Shown here piece after piece: positions 1-47,699 of a stretch of DNA of 47,699 bases. Position 1 is the first letter of the stretch; every line of letters begins with the position of its first letter. The DNA is taken from contig CAMLIK010000011.1 in assembly GCA_946480175.1 (NCBI GenBank), forward strand, positions 1 through 47,699. Direction: 5' to 3'. Source of the stretch: an uncultured Gilliamella sp. GTDB taxonomy: Bacteria > Pseudomonadota > Gammaproteobacteria > Enterobacterales > Orbaceae. Below the pieces are notes generated by a model. It worked only from the letters and a program-made list of their open reading frames with translations, was not told the origin of the DNA and ran no database searches. The position numbers and the translations under genes were made by a program.

Positions 1-658
1 ATGTCAGAGTATTAATACCCATTAATTCACCTTTAGTGTTAACTAAAGCACCACCGGAATTACCATGATTAATGGACGCATCAGTTTGAATAAAATTTTG
101 TCGACGATATGGACTGAGTCCATCACGCCCTGTCGCACTAATAATTCCTTGGGTAATGGTTTGACCAATATTGTATGGATTACCAATAGCTAACACTACA
201 TCACCAATTTTCGGATCTCGTTTAGGATTTATATGTATAGTTGGGATATTAGTTGCCTCTATCTTAAGTACAGCAATATCAACTAACTTATCAGAACCTA
301 TAGGCAATGCTTCATAAATTCGACCATCTTGCAATGCAACAATAATCTGTTCGGCGCCATCAACAACGTGATAATTGGTGACGATATAACCATGCTCACT
401 CATAATTACACCCGATCCTAATGGTGTGATTGGGGGTTCTTGCGATTGTTCTGGAATGGAACTGATTGAGCGACTATATATATTAACGACTGCTGGAGCA
501 GCAATCTTAACCGCATCAGAATAACTCATAGGCTCATCATTAAAAATAGATCTTGAAAAATCAGATTGGGTTCCATTTCTTAAAGAAGGAAAAATAATGA
601 GTAACACTATCGCTAAAACAGCACCAATTAATATTGGCCAAAGAAACTTTTTAAGCAT
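1..658 (-). CDS. degS: DegS, inner-membrane site-1 serine protease (3' end outside window)
   Basis: The gene starts at 658 and runs off the window edge; 219 codons are visible, against about 355 in E. coli DegS. The N-terminus is one membrane anchor (about residues 6-26). A trypsin-like HtrA protease domain follows with TNYHVVD (catalytic His about 98), VDIAVLKI (Asp) and GNSGGALVN (Ser). The single PDZ domain expected for DegS would lie outside the window. In the family, DegS senses misfolded outer-membrane porins through its PDZ domain and makes the first cut in the anti-sigma factor RseA, releasing sigma E. It follows degQ in the same order as in E. coli. The membrane anchor in place of a cleavable signal peptide separates it from DegQ. 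Confidence 0.93.
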   Translation of the reverse strand, partial: MLKKFLWPILIGAVLAIVLLIIFPSLRNGTQSDFSRSIFNDEPMSYSDAVKIAAPAVVNIYSRSISSIPEQSQEPPITPLGSGVIMSEHGYIVTNYHVVDGAEQIIVALQDGRIYEALPIGSDKLVDIAVLKIEATNIPTIHINPKRDPKIGDVVLAIGNPYNIGQTITQGIISATGRDGLSPYRRQNFIQTDASINHGNSGGALVNTKGELMGINTLT

Positions 659-730
659 AATTATTATTAGCAAGAAGAGAATAGTTGATAGGATTCTATC
701 ATAACTAACTGAGCGTTAAAATGGAGTTTT

Positions 731-751
731 CGTCGATGCAAAGCATCGACG
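731..751 (-). terminator. Hairpin between degQ and degS
   Basis: CGTCGATGC and GCATCGACG form a perfect 9-bp stem with a 3-nt loop, just after the degQ stop. On the minus strand it is followed by AAAAC, not a T-run. It is therefore more likely an intercistronic or attenuating hairpin than a full intrinsic terminator. Confidence 0.4.
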
Positions 752-771
752 ATTTATAGCGAGATAATCAC

Positions 772-2148
772 TTAGCGTAAAATAAGATATAGACGGCTAT
801 CACCTCTGACAATATTTAAAGCAATTGCCGAAGGATTGCTATCAATAATTTTACGTAGATCGGAAATACTTTCGACTCTCGTCTTATTCACTCCTGTGAT
901 AAGATCGCCTTCTTGTAAACTTAAACGAGAAGCAGGTGAATTTTTAGCAATACTTTCAATCAATACACCTTTTTGACCTTTTACATCACCATTAGTCAAT
1001 GTTGCTCCATCAAGCGCTGGATGAAGAGATTTAGCCTCGGTACTTAATTGATCACTGTTCTTCAATTTAACTTCAACAGAAATCTCTTTACCATCACGAA
1101 TTAAACCTAATTTAACGGTACGACCAGCACCAGTTGTTGCGATTTTAGCACGTAATTCTGCGAAACTATCAACCGGTTTACCATCCATTGAGATGATGAC
1201 ATCACCAGATTTAATACCTGCATCTTTCGCGGCTGAATCGTCCATCACTTCACTAACAAAGGCACCCTTCTGTACTTCAAGGTCAAATGCTTTAGCGATA
1301 TCTGATGTTAATTCGTTACCTTTTATACCTAAAACACCTCGTTTAACTTCACCATATTCAATAAGTTGAGAAGTTAAACTCTTAACCATATTACTAGGTA
1401 TAGCAAAACCAATGCCTACATTACCACCACTTGGTGCAATAATAGCGGTATTTATCCCAACTAGTTCACCGTTTAAGTTAACTAAAGCACCACCTGAATT
1501 ACCTTGGTTAATTGAAGCATCGGTTTGAATGAAATTCTCAAATCCATTCATACTTAGACCACTACGTGCTAAGGCTGAAATAATACCTGATGTAACTGTT
1601 TGACCGATACCAAATGGATTACCAATTGCAACGGCGTAATCTCCAACTCGAGCTTTATCTGAATCAGCAAGTTTAATTGCGATCAATTTTTTAGCATCAT
1701 CTACTTTTAATAAAGCAATATCACTTTGCGGATCTTTACCAATTAATTTTGCTTGATATTCATGACCATCGTTTAAGACAACAGTGATTTTGTCAGCGTT
1801 ATCAATAACATGATTATTAGTAACAATATAACCTTTTTCAGCATCAATAATTACACCAGATCCTAACCCTGAAAATGCTCTTGACTGGCTATCTGGATAA
1901 CCAAAAAACCGTCTAAATTCTTCCGGCATATTATTTTGCATTTTAGCCGTACCTTCAACTTTAATACTGACTACTGAAGGTAAGACAGTTTCCAACATTG
2001 GAGCCAACGATGGTTGCTGTTGATTATTATCTGTTGGTAAAAATGGAAATGCAGCATAAGCATTAGATAATGTGGTTAAACTTAAACCTAAGCTTAATGC
2101 AATTACGCTCAATACTTTTTTGGGTTTTCGTAAAGAATGACTCATCAT
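772..2148 (-). CDS. degQ: DegQ/DegP-type periplasmic serine endoprotease
   Basis: 458 residues, close to E. coli DegQ (455). There is a Sec signal peptide (basic start, hydrophobic core about residues 11-26, likely cleavage after NAYA). The HtrA protease domain has His113 in TNNHVID, Asp143 in SDIALLK and Ser218 in GNSGGALVN. Two PDZ domains follow (about 265-360 and 375-455). The family degrades, and in part refolds, misfolded periplasmic proteins. The short LoopA region and the position next to degS favour DegQ over DegP. Two ATGs begin the frame; AGAGAG lies 4-5 nt before the first, so that start was kept. Confidence 0.93.
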   Translation of the reverse strand: MMSHSLRKPKKVLSVIALSLGLSLTTLSNAYAAFPFLPTDNNQQQPSLAPMLETVLPSVVSIKVEGTAKMQNNMPEEFRRFFGYPDSQSRAFSGLGSGVIIDAEKGYIVTNNHVIDNADKITVVLNDGHEYQAKLIGKDPQSDIALLKVDDAKKLIAIKLADSDKARVGDYAVAIGNPFGIGQTVTSGIISALARSGLSMNGFENFIQTDASINQGNSGGALVNLNGELVGINTAIIAPSGGNVGIGFAIPSNMVKSLTSQLIEYGEVKRGVLGIKGNELTSDIAKAFDLEVQKGAFVSEVMDDSAAKDAGIKSGDVIISMDGKPVDSFAELRAKIATTGAGRTVKLGLIRDGKEISVEVKLKNSDQLSTEAKSLHPALDGATLTNGDVKGQKGVLIESIAKNSPASRLSLQEGDLITGVNKTRVESISDLRKIIDSNPSAIALNIVRGDSRLYLILR

Positions 2149-2228
2149 GAAACTCTCTTATTTAAAGAATTTATATTTAAAACATAAATTTCGTTAATCT
2201 AATCAGACTAGGAAATATTTAAGGTTAA

Positions 2229-2636
2229 TTAAGATTTAACATCATCACTTTTGAATAATCCTGAAGGATTATCTGCATAGTCTTTAGGCTGTTTTTCAAG
2301 CGTTAGTTCGTTTTTAACAATTATATCATTATTGACTGCTTCTAAATCAATCATCGGCATGTCATCGGTAGTTACAAATTGTCCTGAAGTTTCAGCAATA
2401 TGTTCATATAAGCGGCGAAAATCTTTAGCCATATTGTCCAATATTTCAGCGCTATGCGAAAAATGTTTAACCATCATTTGTTTTTGAGATGCTAATTCTT
2501 CTTGAGCTTGTTCCAATTCACGTTTAACTTTTGTATATTTACGCCCTTTTTGAGAAACAAAATTCATGAATATCATACCTATAATGAATCCGATTATTAG
2601 GCCTATGACAATATAGGTCATCATACTTTTGTCCAT
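2229..2636 (-). CDS. zapG: ZapG (YhcB, DUF1043) envelope/division protein
   Basis: 135 residues against 132 in E. coli. One N-terminal membrane helix (about residues 7-25) is followed by a cytoplasmic coiled coil (about 32-80, rich in Glu, Gln and Lys) and a low-complexity acidic tail. That is the architecture of YhcB/ZapG, which links cell division with peptidoglycan and envelope synthesis. It lies directly upstream of degQ, as in E. coli, and 43 nt downstream of the DUF721 gene. The identification rests on this synteny plus the helix/coiled-coil pattern. Confidence 0.88.
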   Translation of the reverse strand: MDKSMMTYIVIGLIIGFIIGMIFMNFVSQKGRKYTKVKRELEQAQEELASQKQMMVKHFSHSAEILDNMAKDFRRLYEHIAETSGQFVTTDDMPMIDLEAVNNDIIVKNELTLEKQPKDYADNPSGLFKSDDVKS

Positions 2637-2679
2637 ATCTCACTCCTGTATCTTTGCATAATTATAAATATTGTTTAAC

Positions 2680-3141
2680 TTATTTTGCATGGTTAGCAAG
2701 TTTAATCAATTGTTTTTTTAGTTTTTCAGGCGCATGCTCTGCCACTGCATTTAAATATTTTGCTGTTTGGATTGTAATCACATTATTAATTTTAGCATTC
2801 TTATCAAAAAAATTAACTGATTGCGAATAATTTGTCGCAATAGCAGGATTGATCTTATATTGAATAGAGGATAACGAAGGTAAGATTTTTTTACGTATAG
2901 CTGAAATTAAATTACTTTGTTCATATTTTATTCTTGTTAACCAGTTAGCCGAACTAACCTCAAGAATAAGAACACCTTGACGATAATTTGCAACTCTATA
3001 TTGCTGGTTTAACGGCGTTGGAAGTAATTCATCAACAACTTTCGCTAATTGACTCAATGCTAATGTCCTTTCGTGTATCTGGGATAATAAAGACCCTTGT
3101 GACAAAAGATTGGTCAACATTTTTGGCTCATTATCACGCAT
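2680..3141 (-). CDS. dciA: DUF721/DciA-type protein, probable replicative helicase loader
   Basis: 153 residues. The central part (about residues 30-100) reads like the DUF721/DciA fold: a short helix, then YRQGVLILEVSSANWLTRIK, where a conserved Trp follows the beta strand, then a helix of the type QSNLISAIRKKI. DciA proteins bind DnaB and help load the replicative helicase in the many bacteria that lack phage-derived DnaC or DnaI; E. coli has DnaC and no DciA. The C-terminal third is basic and poorly conserved, as usual for the family. It heads a minus-strand cluster with zapG and degQ. Assignment to DUF721 is fairly firm; helicase loading is inferred from the family. Confidence 0.68.
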   Translation of the reverse strand: MRDNEPKMLTNLLSQGSLLSQIHERTLALSQLAKVVDELLPTPLNQQYRVANYRQGVLILEVSSANWLTRIKYEQSNLISAIRKKILPSLSSIQYKINPAIATNYSQSVNFFDKNAKINNVITIQTAKYLNAVAEHAPEKLKKQLIKLANHAK

Positions 3142-3320
3142 GAATTAGTTTTATCCTTCTTTTTTGCTAAAATTAATGCTAATTAATTTTTAACATAAAC
3201 AACTCAATACTTAGTAATTTACCTGATCTAGTTAAAAAAGTCGTGTAAAAAAATAATATTTACAGTTTATTTGAATTATTGAAAATGAATTGAAAGACTA
3301 AACAAAATAATTAGGCATCC

Positions 3321-3364
3321 TAAAAAAATAATAGGTAGAATCAAAAAAATTTGATCCTACCTAT
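3321..3364 (-). terminator. Intrinsic terminator of the uxuB-uxaC-exuT operon
   Basis: A 14-bp stem with one mismatch (ATAGGTAG-ATCAAA arms, 4-nt loop) lies 26 nt after the exuT stop. On the minus strand it is followed by TATTTTTTTA, a good U-tract. Confidence 0.85.
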
Positions 3365-3389
3365 ATTATTATTAATTATTTATTAGTGA

Positions 3390-4655
3390 TTAATCAGTAG
3401 CTCTAACTCGTTTTTCTCGAATAAATGTCCAAAGGACAATTGCACCAATTACATCAAAGAAAGCTAGTGCAATAAAGAAAGGACCAAAACCAATTATACC
3501 TACAAATGCGCCAATGAAAAGGTTAAATATTAGCTGGCCTGTCCAAGCACAAGCACCTGCCATTCCAACAGCTGTCGCAACCTGATTTTTCTTGAATAAA
3601 TCGCCACCTAAAGTTGATGCAACAGTAGATAATAATTGATGAGAGAACCCTCCAAGACTGATTAAAAATACTGCTAAGTATGGATTTTCAACTATACTAA
3701 CAAAGCCAATTGTCATCATTAACACCGCGCCGATAGTAAAGGTAATTAATCTTGAATTTATTAATGATATTCCACGATCATTAAAAAACTTAGCAACAAA
3801 ACCACTTGCTAGACAACCTAGATCTGCCATTAAAAATGGTAACCAAACAAACATAGCAATTTCTTTTAAACTAAAATGCAATGTTTCAACAAAGAATATT
3901 GGTACCCAAAAATTGATTGTTCCCCATGCAGGGTCAGCAAGAAAACGGGCTATACCAATACCCCAGAAATTACGCTGACTAAGGATTGTTTTAATGGATA
4001 CTTTTTCTTTTTTGTTATTGCTGTCCAAATATTTTTCTTGTCCTGCTTCAATATACTCTTTTTCTTCAGGAGATAATATTTTTGAATCTTTAGGATCACG
4101 ATAAAAACTAAACCATGCAAATGCAGCAAGTAATGCTAGAGAGCCAGAAACAACAAAAGCAAATTGCCAACCTTTAAATAAAATACACCAAGCAATTAAA
4201 GGCGGAGCTAACATAGCACCGAAAGAGGTACCCATATTAAACACACCTGACGCAATACCCCTCTCTTTTGCTGGAAACCATATTGATGCAGTTTTTATTC
4301 CTGCTGGAATAGCTGATGCTTCACTAAAGCCCATCACCCCACGCATGAAAGCTAAACCTTGCCAAGTACCTGTCAAAGCATGCCCCATGGTTGCTAGCCC
4401 CCAAATTACGGCACAGATAGCAAATCCTAGTCTTAGACCAATAGTATCAATAAAGAAGCCCATGATAGGTTGACCTATTGTGTAAGCTAACTGGAATGCA
4501 CTGACGATCCAAGAATATTGCTCTTTAGTAATACCCGTAGTTTCTAAAATTGTCGGCGCAGCAACGCCTAATGCCGTTCGATCAAGATAATTGATAATTG
4601 TAATAGCGCAGACAAGTAAAATCATGCACCATCGAAATTTTGGAATTTTTCTCAT
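3390..4655 (-). CDS. exuT: ExuT-type hexuronate MFS transporter
   Basis: 421 residues with about 12 membrane segments, of the anion:cation symporter group of the major facilitator superfamily. The start (INYLDRTALGVAAP), RGVMGFSEASAIPAGIK and the central YRDPKDS/LSPEE loop are typical of ExuT and GudP-like carriers. E. coli ExuT imports glucuronate and galacturonate by proton symport. The gene is last in the minus-strand operon uxuB-uxaC-exuT, 41 nt after uxaC, and is followed by a strong terminator. The operon context favours hexuronate over glucarate/galactarate as substrate. Control should come from the UxuR operator and CRP site upstream of uxuB. Confidence 0.88.
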   Translation of the reverse strand: MRKIPKFRWCMILLVCAITIINYLDRTALGVAAPTILETTGITKEQYSWIVSAFQLAYTIGQPIMGFFIDTIGLRLGFAICAVIWGLATMGHALTGTWQGLAFMRGVMGFSEASAIPAGIKTASIWFPAKERGIASGVFNMGTSFGAMLAPPLIAWCILFKGWQFAFVVSGSLALLAAFAWFSFYRDPKDSKILSPEEKEYIEAGQEKYLDSNNKKEKVSIKTILSQRNFWGIGIARFLADPAWGTINFWVPIFFVETLHFSLKEIAMFVWLPFLMADLGCLASGFVAKFFNDRGISLINSRLITFTIGAVLMMTIGFVSIVENPYLAVFLISLGGFSHQLLSTVASTLGGDLFKKNQVATAVGMAGACAWTGQLIFNLFIGAFVGIIGFGPFFIALAFFDVIGAIVLWTFIREKRVRATD

Positions 4656-4696
4656 TTCGTTTCCTTCGTCCTATTTAATGTTAATTCGTATTATTA

Positions 4697-6103
4697 CTAT
4701 TTAGAAAAATAATGATTTGCATTGTTGAAACAAATATTGCTTATCATGTTGCCAACCAAGTCAAAATCAGCCGGAATTTCTCCATTTTCCATCCAATTAC
4801 CGACCAGATTACAAAGAATCCGTCTAAAATATTCATGTCTGGTAAATGATAAGAAACTACGGGAATCAGTTAACATACCAACAAATTGACTTAATAATCC
4901 CATTTGAGAAAGTTGCATCAACTGGCGTTCCATGCCATCTTTCTGGTCATTGAACCACCAGCCCGAACCAAACTGAATTTTTCCGGCAATACCTGAACCT
5001 TGAAAGTTGCCAGCCATTGTCGCTAAAACTTCGTTATCACGAGGGTTTAAACAATATAAAATAGTTTTCGGTAATTCGTCAGTTAAGTCTAAAATACCTA
5101 ATAATGAAGAGAGTGGTTCGGCAATTGGTCTATCGCCAATTGAATCAAATCCAGCATCAGGGCCAAGTAATTTAAACATTCTTTGATTATTATTACGTAG
5201 CGCACCTAAGTGTAATTGCATTACCCAATTGCGTTTGTGATATTGTTTACCTAACCAAACCAGTACCGCGGTACTAAATTGAGCAATTTCTAATTCAGAA
5301 AGGGATTGATTAGCAAGGCGTTTTGTTATTATTTGATCAAGCTGTTTTTCGCTAGGAATGTCGGCATAACGTAAAATTTCAATACCATGATCTGATGCTT
5401 CACAGCCATGCTGTTGAAAATGATCTAGGCGTTTAGTTAATGCACAAAGTAGTTTGTCAAAATTATTAATTTCGATATCAGTAACCTGGCCTAATTGAGC
5501 AATATAATCAACAAAGCCTGTTAGTTCGATTTTAAAGACTTTATCTGGTCGCCAACTAGGCCTTACTTTCGTTTGCAATGAGCCATCTAATGCAATTTGT
5601 TTATGATATTCAAGTGAATCAATAGGATCGTCTGTTGTGCCTACAGCTTTGACATTCATTTGCGTCAAAATACCACGTGTTGAAAATTCAGCCGTCGCTA
5701 ATTTAGCATTTGCCTCTGTCCAAATTTTATCTGCTGTTTTTTCATTAAGAAGAATATCTTTTATACCAAATGGTGTTTTTAACTCTAAATGAGTCCAATG
5801 ATAAATTGGATTTCCAAGCGTCAAAGGAACAACTTTTGCCCAAGTTAGATATTTTTCATAATCAGAAGCATCACCTGTGATAAATTTTTCATCGATACCT
5901 GCGGTGCGTAATACACGCCATTTATAGTGATCACCAGCTAACCAAATTTCAGCTAAATTACCAAAATTTTTATTTTCGGCAATATCTTTTGGCGGTAAAT
6001 GGCAATGATAATCATATATAGGTTGATCTTTAGCGTAATCAAAATACAGTTTTTCAGCCACATCAGTTTGTAACAAAAAGTTATCATCTAAAAATTTTTT
6101 CAT
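4697..6103 (-). CDS. uxaC: UxaC, glucuronate/galacturonate isomerase
   Basis: 468 residues (E. coli 470). It converts D-glucuronate to D-fructuronate and D-galacturonate to D-tagaturonate in the cytoplasm. The family-defining YDYHCHLPP near residue 31 carries the metal-binding HxH of the amidohydrolase-like fold. [35 protein letters not shown] and the late [22 protein letters not shown] are further family blocks. It lies 15 nt downstream of uxuB and 41 nt upstream of exuT. Because UxaC serves both hexuronates, it links this glucuronate cluster with the GH28 pectin unit at the right end of the window. Confidence 0.96.
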
Positions 6104-6118
6104 TGTTTTCAGTCCAAT

Positions 6119-7600
6119 TTATAAAGATAAATCCTTAATAGTTTGTTTAGCGCCTTTCTCCATTAATGAAAGATAATGTTTGGTTACCTTGTCTTTAAAT
6201 AATGGATTATTAGGCAGATCAAAGCCAAAAACAGCTTCCAAACTTAATAACATGTTAACTCGCTCTACACCATCATCACTAGCAGCAACAAGTCGTTTCA
6301 ATTCATCAACCATTGGGTCACGAATATCAATTATTTGGTTATGATCATCAATACCACCAACATATCGCATCCAGCCAGCTACCCCTAAAGCGAGTAATGA
6401 AAAATCAGAATTATGTTTGATATGCCAACGAATAGAATCAAGCATGCGTTGTGGTAATTTTTGGGTACCATCCATAGCAATTTGCCATGTTCTATGTTTT
6501 AGTGATGGGTTACTGAATCGTTCAATAAGTTTTTCAGCATATTGTTGTAAATTAACGTGCGAAGCAACATTTAAGGTTGGTGCTTGTTGTTGCAGCATTA
6601 ATGATAAAGTCGCTTTTTTATAATTTTCGTCATTCATACAATCATTAATATGCTCATAACCAGCTAAATAACCTAAATAAGCTAAAAATGAATGGCTACC
6701 ATTTAACATTCGAAGTTTCATTTCTTCATATGGAACAACATTATCAACAAATTCCGCACCAACTTCATTCCAATTAGGTCGTGCAGTAACAAAATTATCT
6801 TCAATAACCCATTGAATAAATGGCTCACAAGCAATACCACAAGGATCAAACATTCCACCTAATTCCTCTTGGATTTCTTCTAAGGTTTCAGGCGTTGCGG
6901 CAGGAACAATACGATCAACCATCGTACAAGGGAAAGTTGTATTGTTTTGAATCCATTTTGCTAGCTGTGGATCACGTGCATTAGCTAAATCTAAAATAGC
7001 TTTCTTCAAAACTAAGCCGTTTTCTGGCATGTTATCGCATGATAAAGCGGTAAATGATTTTAAGCCTCGTTGCATTCTTCTATTTAACGCTTCAACAATA
7101 ACGCCTGGTGCTGACATTGGTTTACTTGGCGAAGCTAAATCTGCTTTAATCAGGTCATTATCCAAATCTAACCCAGTTCCACCAGGTAACATGCAATAAC
7201 CTTTTTCTGTTACCGTTAATGAAACAATTTCAACAACAGGATCAGCCATTTTTTCTAAAATTTTTTCAATGCCATCTGTTGGTGCTAATAATGATTCTTT
7301 TACACTGCCAATAATATAGGCTTGTTTAGATGTTGCCCCTTTTTCAAGTACGGTATAAAGATGATCTTGTTTTCGAATATCATTGATTAACTCTTCACCA
7401 CCGACAATATTCACCTCACAAATAGCCCAATCACTATTACCTTTATTTAATAAACGATCAGTAAATAATGCTTGATGTGCTCTATGAAAAGCACCAAAAC
7501 CTATATGAACAATACGAGCTGTCATTGTTTCCCTATTGTATAAAGGTTTATGTTTGATTGATTGTGGGGTTTTTAATAAATTCAACATTTTACATACCAT
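6119..7600 (-). CDS. uxuB: UxuB, fructuronate reductase (mannonate oxidoreductase)
   Basis: 493 residues (E. coli 486), of the long-chain mannitol dehydrogenase family. It reduces D-fructuronate to D-mannonate with NADH. The N-terminal Rossmann motif reads RIVHIGFGAFHRAHQA (about residues 29-44). Later come SCDNMPENG, MVDRIVPAATPETLEEIQ and EEMKLRMLNGSHSFLAYLG, whose K-x-R-x-L-N-G-x-H block is catalytic in this family. First gene of the operon with uxaC (15-nt gap) and exuT. The start is uncertain: neither the ATG at 7600 nor that at 7588 has a clear Shine-Dalgarno sequence. Confidence 0.95.
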   Translation of the reverse strand: MVCKMLNLLKTPQSIKHKPLYNRETMTARIVHIGFGAFHRAHQALFTDRLLNKGNSDWAICEVNIVGGEELINDIRKQDHLYTVLEKGATSKQAYIIGSVKESLLAPTDGIEKILEKMADPVVEIVSLTVTEKGYCMLPGGTGLDLDNDLIKADLASPSKPMSAPGVIVEALNRRMQRGLKSFTALSCDNMPENGLVLKKAILDLANARDPQLAKWIQNNTTFPCTMVDRIVPAATPETLEEIQEELGGMFDPCGIACEPFIQWVIEDNFVTARPNWNEVGAEFVDNVVPYEEMKLRMLNGSHSFLAYLGYLAGYEHINDCMNDENYKKATLSLMLQQQAPTLNVASHVNLQQYAEKLIERFSNPSLKHRTWQIAMDGTQKLPQRMLDSIRWHIKHNSDFSLLALGVAGWMRYVGGIDDHNQIIDIRDPMVDELKRLVAASDDGVERVNMLLSLEAVFGFDLPNNPLFKDKVTKHYLSLMEKGAKQTIKDLSL

Positions 7601-7679
7601 AATTAACTAGTTAACAATATTTATTGGTTAGACATATTTCCACTTGTTAGCAAAATTTTCATCTTTATTTTTCAATTTT

Positions 7680-7695
7680 TGTGATTTAAGTCACA
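7680..7695. promoter_or_regulatory. CRP binding site in the uxuB-uxuR intergenic region
   Basis: TGTGATTTAAGTCACA matches the CRP consensus TGTGA-N6-TCACA at every defined base and lies between the divergent uxuB and uxuR genes. Cyclic-AMP activation of hexuronate genes is established in enterobacteria. From the -10 element TATAAT at 7772-7777 it would be centred at about -96 for uxuR. Confidence 0.85.
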
Positions 7696-7750
7696 TTTTT
7701 TGGTTTATTTTGTGAGGATGTTTGTTAAAATCTTTATAATATGTGACAGT

Positions 7751-7764
7751 ATTGGTATACCAAT
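7751..7764. promoter_or_regulatory. UxuR/ExuR operator
   Basis: ATTGGTATACCAAT is a perfect 14-bp palindrome identical to the core of the known UxuR/ExuR box of enterobacteria. It lies just upstream of a TATAAT (-10, 7772-7777) facing uxuR and would cover the -35 regions of both divergent promoters. One operator can therefore control uxuB-uxaC-exuT and uxuR-uxuA together, relieved by fructuronate or another hexuronate in E. coli. Confidence 0.85.
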
Positions 7765-7868
7765 TTAACGGTATAATATATTTCTTTTATTATTAACTTA
7801 GAGGAGTTGTGATAATTAGCGTATAATCATCTTCGATAAACTTAATAGTATTCTGAGGATTATAGATT

Positions 7869-8630
7869 ATGCCAAGGGTCAATCGACTCTATCAAGAAAT
7901 TGGTAATGAGTTAAAATCATTATTAAAAAGTGGAACCTTTAAAATTGGGGACCGACTACCACCAGAAAGAGATATTGCTGAAACATTTAATGTTAGCAGA
8001 ACAGTAGTTCGAGAAGCATTAATTATGTTGGAGCTAGAAAAATTAATCGCAGTAAAAAAAGGTTCTGGTGTTTATGTAATAAGTTTACCTGACGAATCCT
8101 TATCTGAAAAAGATAGAGAAATTGAGGAAGAAGATTTTGGCCCTTTTGAGTTGTTACAAGCTAGGCAACTTATTGAAAGCAACATTGCCGCATTTGCTGC
8201 TTCTCAAATTGTAAAGTCCGACGTTGTTGAGTTAAGAGCTATATTAGAACAAGAACGTCAGATCTTAGAGCAAGATGTGCTTGATGACTATAGCGCTGAT
8301 GAAATGTTTCATATTGCAATAGCACGAGCCACAAAAAACTCAATACTTGAGCGTTCGTTAGAAGACCTATGGGCTAAACGTTCATCAAGTAAAATGTGGG
8401 ATCAACTGCAAAGTAGAATAACCGATCATAGTTACCGAAAAAAATGGTTATATGATCATGAAAAAATTCTACAAGCATTACAGTTAAAAGATGCAATGGC
8501 TGCACGCCATGCTATGTGGCAACACTTAGAAAATGTTAAACAAACATTAATGACGGTTTCTGACAGTGAAGATCCAAATTTTGATGGTTATTTATTTGAT
8601 TCTATTCCGGTTACTATTGTTAACCAATAG
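7869..8630 (+). CDS. uxuR: UxuR/ExuR, GntR-family (FadR subfamily) hexuronate repressor
   Basis: 253 residues (E. coli UxuR 257, ExuR 258). An N-terminal winged helix-turn-helix (about residues 5-75) contains IGDRLPPERDIAETFNVSRTVVREALIMLELE, the GntR signature. A C-terminal all-helical FCD ligand-binding domain (about 95-230) carries metal-binding His residues, for example in FHIAIARATKN. It regulates glucuronate/fructuronate use. The divergent position and the operator at 7751-7764 make autoregulation likely. UxuR and ExuR are paralogues that cannot be told apart reliably here; linkage to uxuA favours UxuR. Confidence 0.9.
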   Translation: MPRVNRLYQEIGNELKSLLKSGTFKIGDRLPPERDIAETFNVSRTVVREALIMLELEKLIAVKKGSGVYVISLPDESLSEKDREIEEEDFGPFELLQARQLIESNIAAFAASQIVKSDVVELRAILEQERQILEQDVLDDYSADEMFHIAIARATKNSILERSLEDLWAKRSSSKMWDQLQSRITDHSYRKKWLYDHEKILQALQLKDAMAARHAMWQHLENVKQTLMTVSDSEDPNFDGYLFDSIPVTIVNQ

Positions 8631-8705
8631 AAACAAATATGCATTGTTTACGGATCTTCATATTTGAATAATTTAATAAATGAAGAATCATTGAGGAGAT
8701 TTTAG

Positions 8706-9887
8706 ATGGAACAAACAATGCGTTGGTTTGGACCTAACGACCCTGTATCATTGGACGATATTAGACAGTCAGGGGCAACAGGAATTGTTACAGCCTTACA
8801 TCATATACCTAATGGTGAAGTTTGGACAATTGAGGAAATTCAAAAACGAAAAAAAATGATTGAAGATAAAGGCCTCACTTGGTCTGTTGTCGAAAGTATC
8901 CCTGTTCACGAAGAAATTAAAACCCATTCCGGCAATGTAGAACAGCATATTGCCAATTATCAACAATCAATTCGTAATTTAGCCGAATGTGGTATCGACA
9001 CGGTTTGTTACAATTTTATGCCGGTATTAGATTGGACTCGTACCGATCTTGGTTACCAATTAGCTGATGGTTCAAAAGCACTTCGGTTTGATCAAATTGC
9101 TTTTGCAGCATTTGATATTCATATTTTAAAACGGCCTAATGCTGAAAAAGATTACACTCCAGAAGATATACTGGCAGCAAAAAGTTATTTTGAACAAATG
9201 TCTCAAGCCGATAAAGATAAACTGGTTGGCAATATTATTGCTGGTTTACCAGGTGCTGAAGAGGGTTATTCACTCGATCAATTCCGAGCCCATCTTGCCA
9301 CTTATGATGGTATTGATAAAGCTAAGTTACGCGAAAATTTTGCTTATTTCTTAAAAGCCATCGTTCCAGTGGCAGAAGAAGTTGGCGTAGTTCTAACCGT
9401 TCATCCAGATGATCCTCCTAGACCAATTTTAGGTTTACCACGCATTGTTTCGACTATCGAAGATATGCAATGGATGAAAGAGACTGTTGACAGTATCCAT
9501 AACGGGTTCTGTTTTTGTACTGGTTCTTATGGTGTTCGTAGCGATAATGATCTAGTTACAATGGCTGAAAAATTTGCTGATCGAGTACATTTTATTCATC
9601 TACGCGCAACGGTTCGTGAAGATAATCCATTATCTTTTCATGAAGGCGATCATCTAGCCGGGGATGTTGATATGTATGGCGTGATTAAAGTACTTATTGC
9701 TGAAGAAGAACGACGTAAAAAGGCGGGAATTAAACGTCTAATACCTGTTCGTCCAGATCACGGTCACCAAATGCTTGATGATCTGAATAAAAAAACTAAT
9801 CCAGGTTATTCGGCGATAGGCCGCTTAAGAGGTCTAGCAGAAATTCGTGGCGTTGAATATGCAATTAGACGTGCATTTTTTGAGTAA
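8706..9887 (+). CDS. uxuA: UxuA, mannonate dehydratase
   Basis: 393 residues (E. coli 394), a TIM-barrel enzyme that dehydrates D-mannonate to 2-keto-3-deoxygluconate using Mn2+ or Fe2+. It begins [20 protein letters not shown] as in E. coli. [57 protein letters not shown] and VRPDHGHQM carry the Cys, His and Asp metal-binding and catalytic residues. GAGGAG lies about 8 nt before the ATG. It is 75 nt after uxuR with no terminator between, so uxuR-uxuA is one unit, closed by the hairpin at 9908. KDG kinase and aldolase are not in the window. Confidence 0.96.
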
Positions 9888-9907
9888 AACTGATTCTCTT
9901 TACTAAC

Positions 9908-9931
9908 AAGCCCATAATAATGGGCTTTTTT
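9908..9931 (+). terminator. Intrinsic terminator of uxuR-uxuA
   Basis: AAGCCCAT and ATGGGCTT form an 8-bp stem with loop AATA, followed by TTTT, 20 nt after the uxuA stop. Confidence 0.9.
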
Positions 9932-9950
9932 ACTTTCTCAATTATTCATA

Positions 9951-9976
9951 AAAATAGCGTATCAATACGCTATTTT
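9951..9976. terminator. Symmetric hairpin, possible bidirectional terminator
   Basis: AAAATAGCGTAT and ATACGCTATTTT form a perfect 12-bp stem with a 2-nt CA spacer. Each arm ends in a run of A or T, so it could act in both directions. It lies 20 nt past the uxuA terminator. Confidence 0.5.
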
Positions 9977-10365
9977 CCTTATTTATATCGTTAAAACGTC
10001 TTTATTATAAATAATTATTTTGAATAACTAATTATTGATATCGGCTACTTAGAATACTTTCAAATCAAATTGAAGAATAAAATTTTAAGATTAATTTACT
10101 CGCCTAAACTAAGGTTCGATTATTTAAGGCTAATTACTAGAGTCAGCATTACAATTGGTAAACCAAATACTACTATTATTTTTAATTTTCTACGCCAATA
10201 TCTAATAAAACTGTGACACATATTACAACATCTAATAGAATTGGTGTCATAAATTTATCAATGTACTTAAATTAAATAGATTAAAACGATGAGCAATTAA
10301 CAAAAAAGATATTTTTAATGTCCTAATCGCATTATTACAAAAAATGCTATTGGTTAATTGTGGCT

Positions 10366-10395
10366 TTGACACTATTTGTATTTAACAGCTATACT
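10366..10395 (+). promoter_or_regulatory. Sigma-70 promoter of the DUF3597 gene
   Basis: TTGACA at 10366-10371 (perfect -35), an 18-nt spacer and TATACT at 10390-10395 (-10). Transcription should begin near 10402, about 65 nt before the ATG. Confidence 0.75.
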
Positions 10396-10466
10396 TAAAG
10401 GGCTATTTTCTACATCTATATCGTTAAGCAGTTTTTAATAAGCAGTTTAAACATAAGGGGTGTAAA

Positions 10467-10928
10467 ATGGGTATCTTAAATAATATTTTTTCTAAAATAT
10501 TTCCAAGCGCACAAGCCGCTGTAGGTCATGCAAAAGACGCAGTGAAAGAGCAAGTTGATAAAATCACTGACACCGTCAAAGATAAAACTTCAAACAATAC
10601 GACTACTAGTGATAGTAATAGTAATACCGATCAAACTCAACAAAACCCATCAGAAAACAAGTCTCCGATATCTGAAGTCGATGTAATGTCAATTTTAGAT
10701 AATTTAGCTAAAAAGTTTCCTGAAAAACTTAATTGGAAGACATCAATTGTTGATTTGTTGAAATTATTAGGTATTGATAATAGTTTAGATGCACGTAAAA
10801 AACTAGCAACTGAACTTAATTATACCGGTAGTACAGACGATACCGCAGCAATGAATACATGGTTAATCAAAGAAGTAATGAAGAAAATTGCTGAAAAAGG
10901 CGGTAACGTTTCTCACTTATTTTCTTAA
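10467..10928 (+). CDS. DUF3597 family protein
   Basis: 153 residues. The N-terminal 40 resemble an amphipathic helix with alternating Ala, Lys and Asp. A Ser/Thr/Asn/Gln-rich linker (about 41-68) joins it to a C-terminal globular part (about 70-150) that matches DUF3597: SILDNLAKKFPEKLNWKTS, SIVDLLKLLGIDNSLDARK, LNYTGSTDDTAAMNTWL and KEVMKKIAEKGG. The domain is widespread in proteobacteria; I know of no established biochemical role, although the fold is LysM-adjacent in some proteins. The gene stands alone with its own strong promoter and terminator, and its SD is AGGGG about 6 nt before the ATG. Possible stress or envelope association is only a guess. Confidence 0.82.
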   Translation: MGILNNIFSKIFPSAQAAVGHAKDAVKEQVDKITDTVKDKTSNNTTTSDSNSNTDQTQQNPSENKSPISEVDVMSILDNLAKKFPEKLNWKTSIVDLLKLLGIDNSLDARKKLATELNYTGSTDDTAAMNTWLIKEVMKKIAEKGGNVSHLFS

Positions 10929-10952
10929 TCTGAAATGGATACGTGATTTGTC

Positions 10953-10980
10953 ATCCACCTGTTCATCAGGTGGATTTTTT
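10953..10980 (+). terminator. Intrinsic terminator of the DUF3597 gene
   Basis: ATCCACCTG and CAGGTGGAT form a 9-bp stem with loop TTCAT, followed by TTTTT. Confidence 0.93.
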
Positions 10981-11019
10981 ATATTCAGTTTATTATGCAG
11001 CAGGTTATTCTTAGCAAAG

Positions 11020-11604
11020 TTAAGCTTTAAATGAATGTAAACGATTCATGGCACTTTCTATGCCATCTGTTAATAGAATATCCGTGCAATATACTGACTC
11101 GTCAATAGCTTTATCAATTAACTCTTGTTCAGGTTTGGATGGTTTATTTAAAACGTAACCGACTACCTTATTTTTATCGCCTGGGTGTCCAATACCAATT
11201 CTCAATCGGTAAAAATTCAAATTATTTCCGAGTTTACTGGCGATATCTTTTAATCCATTATGACCACCATGGCTACCGCCAAATTTTAATTTAGCAATCC
11301 CCGGATTAAGATCTAATTCATCATGGGCAACTAATATTTCATCATGCTGAATTTGATAAAAAGACGCCATTGCTTGAACAGCTTTACCACTCAAATTCAT
11401 AAAGGTAGTTGGTACTAACAAACGAACATCATGACCATTAATATTAATTCGTGAACTGTATCCAAAAAACTTAGGATCGTTTTTTAGTGGCTGATTATAA
11501 CGTTCAGCAAGAAGATCCACATACCAAGCACCCGCATTATGGCGAGTTGCAGCATATTCATTACCGGGATTTGCTAAACCTACAATAAGTTTGATTGTTG
11601 TCAT
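11020..11604 (-). CDS. pth: Pth, peptidyl-tRNA hydrolase
   Basis: 194 residues, the same length as E. coli Pth. It cleaves the ester bond of peptidyl-tRNAs that drop off ribosomes. The start [20 protein letters not shown] carries the catalytic His (about 22) in [43 protein letters not shown] and [12 protein letters not shown] are the diagnostic blocks with Asn, Asp and His active-site residues. It lies downstream of prs on the minus strand but is separated from it by a terminator. Confidence 0.97.
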
Positions 11605-11635
11605 AATAATAGTTTAATCATTAATTACGATTAGT

Positions 11636-11655
11636 AAAAAGCCCCTATAAGGGGC
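11636..11655 (-). terminator. Intrinsic terminator of prs
   Basis: GCCCCT and AGGGGC form a stem with a 3-nt loop (11641-11655). On the minus strand it is followed by TTTTT (11640-11636). It separates prs from pth. Confidence 0.88.
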
Positions 11656-11678
11656 GTTTATCTAATTGAGACGACAGG

Positions 11679-12626
11679 TTATTGATGGAACATTGCTGAA
11701 ATTGATTCTTCGTTACTAATACGTCGAATTGCTTCAGCAAGCATACCTGATAATGTAAGTTGACGCACATTTTTCAATGCTTTAACTTCCGCCGTTAATG
11801 GAATAGTGTCACAAACTACAATTTCATCAATAGCAGAATCTTTAATATTACTTACAGCTTTTCCTGAGAAAATTGGATGAGTTGCATAAGCGAAGACACG
11901 TTTTGCACCGCGAGCTTTTAATGCATCAGCCGCTTTACAAAGTGTTCCCGCAGTATCGATCATATCATCAACTAAAATACAATCTCTATCAGCAACATCA
12001 CCGATAATATTCATCACTTCTGCTTCATTAGCACGTTGACGACGTTTATCGATTATCGCCATGTCTGTATCATTTAAAAGTTTAGCTATCGCGCGCGCAC
12101 GAACAACACCACCAATATCCGGAGATACCACAATTGGGCGTTCAAAATCACGTTGTAACATGTCTTCTAAAATTACAGGACTACCAAATACATTATCAAC
12201 TGGTACATCAAAAAAGCCTTGAATCTGTTCAGCATGAAGATCAACAGTTAAAACCCTATCAACGCCAACCGTTGATAAAAAGTCTGCAACAACTTTAGCC
12301 GTGATAGGAACCCGCGCTGAACGCACACGGCGATCTTGCCTTGCATAACCAAAATAAGGAATAACAGCAGTAATACGACCAGCAGATGCTCGACGCATTG
12401 CATCAATCATTACTAATAATTCCATTAAATTGTCATTTGTAGGCGCACAAGTTGATTGGATAATAAAAACATCTTCACCACGGACATTTTCATTAATTTG
12501 GACATTGACTTCACCATCACTAAAACGGCTAACAATAATATCACCAAGAGAAGTATAAAGACGATTAGCTATACGTTTTGCTAGTTCGGGTGTGGCGTTA
12601 CCAGCAAAAAGCTTCATATCAGGCAC
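11679..12626 (-). CDS. prs: Prs, ribose-phosphate pyrophosphokinase
   Basis: 315 residues, identical in length to the E. coli enzyme. It makes PRPP from ribose 5-phosphate and ATP for nucleotide, His, Trp and NAD synthesis. Visible blocks are [13 protein letters not shown], the flexible-loop [35 protein letters not shown], the [14 protein letters not shown] region and the PRPP-binding loop [19 protein letters not shown]. It is divergent from trmB, with about 260 nt of AT-rich sequence between them, and has its own terminator. In the family it is inhibited allosterically by ADP. Confidence 0.97.
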
Positions 12627-12886
12627 GAGAAATCCTCAAGCATGTAATCATGATTACAAAAAACGTAATCGGTTAAATCGGAGCAATAATTATATAATCA
12701 TTTACAGATCATCCTCAACCACATTATAAAAAATTATCACAAATATTTTATATCTATCACAATAATATATAGAAAAATAAGTTAATAAGATGTTTTTTGA
12801 AGTGGATAAAAAATCGGTTAAACTACTGTACAACAAAGATGGACTACTATCTTGATAAACTATTTAACTTTAACAGCAGATACGCA

Positions 12887-13588
12887 ATGAGTGAACAATT
12901 AAAAACCAATAATCAAAAGACTGAATCTAAACGAACAATACGCAGTTTTGTATTGAGACAAGGCCGCCTAACTAAAGGGCAACAACAGGCTTTGACTCAT
13001 TTATGGCCTATATATGGCATTGAATATAATGCAAATTCGCCAATTACTTTTGAACATAATAAATCAGTAGTTTTAGAAATCGGTTTTGGTATGGGCGCTT
13101 CATTAATTGAAATGGCCAAATCCGCTCCAGACAAGAATTTTATAGGTATTGAAGTCCATCGACCTGGTGTTGGCGCTTGTTTAATGGCAATCGACGAAAA
13201 TCAATTAACCAATTTACACCTCATGTGTCATGATGCTATTGAAGTGTTAGAAAACATGATACCTAATGAATCATTAAATAAAGTACAAATTTTTTTCCCG
13301 GATCCTTGGCATAAAGCACGGCATAATAAACGCCGAATTATTCAGCCTGAGTTTGTTAAATTAATTTATAAAAAATTAAAAGCTAATGGTATTTTACATT
13401 TAGCGACTGACTGGCAACACTATGCAGAGCATATGCTAGAAGTTTTGAGTCAAGCTGATGGATTTACAAATTTATCCACCACTAATGATTATATTCCAAA
13501 ACCTGATGACAGACCTATTACCAAATTTGAAAAACGTGGTCAAAATTTAGGTCATGGTGTTTGGGATTTACAATTTATAAAAAAATAG
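12887..13588 (+). CDS. trmB: TrmB, tRNA (guanine-N7)-methyltransferase
   Basis: 233 residues from the chosen ATG (E. coli 239). It methylates G46 in the variable loop of tRNAs using SAM. Class I methyltransferase motifs: [16 protein letters not shown] (SAM loop), [26 protein letters not shown], and the diagnostic [16 protein letters not shown]. An upstream in-frame TTG at 12797 would add 30 residues with no family match, so the ATG at 12887 is preferred; it aligns with the known N-terminus just before [14 protein letters not shown]. nfsA follows after 18 nt, so trmB, nfsA and the phosphatase are probably cotranscribed. Confidence 0.95.
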
Positions 13589-13606
13589 TGGTATTAAGGA
13601 GCCATT

Positions 13607-14332
13607 ATGCAAAATAAAACAATTGATATAATTTGTCATCGTCGTTCAATTCGGTCTTACCTATCAATGGCATTAACTATAGAGCAGATAGAATCACTTG
13701 TACAAGCGGCACAATCGGCTCCAAGTTCCAATTTCCTACAATGCGCGACAATAATTAGAATTACTGATAGCGAGAATCGCTCAAAACTAGCAGATTATTC
13801 AGGAGATCAAAATTATATAAATCAAGCTCCTGAATTTTGGGTGTTCTGTGCCGATTTTAATCGGCATTTTCAAATTGATCCAACTATTCCTCTTGAAAAA
13901 GCAGAACAGCTGTTAGTGGGTTGCATTGATACGGCGCTTATGGCACAAAATACCGTTATTGCGGCGGAGTCATTAGGTTTAGGCACGGTTTATATTGGCG
14001 GATTACGCAACAATATTGAGAAAGTAACACAATTACTTGCCTTACCTAAATATGTTCTTCCGCTTTTTGGGCTTTGTATTGGTTATCCTGACCAAAATCC
14101 AGATATAAAACCAAGATTACCAAAAGAATTAGTTTTTTTTGAAAATCACTATCAACCAATCAATCATCAGTTATTAGCGCAATATGATACTCAAATGCGT
14201 GAATACTATCGTCATCGACAAACAAATCAAAAAACGAGTGGTTGGAGTGATAAAATTGCAGAAACAATTATCAAAGGGCAACGAGATTTCATTTTAAATT
14301 ATTTGCATAAACAAGGATGGGTAACTAAATGA
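13607..14332 (+). CDS. nfsA: NfsA, NADPH-dependent oxygen-insensitive nitroreductase
   Basis: 241 residues (E. coli 240). An FMN-containing homodimer that reduces nitroaromatics, quinones and flavins. The FMN-binding HRRSIRSY is at residues 12-19. SAPSSNFLQC, EFWVFCADFNRHFQI, AQNTVIAAESLGLGTVYIGGLRNN and LPLFGLCIGYPDQNPDIKPRLP are highly conserved NfsA blocks, and the C-terminal LHKQGWVTK matches. AAGGAG precedes the ATG. The last four bases overlap the start of the phosphatase gene (ATGA), so the two are translationally coupled. The frequent E. coli partner rimK is absent here. Confidence 0.94.
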   Translation: MQNKTIDIICHRRSIRSYLSMALTIEQIESLVQAAQSAPSSNFLQCATIIRITDSENRSKLADYSGDQNYINQAPEFWVFCADFNRHFQIDPTIPLEKAEQLLVGCIDTALMAQNTVIAAESLGLGTVYIGGLRNNIEKVTQLLALPKYVLPLFGLCIGYPDQNPDIKPRLPKELVFFENHYQPINHQLLAQYDTQMREYYRHRQTNQKTSGWSDKIAETIIKGQRDFILNYLHKQGWVTK

Positions 14333-15489
14333 ACAACAATCAATACCAATTAGACAAAGTCGTTATATTAAGCCGTCACGGTATTCGTACGCCGTTAGAA
14401 AATACGATAGCATTTTTAGAAAAATCCAGCCCTTTTAAATGGCCAAGTTGGGATCATGCCTATGGTTATTTAACAACAAGAGGAGGGGTTTTAGAAACGT
14501 TCTTTGGACATTATCTATCACAATGGCTCGAACAAAGAAATATTAGACTCTTACCCGAGAACCCTGATATATATGTTTATGCAAATAGCCTTCAAAGAAC
14601 AGTCGCCACCGCCCAGTTCTTAGTTAGTGGTGCTTACGCTGGTTATGATATTCCAATACATCACAAATATACCATTGAAAAAATGGATCCTATTTTTGAT
14701 CCAAGTGTTCAAGACGACTCATCGGAAATTAAACAAAAGGTATTAAAAGAAATTGATGAAGCTGACAAAGCAAGTGCTATTTTCAAAAATTTAGCACCAG
14801 CTTATAAAATAGTATCAGATATATTAGACTATCGACACTCACAATTATATTGCGAACTTAAATGTGACTTTGCTAATATCCCGTATGAACTTCATTTTGT
14901 AAAAAACGAAGAGCCTGAATTAAGAGGTCCCCTAGCAATCGGTATTTGTGCCGTTGATGCTTTTTTATTACAGTATTATTCTGCATTTCCAAAAGAACAA
15001 ATCGCTTGGGGAAGGATAACTAGCCAAGAACAATGGCAACAAATAATACAAATTCGTAACCACTATATTGATTTAGTATTCCATACTAAAACGATTGCTC
15101 GGCATAATAGTAAATTATTAATCAATAAGATAGATAATTTATTACACAACAAACCTCACAAAGTCAATCTACTGGTTGGTCATGACAGTACCATTGCCTC
15201 ATTACTTGGTGCTTTGGATTTTGCTCAGTATCAGCTTCCTAACCAATTTGAAAATACTCCAATTGGCGGAATGGTTATCTTTCAACGTTACCGCCATACA
15301 TCATCAGGTGAGTACTTCTTTAAAGCTGAATACATCTATCAAAGTTTTGAACAGTTATATACTGGTGAAGCGATTGATATGAATAATCCACCACAGCATT
15401 ATCAACTTGAGTTGTTAAATGCAATGCAAAACAGTGATGGTTTTTACTCATGGCAAGATTTTGAAAAACGCCTAAAAGCATTTCAATAA
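14329..15489 (+). CDS. Agp-like histidine acid phosphatase lacking a signal peptide
   Basis: 386 residues, strongly similar to E. coli glucose-1-phosphatase Agp (413) over almost the whole length. Motifs are SRHGIRTPL (catalytic RHGxRxP, His about 17), YANSLQRTVATAQFL, KMDPIFDP and LLVGHDSTIASLLGALDF (HD proton donor). E. coli Agp is periplasmic with a cleaved signal peptide and several disulfides. Here the frame begins only about 8 residues before the catalytic strand, overlaps nfsA by ATGA, and has three cysteines in all. A cytoplasmic location is therefore inferred. A sugar phosphate such as glucose 1-phosphate is the likeliest substrate. Its position upstream of the galactose operon is suggestive only. 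Confidence 0.85.
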   Translation: MNNNQYQLDKVVILSRHGIRTPLENTIAFLEKSSPFKWPSWDHAYGYLTTRGGVLETFFGHYLSQWLEQRNIRLLPENPDIYVYANSLQRTVATAQFLVSGAYAGYDIPIHHKYTIEKMDPIFDPSVQDDSSEIKQKVLKEIDEADKASAIFKNLAPAYKIVSDILDYRHSQLYCELKCDFANIPYELHFVKNEEPELRGPLAIGICAVDAFLLQYYSAFPKEQIAWGRITSQEQWQQIIQIRNHYIDLVFHTKTIARHNSKLLINKIDNLLHNKPHKVNLLVGHDSTIASLLGALDFAQYQLPNQFENTPIGGMVIFQRYRHTSSGEYFFKAEYIYQSFEQLYTGEAIDMNNPPQHYQLELLNAMQNSDGFYSWQDFEKRLKAFQ

Positions 15490-15503
15490 CTATTAATGTT
15501 AAT

Positions 15504-15548
15504 TAGATTGTCTATATGATTATAAATTTAAAATCAATAGACAATCTA
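15504..15548 (+). terminator. Large hairpin downstream of the Agp-like gene
   Basis: TAGATTGTCTAT and ATAGACAATCTA form a perfect 12-bp stem. The 21-nt interior is itself partly self-complementary (TGATT...AATCA). It starts 15 nt after the stop codon. No U-run follows, so termination efficiency is uncertain. Confidence 0.5.
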
Positions 15549-15612
15549 GAGGTAACTAATGCCCTCGGTATAATTTCACCATACCCGTTTATTTAATCTA
15601 ACCATCGATAAA

Positions 15613-15626
15613 TGTAATCGATACCA
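15613..15626. promoter_or_regulatory. GalR-type operator O1
   Basis: TGTAATCGATACCA shares the TGTAA-N-CGAT core with the E. coli gal operator (GTGTAAACGATTCCAC). It lies 179 nt upstream of O2, a distance compatible with looping by a GalR/LacI-family tetramer. Confidence 0.6.
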
Positions 15627-15791
15627 TAAAATTAATAATCCATCTTTTAAATCCTCAACCATTAGACAAATTCATTAATTAACAATCTATTTTAATAGAT
15701 TATTAAATACTATTTTTGTTAGGTGTGTATTGAGTTTTAATATTTTCGATTCAATCGTTGTTTAACTTATTCAAAATAAATTCACAAAAAA

Positions 15792-15805
15792 TGTAATCGA
15801 TTTCA
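15792..15805. promoter_or_regulatory. GalR-type operator O2
   Basis: TGTAATCGATTTCA, a near copy of O1, lies just upstream of the CRP-like site at 15811. Confidence 0.65.
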
Positions 15806-15810
15806 TAAAA

Positions 15811-15826
15811 TGTTAACTAGATCACT
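15811..15826 (+). promoter_or_regulatory. CRP-like site, class II position
   Basis: TGTTAACTAGATCACT matches TGTGA-N6-TCACA at 8 of 10 positions. Its centre (15818.5) is about 41.5 nt before the start expected from the -10 element at 15848, the classical class II spacing. Confidence 0.6.
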
Positions 15827-15847
15827 TTTTTGGGATTTTTTTAATGC

Positions 15848-15853
15848 TATTAT
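15848..15853 (+). promoter_or_regulatory. -10 element of the lacY-gal promoter
   Basis: TATTAT with no good -35, as expected for a CRP class II promoter. The start should be near 15860, giving a leader of about 85 nt that contains operator O3. Confidence 0.55.
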
Positions 15854-15887
15854 CCTCAGCAATTTATAGCTTTTTGTTTATTTAGAA

Positions 15888-15901
15888 TGTAAACGATTTC
15901 T
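15888..15901. promoter_or_regulatory. GalR-type operator O3
   Basis: TGTAAACGATTTCT, the copy closest to the E. coli external gal operator, lies downstream of the inferred transcription start and 45 nt before the lacY ATG. Confidence 0.68.
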
Positions 15902-15945
15902 AAATGATTTGGTAATCATTAAAAGCTTAGCAAAGGAAGTTCACT

Positions 15946-17205
15946 ATGAATCAGAAAATTAAGTCTGCAATGCATAATAAAAATTATTGGGTATTTAGCC
16001 TCTACTTTTTTCTTTATTTCTTTATTATGGGGGCTTATTTCCCATTTTTCCCTGTATGGTTAAAAATGATTGGCTTGGATCAAGCAGATACTGGATATGT
16101 TTTTTCTTTTATCTCTTTATTTGCATTATTCTTCCAACCTTTATTTGGACTAATATCCGATAAATTAGGTTTAAGAAAACACCTTCTTTGGATTATCACT
16201 TTTCTTTTAGTGTTATTTGGACCATTTTTTATTTTTGTATTAGGTCCTTTGCTTAAATTAAATATTACGCTAGGTGCTACTGCTGGTGGCTTATATCTTG
16301 GTATGGTATTTAGTGGCGGTGCACCGGCAATTGAAGCATTGGTTGAAAAAATCAGTAGACGAAGTGGTTTTGAATTCGGCCGCTGCCGTATGTTTGGTTG
16401 TTTTGGCTGGGCAATTTGTGCTTCTTTTGTTGGGATCATGATTTCCAAAAATGTTAATGCCGTTTATTGGTTATGTTCGGGATTTGCTTTAATTTTGTTA
16501 CTTTTAGTTAAAATAGCTGATCCTGCCAAAACACCAACCACAGATGTTGTTGAACAAATGGGTTTAAATAAACCTGAATCTTTCAATTTAAAGTTGGCAG
16601 TTGATTTACTGAAAATGCCCAAGATTTGGTTTTTTATGCTTTACATTATTGGGGTTGCGTGTACTTATGAAGTATTTGACCAACAATTTGCTAATTTCTT
16701 TACTTCATTCTTCTCCAGTGAACAAGTAGGTCGTGAAGCATTTGGTTATGTCACCACATTAGGTGAATTTTTAAATGCTACTGTGATGTTTTTTGCTCCG
16801 GTTATCGTGATGAAAATTGGTAGTAAAAATACCTTATTGGTCGCTGGGGCGATCATGTCAATTCGTATAACAGGTTCTGCTTTCGCAAGTACAGCTGTCG
16901 AAGTGGTTATTTTAAAAACACTGCATATGTTTGAAGCTCCACTATTGCTTGTTGGTGCATTTAAATACATTACCAAACATTTTCCGATTCGTTTTTCTGC
17001 AACGGTATATTTAATTGCGTTCTGTTTCGCAAAACAACTATCTATTATGTTTATGTCCACCTTTGCAGGGCAAATGTATGTTAAAATTGGGTTTGAGGGA
17101 GCTTATTTGGTGCTTGGCTTAATCGCATTTAGCTTTACACTAATCTCTTCTTTCACGCTATCAGGTCGCGGACCCTGGGATCTATTTAAACATAAAAAAA
17201 ATTGA
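15946..17205 (+). CDS. lacY: LacY-type galactoside:proton symporter
   Basis: 419 residues (E. coli LacY 417), 12 membrane segments. Nearly every residue shown essential in LacY can be placed: the helix IV Glu in [13 protein letters not shown], the helix V Arg in [14 protein letters not shown] with the sugar-stacking Trp, Glu in [16 protein letters not shown], Arg in [11 protein letters not shown], and Lys, His and Glu in [11 protein letters not shown]. The Asp237-Lys358 pair is Glu/Lys here (CTYEVFDQ). It should import lactose, melibiose or other galactosides. No beta- or alpha-galactosidase lies in the window. It heads lacY-galE-galT-galK-galM behind GalR-type operators. AAAGGAAG precedes the ATG. 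Confidence 0.92.
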
Positions 17206-17261
17206 AGAATCTGAAAATTAATTTAAATTCTCTTAACATAAAATTAGATTAAGGTATTAAG

Positions 17262-18278
17262 ATGAAAATATTAGTAACAGGTGGTTGTGGATATATAGGT
17301 AGTCATACTTGTGTTCAATTAATTCTTGCCGGATATACACCAATTATCATTGATAATTTATTTAATAGTAAAGCCTCGGTATTAGAAAGAATAAAAACCA
17401 TCACTGGGCAATCCGTCGATTTTTATCATGGTGATGTTTGTGATGCAAAAATACTAGCAAGAATTTTTAAAGAGCATGATATCGAAGCCGTTATCCACTT
17501 TGCTGGCTTAAAAGCTGTTGGTGAATCAGTCTATAAACCTCTTGAATATTATGAAAATAACGTCTATGGCAGTATTGTTTTAATGAAAGCAATGCGTGAT
17601 GCAGGCGTTAAACAGTTGGTATTTAGTTCATCTGCGACGGTATACGGTGAATTAGCACCTGTTCCGTACGTCGAAACCTTACCACAGGGTTTACCCTCTA
17701 GCCCGTACGGTAAAAGTAAACTCATGGTTGAACAATGTATAATGGATTTAGCTGTTGCTGAGCCTGATTGGTCCTTAACTTTATTACGATATTTTAATCC
17801 TGTCGGTGCTCATCCTAGTGGTTTGATGGGAGAAGATCCGCTTGGCGTACCTAATAATCTTATGCCATTTATTACTCAAGTTGCCGTAGGTAAGCGAGAG
17901 TCATTATCAGTGTTTGGTAATGATTATCCAACTGTTGATGGGACCTGCGTGCGTGACTTTATTCATGTTGTTGATTTAGCAGATGGTCATATTGCAGCAC
18001 TTAAAGCTGACCAAAATAAAGCTGGAGTTCATATCTACAATTTAGGTTCTGGTGTAGGCTTCAGTGTTTTGCAAGTGATTAAGGCCTTTGAAAAGGCATC
18101 CGGTAAACCCCTTAATTGGCATTTCGCACCAAGGCGTGCTGGCGACTTACCTGCGTTTTGGGCTGACGCAAAGAAAGCTGAACAACAGTTAGGCTGGAAA
18201 ACCAAATTAACCCTTGATGATATGGTGAAAGATTCGTGGAATTGGCAATCTAAGAATCCTCAAGGTTATCCAGATTAA
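17262..18278 (+). CDS. galE: GalE, UDP-glucose 4-epimerase
   Basis: 338 residues, exactly the E. coli length. Short-chain dehydrogenase fold: NAD-binding GGCGYIGSHT (residues 7-16), FAGLKAVGESV, SSSATVYGE with the catalytic Ser/Thr, and SPYGKSKLMVEQ with the catalytic Tyr-x3-Lys (about 149-153). LLRYFNPVGAHPSGLMGEDP and the C-terminal AGDLPAFWADAKKAEQQLGW bind the UDP-sugar. It interconverts UDP-galactose and UDP-glucose for the Leloir pathway and for surface glycan synthesis. It follows lacY after 56 nt with no terminator. Confidence 0.97.
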   Translation: MKILVTGGCGYIGSHTCVQLILAGYTPIIIDNLFNSKASVLERIKTITGQSVDFYHGDVCDAKILARIFKEHDIEAVIHFAGLKAVGESVYKPLEYYENNVYGSIVLMKAMRDAGVKQLVFSSSATVYGELAPVPYVETLPQGLPSSPYGKSKLMVEQCIMDLAVAEPDWSLTLLRYFNPVGAHPSGLMGEDPLGVPNNLMPFITQVAVGKRESLSVFGNDYPTVDGTCVRDFIHVVDLADGHIAALKADQNKAGVHIYNLGSGVGFSVLQVIKAFEKASGKPLNWHFAPRRAGDLPAFWADAKKAEQQLGWKTKLTLDDMVKDSWNWQSKNPQGYPD

Positions 18279-18328
18279 GGTAGTATGTACATTACAATAG
18301 CAGCAAATTCATAATTAGAGAGGCAAAA

Positions 18329-19378
18329 ATGGATATTTTTAACCCAGTTAACCATCCTCATCGCCGATATAACCCATTGACCGATCAATGGGTATTAGTT
18401 TCGCCTCATCGAGCAAAACGTCCTTGGCAAGGTCAACAAGAGACCTTAAATGAAGAACAAAAACCCCATTATGACCCTAATTGTTATTTATGTCCGAACA
18501 ATAAACGAGTCACCGGTGATATAAATCCTAACTATACGGGAACATATGTCTTCACAAATGATTTTGCTGCATTAATGAAAGATACACCTAACTCACCCAA
18601 TAGTAACGATCCACTATTTCAAATTCAAAGTGCTAAAGGCACAAGTCGAGTTATCTGCTTTTCACCTGATCACAGTAACACCCTGCCAGAACTAGAACTA
18701 ACAGCAATCGAAAATGTAATAAAAACGTGGATCACTCAACAAAAAGAGTTAGGAAAACACTATCCTTGGGTACAAATATTTGAAAATAAAGGTTCAGCTA
18801 TGGGCTGTTCAAACCCGCATCCACATGGGCAAGTTTGGGCAAATAGTTTTGTCCCTAATGAAATTGTGCGAGAAGATCGCAACATGCGCAACTATTTTCA
18901 AAAATATGGAAGAAATTTATTAGTTGATTATGTAGAAAAAGAGTTAATTAACCAAGAACGCATCGTGGTTGAAACAGAACATTGGCTAGTTGTTGTGCCT
19001 TTTTGGGCTGTATGGCCATTTGAAACACTGCTATTACCTAAAAAACATATCGCTAGATTAACAACGCTAAGCCAACCTGAGCAAAAGGATTTAGCCATTG
19101 CATTAAAAAGATTAACCTGTCGCTATGATAATTTGTTTAATTGCGCTTTTCCTTATTCTATGGGATGGCATGGCGCACCGTTTGTGGATGGTAATACTAA
19201 TTATTGGCAAGTACATGCCCATTTTTACCCGCCACTATTGCGTTCAGCTACTGTCAAAAAATTTATGGTTGGTTATGAAATGTTGGCTGAAGTACAACGG
19301 GACTTAACGCCAGAACAAGCAGCCGAAAGGCTGCGCAACGTTAGTGATGTGCATTATAAAGATGAAAAGGACAAATAA
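18329..19378 (+). CDS. galT: GalT, galactose-1-phosphate uridylyltransferase
   Basis: 349 residues (E. coli 348). It exchanges UMP between UDP-glucose and galactose 1-phosphate. [20 protein letters not shown] opens the protein; CYLCPNN carries the structural zinc cysteines; the nucleophilic His is the second of NPHPHGQVW (about residue 166); [11 protein letters not shown] holds the C-terminal His ligands. AGAGAGG lies upstream of the ATG. The stop codon is directly followed by the galK ATG, so the two are tightly coupled. Confidence 0.97.
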
Positions 19379-20536
19379 ATGAGAGCATTAATCAATAAAA
19401 CCACTCAAGCATTTGAAGATAGATTTGGTTATAAACCTGATACGGTTGTCCAAGCACCAGGACGAGTAAACTTGATTGGTGAACATACTGATTATAATGA
19501 TGGTTTTGTCTTACCTTGCGCTATCAATTATCAAACGGTTATTAGTTGTCACAAACGTTCTGACAACTTAATACGAGTAATTGCTGTTGATTACAATAAT
19601 GAGCTCGATCAGTTTTCACTTGATTCAGAAATTGACAAACATTCGAATTATCAATGGGCTAATTATGTCCGTGGGGTTATTAAACATATCATTAAATATA
19701 CCGAAAATATTAGCGGGGTTGATTTCGCTATTAGTGGTAATGTACCTCAAGGTGCAGGATTAAGTTCATCCGCTTCACTTGAAGTTGCAATTGGCAAAAT
19801 GTTACAGGTTCTTTATGATTTACCATTGGATGGAAAAAAAATAGCTTTAATTGGTCAAGAAGCTGAAAATCAATTTGTTGGCTGTAACTGCGGCATAATG
19901 GATCAATTAATATCCTCACTTGGTCAAGCACAACATGCTTTGTTAATTGATTGCCGATCACTTGAGGTGTTACCAGTTTCAATTCCTAAAGATCTAGCGG
20001 TTGTAATTATTAACTCCAATATCAAACGTGGATTAGTTGATAGTGAATATAATACTCGTCGCAAGCAATGTGAAGCTGCCGCAAAAGCACTTGGTGTCAA
20101 AGCCCTTCGTGATGCTTCAATAGTTGATTTATTGCAAATCCAATCCTCGCTCGATCCTGTCGTTTATAAACGTGCTCATCATGTCATAACAGAAAATGAA
20201 CGTACCCTCAAAGCGGCTCACGCGCTTGCCAATGAAGATTATCCATTACTCTCTAAATTAATGGCTAAGAGTCACAATTCTATGCGTGATGATTTTGAAA
20301 TCACCGTACCTGCAATTGACTATCTAGTTGAAATTGTTCAAGCCGTTATTGGCAATCAAGGCGGGGCTCGAATGACTGGTGGTGGTTTTGGTGGCTGTGT
20401 TGTTGCCTTAGTACCTAAGGATAAAGTTGATGAGGTCAAAGGTGCTGTGAGCCAAAACTATTATAAAAAATTTGGAATCAAGGAAGATTTTTATATCTGC
20501 CAGCCAAGTGAAGGAGCACATAAACTATGTCTGTAA
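19379..20536 (+). CDS. galK: GalK, galactokinase
   Basis: 385 residues (E. coli 382), GHMP kinase family. The galactokinase signature [19 protein letters not shown] is at about residues 28-46, the ATP-binding [16 protein letters not shown] at about 121-136, and motif 3 [13 protein letters not shown] near 334-346. CGIMDQ contains the catalytic Asp. It phosphorylates alpha-D-galactose. It starts on the base after the galT stop and its last 10 bases overlap galM, so translation of galTKM is coupled. Confidence 0.97.
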
Positions 20537-21522
20537 AACACATTATTACACTGAGAAATAGACAAGGCATGCAAATTAAATTGTCTGATTGGGGTGCTAC
20601 TTGGCTTTCTTGTGTCGTACCAATTGCCGAAGAAAAGCGCGAGTTACTACTTGGTTGCCAAACATTTGAACAATACCAACAGCAAGACGCCTATTTAGGT
20701 GCAACCATTGGCCGATATGCCAATCGCATTGCAAATGCTGAAATAGATATAGCGGGTAAACACTATCAGCTTACGGCCAATCAAGGTGTTAATCAGTTAC
20801 ATGGTGGAAAATTAGGCTTTGATAAGCAATTATGGAAGATTGAATCACAATCAGAACAACAAGTCATATTTAGCTTAATTTCACCTGATGGTGACCAAGG
20901 CTATCCTGGCGAACTTAAGGTTGCAGCTAGTTATACTTTAACAGACGATAATCAAGTGATCATTGAATACCATGCGAATACCACTAAATGCACGCCGGTT
21001 AACTTAACTAACCATGCCTATTTTAATTTAGATGGTGAAACCAACAATGTCCTTGGACACAGTTTAAAAGTGAATGCTAACTATTATCTACCTGTTGATG
21101 CAAATGGTATTCCGAGTAATGATTTACTTAATGTGACTGAAGATGATATGGATTTAAGACAGTTGCGATTATTATCTGATAATTTATTCGGAAGTTCAGC
21201 TCGAAAAATCACTGGTGGCTATGACCATGCTTATTTATTGGACAGCTCAAAACCAGTTGCAGCTCAACTTGTCTCATCAGATAAAAAAGTGACCATGAAC
21301 TTAACAACATCTTACCCTGCCTTACAAGTTTATACCGGTAATTTTTTAACTCACACACCAAACCGCCATAATGGTGTATATGCTAATTTTGCAGGAGTGG
21401 CATTAGAAGCGCAGTTTCTACCTGATAGCCCACATCACCCAACCTGGCCACAATCAAGCTGTTTTTTAGAGCCAGGGCAAACTTATCTTCAGCAAATTTG
21501 TTATCAGTTTTGTATAAACTGA
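20527..21522 (+). CDS. galM: GalM, aldose 1-epimerase (mutarotase)
   Basis: 331 residues (E. coli 346). It interconverts alpha and beta anomers of galactose, supplying alpha-galactose to Gal[45 protein letters not shown] (catalytic His), GYDHAYLLD and the late [16 protein letters not shown] (catalytic Glu) are the family blocks. The start overlaps the end of galK by 10 nt; AAGGAG sits about 10 nt upstream inside galK. It is the last gene of the operon, followed by a long hairpin. Confidence 0.95.
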
Positions 21523-21540
21523 TAAATTCTCCCTCTATTT

Positions 21541-21583
21541 TTTTATTATTGATGAAGAATAAATAACTTCATCAATAATAAAA
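21541..21583 (+). terminator. Hairpin ending the lacY-galETKM operon
   Basis: A perfect 17-bp inverted repeat (arms 21541-21557 and 21567-21583, 9-nt loop) lies 18 nt after the galM stop. The 5' arm is preceded by a T-run, and the RNA 3' side carries AAAAC, so the U-tract is poor for the plus strand. Confidence 0.65.
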
Positions 21584-21748
21584 CAGATCAACAAATCTAG
21601 GTTTTCCTCAAATAGATCTAAATAATAAAAAAAGTTGAGGAACGGGGTTTTTGAGTATAAAAAAACGAAGATTTTACAGACTTAAGCTAACAATCTAAGT
21701 CAAAATTAGGTATGATATTCTCCTATTCGCTGATGGATAATAATATAG

Positions 21749-22237
21749 ATGAAAAATAAAACTCTTACGGCTATTTTTCCAGGAACATTTGATCCGATTA
21801 CCAATGGTCACATTGATTTGATTACTCGAGCTTCCCAACTGTTTCCTCGTTTAATTGTCGCTATAGCAGAAAATCCCAACAAAAAAACACTATTTGCTTT
21901 AGAAGAGCGAGTAAACCTAGCCTCGACATCAGTTGAACACTTATTGAATGTTGAAGTAATTGGCTTTGATAATCTTATGGCGGACTTTGCTCAAAAACAT
22001 GCTGCAACCGTCATTGTTAGAGGGGTTAGAACCACTCATGACTTTGAATATGAAAGACAACTTGCTGAAATGAATCGAGCATTAAAACCAGATTTGGATA
22101 CCATTTTTTTAATGCCTTCAATAGCGATGGGATTTATTTCCTCAACTATTGTTAAAGATGTCGTTTACCATGGTGGTGATATCTCCAATTTAGTACCGTT
22201 GCATGTTAAAACAGAGCTACTTAAACGGTTAACATAA
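21749..22237 (+). CDS. coaD: CoaD, phosphopantetheine adenylyltransferase
   Basis: 162 residues (E. coli 159). It adenylates 4'-phosphopantetheine in the penultimate step of CoA synthesis. The nucleotidyltransferase motif is GTFDPITNGHIDLI with the T/H-x-G-H element at about residues 15-20. IVRGVRTTHDFEYERQLAEMNRALKPD and FISSTIVKDVV (the ISSTxVK variant of ISSTxxR) follow. A possible -10 (TATGAT, 21711-21716) lies upstream. rlmD follows after 15 nt. Confidence 0.97.
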   Translation: MKNKTLTAIFPGTFDPITNGHIDLITRASQLFPRLIVAIAENPNKKTLFALEERVNLASTSVEHLLNVEVIGFDNLMADFAQKHAATVIVRGVRTTHDFEYERQLAEMNRALKPDLDTIFLMPSIAMGFISSTIVKDVVYHGGDISNLVPLHVKTELLKRLT

Positions 22238-22252
22238 TGTCGATTTATTAAT

Positions 22253-23578
22253 ATGGTTAATTTTTATACTCCTGCGAAAAAAAAGCTAGTCTCCCAAAAA
22301 CTGACGGTTACAGTCACAAAATTAGATGCCTTTGGACAAGGAGTGGCAAATCATAACGGTAAAACGATCTTTGTAAAATCAGCCTTGCCTGATGAAACTG
22401 TCGATATTCAACTGACTGAAGATAAAAAAAATTATGCTAAAGCAAAAGTAATAAAATACCACAATTACAGTCATCAGCGCGTCAAACCACAATGTCAATA
22501 TTATACGAAATGTGGTGGCTGTGAATTACAGCATATTTCATCAACTTTACAACAACAAGCCAAATATGAAGCGTTAATCAAACTATTACAAAAAGAAGCT
22601 GGTGTGTTATTGGAAGATAATTTACCTAATATCATTGCAGATCAACCTTATCATTATCGTAGACGTGCAAGATTATCAATTAATTTAGTCAAAGGTGAGT
22701 TATTTGTCGGTTTTAGGCAATCAGAATCAAACCAAATTGTAAATATCGAAAATTGTCCAATATTGGTTAAACAATTAAATGATTTATTAATTCCATTACA
22801 ATCTTGTTTAAGACAAATTAAACAGAAAAAAACACTGGGGCATATTGAATTAATTGCGGTTGATAGTGGAATTATCTTAGTTTTAAGGCACACATTGCCA
22901 CTATCTGAGCTAGATAGCCAATTACTTATACAATTTGCCGAAGTTCATAACATTTCTCTCTATTTTCATGGTGATAAGCTCGTTCACGTATTTGGTACAA
23001 AAGAGCATTACTACCTAGTTAATCAATTAAAATTAACCTTTAGTCCACTCGATTTTATTCAGGTTAATAGTCGAATTAATCAAAAGATGATCGATAAAGC
23101 ACTTGAGTGGTTAGATGTATCATCAAATGACAAAATACTTGATCTATTTTGTGGTATGGGTAATTTTTCATTACCTATGGCAACAATTTGCCAGTCGGTA
23201 ACCGGTATTGAGGGCGTTGAGGCATTAGTTGAAAAAGCGAAATTCAATACCAAATTGAATAAAGATAAAGTTAAAGCTAAGACACAATTTTTCACCTGTA
23301 ATTTAGAAGATAAGCAACAATCTTCGCTATGGAATCAAATAATATATGACAAAATATTATTAGATCCTGCGAAAGCCGGCGCTTATAATGCTAGCGCAGA
23401 AATTGTTAAGATTTCACCATCAAAATTAGTTTATATTTCGTGTAATCCTGCTACATTAGCAAGGGACTGCAAGCTATTTATTGAGGAAGGATACAACATT
23501 GCAAAGATTGCTATTTTGGATATGTTTCCACAAACTAAGCACATTGAATCAATGTTGATGTTAACTAAATCAGGATAA
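22253..23578 (+). CDS. rlmD: RlmD, 23S rRNA (uracil-1939-C5)-methyltransferase
   Basis: 441 residues (E. coli 433). An N-terminal TRAM domain (about 12-70) is followed by an iron-sulfur cluster motif, CQYYTKCGGCELQH (about 82-95), with its fourth Cys in VNIENCPIL. The methyltransferase domain has DLFCGMGNFSLP (SAM), LLDPAKAG, and the nucleophilic Cys in VYISCNPATLARD. TrmA and RlmC are paralogues; the order rlmD-relA matches E. coli and supports RlmD. relA starts 5 nt after the stop. Confidence 0.93.
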   Translation: MVNFYTPAKKKLVSQKLTVTVTKLDAFGQGVANHNGKTIFVKSALPDETVDIQLTEDKKNYAKAKVIKYHNYSHQRVKPQCQYYTKCGGCELQHISSTLQQQAKYEALIKLLQKEAGVLLEDNLPNIIADQPYHYRRRARLSINLVKGELFVGFRQSESNQIVNIENCPILVKQLNDLLIPLQSCLRQIKQKKTLGHIELIAVDSGIILVLRHTLPLSELDSQLLIQFAEVHNISLYFHGDKLVHVFGTKEHYYLVNQLKLTFSPLDFIQVNSRINQKMIDKALEWLDVSSNDKILDLFCGMGNFSLPMATICQSVTGIEGVEALVEKAKFNTKLNKDKVKAKTQFFTCNLEDKQQSSLWNQIIYDKILLDPAKAGAYNASAEIVKISPSKLVYISCNPATLARDCKLFIEEGYNIAKIAILDMFPQTKHIESMLMLTKSG

Positions 23579-23583
23579 TAATT

Positions 23584-25842
23584 ATGGTATCAATTAGAGG
23601 CGCCCATCAACAAAATGACGAGCATTATACTCTAACACAATTCGATGTTGAGCAATGGGCAAAACAGGAACTACTATTAACCAACCTTGACTCCTATCAA
23701 AAGTTCAAAGATATCTGGGATTTTTGTTTTGAACATAGTGCTGGTGAGCCAGAACAAGCCTATTGCTTCCAAAATGCCATTGAAATGGTTGAGATTTTAT
23801 CGACCTTAAACATGGATATTAATAGTTTATGTACAGCCCTTTTATTGCCTTTTTTTGATACTAAGATTATTTGTCGAGAAGATCTTCCTGAAAATTTCGA
23901 CCGGGAAATCGTTCACATTCTTTCCAGTGTTGTTAAAATGAAGGAAATCAGACAACTGCGAGCTATTCGTAATGGACATGCCACAACAGAACAGATTGAT
24001 AGTATTCGCCGTATGTTACTTGCGATGGTGAATGATTTCCGTAGTGTGGTAATAAAATTAGCAGAGCGTATTACTTATTTACGTAACCTAATGCAGGCAC
24101 CAAAAGAAGATCAAGTGCTTGCTGCTAAAGAGTGTTTTAATATCTATGCACCTCTAGCAAATCGATTGGGAATCGGGCAATTAAAATGGGAACTTGAAGA
24201 TTTTTGCTTCCGCTACTTACATCCAGATCAATATCGCTTTATTGCTCATAAGTTACATGAAAAACGCCTAGATCGTGAATCATACATTAATCAATTTGTT
24301 AAGCATTTACAGAATATGATGAATCAAGATCATATTCGGGCAGAAGTTTACGGTCGGCCAAAACATATCTATAGCATATGGCGAAAAATGGAGCGTAAAC
24401 ATCTACAATTTGAGGAATTATATGATATTCGGGCAGTACGAATTATTTGCGATCGAATTGAAGATTGCTATAACGCTTTAGGTATTGTGCATAGTCATTA
24501 TAAACATATAGCTAAAGAATTTGATGACTACGTGGCAAACCCAAAACCAAATGGTTATCAATCGATCCATACGGTTGTTTATGGCCCTCAAGATAAAACT
24601 ATTGAAATTCAAATTCGTACTGAGCAAATGCACAATGATGCTGAATTAGGTGTAGCTGCACACTGGAAGTATAAAGAAGGCAGTACCGATAAGATGACAG
24701 CTTACGATCAACGAATTTCTTGGCTACGTAAATTATTAACTTGGCAACAAGAAATGTCAGAAAGTGGCGAAATTCAAGAAACTGTTCGTAGCCAAATTTT
24801 TGATGACCGCGTTTATGTATTTACCCCTAAAGGTGACGTAGTAGATTTACCAGCTGGCTCAACGCCTTTAGATTTTGCTTATCATATTCACAGTGATGTT
24901 GGACACCGCTGTATTGGTGCCAAAGTCGGCGGCCGTATAGTACCGTTTACCTATATATTGAAAACAGGTGATCAAGTCGAAATTATCACACAAAAACAAC
25001 CTAATCCAAGTCGTGACTGGTTAAATCCAAATACAGGATTTGTTAATAGCAGCCGAGCTCGAGCAAAAATACAAGCTTGGTTCAAAAAGCAAGATAGAGA
25101 TAAAAATATCGCAGCCGGACAACAAATTCTAGAAAACGAATTAGAACCATTAAATATTAGCTTAAAAAGTGTCGAAAAGATTCTTATTAGTAAATACAAT
25201 GCCCACTCTTTTAACGAAGTACTTGCTGGTATAGGTAGTGGCGATGTTCGAATTAACCAGCTGGTTAACTTTATTAATGCTCAATTCAACAAACCAACGG
25301 CAGAAGAAGAAGACGAAGCAGCTCTCAAACAAATTACCCAAAAATCATCATCTCAAGCAAAAAATACGGGAAAATCGACAGCCATAAAAGGTGGTGAAAT
25401 CATTATTGAAGGTGTTGATAATTTACTTTACACCATTGCTAATTGTTGTCGCCCTATTCCTGGCGATCCGATTGTTGGTTTTGTAACACAAGGAAGAGGC
25501 ATTTCAATTCATAGAGCCGACTGTGAACAATTGCAAGAGTTAAAAAATCATGCACCAGAACGTATCACAAGTGCGGTATGGAGTGGCAATCATAATTCTA
25601 GTTATACAATGGTCGTTCGAATCATAGCAAACGATAGAAGTGGTTTATTAAGAGACATCACCACAATATTAGCCAATGAAAAAGTAAATGTTTTAGGTGT
25701 ATCAAGTCGAATTGAAATGAAGCAGCAAATAGCAACTATAGATATGGATATGCAAATTTTTGATCAAAATTCACTTGAACGAGTATTGAATAAAATTAAA
25801 CAACTACCAGATGTGATTGAAGCAAAACGTTTACAAGGATAA
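23584..25842 (+). CDS. relA: RelA, (p)ppGpp synthetase I
   Basis: 752 residues (E. coli 744). The N-terminal hydrolase-like domain lacks the catalytic His-Asp: the position reads LLPFFDTKI, as in monofunctional RelA. The synthetase domain (about 240-370) has GRPKHIYSIWRKM, YDIRAVRII, KPNGYQSIHTVV and EIQIRTEQMHNDAELGVAAHWKYK. A TGS domain follows (VYVFTPKGDVVDLPAGSTPLDFAYHIH, about 415-475), then a helical/zinc-finger region (NCCRPIPGD) and a C-terminal ACT domain (about 670-750). It makes the stringent-response alarmone on ribosomes stalled with uncharged tRNA. It is close behind rlmD. Confidence 0.96.
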   Translation: MVSIRGAHQQNDEHYTLTQFDVEQWAKQELLLTNLDSYQKFKDIWDFCFEHSAGEPEQAYCFQNAIEMVEILSTLNMDINSLCTALLLPFFDTKIICREDLPENFDREIVHILSSVVKMKEIRQLRAIRNGHATTEQIDSIRRMLLAMVNDFRSVVIKLAERITYLRNLMQAPKEDQVLAAKECFNIYAPLANRLGIGQLKWELEDFCFRYLHPDQYRFIAHKLHEKRLDRESYINQFVKHLQNMMNQDHIRAEVYGRPKHIYSIWRKMERKHLQFEELYDIRAVRIICDRIEDCYNALGIVHSHYKHIAKEFDDYVANPKPNGYQSIHTVVYGPQDKTIEIQIRTEQMHNDAELGVAAHWKYKEGSTDKMTAYDQRISWLRKLLTWQQEMSESGEIQETVRSQIFDDRVYVFTPKGDVVDLPAGSTPLDFAYHIHSDVGHRCIGAKVGGRIVPFTYILKTGDQVEIITQKQPNPSRDWLNPNTGFVNSSRARAKIQAWFKKQDRDKNIAAGQQILENELEPLNISLKSVEKILISKYNAHSFNEVLAGIGSGDVRINQLVNFINAQFNKPTAEEEDEAALKQITQKSSSQAKNTGKSTAIKGGEIIIEGVDNLLYTIANCCRPIPGDPIVGFVTQGRGISIHRADCEQLQELKNHAPERITSAVWSGNHNSSYTMVVRIIANDRSGLLRDITTILANEKVNVLGVSSRIEMKQQIATIDMDMQIFDQNSLERVLNKIKQLPDVIEAKRLQG

Positions 25843-25849
25843 TTATTAA

Positions 25850-25882
25850 TTAAGTTGCCACAAATTTTAGGTGGCAACTTAA
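25850..25882. terminator. Hairpin between convergent relA and folA
   Basis: TTAAGTTGCCAC and GTGGCAACTTAA form a perfect 12-bp stem with a 9-nt loop, between the stops of two convergent genes. No clear U-run is seen on either side; the position suggests shared bidirectional termination. Confidence 0.6.
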
Positions 25883-25898
25883 CTTACACATTGATTAA

Positions 25899-26399
25899 TT
25901 AATTCCTTTCCAATATCTCGAATTGATAATCATAACGATTATTTTCATCAGCTTTATGTTCTTCTAAATAGATTTGTCGCCATGATGTCTGTGAATAATT
26001 AGGGAAATAAGTATCACCTTCTAATTGGGCATCAATATGCGTTAAATAAAGGCGATTAACTAAAGGTAATACCTGATTATAAATATTACCTCCACCTATA
26101 ATAAAGGCCTCTTCAACCTGCTGTTTATTAACAAGTGATATTGCTTCATCAATCGATTGTACCCAAGTGACATTAGGATTAATCGAGGCTTTGTTATTAG
26201 CTTGACGACTGATCACAATATTGTGGCGATTAGGCAATGGTCTACCAATAGATTCAAATGTTTTTCGCCCCATAATAACAGGTTTATTTAATGTATTTTT
26301 TTTAAACCAAGCTAAATCTGCTGGCATGTGCCACGGCATTTGATTATTTAGTCCAATAACTCGATTATTTGCCATAGCAACAATTATACTTAATATCAT
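25899..26399 (-). CDS. folA: FolA, dihydrofolate reductase
   Basis: 166 residues from the chosen ATG (E. coli 159). It reduces dihydrofolate with NADPH. MILSIIVAMANNRVIGLNNQMPWHMPADLAWFKKNT contains the Trp/Asp-type active site. MGRKTFESIGRPLPNRHNIVIS binds NADPH, and EEAFIIGGGNIYNQVLP is the second cofactor loop. An ATG six codons further upstream (26417) is in frame, but AAAGGAA sits 5-6 nt before the ATG at 26399, which also matches the family N-terminus. The gene begins 10 nt after the glycosyltransferase stop, so they may be cotranscribed. Confidence 0.96.
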   Translation of the reverse strand: MILSIIVAMANNRVIGLNNQMPWHMPADLAWFKKNTLNKPVIMGRKTFESIGRPLPNRHNIVISRQANNKASINPNVTWVQSIDEAISLVNKQQVEEAFIIGGGNIYNQVLPLVNRLYLTHIDAQLEGDTYFPNYSQTSWRQIYLEEHKADENNRYDYQFEILERN

Positions 26400-26409
26400 T
26401 CTTGTTCCT

Positions 26410-27474
26410 TTACACATATCCTAGAGATTTGATACGTTCAATCACATTGTCAGGAAATACCGTTTTTTGCCAAAGTCTTTGGCTTAAAGATAGTAATGTC
26501 TCTTTTTGACCAGACACAATCCAATTAGCTAATTCAGTTGCAACATCTGGATAAACAATAGGCTTAGGTGAAGGTAAACTAAGCCAATATTTGAGTTTCA
26601 TACTATTAAGATTTTCCATCACGGTTGCCATATCTAAAGATTGCAAACATTGAGCATTGTAAACTTGTTCAAATTGACCAGCTACTGGCTTAGTGAGAAT
26701 TTTCTTACCTAAAGATAATGCTTCAGAAATTAATGCAAACCCAGTATTAGAAATAATACCAGAGCAACTGAGCAAAGCTTGTGTGAAATTATCTCGACTT
26801 AAAGGTTGTAACAATAAATTCTTACGCTCCGTTCTCTGTTTTACATCAGGATGGAAGCAGCAAAATTGATATTGTGGAAATTGATTGACCAATTCAGCAA
26901 TTTCATTCAAATCTTCAAAAGGTAAATAAACTACAATTCTATCCTCTTCAGTTGCTATAGTTTCAAATGAATCAATCATTGGCGGAATTAATTTGTGACC
27001 AAAATGAAACCAATGCAAACCGATTGGTTTAGTAACTGGTGCATAATACTTCATAATCACGTTGGCTATCATGCCATAGTCTTTAGGTTTAAGGTAATGG
27101 CAAGTAGATTGGTTGCTAATACCTAAACAATCTCTATTTTGATGATGTGCAGCCCATGCACTTACTGGTTCAAAATCACTAATAATGCAATCATATTTGG
27201 ATAAATCGAGATCTCGAACATCTTTAATTAATCTAAAAGCACGAATTCTTTGAATGGTTTTACGAAAATTGATTTTTCCATTAAGTGTTGCAAAAGACAG
27301 ACCACTATAAGTCCGATAATTGCCAAAAGCCTGCATATCAAAATAATCTTTAGGATCACGGCCACTTAAAATGTAATCAACATCAGCTCCAGCCTTTTTT
27401 AAAGCTTTAGCTAAAGTTCTACAACGACTAATATGGCCATTTCCTGTTCCTTGAACTCCGTAAAGAATTTTCAT
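26410..27474 (-). CDS. MJ1255/VC2487-type glycosyltransferase
   Basis: 354 residues from the chosen start. MKILYGVQGTGNGHISRCRT is the hallmark start of the TIGR00661 family, a GT-B fold related to UDP-glycosyltransferases of the MurG/GT28 type. The C-terminal half has the donor-site pattern SCSGIISNTGFALISEALSLGKKILTKPVAGQFEQ, with conserved Glu and Gly. Substrate and product are unknown to me; lipid or surface glycan glycosylation is plausible because the family often resembles glycolipid synthases. An in-frame ATG at 27507 adds 11 residues; neither start has a clear SD, and 27474 fits the family N-terminus. folA lies immediately downstream. Confidence 0.78.
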   Translation of the reverse strand: MKILYGVQGTGNGHISRCRTLAKALKKAGADVDYILSGRDPKDYFDMQAFGNYRTYSGLSFATLNGKINFRKTIQRIRAFRLIKDVRDLDLSKYDCIISDFEPVSAWAAHHQNRDCLGISNQSTCHYLKPKDYGMIANVIMKYYAPVTKPIGLHWFHFGHKLIPPMIDSFETIATEEDRIVVYLPFEDLNEIAELVNQFPQYQFCCFHPDVKQRTERKNLLLQPLSRDNFTQALLSCSGIISNTGFALISEALSLGKKILTKPVAGQFEQVYNAQCLQSLDMATVMENLNSMKLKYWLSLPSPKPIVYPDVATELANWIVSGQKETLLSLSQRLWQKTVFPDNVIERIKSLGYV

Positions 27475-27717
27475 ATCGTTTTTATTCGGAATATTATTTT
27501 TATGCAAATATAATACCAGAACCTTTTATATTTGGCTTATTTATTTTATGATTACCTCATAACGAATAAATGATTTTCAAATATTGATTATTAAAGATCA
27601 AAACGTGTCTAACTCTACTGCATGAAAATTGAATCAGTATACTAAGAGTTAAAATTGTATATATTTAGTGCTTTTTTTAGTAAAATGGTAACAAGAAAAT
27701 TAATTATGTGATGAAAA

Positions 27718-28095
27718 ATGTCGCTAATGATTAACAAAAAACAGTTTTATATTTTAATTATACTAGCAATCTTTTTGTTTTTTTCTTCAATTTGGCATTT
27801 TCCTTTAATAATATTCGAACGCTGTTCGAATCATCATTCATCAAATTCGATGTTATTAACCGCGAACACAAATCTTGATTATCCAACTAAAGATTCGCCG
27901 ACTTCTAAATCAACAAAACCCTTTATTAGTAAATCTGTTAAATCAGTTAATCATTGCAGTGCCTGCGGTATGATAATAGCTAATTATATCATTAATGTTG
28001 ATTACCCGATTCACCCAAAACAATATCTACCAAGCATATTTATTCCTGAATATAAAGAGTTTATTCCTGAATTAAAACCACCAAAATTTATCTAA
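27718..28095 (+). CDS. Small membrane-anchored protein, DUF2946-like, copper-associated
   Basis: 125 residues. One N-terminal hydrophobic segment (about 9-28) acts as anchor or uncleaved signal. Then come ERCSNHHSSNSM and, after a Ser/Thr/Lys-rich stretch, NHCSACGMI, both possible metal-binding clusters. The C-terminus is Pro-rich (PELKPPKF). This layout (signal, His/Cys cluster, HCxxC, Pro-rich tail) resembles DUF2946 proteins found near copper-handling genes, but similarity is limited to pattern and context. It lies 120 nt upstream of a multicopper oxidase on the same strand with no terminator between. A periplasmic copper-binding accessory role is an inference. Confidence 0.5.
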   Translation: MSLMINKKQFYILIILAIFLFFSSIWHFPLIIFERCSNHHSSNSMLLTANTNLDYPTKDSPTSKSTKPFISKSVKSVNHCSACGMIIANYIINVDYPIHPKQYLPSIFIPEYKEFIPELKPPKFI

Positions 28096-28215
28096 TTTAC
28101 GCTGTTAAATATTAGTAATAAGTATCGAAAATCAATAATACAGTCTCTACACTTTGTAGTTCTAATGGCTGAATATAGCTTATTGTTTAACGTAATAAAT
28201 GATAATAGGAATACC

Positions 28216-29775
28216 ATGAAACGCCGAAATTTTATAATGAATATTACCGCCGCCGTTGGTGGTTTAATTGCAACGAAAGCTATTGCCAAATTGGATGATT
28301 CATCAATGTCTGACTTGGTTTGTGATGTTAAATCTGATAATTGTGATAAGGGGGACAACATGCACGATCATATGAATATGAATATGAATATGAATATGAA
28401 TATGAGCAACAAAAAGCCACAAAAACTATTATCTACTTCAGCACTACCAAAAGGTCACGATTTACCCAAATTCAAACATTTAAAAAATAATAGTAATCAA
28501 TCCGGTTTATTTGAAGCCACTATTGAGGCAAAACCAGTAAAGATCGCTTTAACGCCTAATATTTCTACAGAATTTTGGGCTTACAACAATTCAATCCCTG
28601 GCCCACTCATTGAAGTTTATGAAGGCGATAAAGTCAAATTGACGGTAAAAAATAAACTATCACAATCAACAACTGTGCACTGGCATGGTTTACTTGTTCC
28701 GTCAAATCAGGATGGCAATCCACAAGATGAAATACCTGCTGGCAGTGAACGCATTTATGAATTTACCATTCCTGAAGATAGTGCTGGTACCTACTGGTAT
28801 CATCCACACGGACATAACACCGTCGCAGAGCAAATTGCTCGAGGTTTAGCTGGTGTATTCATTGTTCGAAGTAAAAACGATCCATTAGCCTCTTTACCTG
28901 AATTAAATTGGTTCTTCTCGGATTTAAAACTGACTGATAAGGGGGAAATTGCTGACAATTCAATGACAGATTGGATGAATGGCAGAGAAGGGCAATTTGT
29001 GTTAATTAATGGTGGTTATCGACCAAAAATGAAAATTGATACCGCAACTCGTGTTCGTGTTTGGAATGCTTGTTCTGGGCGTTATCTTAACCTTTCCATC
29101 CCCGGTTGTGATGTCTTTTTAGTCGGGAGTGATGGTGGATTAATGCCTGAACCTATATCCCTTGAAAAACCACTCCTGTTATCGCCAGCTGAACGTGCTG
29201 AATTGGTAATTTTACCAAAGCAAACGGGTACTGTTTATCTACAATCAATTGGTTATGATCGCGGCAAAATGGGAAATGTGCCAGTAGAACAAGATATAAT
29301 ACTTGCTGAATTAGAACTTCATCAGGCCAATTCAATTGTCTTACCATCAACATTACGTACCCTACCAAAAATGGCAGAAGCAAAAACCCATAAATCACTT
29401 GAATATACCGAAGTAATGGATAAAAGCGAACCTAGAGGTGGGATGCTATTTTTAATTAACGGTAAACGTCATGATATGAAACGTATTGATTTAGAAAGCA
29501 AAATACATGAAGTTGAAGAGTGGACAATAACAAATAATTCACATATGGACCATAACTTCCATATTCATGGTACGCAATTCACGGTTGTATCGCATGAATT
29601 CGATGGTAAAAAATACCCACCAGAATATGTCGCATTAAAAGATACCATCAACTTACGTCCCCACGAAAAAATCACCATAAAAATTCAACAAAATATGCCA
29701 GGATTACGCATGTATCATTGCCATATTGTTGAACATGAAACACTTGGTATGATGGGGCAATTAATGGTTAAATAA
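28216..29775 (+). CDS. cueO: CueO-like multicopper oxidase with N-terminal Met-Asn repeat
   Basis: 519 residues from the ATG at 28216 (E. coli CueO 516). That start has AGGA 5 nt upstream and gives a Tat signal (KRRNFIM, then a hydrophobic stretch). Cupredoxin copper ligands are all present: HWHG, TYWYHPHGHN, NFHIHGTQF, and the type 1/trinuclear MYHCHIVEHETLGMM. The family oxidises Cu(I), protecting the periplasm. Residues 53-63 are a Met-Asn repeat close to HDH, while the methionine-rich helix that E. coli CueO carries near its third domain is missing (only scattered Met in that stretch). So the Cu(I)-collecting region may have moved. FtsP-like proteins lack copper ligands and are excluded. 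Confidence 0.85.
   Translation: MKRRNFIMNITAAVGGLIATKAIAKLDDSSMSDLVCDVKSDNCDKGDNMHDHMNMNMNMNMNMSNKKPQKLLSTSALPKGHDLPKFKHLKNNSNQSGLFEATIEAKPVKIALTPNISTEFWAYNNSIPGPLIEVYEGDKVKLTVKNKLSQSTTVHWHGLLVPSNQDGNPQDEIPAGSERIYEFTIPEDSAGTYWYHPHGHNTVAEQIARGLAGVFIVRSKNDPLASLPELNWFFSDLKLTDKGEIADNSMTDWMNGREGQFVLINGGYRPKMKIDTATRVRVWNACSGRYLNLSIPGCDVFLVGSDGGLMPEPISLEKPLLLSPAERAELVILPKQTGTVYLQSIGYDRGKMGNVPVEQDIILAELELHQANSIVLPSTLRTLPKMAEAKTHKSLEYTEVMDKSEPRGGMLFLINGKRHDMKRIDLESKIHEVEEWTITNNSHMDHNFHIHGTQFTVVSHEFDGKKYPPEYVALKDTINLRPHEKITIKIQQNMPGLRMYHCHIVEHETLGMMGQLMVK
28372..28401 (+). repeat. ATGAAT hexanucleotide tandem repeat inside cueO
   Basis: Five perfect ATGAAT units followed by one degenerate ATGAGC, coding for Met-Asn dipeptides. 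Slippage would change the Met number without shifting frame. Confidence 0.92.
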
Positions 29776-29788
29776 TCCTAATAAATTC

Positions 29789-29830
29789 TCTCCCTTCTCT
29801 TAACAATTGCATAAAGATAAGGGAGATTTT
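29789..29830 (+). terminator. Terminator of the multicopper oxidase gene
   Basis: TCTCCCTT and AAGGGAGA form an 8-bp stem with a 22-nt, partly pairing loop, followed by TTTTC. It lies between the convergent oxidase and DeoR-family genes. Confidence 0.7.
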
Positions 29831-29857
29831 CATTGTTTATAGAAAACCGCAAAATTT

Positions 29858-30613
29858 CTAACACAAAATAACTTTAGTTTTAGTTTCTAATTTCAAAACT
29901 TGAGCCGGATCAGCTAACTTATTAGTAATTAATGCCGTTATTTCATTCCAATCACAAATTTTATACAGACTTTTTCTATTAAATTTTGTGTAATCACCTA
30001 AAATATACTTTTTTTCAGCATGAGAAATGATGGCTTTATCGATATAAGCATCAGAAGATGAAGGACTGGAAGGGCCTGTTAAATTACTAAAACCATCTGT
30101 GCCTAAAAAGCATATATCAACCTGAATTTCATTAATCATAGATAATGTCCAACCACCATAAACAGATGAGCTTTTATTACGTAGTTCACCACCAAATAAG
30201 AAAACTTGATTGTCTGATGAAATAAGAGCATTGGCAACAGGTAATGAATCGGTAAAAATCTTAAATCCAGAACGATACATTAATAATTTGGCTAATTCTA
30301 ATGTAGTACTGCCTGTTCCAATAATCATAGAACAATTATCAGGTAATAATGTAAGTGCTTTTTGAGCAATGCTTTTCTTTAAGCTAGCGTTTTCCTTCTC
30401 TCTGATTTGAAATGGATGTTCAATAGCCCCTTGTTTTAGCGTTGCCCCGCCATGGCATTTGACTAAATATCCTTTTTTTTCTAAATCGGATAAATCTTTT
30501 CGAATGGTTTCATAAGTAACTGCGTATTTTCGAGCTAATTCACTCACATATACAGTCCCAGCAGTTATCAATTCTTCTAAAATTAATTCTCGTCTTTCAT
30601 TCATTAATTGCAT
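29858..30613 (-). CDS. DeoR/GlpR-family transcriptional repressor
   Basis: 251 residues. The N-terminal winged HTH (about 5-60: RRELILEELITAGTVYVSELARKYAVTYETIRKDLSDLE) is the DeoR signature. KCHGGATL leads into a C-terminal sugar-phosphate-binding domain related to phosphosugar isomerases (MIIGTGSTTLELAKLL, IFTDSLPVANAL, FLFGGELR, DICFLGTDGF, KYILGDYTKFNRKS). Members usually repress a sugar operon until the phosphorylated intermediate appears. It is divergent from the RpiB/PTS/SIS operon; three related TTGG repeats and a CRP site lie between. ATGs at 30613 and 30604 are both possible starts. Confidence 0.88.
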   Translation of the reverse strand: MQLMNERRELILEELITAGTVYVSELARKYAVTYETIRKDLSDLEKKGYLVKCHGGATLKQGAIEHPFQIREKENASLKKSIAQKALTLLPDNCSMIIGTGSTTLELAKLLMYRSGFKIFTDSLPVANALISSDNQVFLFGGELRNKSSSVYGGWTLSMINEIQVDICFLGTDGFSNLTGPSSPSSSDAYIDKAIISHAEKKYILGDYTKFNRKSLYKICDWNEITALITNKLADPAQVLKLETKTKVILC

Positions 30614-30665
30614 TGTTCACAATCTCAAATATTGATTTAGATATGACTAATTATATCTGATTATT

Positions 30666-30681
30666 ACCAATATTTTACCAA
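30666..30681 (-). promoter_or_regulatory. Candidate DeoR-family operator 1
   Basis: On the minus strand TTGGTAAAATATTGGT, a direct repeat of TTGG with 11-nt period. It lies 53 nt before the repressor gene and may mediate autoregulation. Confidence 0.45.
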
Positions 30682-30764
30682 AAAGTCCACATGATTCATT
30701 AATAATTCATCATATCCTTCATTACATTAATATTAATAAAACACAATAAAAAAATAAATTAAAA

Positions 30765-30779
30765 TTGGCTTATATTGGT
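30765..30779 (+). promoter_or_regulatory. Candidate DeoR-family operator 2
   Basis: TTGGCTTATATTGGT, matching operator 3 (reverse complement) at 12 of 15 positions. Confidence 0.5.
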
Positions 30780-30814
30780 TTTTTTAATATTATAAATCAA
30801 TATCTTATTATTTT

Positions 30815-30830
30815 TGTGATCTATATCACA
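30815..30830 (+). promoter_or_regulatory. CRP binding site of the PTS operon
   Basis: TGTGATCTATATCACA, a perfect consensus CRP site directly abutting the -35 element at 30831, i.e. a class II position around -42. Confidence 0.88.
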
Positions 30831-30859
30831 TTGACTTACCAATAAAAACCAATTATAAA
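30831..30859 (+). promoter_or_regulatory. Sigma-70 promoter of the rpiB-like/PTS/SIS operon
   Basis: TTGACT (-35, 30831-30836), a 17-nt spacer and TATAAA (-10, 30854-30859). The spacer contains candidate operator 3. Confidence 0.75.
30838..30852 (-). promoter_or_regulatory. Candidate DeoR-family operator 3, between -35 and -10
   Basis: On the minus strand TTGGTTTTTATTGGT, a 10-nt-period direct repeat like operator 2. Binding here would block RNA polymerase. Confidence 0.55.
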
Positions 30860-30888
30860 ATGATTATTAATTTAATAGAGGAAAAAAA

Positions 30889-31410
30889 ATGAAAACAAAA
30901 ATTGCTATAGCTAGCGACGACTTAGGATTTGAATATAAAGAAGAAATCAAAAAATACCTGATTAATGAAAAAAATGCCGATGTTGTTTATGACCCAGTAA
31001 AAGTTAAAGCAGATGGCATCAATACTTATGCCAAATTGGCTGATGAAATGTCAATCTTGATACAGAAAGATGTTTGTCGTTTAGGAATATATATTTGTGG
31101 AACAGGTATTGGTTTTACCTGCCAAGCTAACAAACACTGGGGTATTCGTGCTGTTGCTGTCACTAATCCCTATTCAGCTAAACGAGCTAGGCTAAGCAAT
31201 AATGCTCAAATCATAGGACTAGGTTGTCGAGTCAATAGCCTTGAATATACCAAAATGATCTTAGACGCATGGTACGACCAACCATTTGATTTTACTACTG
31301 CGCGTGAAAATTCGAAGAAAAACTTGCTTGAAGCTGAGCGTAATGACAATGCGTTATTGGTCAAACCTGCTCATATTGCTTGGAATATGGGCTTTCGAGC
31401 CAATGAGTAA
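30889..31410 (+). CDS. RpiB/LacA/LacB-family sugar-phosphate isomerase, divergent
   Basis: 173 residues, longer than E. coli RpiB (149) and near LacB (171). The catalytic Cys70 is present in YICGTGIGFTCQANK, and GIRAVAVTNPYSAKRAR follows the RpiB pattern. Two RpiB active-site histidines are changed: the Asp-His after the first strand reads SDD (residues 9-11), and the ring-opening His of SRQHND is Ser in RARLSNN. The enzyme should shift a carbonyl between C1 and C2 of a phosphorylated sugar. Loss of the ring-opening His suggests a substrate that need not be opened (for example a tetrulose 4-phosphate) or a different sugar. First gene of a PTS operon; AGGA precedes the ATG. Confidence 0.8.
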   Translation: MKTKIAIASDDLGFEYKEEIKKYLINEKNADVVYDPVKVKADGINTYAKLADEMSILIQKDVCRLGIYICGTGIGFTCQANKHWGIRAVAVTNPYSAKRARLSNNAQIIGLGCRVNSLEYTKMILDAWYDQPFDFTTARENSKKNLLEAERNDNALLVKPAHIAWNMGFRANE

Positions 31411-31428
31411 CGATAAAAGGAGTCACAT

Positions 31429-32799
31429 ATGGAATTAATTACACAATTTATCAATGACTTAGGAAACTTTATTTTTATTCCTATAATATTTTTAATCTTA
31501 ATGGCTGCGCTTGGCAGGCCTATTTCTGAATGTATTGCTTCTGCAATGAAAGTCGGTATTGGCTTTATTGCATTAAGTATGACAATTAAATTTATGCTAG
31601 ATAAAATGGCTCCTGCTGTTACAGGACTCGCCGAAAGCACAGGATCTTCACTCAGTGCAATTGACGTTGGTGGTGCAGCAACTGCTGTAATGGGATTTGG
31701 CTCAAGTATGGGACCAATCATTATTCCACTATGTGTTGCAGTTAATATTTTATTACTTATATTAAAAATCACTGATTGTGTTAATGTCGATGTTTTTAAT
31801 TTACACCAAAATGCCTCGATGGGTGCAATCGTAGGTGTTTATTCAGGTAGTTTCTTATATGGTGTATTAACAGCTGCACTATTTCACGTTTGGGCATTAA
31901 TTGCTGCTGATCTAGGCGCAAAAAATAATGAGAAATTTTTTAACCTTCCAGAAGGGGTCTCAATTTCACATCCTGTTGCAAACACTTACCTTATTTTTGC
32001 TTATCCATTTAATTGGATTTATGATCGTATTCCGGGCTTTAGAAATATAACTGTTACAGCCGATACTATTCAAAAACGTTTTGGTGTGCTTGGCGATCCA
32101 ACTATAGTCGGCTTTATTATTGGTGTATTACTTGGTTTTTGTGGTTATGATTGGGAAAGCCCATATCACACCATCATTTCAAGCTTACAATTAGGCATGT
32201 ACTTAGCGGCAGTAATGTTATTGTTACCACGCATGACATCAATTATGATGGAAGGTTTAGTACCATTATCAAATGTAGCAAGAAAAAAACTAGTTAAACG
32301 TTTCCCTAATCGAGATATTACCGTTGGAATGGATACTGCATTAATTGTTGGTAACCCTTCCGTTATCGCTCCTGCTTTATTACTAATTCCGATTATTGTT
32401 ATTTTAGCCGTTATTTTACCCGGCAATAAGGTTATGCCATTAGGTGATTTATCACAATTTGTTTTCTTTATTGCTTGTATGGTTCCTGTATTTAAAGGCA
32501 ACATTATCCGTACCTGGGTTACATCAATATTTTTATTTGGAGGCGGATTATATATTGCATCATGGATGACACCTGCAACTAACGAAGTATTCCAAGCGTT
32601 TGGCTCTAATCCAGATGCATCTGTAATGTATACCTCATTAAATCCATCAGCAAATCCATTTACTGGACTATTTGCAGCAACTAGTCATGTGGGAATATTT
32701 GGTTACATATTAATTGGCTTAATTTTGCTATCAGTAGGCTATCTATTAAAGAAAAAAGAAAAAAATTCCAAAAATAATACAAGTGAGGTTTCAAAATGA
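31429..32799 (+). CDS. PTS system galactitol-type EIIC permease
   Basis: 456 residues (E. coli GatC 451), with about 10-12 hydrophobic segments. Family-typical blocks are LGRPISECIASAMKVGIGFIAL, DVGGAATAVMGFGSSMGP, FNLHQNASMGAIVGVYSGSFLYG and KRFPNRDITVGMDTALIVGNPSVIAPALL. It is the membrane channel that takes up and phosphorylates a polyol, ketose or related sugar with the IIB and IIA encoded next. The Gat family includes carriers for galactitol, arabitol, tetritols and others, so the substrate cannot be named from sequence. AAAGGAG lies before the ATG. The end overlaps the IIB start by 4 nt. Confidence 0.9.
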   Translation: MELITQFINDLGNFIFIPIIFLILMAALGRPISECIASAMKVGIGFIALSMTIKFMLDKMAPAVTGLAESTGSSLSAIDVGGAATAVMGFGSSMGPIIIPLCVAVNILLLILKITDCVNVDVFNLHQNASMGAIVGVYSGSFLYGVLTAALFHVWALIAADLGAKNNEKFFNLPEGVSISHPVANTYLIFAYPFNWIYDRIPGFRNITVTADTIQKRFGVLGDPTIVGFIIGVLLGFCGYDWESPYHTIISSLQLGMYLAAVMLLLPRMTSIMMEGLVPLSNVARKKLVKRFPNRDITVGMDTALIVGNPSVIAPALLLIPIIVILAVILPGNKVMPLGDLSQFVFFIACMVPVFKGNIIRTWVTSIFLFGGGLYIASWMTPATNEVFQAFGSNPDASVMYTSLNPSANPFTGLFAATSHVGIFGYILIGLILLSVGYLLKKKEKNSKNNTSEVSK

Positions 32800-33080
32800 A
32801 AAAAATATTAGTGGTATGTGGTAATGGTATTGCTTCTTCATCAATCATGGTTTCAATTTTGCAAGATTATTTGAAAGAACAGCATATTGAAGCTCAAGTA
32901 GATAAATCTTCACTTATGGCTTGCAATGCTGATATTTTTAATAGTTATGATTTAGTTGTTTCATCAACAAAAATTGATAATCCTGATATAACTACCAAGG
33001 TTATTGTTGGAGGTGGTTTATTAACTGGTCTCGGAGAAGATGCCATTTTTGAAGCAGTTAAACAAACTTTAACTCAATAA
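32796..33080 (+). CDS. PTS system galactitol-type EIIB
   Basis: 94 residues, the same length as E. coli GatB. The phosphorylated Cys8 lies in VVCGNGIASSSIM, the phosphocysteine P-loop of Gat-type IIB. VVSSTKI and VIVGGGLLTG complete the small alpha/beta fold. It accepts phosphate from IIA and passes it to the sugar bound in IIC. The start overlaps the IIC stop (ATGA), giving coupled translation. Confidence 0.9.
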   Translation: MKKILVVCGNGIASSSIMVSILQDYLKEQHIEAQVDKSSLMACNADIFNSYDLVVSSTKIDNPDITTKVIVGGGLLTGLGEDAIFEAVKQTLTQ

Positions 33081-33094
33081 GTAGGAATTTAACC

Positions 33095-33544
33095 ATGCAC
33101 ATTTTAGTTCATGATTTAGATGAAAAAATTAAAACTTATCAAGATGCTATATTAGAGTCAGGTTCATATTTATTAGAAAAAAACTATATTACACCTGACT
33201 ATATTTCAGCGTGTATCAATCGAGAAAAGGAATATCCAACTGGATTACTGATGAACAATGGCATAGGGATTGCTATACCACATGCTAATTATCAATTAGT
33301 TAAATCAGATTCAATTAGTTTGGTACGCTCAACAAAAGGAGTAATTTTCGGTCAAATGGAGGATGCCAACTTAATGGTATCTTGCCAATTAATTTTCAAT
33401 TTAGCATTGGCAACAAGTGATCAACATTTATCAATTCTCAGACGTCTATTTACTTTATTTCAAGATGAGTCTTTTGTGAATAAATGCCAACAATCTAATT
33501 GCCAACAAACTCAAGAATTAATCATTCAACAGTTAAACATTTAG
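33095..33544 (+). CDS. PTS system galactitol/fructose-type EIIA
   Basis: 149 residues (E. coli GatA 150). His63 in GIGIAIPHANYQLV is the phosphorylation site of the Fru/Mtl/Gat-type IIA domain. LEKNYITPDYISACINREKEYPTGL, just before it, is also typical. It receives phosphate from HPr. It lies 14 nt after IIB, and AGGA precedes the ATG. Confidence 0.9.
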   Translation: MHILVHDLDEKIKTYQDAILESGSYLLEKNYITPDYISACINREKEYPTGLLMNNGIGIAIPHANYQLVKSDSISLVRSTKGVIFGQMEDANLMVSCQLIFNLALATSDQHLSILRRLFTLFQDESFVNKCQQSNCQQTQELIIQQLNI

Positions 33545-33557
33545 TATACATTTTATG

Positions 33558-33587
33558 ATCGAAAAATAGCAGTAACTATTTTTCGAT
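33558..33587 (+). promoter_or_regulatory. Hairpin directly upstream of the SIS gene SD
   Basis: ATCGAAAAATAG and CTATTTTTCGAT form a perfect 12-bp stem with a 6-nt loop, ending one base before AGGAG (33589-33593 region) of the next gene. No U-run follows. It may set the expression ratio between the PTS and SIS genes by RNA processing or partial attenuation. Confidence 0.55.
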
Positions 33588-33598
33588 AGGAGATAAAA

Positions 33599-34138
33599 GT
33601 GCAATCACAATTAATTATGGATGAATTGAATCATTCAGTTAAAACATTGACCGATGATGACATCATTGATCTAATACAAAAAATACAACAGCATAAACGT
33701 ATTTTTGTGTATGGTACCGGGCGCTCAGGTCTTATGCTTAAAGCATTTGCAATGAGACTGATGCAACTGGGTTTAAACTCCTTTGTGGTCGGTGAAACGA
33801 CAACTCCAGCGGTTCAAAAAGGAGACTTACTCATTTTAGCATCTGCATCTGGTGAAACAGAAAGCGTAAATATAATGGCGAAATCAGCACTCAATCAAAG
33901 AATTGATTTAGCTATAATTTGCGCATCTAACACATCTACACTAGCAAAACTCCAAACACCAAATATATTATTACAATCTGGAACTAAGTTTAATAAGTCA
34001 CAAGTTAGCAAACAACCATTAGGTAGCCTTTTTGAACAAATGTTACTGATTATATTTGATACTGTTATTTTAGTTATGAGTAAAAAACAAAAAAGTAGTA
34101 ATAACGATATGGCACAACGACATGCTAGTTTAGAATAG
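33599..34138 (+). CDS. SIS-domain protein, 6-phospho-3-hexuloisomerase (HxlB)-like
   Basis: 179 residues; starts with GTG, preceded by AGGAG at good spacing. A single SIS domain has VYGTGRSGLMLKAFAMRL (about 38-55), the phosphosugar loop LILASASGETESV, QPLGSLFEQMLLIIFD and the C-terminal RHASLE, all characteristic of PHI/HxlB. PHI interconverts 3-hexulose 6-phosphate and fructose 6-phosphate. Its usual partner in the ribulose monophosphate pathway, HxlA, is absent. Here it ends a PTS operon with an RpiB-like isomerase, so it probably converts the PTS product or its isomer into a central intermediate. The true substrate is unknown. Confidence 0.82.
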   Translation: MQSQLIMDELNHSVKTLTDDDIIDLIQKIQQHKRIFVYGTGRSGLMLKAFAMRLMQLGLNSFVVGETTTPAVQKGDLLILASASGETESVNIMAKSALNQRIDLAIICASNTSTLAKLQTPNILLQSGTKFNKSQVSKQPLGSLFEQMLLIIFDTVILVMSKKQKSSNNDMAQRHASLE

Positions 34139-34153
34139 TAGTATAATAATTTA

Positions 34154-34188
34154 TTTTAAAACCACTTATTTTGTGAGTGGTTTTAAAA
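34154..34188 (+). terminator. Terminator of the PTS/SIS operon
   Basis: TTTTAAAACCACT and AGTGGTTTTAAAA form a perfect 13-bp stem with a 9-nt loop, 16 nt after the stop. The stem itself contains the T/A runs, so it may work in both directions. Confidence 0.75.
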
Positions 34189-34320
34189 TTGAATATTACG
34201 TCTAAAATCTATTTAAAAATTCATTTCATTTTATATATAAATTAATCTTAAATAACAAACAATAACCTATTTATAATAATAGTTTTTCATTTTGACAAAA
34301 AATGCTAAGATATTGCAGTT

Positions 34321-34665
34321 ATGACCATGATTAATTACTGGCAACAAATTAGTAAACGCCTCATCATTAAAACTGCACTATCGCACTTATTATTAGGTGT
34401 AATTGCTGCTGGATTCGGTTTTTACGAAGAAAATGTACTACCAGTTCAATCATCTTCCACACAGGTGGGTATTATTGCGATTACTGCAATTGTACAAGAT
34501 CACCAAACTCCGATAAGAAAAGAATCTCAAACTTTACCTTTGTCACAAAAACAGCATTATAATAAACAAATTATTTCGCTTAATTATGACAAAGTTAGTT
34601 TTAATACCGTTATTCGATTATCAGCTTATAATGGAATAAGGGCCGGCCCCAAAGCTACCGTATAA
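34321..34665 (+). CDS. secM: SecM, secretion monitor with ribosome arrest peptide
   Basis: 114 residues, against 170 in E. coli. The N-terminus is a SecM-type signal sequence (basic start, then SHLLLGVIAAGFGF at 21-34, very like E. coli). The C-terminus carries the arrest peptide FNTVIRLSAYNGIRAGP (94-110) plus a four-residue tail, exactly as in E. coli. Phe94 and GIRAGP keep the E. coli spacing, but the Trp is Arg99 and the following Ile is Leu100. The middle of the protein is about 55 residues shorter. By stalling its own ribosome until it is pulled by the Sec machinery, SecM exposes the secA start. secA begins 84 nt downstream. Confidence 0.9.
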   Translation: MTMINYWQQISKRLIIKTALSHLLLGVIAAGFGFYEENVLPVQSSSTQVGIIAITAIVQDHQTPIRKESQTLPLSQKQHYNKQIISLNYDKVSFNTVIRLSAYNGIRAGPKATV

Positions 34666-34749
34666 CATATTTTTATATAATTAAATTAATTTTTTAAATA
34701 AGGTTCACTCCTTAACACGCCCATTATAAAAAAGAACAAGAGAACAATT

Positions 34750-37473
34750 ATGTTATTAAAATTATTAACAAAAGTATTCGGTAGCCGTAACGAACGCGTT
34801 TTAAAATCTATGCGTAAACGTGTTGAAAATATAAATGCGCTTGAACCATCAATGGAAGCATTAACTGATGATGAACTTAAAGCAAAAACCAATGAATTTA
34901 AGCAAAAAATTGCTGATGGCACTAAGTTAGATGACATATTAGAAGAAGCTTTTGCCGTAGTTCGTGAAGCAAGTAAACGTGTATTTGGTATGCGTCATTT
35001 TGATGTTCAATTAATTGGTGGCATGGTTTTAAATGAACGTTGTATAGCTGAAATGCGTACAGGTGAAGGTAAGACATTAACTGCAACTTTGCCCGCTTAT
35101 TTAAATGCCTTAACTGGCAAAGGCGTTCATGTTGTTACAGTTAATGACTATTTAGCACAACGTGATGCTGAAAATAATCGCCCTTTATTCGAATTTCTAG
35201 GTTTGACTGTCGGTATTAACTTACCAAATATGCCTCCACATTTAAAACGTGAGGCTTACAATGCTGATATCACTTATGGCACTAATAACGAATATGGCTT
35301 TGACTATTTACGGGATAATATGGTCTTTAATAAAGAGTCTCGTGTTCAACGCCCTCTTCACTATGCCTTAGTCGATGAGGTCGATTCAATTTTAATTGAT
35401 GAAGCAAGAACACCACTTATCATTTCAGGCCAAGCTGAAGATAGCTCAGATAGATATGTCAGTATTGATAAGATTATTCCTTATTTAGTTAGTCAAGAAA
35501 AAGAAGATTCAGAACAGTTCCAAGGTGATGGTGATTTTTCAATTGATGAAAAATCACGTCAAGTTAACCTTACTGAACGAGGTTTAATTAAAGTTGAAGA
35601 GCTATTAATAAAAGAAGGTATTATGAAAGGTGATGAATCACTTTATGCGCCTAGTAATATTGTGTTGATGCACCATGTTAATGCCGCTCTTCGAGCTCAT
35701 CATTTATTCCATCGTGATGTAGATTATATTGTTCGAGATAATGAAATTATCATCGTCGATGAACACACAGGTCGTACCATGGACGGGCGCCGTTGGTCTG
35801 ATGGTTTACACCAAGCAGTAGAAGCTAAAGAACATGTTAAAATTCAAAATGAAAATCAAACGTTAGCATCTATCACTTTCCAAAATTATTTCCGCTTATA
35901 TGAAAAGTTAGCCGGTATGACAGGTACTGCTGACACTGAGGCTTTCGAATTTAACCAAATCTATGGACTAGATACTATTGTTATTCCAACTAACCGACCA
36001 ATGGTTAGGAAAGATTTACCCGATCTGGTCTATATGACAGAAAAAGAGAAAATTAATGCAATTGTTGCTGATGTACAAGAATGTGTTAAACGTGGACAAC
36101 CTGTATTAGTCGGTACTGCATCAATCGAGAAATCAGAACTTGTCTCTCATGCATTTAAAAAAGCGGGTATCAAGCATAATGTACTTAATGCCAAATTCCA
36201 TGCTCAAGAAGCTGAAATTATTGCTAATGCAGGTAGTAAAGGCGCGGTAACCATTGCAACGAATATGGCTGGTCGTGGTACCGATATTATGCTTGGAGGT
36301 AATTGGCAAAGTGAAATCGCGAAATTAGAAAATCCAACTGATGCTGAAATCGAAAAGGCCAAACAAGCGTGGCAAGTTAAACATGAAGAAGTTATTCAAC
36401 TTGGGGGACTTTATATTTTAGGTACAGAACGTCATGAATCTCGTCGTATTGATAATCAGCTACGTGGCCGTGCTGGTCGTCAAGGTGATCCGGGCGTATC
36501 ACGTTTTTACCTGTCTTTAGAAGATCCTTTAATGCGTATCTTTGCTTCAGAGCGTGTTGGCAATATGATGCGTAAATTCGGCATGAAAGAAGGCGAAGCA
36601 ATTGAACATCCTTGGATCACTAAAGCCATCGCCAATGCTCAGAAAAAGGTTGAAAGCCGCAATTTTGATATTCGTAAACAATTACTTGAATACGACGATG
36701 TTGCCAATGATCAACGCAAAGCTATTTATAGCCAACGTAATGATTTATTAGATAACTTAGATATTAAAGAAACTATTGATTCAATACGAGGAGATGTATT
36801 TACAACTGTTATTGATCAATATATCCCACCACAATCTATTGAAGAAATGTGGAATGTCTCTGGGCTTGAAACGGCATTAAAAAGCGACTTTGACTTAGAT
36901 TTACCTATTACTAAATGGCTTGATGAAGAACAAAATCTCCACGAAGAAACTTTACGTGAACGTATTTTACAACTTGCTCAAGATAAATATCTTGAAAAAG
37001 AAAATGCCGCTGGCGCTGAAGCCTTTAGACAATTCGAAAAAAGTGTTATGTTACAAACACTTGATACCCTATGGAAAGAACATTTAGCAGCTATGGATTA
37101 TCTACGCCAAGGTATTCACTTACGAGGATATGCTCAAAAAGATCCTAAACAAGAATACAAACGTGAATCTTTCAATATGTTTGCCAACATGTTAGATACC
37201 CTAAAATATGATGTAATTGGTATATTAAGTCGAGTGCAAATACGTTCACAAGAAGAAGTGGATGAAGCTGAACGCCAACGCCAAGCTGAAACCGAAAGAT
37301 TAATGGCTAAGCAACAAGCCAATCATGAATCAATGGGTGGTATAGACGGTGACGAACAATCAACAAACTCACAACAACCAATTGTTCGTACACAAGCAAA
37401 AGTTGGACGTAACGATCCTTGTCCTTGTGGATCAGGTAAAAAATATAAACATTGTCATGGTGCTGTTAATTAA
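34750..37473 (+). CDS. secA: SecA, preprotein translocase ATPase
   Basis: 907 residues (E. coli 901). DEAD-like motor that drives preproteins through SecYEG. Walker A is in [14 protein letters not shown] (about 102-115), Walker B is [17 protein letters not shown] (about 207-223), and [14 protein letters not shown] and [18 protein letters not shown] are motor domain 2 motifs. [25 protein letters not shown] is the scaffold helix. The C-terminal zinc motif [13 protein letters not shown] binds SecB. AAGAG lies near the ATG. A short inverted repeat (TAAGG/CCTTA, around 34700) is the only visible candidate for the secM-controlled RNA structure. Confidence 0.98.
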
Positions 37474-37540
37474 ATCAAAAATTTAGTATGATTAACTATC
37501 GTTGATGTTTAAATAACCGATTAAGGTTACGAACAACAAA

Positions 37541-37562
37541 TGGGAAAGCCGTCGCTTTCCCA
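37541..37562 (+). terminator. Hairpin between secA and mutT
   Basis: TGGGAAAGC and GCTTTCCCA form a perfect 9-bp stem with loop CGTC. It is followed by AACTTTAG, so termination is probably partial. Confidence 0.5.
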
Positions 37563-37588
37563 AACTTTAGTCACATACAGATAGGATC

Positions 37589-37993
37589 ATGAGAAAACAT
37601 ACTGAAATTGCTGTAGGTATCATTCGTTCACAAGATTGTCAAATCTTTATCACCCAACGCGGTGAAGACTCCCATCTTGCTGGTTTTTGGGAATTTCCAG
37701 GAGGAAAAATTGAAGCCGGTGAAACACCTTATCAAACCTTAGAACGTGAAATTGCTGAAGAAGTTGATATTCATATTCATCAATCTCAATTTTTAAAAAC
37801 TTTTGAACATAGTTATGAAGATCGTGATATCACTATTCATGCGTACCTAGTAGAAGAATGGGATGGTGTTCCTTTTGCTAAAGAAGGACAACCTAGTCGT
37901 TGGATAGATCAGGAGGATCTCAATGCAGATGAATTTCCAGATGCTAATAGACCGATTATTGAAATGCTTAAAAACCTAGATAAACAAATTTAA
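37589..37993 (+). CDS. mutT: MutT, 8-oxo-dGTP diphosphatase
   Basis: 134 residues (E. coli 129-132). It removes oxidised 8-oxo-dGTP from the nucleotide pool. The Nudix box GGKIEAGETPYQTLEREIAEEV lies at about residues 37-58 with all metal-binding Glu residues. The N-terminal IAVGIIRSQDCQIFITQRGEDSHLAGFWEFPGG matches MutT. It follows secA as in E. coli, separated by a hairpin. AGGA lies 4-5 nt before the ATG. Confidence 0.93.
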   Translation: MRKHTEIAVGIIRSQDCQIFITQRGEDSHLAGFWEFPGGKIEAGETPYQTLEREIAEEVDIHIHQSQFLKTFEHSYEDRDITIHAYLVEEWDGVPFAKEGQPSRWIDQEDLNADEFPDANRPIIEMLKNLDKQI

Positions 37994-38233
37994 TTTATTT
38001 CATTATTCAAATTTGAGAAGTCAAATGTCATACACGTATTAATACTAGTTTATTAATACATTGCTATATCTTAATTTTACTATTTTAAAAAATGAAATTG
38101 TTTTCAACTGCAATTATCACTAATTTTTACATTGGATAAAATTAACCAAAAATTACATTGTATGCATAATTTTTCTTAATATTGTTTTATGTTAGGAATT
38201 TTCTTTTTTAATTTTAATAAGGTTCAAAAAGCA

Positions 38234-38446
38234 ATGAAAGAATATAAAGTAGTTATTTATCAAGAAGGCGCTTTGTCTTCATTAGTTTTTGGTGCAGCTA
38301 ATTCAAATGCTGACAAATTTTCCGCTTTTTTAAATGATACTGCCAAAGAAGGCTGGCGGGTAATTACAATGCAAAAAGATATGCGTCGCTTATTCTTATT
38401 CTGGCAACGTGAAGCTTATCTAATTGTGATGGAGCGAGATCGTTAG
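38234..38446 (+). CDS. DUF4177 small protein
   Basis: 70 residues from the ATG at 38234; an in-frame ATG at 38189 adds 15 hydrophobic residues that do not belong to the family. KEYKVVIYQEGALSS, NADKFSAFLNDTAKEGWRVITMQKD and the final LFLFWQREAYLIVMERD fit the DUF4177 fold, a short beta-alpha-beta protein with the conserved LN..A.EGWxV core. I know of no established function. It stands between mutT and the convergent transporter genes, without an operon partner. Confidence 0.75.
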   Translation: MKEYKVVIYQEGALSSLVFGAANSNADKFSAFLNDTAKEGWRVITMQKDMRRLFLFWQREAYLIVMERDR

Positions 38447-38482
38447 TTAATTGAAATAGAAAATATTATTTTCTAAAGCAAA

Positions 38483-38517
38483 TCAGGAATCAATATCCAG
38501 ATTATTTTGATTCCTGA
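38483..38517 (-). terminator. Terminator-like hairpin after the paired transporter genes
   Basis: TCAGGAATCAA and TTGATTCCTGA form a perfect 11-bp stem with a 13-nt loop between convergent genes. A short TTT follows on the minus strand and AAAA on the plus strand. Confidence 0.6.
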
Positions 38518-38532
38518 AAATAGCCAAAATAA

Positions 38533-38922
38533 TTAATTCGCAGTTTTTTTGTGTAAGCGTTGTTCCGCCAACGCAAGAAAAATAATTCCCACAATAATAG
38601 ACAAAGCACCTAATAGTCGCGATAAGGTAATCTGTTCGTTAAAAGCAATGACAGATACTAGCATAACTGTTACTACTTGTAGATGAGAAGCCGCAAACGC
38701 CGGACCAACTGGCGCTTTTTGTAATAACACCATCCAAGTAACAAACGCTCCAGCATAACCAATTAAAACTAAATATACCCAACCATGACTAAAAACTCTT
38801 AATAACCAAGCAATATCCATTTCGAATGGTAATGCCGAAAGAGCAGTAAGTTTAAAACTGGTTTGCCCAAATGTATCAAAAAAAAGTAGTAAAATAAAAC
38901 CAATAATATAAAATTTTTTCAT
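38533..38922 (-). CDS. Small four-helix EamA/SMR-like transporter, subunit 2
   Basis: 129 residues with four predicted membrane helices. FFDTFGQTSFKL in helix 1, APVGPAFAASHLQVVTVMLVSVIAFNEQ (helices 3-4) and LGALSIIVGIIFLAL are typical of half-length EamA/SMR proteins such as ArnF or EmrE-type carriers. Such proteins usually work as pairs. The ATG overlaps the stop of the preceding transporter gene by one base (TAATG), so the two are translationally coupled and likely form a heterodimer. The substrate is unknown; no arn genes are nearby. Confidence 0.72.
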   Translation of the reverse strand: MKKFYIIGFILLLFFDTFGQTSFKLTALSALPFEMDIAWLLRVFSHGWVYLVLIGYAGAFVTWMVLLQKAPVGPAFAASHLQVVTVMLVSVIAFNEQITLSRLLGALSIIVGIIFLALAEQRLHKKTAN

Positions 38923-39287
38923 TAAGTTAATCCTACTAATACGACGCCAAAAGTAATAAAAAAGATACCAATTAATCGAAATGGAGTTAAATGTTCTTTA
39001 AATAACACACGCCCAGCAATCATTACTGTAATAATATTGAAAGAACCTAATAGTATGCTTTTAGACAAAGAGACTTTACTTAAAAAAGCCAACCAAAATA
39101 CAAAACCAATGAAGTAAGCCCCAAAACCTAACCACAACCACATGTTGCCAAATAATTTCTGCCAATAATTTAAACCTTGTTTATCATTAGAAGTAATAGC
39201 CGCATATTTAAAAGCAATTTGCCCTACTGTGTCACAGGTAATATTAATTAACCATAAAAAAAAGATTAAGGTTGACATGATTGACAA
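38922..39287 (-). CDS. Small four-helix EamA/SMR-like transporter, subunit 1
   Basis: 121 residues, four membrane helices. LINITCDTVGQIAFKYAA parallels helix 1 of its partner (DTxGQxxFK), which shows that the two are related. VSLSKSILLGSFNIITVMIAGRVLFKEHLTPFRLIGI covers helices 3-4. Its start lies 22 nt inside the end of zur, and its stop overlaps the next ATG, so zur and both transporters form one coupled operon. Zinc-related export or envelope-lipid flipping are possible guesses; no motif decides between them. Confidence 0.72.
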   Translation of the reverse strand: MSIMSTLIFFLWLINITCDTVGQIAFKYAAITSNDKQGLNYWQKLFGNMWLWLGFGAYFIGFVFWLAFLSKVSLSKSILLGSFNIITVMIAGRVLFKEHLTPFRLIGIFFITFGVVLVGLT

Positions 39288-39700
39288 ATTCCATGAATTT
39301 CAAGCACACTATGCTTTATTAAGAACTGACTTTGACTAGCTAATTGTTTTAGTTGCGATTCAATATTTTCAGAGTGCTTTTCGATAATTTGCTGGCAATT
39401 ATCACATATAAATAAAATTGATATATGCTGCGGATCTTGAAAATGAGGGCAAATAATATAGCAATTAGTTGATTCAACTTTATGAATAAAGCCCTGATCA
39501 AGCAAAAATTCAAGAGCTCGATAAATTGTGGGAGGTTTCGCTTGAGGTTCACTGACTTTTAAAAGATCTAAAAGATCATATGCACTCATGGCTTTATTCG
39601 CTTTAAGCATGATATCTAAAACGGTTTTACGCTGAGTTGTTAGCTTAATACCACGTTTTTTGCATAAAGTTTCAATTTTTTCAATCAGCATATTATGCAT
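39266..39700 (-). CDS. zur: Zur, zinc uptake regulator (Fur family)
   Basis: 144 residues (E. coli 171). The winged helix contains AMSAYDLLDLLKVSEPQAKPPTIYRALEFLLDQGFIHKVESTN, nearly identical to E. coli Zur. Structural zinc cysteines lie in FICDNCQ and HGICQSC; the regulatory site includes ICPHFQDPQHIS. The His/Cys-rich tail present in E. coli is missing, as the protein ends straight after QSCQP. Zur represses zinc importers and zinc-free paralogues when zinc is sufficient. AAGGAAA is about 10 nt before the first ATG; an ATG three codons later is possible. The 3' end overlaps the first transporter gene by 22 nt. Confidence 0.9.
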   Translation of the reverse strand: MHNMLIEKIETLCKKRGIKLTTQRKTVLDIMLKANKAMSAYDLLDLLKVSEPQAKPPTIYRALEFLLDQGFIHKVESTNCYIICPHFQDPQHISILFICDNCQQIIEKHSENIESQLKQLASQSQFLIKHSVLEIHGICQSCQP

Positions 39701-39720
39701 TCAATTAAGTTTCCTTCGCT

Positions 39721-39999
39721 TTATTTATTACTTTTCAATGCAGCTTTTTTTCGTCTAATTTCTTTTGGATCATTGATTAAAGCTCGATATATTTCAATAC
39801 GATCGCCATCTTTGACTTGATCACTAAGCTCACAACGTTTTCCATAAATTCCAACAAAACGTTCATCTAATTCAATTTTGCATATTGATAAGATATTGGA
39901 TTTTGTAATCGCTTGCAAGACATTCGTTTGCTCATCAACCGCGCAATCAATGATTGTCGGTTGGTTAGGTAGCGCATATACCACTTGAATATTTATCAT
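39721..39999 (-). CDS. rnfH: RnfH, ubiquitin-like UPF0125 protein
   Basis: 92 residues from the ATG at 39999 (E. coli 96). MINIQVVYALPNQPTIIDCAVDE is the conserved N-terminus; VGIYGKRCELSDQVKDGDRIEIYRALINDPKEIRRKKA is the diagnostic C-terminal block. The fold is beta-grasp; the biochemical role is not settled. The start lies just past the ratA stop (40001), the usual ratA-rnfH pair. An upstream in-frame ATG (40035) would lie inside ratA and adds 12 unmatched residues. Confidence 0.92.
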   Translation of the reverse strand: MINIQVVYALPNQPTIIDCAVDEQTNVLQAITKSNILSICKIELDERFVGIYGKRCELSDQVKDGDRIEIYRALINDPKEIRRKKAALKSNK

Positions 40000-40000
40000 A

Positions 40001-40429
40001 TTAATATATCTGCCTTGCCCTTTGTGAAAATGCATTAACCATATTGGTCATCACTTCCTTAAATATTGGCGTAAAAACAGCACTCATTAATTTATTATTA
40101 AACTCAAAATTCAAATTTAAGCTGATTTTACTTTTTTGCCCATCAAGTTCAGTAAATTCCCATCGTCCTTTCAAATGTTTAAATGGGCCATCTATCAATG
40201 CCATATCAATTGAATGCGGCTCATTAATTTGGTTTATCGTGGTGAAAGATTTTTTAAACCCCAATTTTTCAACCTCAATAAATGCGGTTAAATAATTATC
40301 TTGTTTGCTAATAATTCCTGTTGCGATACAATCAGGAACAAACTGAGGGTATCTAGCTATATCGTTCACCAATGCAAACATTTGTTCGATTGAATAAGGC
40401 TCGATCACTTCATGAAAAACATGTGCCAT
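40001..40429 (-). CDS. ratA: RatA/coenzyme Q-binding START-domain protein
   Basis: 142 residues from the ATG at 40429 (E. coli RatA 145-158). Polyketide cyclase/START fold. EPYSIEQMFALVNDIARYPQFVPDC, VEKLGFKKSFTTINQI and DGPFKHLKGRWEFTEL, then FEFNNKLMSAVFTPIFKEVMTNMVNAFSQRA are the family blocks. In E. coli it is reported as a toxin blocking 70S assembly; homologues (Coq10) bind ubiquinone and aid respiration. An ATG at 40462 adds 11 residues. It is divergent from smpB, as in E. coli. Confidence 0.92.
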   Translation of the reverse strand: MAHVFHEVIEPYSIEQMFALVNDIARYPQFVPDCIATGIISKQDNYLTAFIEVEKLGFKKSFTTINQINEPHSIDMALIDGPFKHLKGRWEFTELDGQKSKISLNLNFEFNNKLMSAVFTPIFKEVMTNMVNAFSQRARQIY

Positions 40430-40495
40430 AATAATAAAATTAAAAGTTAAAATTAGTGGCATATAGTAACATGTAACTCTATAATAACGGATATT

Positions 40496-40978
40496 ATGAC
40501 TAAGAAAAAATCACATAAGCCGGGTTCGGCAACTATTGCTTTAAATAAACGTGCGCGTCATGAGTACTTTATTGAAGAGGAAATTGAAGCAGGTTTATCC
40601 TTACAAGGTTGGGAAGTTAAATCACTGCGAGCAGGCAAAGCGAATATTAGTGACAGTTATGTGTTACTAAAAAATGGCGAAGCATGGCTATTTGGTGCAA
40701 CAATAACCCCATTGAATGTCGCGTCTACACATGTCGTATGTGAACCTATGCGCACAAGAAAATTACTGTTAAAAGAACGAGAATTAAACTCACTTTTTGG
40801 GCAAATAAATCGACAAGGTTATACTGTTGTTGCACTTTCTTTGTACTGGAAAAATGCATGGGCAAAAGTAAAAATTGGCATTGCGAAAGGTAAAAAAGAG
40901 TACGACAAACGTACTGATATCAAAGAACGTCAATGGCAAGTTGATAAAGCACGTATAATGAAAAATGCAAATCGATAA
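40496..40978 (+). CDS. smpB: SmpB, SsrA (tmRNA)-binding protein
   Basis: 160 residues, the E. coli length. With tmRNA it rescues ribosomes stalled on broken m[43 protein letters not shown] is the OB-fold RNA-binding region, followed by [40 protein letters not shown] and the basic C-terminal helix ([16 protein letters not shown]) that enters the decoding centre. The ssrA gene is not downstream here; the next gene is convergent after 14 nt. Confidence 0.97.
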
Positions 40979-40992
40979 GTAAAAAATGTAAA

Positions 40993-41991
40993 TTAACGAT
41001 GGCGTATGATTTGTGGCTTAATAAAAAATGCTTGATGTTTTAATTCCTTAAAATGTAACAAATCATCAATTACATCAACACAAGTCAGTGCCATATTTTC
41101 AATATTTTGTACAATAGCATCAATTGGATAATAAGAATAATCAAGATAGTTATTGTAATCGTAAGAACACAAATACACCTGCTTTGGATCAATTTTAGCT
41201 GTGACTAAATACCCCAAAACTTCTTCCAATAAATTACCGGATGGAGTAAAAATTGCTTTCGGTACTCGGCCTAATCTTTCATGAACACCTTTAAGTAATT
41301 CAAAGCCTTTATTAGGACAATAATCATCACTCACAATCCATTCTGGCTTTACCGTTAAACCTACACTTTCTAAACCTCGCTTAAACCCTTTTAACCTAGC
41401 TCGTATTGAAGTTAACTGGATATCACAACCAATAAAATAAAACTCATCTACTTCTTTGGCATAAGACTTGATTAAATCACCTACAGATTGTAATGACTCA
41501 CTTGTAATAAATGGTAATATTGTATCTTTTAAATAACGGTCAAAAAGCAGTACGGGAGTATTTTCATTAATATCTACATAAAAATGGTCACTATCTAATG
41601 AGGTTACCACAATCATTGCATCAACTTTCCGCTCAACTAAATTTTGAGCTACTTTAATTTCGACCTCTTTATTATAATGGCTACAAGTAATGAGTAATTG
41701 AATATTCTTTTGCCTAAAAGCAGATTCAAGATGATGCAAAAACATCGAAAAAAATGAATTTGACATATCTGGTACAATGACACCAATGGTATTAGTGCTG
41801 TTAGCTTTAACCAAATATTGACGAATATGAGGTTGATCACTGTATTTTTCAGCAATCGATAAAATCTTTTGCCGAGTTTGTGGAGAAATACGATATTTTT
41901 TATCTCGTTTGTTAAATATATGACTGACGGTCGTTGCCGACACGCCAGCCAAACGAGCAATATCATTAATTTTCAGTTTATTACTCGCCAT
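40993..41991 (-). CDS. LacI-family regulator of the GH172/permease unit
   Basis: 332 residues. The HTH KINDIARLAGVSATTVSHIFN (about 6-27) is followed by DKKYRISPQTRQKI, a hinge type seen in Cra/FruR and ScrR rather than in GalR. A periplasmic-binding-like effector domain follows (TIGVIVPDMSNSFFSMFLHHLE, about 70-330). The GH172 gene is 18 nt upstream and the permease before that, so the regulator is probably last in its own operon. The effector is likely the imported sugar or its phosphorylated product. An AGCTAAA inverted repeat (44478) and a CRP-like site upstream of the permease are candidate control points. Confidence 0.85.
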   Translation of the reverse strand: MASNKLKINDIARLAGVSATTVSHIFNKRDKKYRISPQTRQKILSIAEKYSDQPHIRQYLVKANSTNTIGVIVPDMSNSFFSMFLHHLESAFRQKNIQLLITCSHYNKEVEIKVAQNLVERKVDAMIVVTSLDSDHFYVDINENTPVLLFDRYLKDTILPFITSESLQSVGDLIKSYAKEVDEFYFIGCDIQLTSIRARLKGFKRGLESVGLTVKPEWIVSDDYCPNKGFELLKGVHERLGRVPKAIFTPSGNLLEEVLGYLVTAKIDPKQVYLCSYDYNNYLDYSYYPIDAIVQNIENMALTCVDVIDDLLHFKELKHQAFFIKPQIIRHR

Positions 41992-42009
41992 ATATAGATG
42001 ACCTTTATA

Positions 42010-43128
42010 CTAACGTGGAGTACGTTGTTGTCTATTAGGAAACACCGGATTGTTATTCACCGATGGACTTTGATACCAATAAGCAACACTGGCAATATCA
42101 TCACAACGTTCATACAATCTGATATCATCATTACCGATTTGTTGAAACGCCAGTTTGATATTTTTGTGAAATGCCACTGGATCTGGAAGATGCCAACGAT
42201 ATAAACCATGCATTGGCAAGCCATCATCACCAAAACCATGTACAGGATTAGAGTCACCGGTTTGGAAAAAGTCACGTGTCGCATCACGGTTTGTTTGATA
42301 AGGATAGCCCATAAACATTGTTTGGAAACATTTTGCTTTTGGTCGGCCTTGGCTATCACGATTATGGAATGCCCATGCACCACCAAAATAATCTTCCGAT
42401 CCGGTTGAATGTTGTGTTGGGTAATCACTATCATCATCAAGGTAAAATTTAAATTCCCCTTCACCCCACCAATATCGCTCTAAAGCAGTAAGCGCTAAAT
42501 AAGTACCCACATAATAACCATAACTTTGAACATTATCTAAAATGACATAATCTTGAGCATAATTAGTTATACGTTGACGACGCCATTGAGCATGGAAGTA
42601 AAGCGGATTTTCGAACGGTTTTGGCATTATCGCGTAATTAATAGCAAAGAAGAAATGTTGCAAATCAGCTTCATGCTCATTATGAATTTCAATTCTCGCT
42701 TTTTTATTAAATGGCATTCTAAAATAACTATTAAAGCCACCTGTAGGGTTAACAACTATTGGCATTGAATTAATATCACATCTTGCACCAAAGCCATTAC
42801 AGAAAAAGTCACCGATAGGACTTTCAACTGAAGGAACGGTTTCATCATCCCAATAAATTCGAATAACCACATCACGCAAGACAAAGCTACCTCGATGAGT
42901 CTTATCTGTTAAAGTAAACCACATATGACGAATTTCAGCTGGTCCAGTAATTTCAGCAATAGTGACTTTTTCACCAGATGGAATAGATATAAAGCCTTGC
43001 CCTTTCCTACATGGGCCTAAAGCACTGCCTTTCATACAAGATTTACCCTTTTCACCAGTCAAATTTTCAGGCGAAATGGTTCTAGTTTGTTCAAAGTGAA
43101 ATTGTGTTACTGAATCAAATATATTCAT
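42010..43128 (-). CDS. DUF2961 / GH172-family glycoside hydrolase
   Basis: 372 residues, no signal peptide. SCMKGSALGPCRKGQGFISIPSG, EIRHMWFTLTDKT, IRIYWDDETVPSVESPIGDFFCNGFG, NPTGGFNSYFRMPF, WWGEGEFKFYLDDD, TGSEDYFGGAW and RWHLPDPVAF are the signature blocks of DUF2961. The acidic residues in GEGEF and GSEDYF belong to the active site in characterised members. Known GH172 enzymes act on difructose dianhydride I/inulobiose (Bifidobacterium) or on D-arabinan. The adjacent CscB-like permease and FruR/ScrR-like regulator favour a fructose- or furanose-containing disaccharide. GGAT lies before the ATG. Confidence 0.85.
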   Translation of the reverse strand: MNIFDSVTQFHFEQTRTISPENLTGEKGKSCMKGSALGPCRKGQGFISIPSGEKVTIAEITGPAEIRHMWFTLTDKTHRGSFVLRDVVIRIYWDDETVPSVESPIGDFFCNGFGARCDINSMPIVVNPTGGFNSYFRMPFNKKARIEIHNEHEADLQHFFFAINYAIMPKPFENPLYFHAQWRRQRITNYAQDYVILDNVQSYGYYVGTYLALTALERYWWGEGEFKFYLDDDSDYPTQHSTGSEDYFGGAWAFHNRDSQGRPKAKCFQTMFMGYPYQTNRDATRDFFQTGDSNPVHGFGDDGLPMHGLYRWHLPDPVAFHKNIKLAFQQIGNDDIRLYERCDDIASVAYWYQSPSVNNNPVFPNRQQRTPR

Positions 43129-43184
43129 TTTGCATCCTTAATATGTTTTATCAAATACTATCTATTAAAAATAAATTCGTTTGC

Positions 43185-44435
43185 TTATTTACTTTCGTTT
43201 TCAATTTCTGGCTTGTCTGACTTTTTATCGCGGCTCAAGAACCCCATAGCAAATAACATGAAGCCTAAAACAACTAAACCTAAATAATTAAATGTGGTAG
43301 CAGCACCTTCGGTATCATAGAAATCACCAACATAGGTAGAGAACAATATCACACCTACTGAACCAGCTACTTGATAACCGATTAAAAACACGGTGGCTGA
43401 TAGACGAGAATTAAAATTATTATCAATATATTTAAACACTGAGACTAAAATAGTTGAGATCTCCAAACAGTGCATCAGTTTTATTACCGAGATAATTACA
43501 ATGCTTTCCACATGTCCGGTTAAAAATATTCGTGTTGCAGAAATAAATGCCGCAAAGATTAATGCATTTTTGGCACCAACTTTATTAACCACAAATGGTA
43601 CACAAAACATAACTGCTGCTTCTAAAAAGACTTGGAAAGAATTTAAAACGCCATATAGACGATAACCATCATTTACATCAGTAAATTGCTGCGTAAAAAA
43701 GACTGGGAATAACTGTTGGTCATAAATGTTGTACAAACTATAAGTACCAAGTACATAAACAACAAATATCCAAAACTTTTTAAGACCAAATACTGAGACA
43801 ATCTCGTTAAAACTTAGTTTATCTTTCTTTTGGAATACAGCTGCCGATGATTTACTTAAATCTGGTTTGAAATTCAGATTTAACACCATAAAACAGACAC
43901 CAACTACTGAAGCTGCCCAAAAGTTAAGGTGTGGATTAATACTAATCAATATACCTGCGATAAAAGTACCAACGGCATAGGCAATACAGCCCCAAGTTCG
44001 GCATTGTCCAAATTCAAAATCAAACGCCCGGCTGATTTTTTCACAATAAGAATCGATTAAGCCCATACCGGCAACCCAACCAAAACCTAAGAAGAAGCTA
44101 CCAAAAATAACACCAGCATAAAAATTATGTCGTAACAGCGGTTCATAAACATAAATTAGCGCAGGTGCTGCACAAGTTATAATGATGCTTTGAAACCAGA
44201 TTAGATGTTTCTTTAAAACTAATTTATCTTGATACACACCATAAATAATCATGATAATTAACGAGATGAAATAGTTAAAAGAATAGATAATACCGGTCTG
44301 TTTTGCTGTTAAACCAATCTCTTTACTAAGCCATATTGCATAAAAAGAAAAAACAAAACTACCTGCCGCGTAATACATAATGCTATAAAACGAAGCAAAC
44401 CAATAAGTTGGTTTTTTATAAAATGCACTTGTCAT
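43185..44435 (-). CDS. LacY/CscB/RafB-type oligosaccharide:proton symporter
   Basis: 416 residues, 12 membrane segments, of the oligosaccharide:H+ symporter family. DSYCEKISRAFDFEFGQCRTWGCIAYAVG aligns with the LacY helix IV-V region; Glu and Arg of the sugar/proton sites are kept, while the LacY FGC is WGC. YNIYDQQLFPVFF, FQVFLEAAVMF and VIKLMHCLEI follow, with the LacY His/Glu pair as His...Glu in MHCLE. It is clearly distinct from lacY at 15946 and closer in pattern to sucrose/raffinose carriers. It lies 56 nt upstream of the GH172 gene and should feed it. GGAT precedes the ATG. Confidence 0.85.
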   Translation of the reverse strand: MTSAFYKKPTYWFASFYSIMYYAAGSFVFSFYAIWLSKEIGLTAKQTGIIYSFNYFISLIIMIIYGVYQDKLVLKKHLIWFQSIIITCAAPALIYVYEPLLRHNFYAGVIFGSFFLGFGWVAGMGLIDSYCEKISRAFDFEFGQCRTWGCIAYAVGTFIAGILISINPHLNFWAASVVGVCFMVLNLNFKPDLSKSSAAVFQKKDKLSFNEIVSVFGLKKFWIFVVYVLGTYSLYNIYDQQLFPVFFTQQFTDVNDGYRLYGVLNSFQVFLEAAVMFCVPFVVNKVGAKNALIFAAFISATRIFLTGHVESIVIISVIKLMHCLEISTILVSVFKYIDNNFNSRLSATVFLIGYQVAGSVGVILFSTYVGDFYDTEGAATTFNYLGLVVLGFMLFAMGFLSRDKKSDKPEIENESK

Positions 44436-44477
44436 AATTTATCCTATAAAGAGTTAAGTACTGATTGGAGTATGAAT

Positions 44478-44493
44478 AGCTAAAAATTTAGCT
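44478..44493. promoter_or_regulatory. Palindrome, candidate LacI-family operator
   Basis: AGCTAAA-AA-TTTAGCT, 43 nt upstream of the permease ATG. An overlapping GCTTTAACGGCTTT (44491-44504) loosely resembles Cra-type sites. It is assigned to the LacI-family gene of the same unit by context only. Confidence 0.35.
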
Positions 44494-44514
44494 TTAACGG
44501 CTTTATTGGATAAA

Positions 44515-44530
44515 TGTGATCAACTTCAAA
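44515..44530. promoter_or_regulatory. CRP-like site upstream of the permease/GH172 operon
   Basis: TGTGATCAACTTCAAA matches TGTGA-N6-TCACA at 9 of 10 positions. Confidence 0.55.
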
Positions 44531-44700
44531 ATTATTTTATTTTTAGAGAAATGGGCAATTTGCCAGCAATACAAATAATATGAATAAACAATATGTTATT
44601 AAAAGGCGGATAGATCGTTAAAAAATCTCACTTTACTAAAAAGCAAAATTTTTATATTTAAGAATGCTATTAACTGCTTAAAAGATGAAATAATAAAAAT

Positions 44701-44734
44701 AAAATAACCGCTGACTTTATGCCGCGGTTATTTT
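44701..44734 (-). terminator. Intrinsic terminator of the GPH-GH28 unit
   Basis: AAAATAACCGC and GCGGTTATTTT form a perfect 11-bp stem with a 12-nt loop. On the minus strand it is followed by ATTTTTATT. It lies just after the GH28 stop and separates this unit from the GH172 operon. Confidence 0.85.
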
Positions 44735-44745
44735 AGCGATCATAT

Positions 44746-46068
44746 TTAAGCCTTCAAGCTGATTAATTTACCATCTTGCTTAACAAAGGATTGATTAACA
44801 TGAACGTCTTCACTATTTTTAACAAATAGCGGTTCACTGACAATATTATCGATAATTACATTATTAAATAACACGCTTTGTGCATTCTCAATAAAGAATC
44901 CTTTGCCCGCTTCAGGTTTAACATCTTTAAACATATCAACTTCGCCTGGTTGCGCATTTTGTTGCATTGATACGCGGACATTATCAAAAGAGATATTTGA
45001 AATTGGTGATTCAGGAATTCCATATAAAAAGCCAGCATAAGCACGTACATTTTTAGCAATAATGTTTGAAAAACTGATGTTATGGCAAGCTGGAGTTGCT
45101 TCATTTATTGGCATCGGCTCTTTATTCCAAACAATAGGATCATTCCCTTTCGGACCACAATAATAGTAATAGTTCATCACAAAAGCAGATAGAACTTCGT
45201 CCATAACAATATTACTAAATGTGATATCAGAAATCGTGCCTCCACGACCTCGACGAGTTTTAAATCTTACCCCTCGATCGGTTTTTTGGAATACACAATT
45301 GGTAATCGTGACATTACGGATGCAACCACTCATCTCACTACCAAGAACCACGGCACCATGCCCATGAATCATATTACAATTAGTAATCAAAATATTTTCA
45401 CATGGGCTTTTTTCTGCTGTTTCTTCCGTGCCGGCTTTAATGGCAATACAATCATCGCCAACATCAATATAACAATTTGAAATTCTCACATTACGACAAG
45501 ATTCAGGGTTGACACCATCGGTATTGGGTGAATCAGCAGGATTTAGAATTGAAATATTATCGACAACAACATTATTCGATTCCATTGGATGAACTGTCCA
45601 ACTCGGTGATTGAGTCAAAAATACTTTTTCAATAGTCACTCGCTCACAAAAATCAAAACCAATTAAATAAGGTCGTGGATATTTAAGATTGCTTCGATCA
45701 TGACGAAATATATGCCACCATTTTTGACCATTACCATCAATCTTACCATTACCGGTGATAACCACATTTTTGATATTTTGGCCATATATACACGGCATAT
45801 ACACATCTTGCTTAACACCTTCCCAACGAGAATTAACCACCGGATAATCATTAGCATCATCAGAGAATAGTAAAGTAGCCCCCTGTTCAATAACTAAAGT
45901 TAGGTTGCTGCAAAGTTTAATTGCACCAGTAAAATAGGTGCCAACAGGAACAATTAATGTTCCACCACCTAATTGTTCAATATGTTCAATTGCTTTGGCA
46001 AAAGCTTGAGTATTTATTGATTTTCCATCACCAATAGCGCCAAAATCTTTTACAGATATAGTCGTCAT
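44746..46068 (-). CDS. GH28 polygalacturonase-type hydrolase, cytoplasmic
   Basis: 440 residues, right-handed beta helix. It begins VKDFGAIGDGKSINTQAFAKAI (pectate-lyase-3-like start). GH28 catalytic motifs are all present: NTDG (182-185), GDDCIAIK (Asp205/Asp206), IHGHGAVVLGSE (His about 237) and VRFKTRRGRGG (268-276). There is no signal peptide, so it should act inside the cell on imported galacturonate oligomers, probably as an exo-enzyme releasing galacturonate. The upstream GPH transporter (111-nt gap) would supply substrate. The product could enter via UxaC. Rhamnogalacturonan or xylogalacturonan oligomers are possible alternatives. Confidence 0.9.
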   Translation of the reverse strand: MTTISVKDFGAIGDGKSINTQAFAKAIEHIEQLGGGTLIVPVGTYFTGAIKLCSNLTLVIEQGATLLFSDDANDYPVVNSRWEGVKQDVYMPCIYGQNIKNVVITGNGKIDGNGQKWWHIFRHDRSNLKYPRPYLIGFDFCERVTIEKVFLTQSPSWTVHPMESNNVVVDNISILNPADSPNTDGVNPESCRNVRISNCYIDVGDDCIAIKAGTEETAEKSPCENILITNCNMIHGHGAVVLGSEMSGCIRNVTITNCVFQKTDRGVRFKTRRGRGGTISDITFSNIVMDEVLSAFVMNYYYYCGPKGNDPIVWNKEPMPINEATPACHNISFSNIIAKNVRAYAGFLYGIPESPISNISFDNVRVSMQQNAQPGEVDMFKDVKPEAGKGFFIENAQSVLFNNVIIDNIVSEPLFVKNSEDVHVNQSFVKQDGKLISLKA

Positions 46069-46144
46069 AAGTTTGTCCCTTCTATTTTTACAAACATAAA
46101 TCTTTTAGTTTAGCTCTAATGTTTGTTGTTTTAGTGTATAACCG

Positions 46145-46166
46145 CAGGATCAGCATGCTGATCCTG
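46145..46166. repeat. 22-bp perfect palindrome between GPH transporter and GH28
   Basis: CAGGATCAGCA followed immediately by its reverse complement. As RNA it gives a 9-bp stem with a CATG loop, 14 nt past the transporter stop. Without a U-run on the minus strand it fits an intercistronic stabilising or attenuating hairpin better than a terminator. Confidence 0.7.
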
Positions 46167-46179
46167 ATAAATATATTTT

Positions 46180-47694
46180 TTATTTCGTTGTGGTCTCTTT
46201 TTGCTTAAAGCCAATATTATTATTACCAAAACATTTGTCATAAGCGATGCCTGATAGTTCTTCAACCACTTTTCGAGTTTCAGGAGTAACATCTTCCATT
46301 TTGCCACCTTGGCGGATACGGGCAACTTCATTAATAATGATGGAGTGAGTAGCGTGATCAAGCTTCATTCGCCAAGCAAAGAAAGCTCCAATTAATGCCA
46401 TACCAACTACCCCATACAAAATAATACCATTAATAGCATCAATCGCACTTTGTGGTTGAATATGTGATTTCGATTCAAAACCATAGGCACTTAATATCAC
46501 ACCAAGTACAAAAACAATTGAAGCTCGAACTAATTTACCGGCCATCGTCATTGCACCTGCATATACCCCTTCACGACGACGATTGGTTACCACTTCATCT
46601 ACATCCGCAAGAAACACATATACACTCCAAGGAATATAATAAACACCACCAGTTCCCAACCCAAACCAAATAGTAATACCGACAACAATCCAGGTAATAT
46701 GAGGCAGATTTAAATAATAAATACCGATATACCCCATCATTGATGAAATAACAATTAATAGTGCGATAATAAATGGTTTTTTAAAGCCTTTTTTAGCACA
46801 GTACATCATAAAAAATGCTGTAGAAACCAACTGACAAATACTACTTAATGAATTCATTGAAGCCACAAATGAGCGAGGTTCACCTAAACTAAATACGATG
46901 AAATAGGTAAATACCGCGGTAAACAACCATTCAGCTCCAAACCCAAATAGATACATGCCTAAATGGGTTCTAAATGTTTTGATACGGAAAGTTGATAATA
47001 TGTCGATGAAAAGCTTCTTGATTGCTTCAAAAAAGCTATGAACAGATTCATCTTTTACTTCTTCTTTAGGTTTTTCCCAACTATTGCAATAGAGTAAAAT
47101 TAACGCTAGCATCATGATCGTTGCATAAGTGATACCAGTTAATAAAAATGGTGTTGCGGATTCTTTACTGTAGAAATAGAAAAATACCCCCGGTATTGCG
47201 GCACCTAAGAAATTAGCTACTTTACCAAACATCGCTTTCGAACCAGTCAAATAAGTACGTTCAGAGAAGTTAGCGGTCATTTCTACCGGTAAGGTATTAA
47301 ATGGAATCATAATACTGGTATAAATAATCTCAAATAAAATATAGGTGATTAAGTAGTACCAAAATCCCATACCATCAATCCATAGCATAGGATAGATAAT
47401 CATCAACGGTATACCAATCAAAATAAAAAATCGCCGTCTGCCAAAACGTTGTCCGATTTTAGTTTGATAGAAATTGTCAGTAATAAATCCCATCAATGGA
47501 TTAAGTATGACATCCAAATAAGTGGCGATCGAAAAAATTAATGCAGCTTGCACCACGCTTAAACCACAAAAAGTGGTATAAAAATAGAGTAACCAAGCTC
47601 CACTAATGGCTAATGCGCCACTACCAATTAAATTACCACTACCGTATGAGAATCTTACTAACCATGTAATTTTATTCTCTTTTTTTTCGTTCAT
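46180..47694 (-). CDS. GPH-family sugar:cation symporter, probable oligogalacturonide carrier
   Basis: 504 residues, about 12 membrane helices, of the glycoside-pentoside-hexuronide family. Family blocks are SYGSGNLIGSGALAISGAWLLYFYT, DVILNPLMGFITDNF, GRRRFFILIGIPLMIIYPMLW, IPFNTLPVEMT, ERTYLTGSKAMFGK and a late DVDEVVTNRRREGVYAGAMT. The soluble C-terminal tail (about 455-504) is longer than usual. Homologues such as TogT-like proteins import oligogalacturonides; pairing with a cytoplasmic GH28 supports that substrate. The ATG lies 5 nt from the window end, so its promoter is outside. Confidence 0.85.
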   Translation of the reverse strand: MNEKKENKITWLVRFSYGSGNLIGSGALAISGAWLLYFYTTFCGLSVVQAALIFSIATYLDVILNPLMGFITDNFYQTKIGQRFGRRRFFILIGIPLMIIYPMLWIDGMGFWYYLITYILFEIIYTSIMIPFNTLPVEMTANFSERTYLTGSKAMFGKVANFLGAAIPGVFFYFYSKESATPFLLTGITYATIMMLALILLYCNSWEKPKEEVKDESVHSFFEAIKKLFIDILSTFRIKTFRTHLGMYLFGFGAEWLFTAVFTYFIVFSLGEPRSFVASMNSLSSICQLVSTAFFMMYCAKKGFKKPFIIALLIVISSMMGYIGIYYLNLPHITWIVVGITIWFGLGTGGVYYIPWSVYVFLADVDEVVTNRRREGVYAGAMTMAGKLVRASIVFVLGVILSAYGFESKSHIQPQSAIDAINGIILYGVVGMALIGAFFAWRMKLDHATHSIIINEVARIRQGGKMEDVTPETRKVVEELSGIAYDKCFGNNNIGFKQKETTTK

Positions 47695-47699
47695 AAAAG

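Follow-up and report, generated by a model that had tools for sequence, protein, structure and literature searches.

An operon pairing an RpiB-like isomerase with HxlB: a possible phosphotransferase route from a ketohexose to fructose 6-phosphate

The catabolism of D-allose and D-allulose by RpiB/AlsI and AlsE ends at fructose 6-phosphate, with import in the E. coli allose system depending on an ABC transporter plus a kinase. The ribulose monophosphate pathway reaches the same product from formaldehyde through HxlA and HxlB, which have hex-3-ulose 6-phosphate in common, a compound that to our knowledge has so far been described as a formaldehyde-fixation intermediate. The operon described here, from a bacterium of the bee gut (an uncultured Gilliamella sp.), resembles the first system in its RpiB-family isomerase and in its proposed end at fructose 6-phosphate, but carries HxlB instead of AlsE in the module and a Gat-type phosphotransferase system (PTS) for import. 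It shares with the second the HxlB family and presumably its last step, from hex-3-ulose 6-phosphate to fructose 6-phosphate, but HxlA is missing from the operon and, over cut-off, from the window genome, and the feed would be an imported sugar, not formaldehyde. Galactitol and tagatose/lactose operons (GatABC, LacAB) likewise have Gat-type PTS subunits, a DeoR-type repressor and, in LacA/LacB, members of the same isomerase superfamily; in contrast to these, the module has no dehydrogenase, kinase or bisphosphate aldolase, and the LacA/LacB cut-offs are far off. DerI/EryI and the Coccidioides RpiB share the RpiB fold, the latter also a serine in place of a histidine, but the DerI cut-off is missed widely and the partner enzymes differ. 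The two isomerases of the operon are not known to work together. An earlier note, made from the DNA alone, knew of no characterised pathway for this gene set, and our search of the open-access literature agrees, finding neither a substrate nor a function assigned to it.

Layout and control region of the operon

Within the window, the whole stretch of 47,699 nucleotides that was analysed, positions 29858 to 34188 hold a DeoR gene divergent to an operon of RpiB-like, Gat-type IIC-IIB-IIA and HxlB genes. The gene calls, the operon and the quoted SIS/PHI motifs (RHASLE among them) of the earlier note are all present as placed:

29858–30613, minus strand: DeoR-family repressor gene (PF08220 and PF00455 over cut-off)
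30774–30783: left half of a candidate DeoR operator, the inverted repeat ATTGGTTTTT/AAAAACCAAT
30815–30830: CRP-like site TGTGATCTATATCACA, 10/10 consensus letters
30844–30853: right half of the candidate DeoR operator
30889–31410, plus strand: RpiB-like sugar-phosphate isomerase, 173 aa (PF02502, LacAB_rpiB)
31429–32799, plus strand: Gat-type PTS IIC, 456 aa (PF03611, EIIC-GAT, 215.8 bits; TIGR00827, 332.9 bits)
32796–33080, plus strand: PTS IIB, 94 aa (PF02302, PTS_IIB)
33095–33544, plus strand: PTS IIA, fructose/galactitol type, 149 aa (PF00359, PTS_EIIA_2)
33599–34138, plus strand: HxlB-type SIS isomerase (6-phospho-3-hexuloisomerase family), GTG start (TIGR03127, RuMP_HxlB)
34158–34184, plus strand: probable terminator, inverted repeat AAAACCACT...AGTGGTTTT, read from the sequence

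The DeoR HTH and sensor, LacAB_rpiB, EIIC-GAT, PTS_IIB, PTS_EIIA_2 and SIS domains all score above their Pfam cut-offs. Gaps within the operon measure 18, -4, 14 and 54 bases, and a GGA/GAGG stretch resembling a ribosome site stands 5' of each gene. When the bases of the region were shuffled 100 times, the longest open reading frame reached 147 aa (mean longest 76), against 456 for IIC; IIB and IIA are too short for this length argument and therefore rest on their domain matches. While IIC clears the EIIC-GAT model far above its cut-off of 24.2 bits, it misses the galactitol-specific subfamily model TIGR00827 (cut-off 542.2), and the top NCBIfam match of the DeoR protein, AgaR, stays at 167.6 bits under a cut-off of 260. 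Across the window, an Rfam scan gave no match above the gathering score and a tRNA scan found none.

We posit that DeoR would repress and CRP activate the operon. The CRP-like site, scored against what we take to be the CRP consensus, is matched at 10/10 letters in all seven Gilliamella loci (positions -72 to -78) and at 9/10 in 16 of 17 enteric loci (-75 to -81); in the enteric locus L042 (7/10) and in all seven Firmicutes loci the score is at shuffle level. Operator-like hexamers lie upstream in 27 of 31 related loci, a count taken without a chance control, and are absent from L051, L052, L113 and L114. A DeoR match is likewise present in 27 of 31, the exceptions being L051, L052, L113 and L048, the last of which starts at a contig end. 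The stem of the probable terminator is poor in G-C pairs, and a simple terminator scan did not report it.

Two isomerases and the missing HxlA

The RpiB-like protein falls below every equivalog cut-off scored. It fails the RpiB models TIGR01120 (99.4 against 138.65 bits) and PRK05571 (116.1 against 135), the DerI/EryI model NF051858, whose name refers to rhizobial members (98.4 against 240), and the models for LacB (TIGR01119, 39.2 against 312.55) and LacA (TIGR01118, 37.2 against 181.1), although its 95.1 bits clear the 88.3 required by the broad subfamily model TIGR00689. The operon has one LacAB-superfamily gene only, not an A and B pair, and a LacAB-type galactose 6-phosphate route was rejected on the missed LacA/LacB cut-offs. 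In alignments the protein forms a separate subfamily with a conserved C-terminal tail, whose members in Gilliamella, enterics and Firmicutes are 72–82% identical. A predicted monomer model has the RpiB fold (pLDDT 86; the last 13 residues lie within blocks of mean pLDDT 52), and Foldseek placed E. coli RpiB among its matches and Coccidioides RpiB as the best fold match; with an active site formed between two chains, the monomer model confirms the fold only and cannot show the pocket.

The catalytic cysteine is kept as Cys70, aligned with the cysteine of the CGTG motif, whereas the ring-opening and phosphate-anchoring histidines of RpiB, whose roles are given in passages of PMC4783025 and PMC3212906, align with Ser103 and Asp11. 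For Coccidioides RpiB, which has the same His-to-Ser change, the authors suspected shorter substrates, as stated in a passage of PMC3212906.

The SIS protein passes the HxlB model TIGR03127 (198.8 bits against 160) and retains the GRSG, SGET, QP-GSLFEQ and HA-LE motifs of HxlBs, a list that we drew from our own alignment of 19 SIS proteins; its closest solved relatives are YckF structures (1m3s, 1viv). The operon has no HxlA, and none scores over the cut-off in the window genome (assembly 86% complete), in keeping with the claim of an HxlB without HxlA. The best HxlA match there (128 bits against 200) is a 3-dehydro-L-gulonate-6-phosphate decarboxylase of UlaD type (311.4 bits against 250), encoded in an apparent ascorbate-type cluster. 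The same absence over cut-off holds in five relatives of 99–100% completeness (G012, G014, G017, G025, G032) and in 17 of 20 cassette-bearing genomes, on which count we rejected formaldehyde fixation as the main reading. Classification of the matches below cut-off covered three Gilliamella genomes (G000, which is the window genome, G014 and G017), where the best ones are UlaD-type decarboxylases; in other genomes some matches below cut-off adjoin an HxlB, as in G270, G275 and G281.

Distribution of the cassette and replacement of its fifth gene

The same gene order, which the earlier note had proposed to seek in other Orbaceae and Firmicutes, is found in both, and the cassette also occurs in enterics, with the RpiB-like family further present on Klebsiella and Enterobacter plasmids. 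The locus scan relied on a pair of peptide patterns drawn from close relatives and reaches near family members only; three of 22 scanned loci (L055–L057, 30–38% identity) were dropped as ordinary RpiB. Modules were labelled by BLAST, with three modules of the window genome as references, the operon being module 1. Among the 31 related loci, which are not independent since the Gilliamella loci and many enterics are near relatives, 23 carry the SIS gene within module 1, seven have an HxlB in the neighbouring module 2 or 3, and in one HxlA takes its place.

Conservation differs sharply between the genes. HxlB is 36–57% identical to that of the window in six loci whose RpiB-like proteins are 75–82% identical, and in eight loci RpiB-like identity is 66–85% and IIC identity 68–93%. 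A single clade of module-1 HxlBs was rejected (p-AU 0.0026) in an SIS tree that omits the KpsF-like row of L052 and contains two long branches, the clade having been named after a first tree and the identities were known. The sequences thus suggest that HxlB activity was re-recruited, with module-1 HxlBs of more than one origin beside a conserved RpiB-like enzyme and IIC, and such replacement by distant relatives makes the activity seem required. Five of six other scored module-1 SIS proteins keep the PHI signature and pass the HxlB cut-off. At L088 the module-1 HxlB is reduced to a remnant of 110 aa, the locus L054 is broken, and in G022 an orphan HxlB is kept at the cassette site, module 1 being missing.

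Two further replacements, one locus each, come from one Tetragenococcus genome. At L113 HxlA (262.8 bits, cut-off 200) and an ascorbate-type PTS accompany an RpiB-like protein 62% identical to that of the window. The fifth gene of L052 encodes a KpsF/GutQ-like protein, which scores 118.8 bits as KpsF, short of the cut-off of 203.7, and 63 as HxlB. Both were noticed before our hypothesis was written and so do not test it.

Module 2, which often adjoins module 1, encodes IIA, IIB, IIC, an Rpe-like protein, an SDR and HxlB, a set also listed as annotation in the Pantoea ananatis OVR-A locus (PMC5817063). Like the operon it joins a Gat-type PTS to HxlB, sometimes the sole HxlB at the locus; unlike it, it has a dehydrogenase and an epimerase, no RpiB-like gene and, in enterics, a SorC-type regulator, and can stand alone. 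Since module 2 occurs without an RpiB-like gene in four of seven genomes, a joint tetritol pathway of both modules was rejected. No Rpe/AlsE-family match lies inside module 1 in any of the 31 loci, although L030 and L031 have module 1 fused to module 2, which carries an Rpe-like gene. Seven of ten cassette genomes searched have one such match, presumably Rpe, so that AlsE seems not to be needed; the same count led us to discard C4 epimerisation as a route for module 1. A separate cluster of the window genome (C59) combines a glc-type PTS, RpiB, an epimerase and an RpiR-type regulator. We read the epimerase as AlsE-like, although its score clears the Rpe cut-off and falls short of that of AlsE; the allose-type appearance of the cluster makes allose a weaker guess as the operon's substrate.

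A possible route through hex-3-ulose 6-phosphate

Our leading reading, which we hold tentatively and at somewhat less than even odds, is that the Gat-type PTS would import a ketohexose as its 6-phosphate, the RpiB-like enzyme would shift the carbonyl from C2 to C3 to yield hex-3-ulose 6-phosphate, and HxlB would return it with the other C3 configuration to give fructose 6-phosphate. The substrate would most likely be D-allulose (psicose), present inside as allulose 6-phosphate, in which C3-C4-C5 show the D-ribo pattern recognised by RpiB in ribose 5-phosphate. Adding a hydroxymethyl group at C1 turns ribulose 5-phosphate into hex-3-ulose 6-phosphate and, likewise, arabinose 5-phosphate into fructose 6-phosphate; the RpiB-like/HxlB pair would thus mimic the pair of RpiB and arabinose-5-phosphate isomerase, one carbon longer. 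That the same RpiB-like enzyme is accompanied by HxlB, HxlA or a KpsF/GutQ-like protein is consistent with this enzyme itself making the 3-ketose by a C2/C3 shift, in which case HxlB need not perform both halves of a 3-epimerisation. A likely exit to fructose 6-phosphate through a 3-ketose, as proposed in the earlier note, is supported.

C2 stereochemistry is a real problem for this allulose scheme. RpiB is described, in a passage of PMC4783025, as acting through a cis-enediolate, and if both enzymes use a cis-enediol and transfer the proton on one face, then by our derivation the 3-ketoses reached from allulose 6-phosphate and from fructose 6-phosphate would be opposite at C2, so that one step must go differently. 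The Ser103 and Asp11 substitutions also count against the scheme, the change from histidine to serine fitting short sugars too, as does the ability of AlsE elsewhere to achieve the net reaction in a single step.

The allose scheme of the earlier note keeps its exit through HxlB but loses its C1/C2 shift, the replacement pattern fitting a C2/C3 enzyme. In that scheme, which we regard as rather unlikely, an aldohexose such as allose or altrose would enter as the 6-phosphate, the RpiB-like enzyme would form allulose 6-phosphate, and HxlB alone would proceed through the 3-ketose to fructose 6-phosphate, replacing AlsE. Known action of RpiB enzymes on allose 6-phosphate (a title cited in PMC3212906 and PMC8208507) and the single Rpe/AlsE-family match in seven of ten cassette genomes searched speak for it, but HxlB would have to take its substrate in either C3 configuration, the HxlA adjoining the RpiB-like gene in L113 suggests that the enzymes meet at the 3-ketose, and cluster C59 already looks allose-type. 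Less probable again is a tetrose route, which the serine shared with Coccidioides RpiB, the Asp11 change and a DerI score near that of the RpiB model would suit, and which together with module 2 would mirror the Brucella erythritol steps. Erythrulose would be imported as its 1-phosphate, converted by HxlB to D-erythrulose 4-phosphate and by the RpiB-like enzyme, as a DerI/EryI analogue, to erythrose 4-phosphate; yet HxlB is known for acting where carbonyl and phosphate are three carbons apart rather than adjacent, the DerI cut-off is missed, the HxlA of L113 has no place, and the wider tetritol scheme fails where module 2 stands without an RpiB-like gene.

The KpsF/GutQ-like gene of L052, and an HxlA in L113 that likewise uses ribulose 5-phosphate, might instead indicate a pentose route, in which the SIS protein would be an arabinose-5-phosphate isomerase and the RpiB-like enzyme would act on another pentose phosphate, both yielding ribulose 5-phosphate. 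This is improbable, as one isomerase would suffice for a single pentose, and the window HxlB and most other scored module-1 SIS proteins keep the PHI signature and cut-off. It is slightly less probable still that HxlB is a bystander, or serves formaldehyde detoxification with an HxlA elsewhere, beside an independent RpiB-like/PTS cassette. The seven loci without a module-1 HxlB, the remnant in L088 and the orphan HxlB of G022 would agree with this, but those seven have HxlB in an adjacent module, 17 of 20 genomes have no HxlA over cut-off, and the module-1 HxlBs are of more than one origin.

Returning to the ketohexose reading, a broader and more doubtful extension is that hex-3-ulose 6-phosphate serves as a general entry for rare C6 sugars, fed by pentose-phosphate enzymes working one carbon off their normal register: the RpiB-like enzyme would feed it from allulose 6-phosphate (module 1), Rpe-like enzymes of modules 2 and 3 would epimerise C4 of the xylulose-like 3-ketose that hexitol or other ketose phosphates yield, and HxlB would be the common exit to fructose 6-phosphate. 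If true, this would provide epimerisation at C3 and C4 that needs neither AlsE nor aldolases. If the ketohexose reading itself is right, HxlB genes lacking an HxlA partner, as in 17 of the 20 genomes, would gain a role. Allulose, now a food sweetener, would have a second bacterial route, also carried on Klebsiella and Enterobacter plasmids, and there would be a clear prediction for the RpiB/LacAB and HxlB families, whose members are named from distant relatives.

The operon and its promoter region

Our analysis of the genome that holds the window (2.54 Mb in 173 contigs, 86% complete; the window is its contig C11) defines a compact five-gene operon (RpiB-like, IIC, IIB, IIA and HxlB, the SIS-family 6-phospho-3-hexuloisomerase; gaps of 18, -4, 14 and 54), with a divergent DeoR gene, flanked by a multicopper oxidase gene on one side and a secM-like ORF and secA on the other. 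The domains named for it in the earlier note are all confirmed by family models. Its features are as follows.

27718-28095, forward strand: small ORF without a family match, adjoining the multicopper oxidase gene
30815-30830: CRP-like site, 10 of 10 consensus letters
Enclosing the CRP-like site: inverted repeat ATTGGTTTTT/AAAAACCAAT, a candidate DeoR operator
34158-34184: inverted repeat 3' of the operon
34321-34665, forward strand: SecM-like ORF before secA, SecM model score only 34 bits (cut-off 100)

The repeat ATTGGTTTTT/AAAAACCAAT surrounds the CRP-like site, which recurs with all ten letters and at constant distance in 7/7 Gilliamella loci. Enteric loci retain it with nine of ten letters at the same distance in 16 of 17, an equal score being reached by 0 to 4 of 200 shuffles of that stretch; no site beyond shuffle level was found in enteric locus L042 or in seven Firmicutes loci.

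Two flanking ORFs deserve separate mention. The SecM-like ORF is 60-88% identical in five relatives at the secM site, and its C-terminus, GIRAGPKATV, resembles the E. coli SecM arrest peptide. The small ORF at 27718-28095 is fast evolving, its identity in six relatives (29-64%) lying below that of the adjoining multicopper oxidase (74-95%), and is perhaps copper-related.

A mobile cassette with a replaceable last gene

The RpiB-like cassette (module 1) is rare, patchy and mobile, as follows from low genome counts together with plasmid records. Among 60 genomes, 35 of them Gilliamella including that of the window, the RpiB-like gene (88-100% identity) occurs in seven, all Gilliamella, and the remaining RpiB-family matches reach at most 43%. 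In each of the seven the operon is present, six times beside secM, with the seventh stretch ending before secM. A genome-collection scan returned 22 loci, comprising 19 family members (63-99%) and three ordinary RpiBs; the closest relative at this locus is recorded as Gilliamella apicola ESL0177 (RpiB-like protein 99% identical), which is the ground for naming the window's genus Gilliamella, and loci outside Gilliamella come from Klebsiella, Enterobacter, Citrobacter, Providencia, Proteus, other enterics, Enterococcus, Paenibacillus, Mitsuokella and Tetragenococcus. The gene is present in 4 of 345 genomes from the order of Enterococcus raffinosus (E 1e-35), 1 of 250 from the class of Mitsuokella and 6 of 217 from the family that includes the enteric genome G195 (E 1e-50). 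Of 72,556 plasmid records, 39 also carry it at no less than 60% identity; among the matches listed the carriers are for the most part Klebsiella and Enterobacter. In a search for near matches, 8 of 5,426 E. coli genomes matched parts of a two-module locus from Klebsiella.

The HxlB gene has a history of its own. Across 31 related loci, a SIS gene lies inside module 1 in 23, a number that includes two loci fused with module 2, L050 (SIS gene on the opposite strand), the broken L054, L088 (a 110-aa remnant) and L052 (a KpsF/GutQ-like protein). Seven loci have module 1 without a SIS gene, and there HxlB ends the adjoining module 2 or 3; the remaining one, L113, has HxlA, the usual partner of HxlB, at that place. 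Between the window and Klebsiella oxytoca, identity is 80% for the RpiB-like protein, 87% for IIC and 36% for HxlB; the nearest HxlB outside Gilliamella in this set, from Mitsuokella, gives 75%, 76% and 57%. The HxlBs, whose values are so far below the others, are not inherited together with the cassette, and a tree of 18 rows, 8 from module 1, rejects the grouping of all module-1 HxlBs in one clade (p-AU 0.0026). With repeated replacement by the same kind of enzyme, the HxlB-type activity is likely a needed one.

Two loci of one Tetragenococcus halophilus genome hint at what the replacing enzymes have in common. L113 joins the RpiB-like gene to an ascorbate-type PTS and HxlA (TIGR03128, 262.8 bits, cut-off 200), and the fifth gene of L052 resembles arabinose-5-phosphate isomerases (KpsF 118.8 bits, cut-off 203.7; HxlB 63). 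Separately, Gilliamella genome G022 carries an orphan HxlB (L075:9553-10092; 77% identical) at the same secM site, there without module 1, and its best RpiB-family match is 41%.

Further modules with HxlB

The window genome encodes two further clear HxlBs, each last in its group: module 2 on contig C27 (IIB-IIC-IIA-Rpe-like-SDR-HxlB) and module 3 on C54 (IIA-IIC-IIB-YjbQ-Rpe-like-HxlB). Modules 1 and 2 are frequently direct neighbours in loci of Klebsiella, Enterobacter, Citrobacter, Providencia and E. coli, and are fused at the window's site in the relatives G012 and G015, where one terminal HxlB is the sole HxlB match of each genome. Each can stand alone: among 217 genomes the module 2 SDR occurs in seven, the RpiB-like gene in six (one broken) and both in three. 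Module 3 recurs in Gilliamella G028 and G034, and G026 has it stripped of its PTS genes; in all three, an RpiB-family match to the window's protein is absent. Enterococcus raffinosus and one more genome from the window's family show a fourth arrangement (AlsE-like, HxlB, mannitol-phosphate-dehydrogenase-like, mannitol-type PTS). In the open-access literature, outside which most subscription papers lie, the sole printed trace of the modules that we found is the annotation of module 2 (SorC-type regulator, Gat PTS, Rpe, FabG-like, HxlB) in the Pantoea ananatis OVR-A locus, in a study of accessory genes whose presence correlates with pathogenicity on onion (PMC5817063).

The Rpe-like proteins of modules 2 and 3 score higher with the Rpe than the AlsE model (223.2 vs 182.8 and 209.3 vs 176.2 bits), which says little, since the AlsE-like protein of an allose-type cluster does likewise (228.1 vs 202.7). 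That cluster, on contig C59 (L034:3013-6989; glc-type PTS, AlsE-like epimerase, RpiB, RpiR-type regulator; assigned by eye, the epimerase scored), is probably an allose-type operon separate from the window's. The YjbQ-family protein of module 3, between PTS IIB and the epimerase in Gilliamella (L027:4986-5501) and Enterococcus (L112:5552-6064), scores 63.7 bits, slightly below the cut-off of 67.75; to our knowledge, a part in sugar-phosphate metabolism would be a novel one for YjbQ. An Enterococcus raffinosus cluster (L108:6626-14618; mannitol-type PTS, MtlD-like dehydrogenase, DhaL/DhaK-like proteins by eye, HxlA at 270.2 bits, HxlB) encodes a further sugar or polyol route, which seems to draw on the HxlA/HxlB pair.

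Two isomerases and a possible route

The window's HxlB passes its curated model (198.8 bits, cut-off 160) and, in alignment, retains the motifs of other HxlBs. The RpiB-like protein passes none of the equivalog models compared (RpiB 99.4/138.65, DerI 98.4/240, LacB 39.2/312.55 bits); the one model that it passes, TIGR00689, covers a broad subfamily (95.1 bits, cut-off 88.3). Its predicted structure is an RpiB fold (mean pLDDT 86; top matches Coccidioides and E. coli RpiB), and its C-terminal tail bearing WNMGF is kept in relatives. Alignments place the retained catalytic cysteine at Cys70, Ser103 where E. coli RpiB has its ring-opening His, and Asp11 where it has a phosphate-anchoring His (for the roles of these residues, see PMC4783025 and PMC3212906).

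HxlA over cut-off was not found in 17 of 20 cassette genomes; Paenibacillus G279, Tetragenococcus G281 and Enterococcus raffinosus G270 have one. All 20 give matches below cut-off, and in the three genomes classified (G000, that of the window, G014 and G017) the top such match is a UlaD-type decarboxylase above its own family cut-off. With HxlA absent, and AlsE absent in most genomes searched, the earlier proposal that HxlB acts in AlsE's stead is plausible; but the evidence points to two isomerases that divide the labour and not, as that proposal had it, to an HxlB that catalyses both halves.

HxlA and HxlB meet at hex-3-ulose 6-phosphate. A hydroxymethyl group added at C1 turns ribose 5-, ribulose 5- and arabinose 5-phosphate into allulose 6-, hex-3-ulose 6- and fructose 6-phosphate, and in the shorter series the first pair is linked by RpiB, the second by the SIS-family arabinose-5-phosphate isomerase. 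By analogy, the RpiB-like enzyme would convert allulose 6-phosphate to hex-3-ulose 6-phosphate and HxlB, likewise of the SIS family, would carry this to fructose 6-phosphate, the two joining the longer series as their counterparts join the shorter. By the same logic, the Rpe-like enzymes that modules 2 and 3 encode would act at C4 of the 3-ketose.

Several considerations weigh against this route. A cis-enediol with transfer on one face would yield the D-ribo 3-ketose from allulose 6-phosphate, and HxlB is known for the D-arabino form, so one of the two enzymes must differ. The His-to-Ser change also occurs in a fungal RpiB, for which the authors of the study suspected that its substrates are short (PMC3212906), and for that reason the change in the window's protein favours tetroses. 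The HxlA (L113) and KpsF-like (L052) cases are single loci, seen before the hypothesis was framed. PTS systems, finally, may phosphorylate ketoses at C1. On these four grounds we put conversion of allulose 6-phosphate to fructose 6-phosphate over hex-3-ulose 6-phosphate at somewhat below an even chance, and keep four rivals beside it. The operon itself is a sugar-uptake operon of a known kind; it is its enzyme pair that is unusual.
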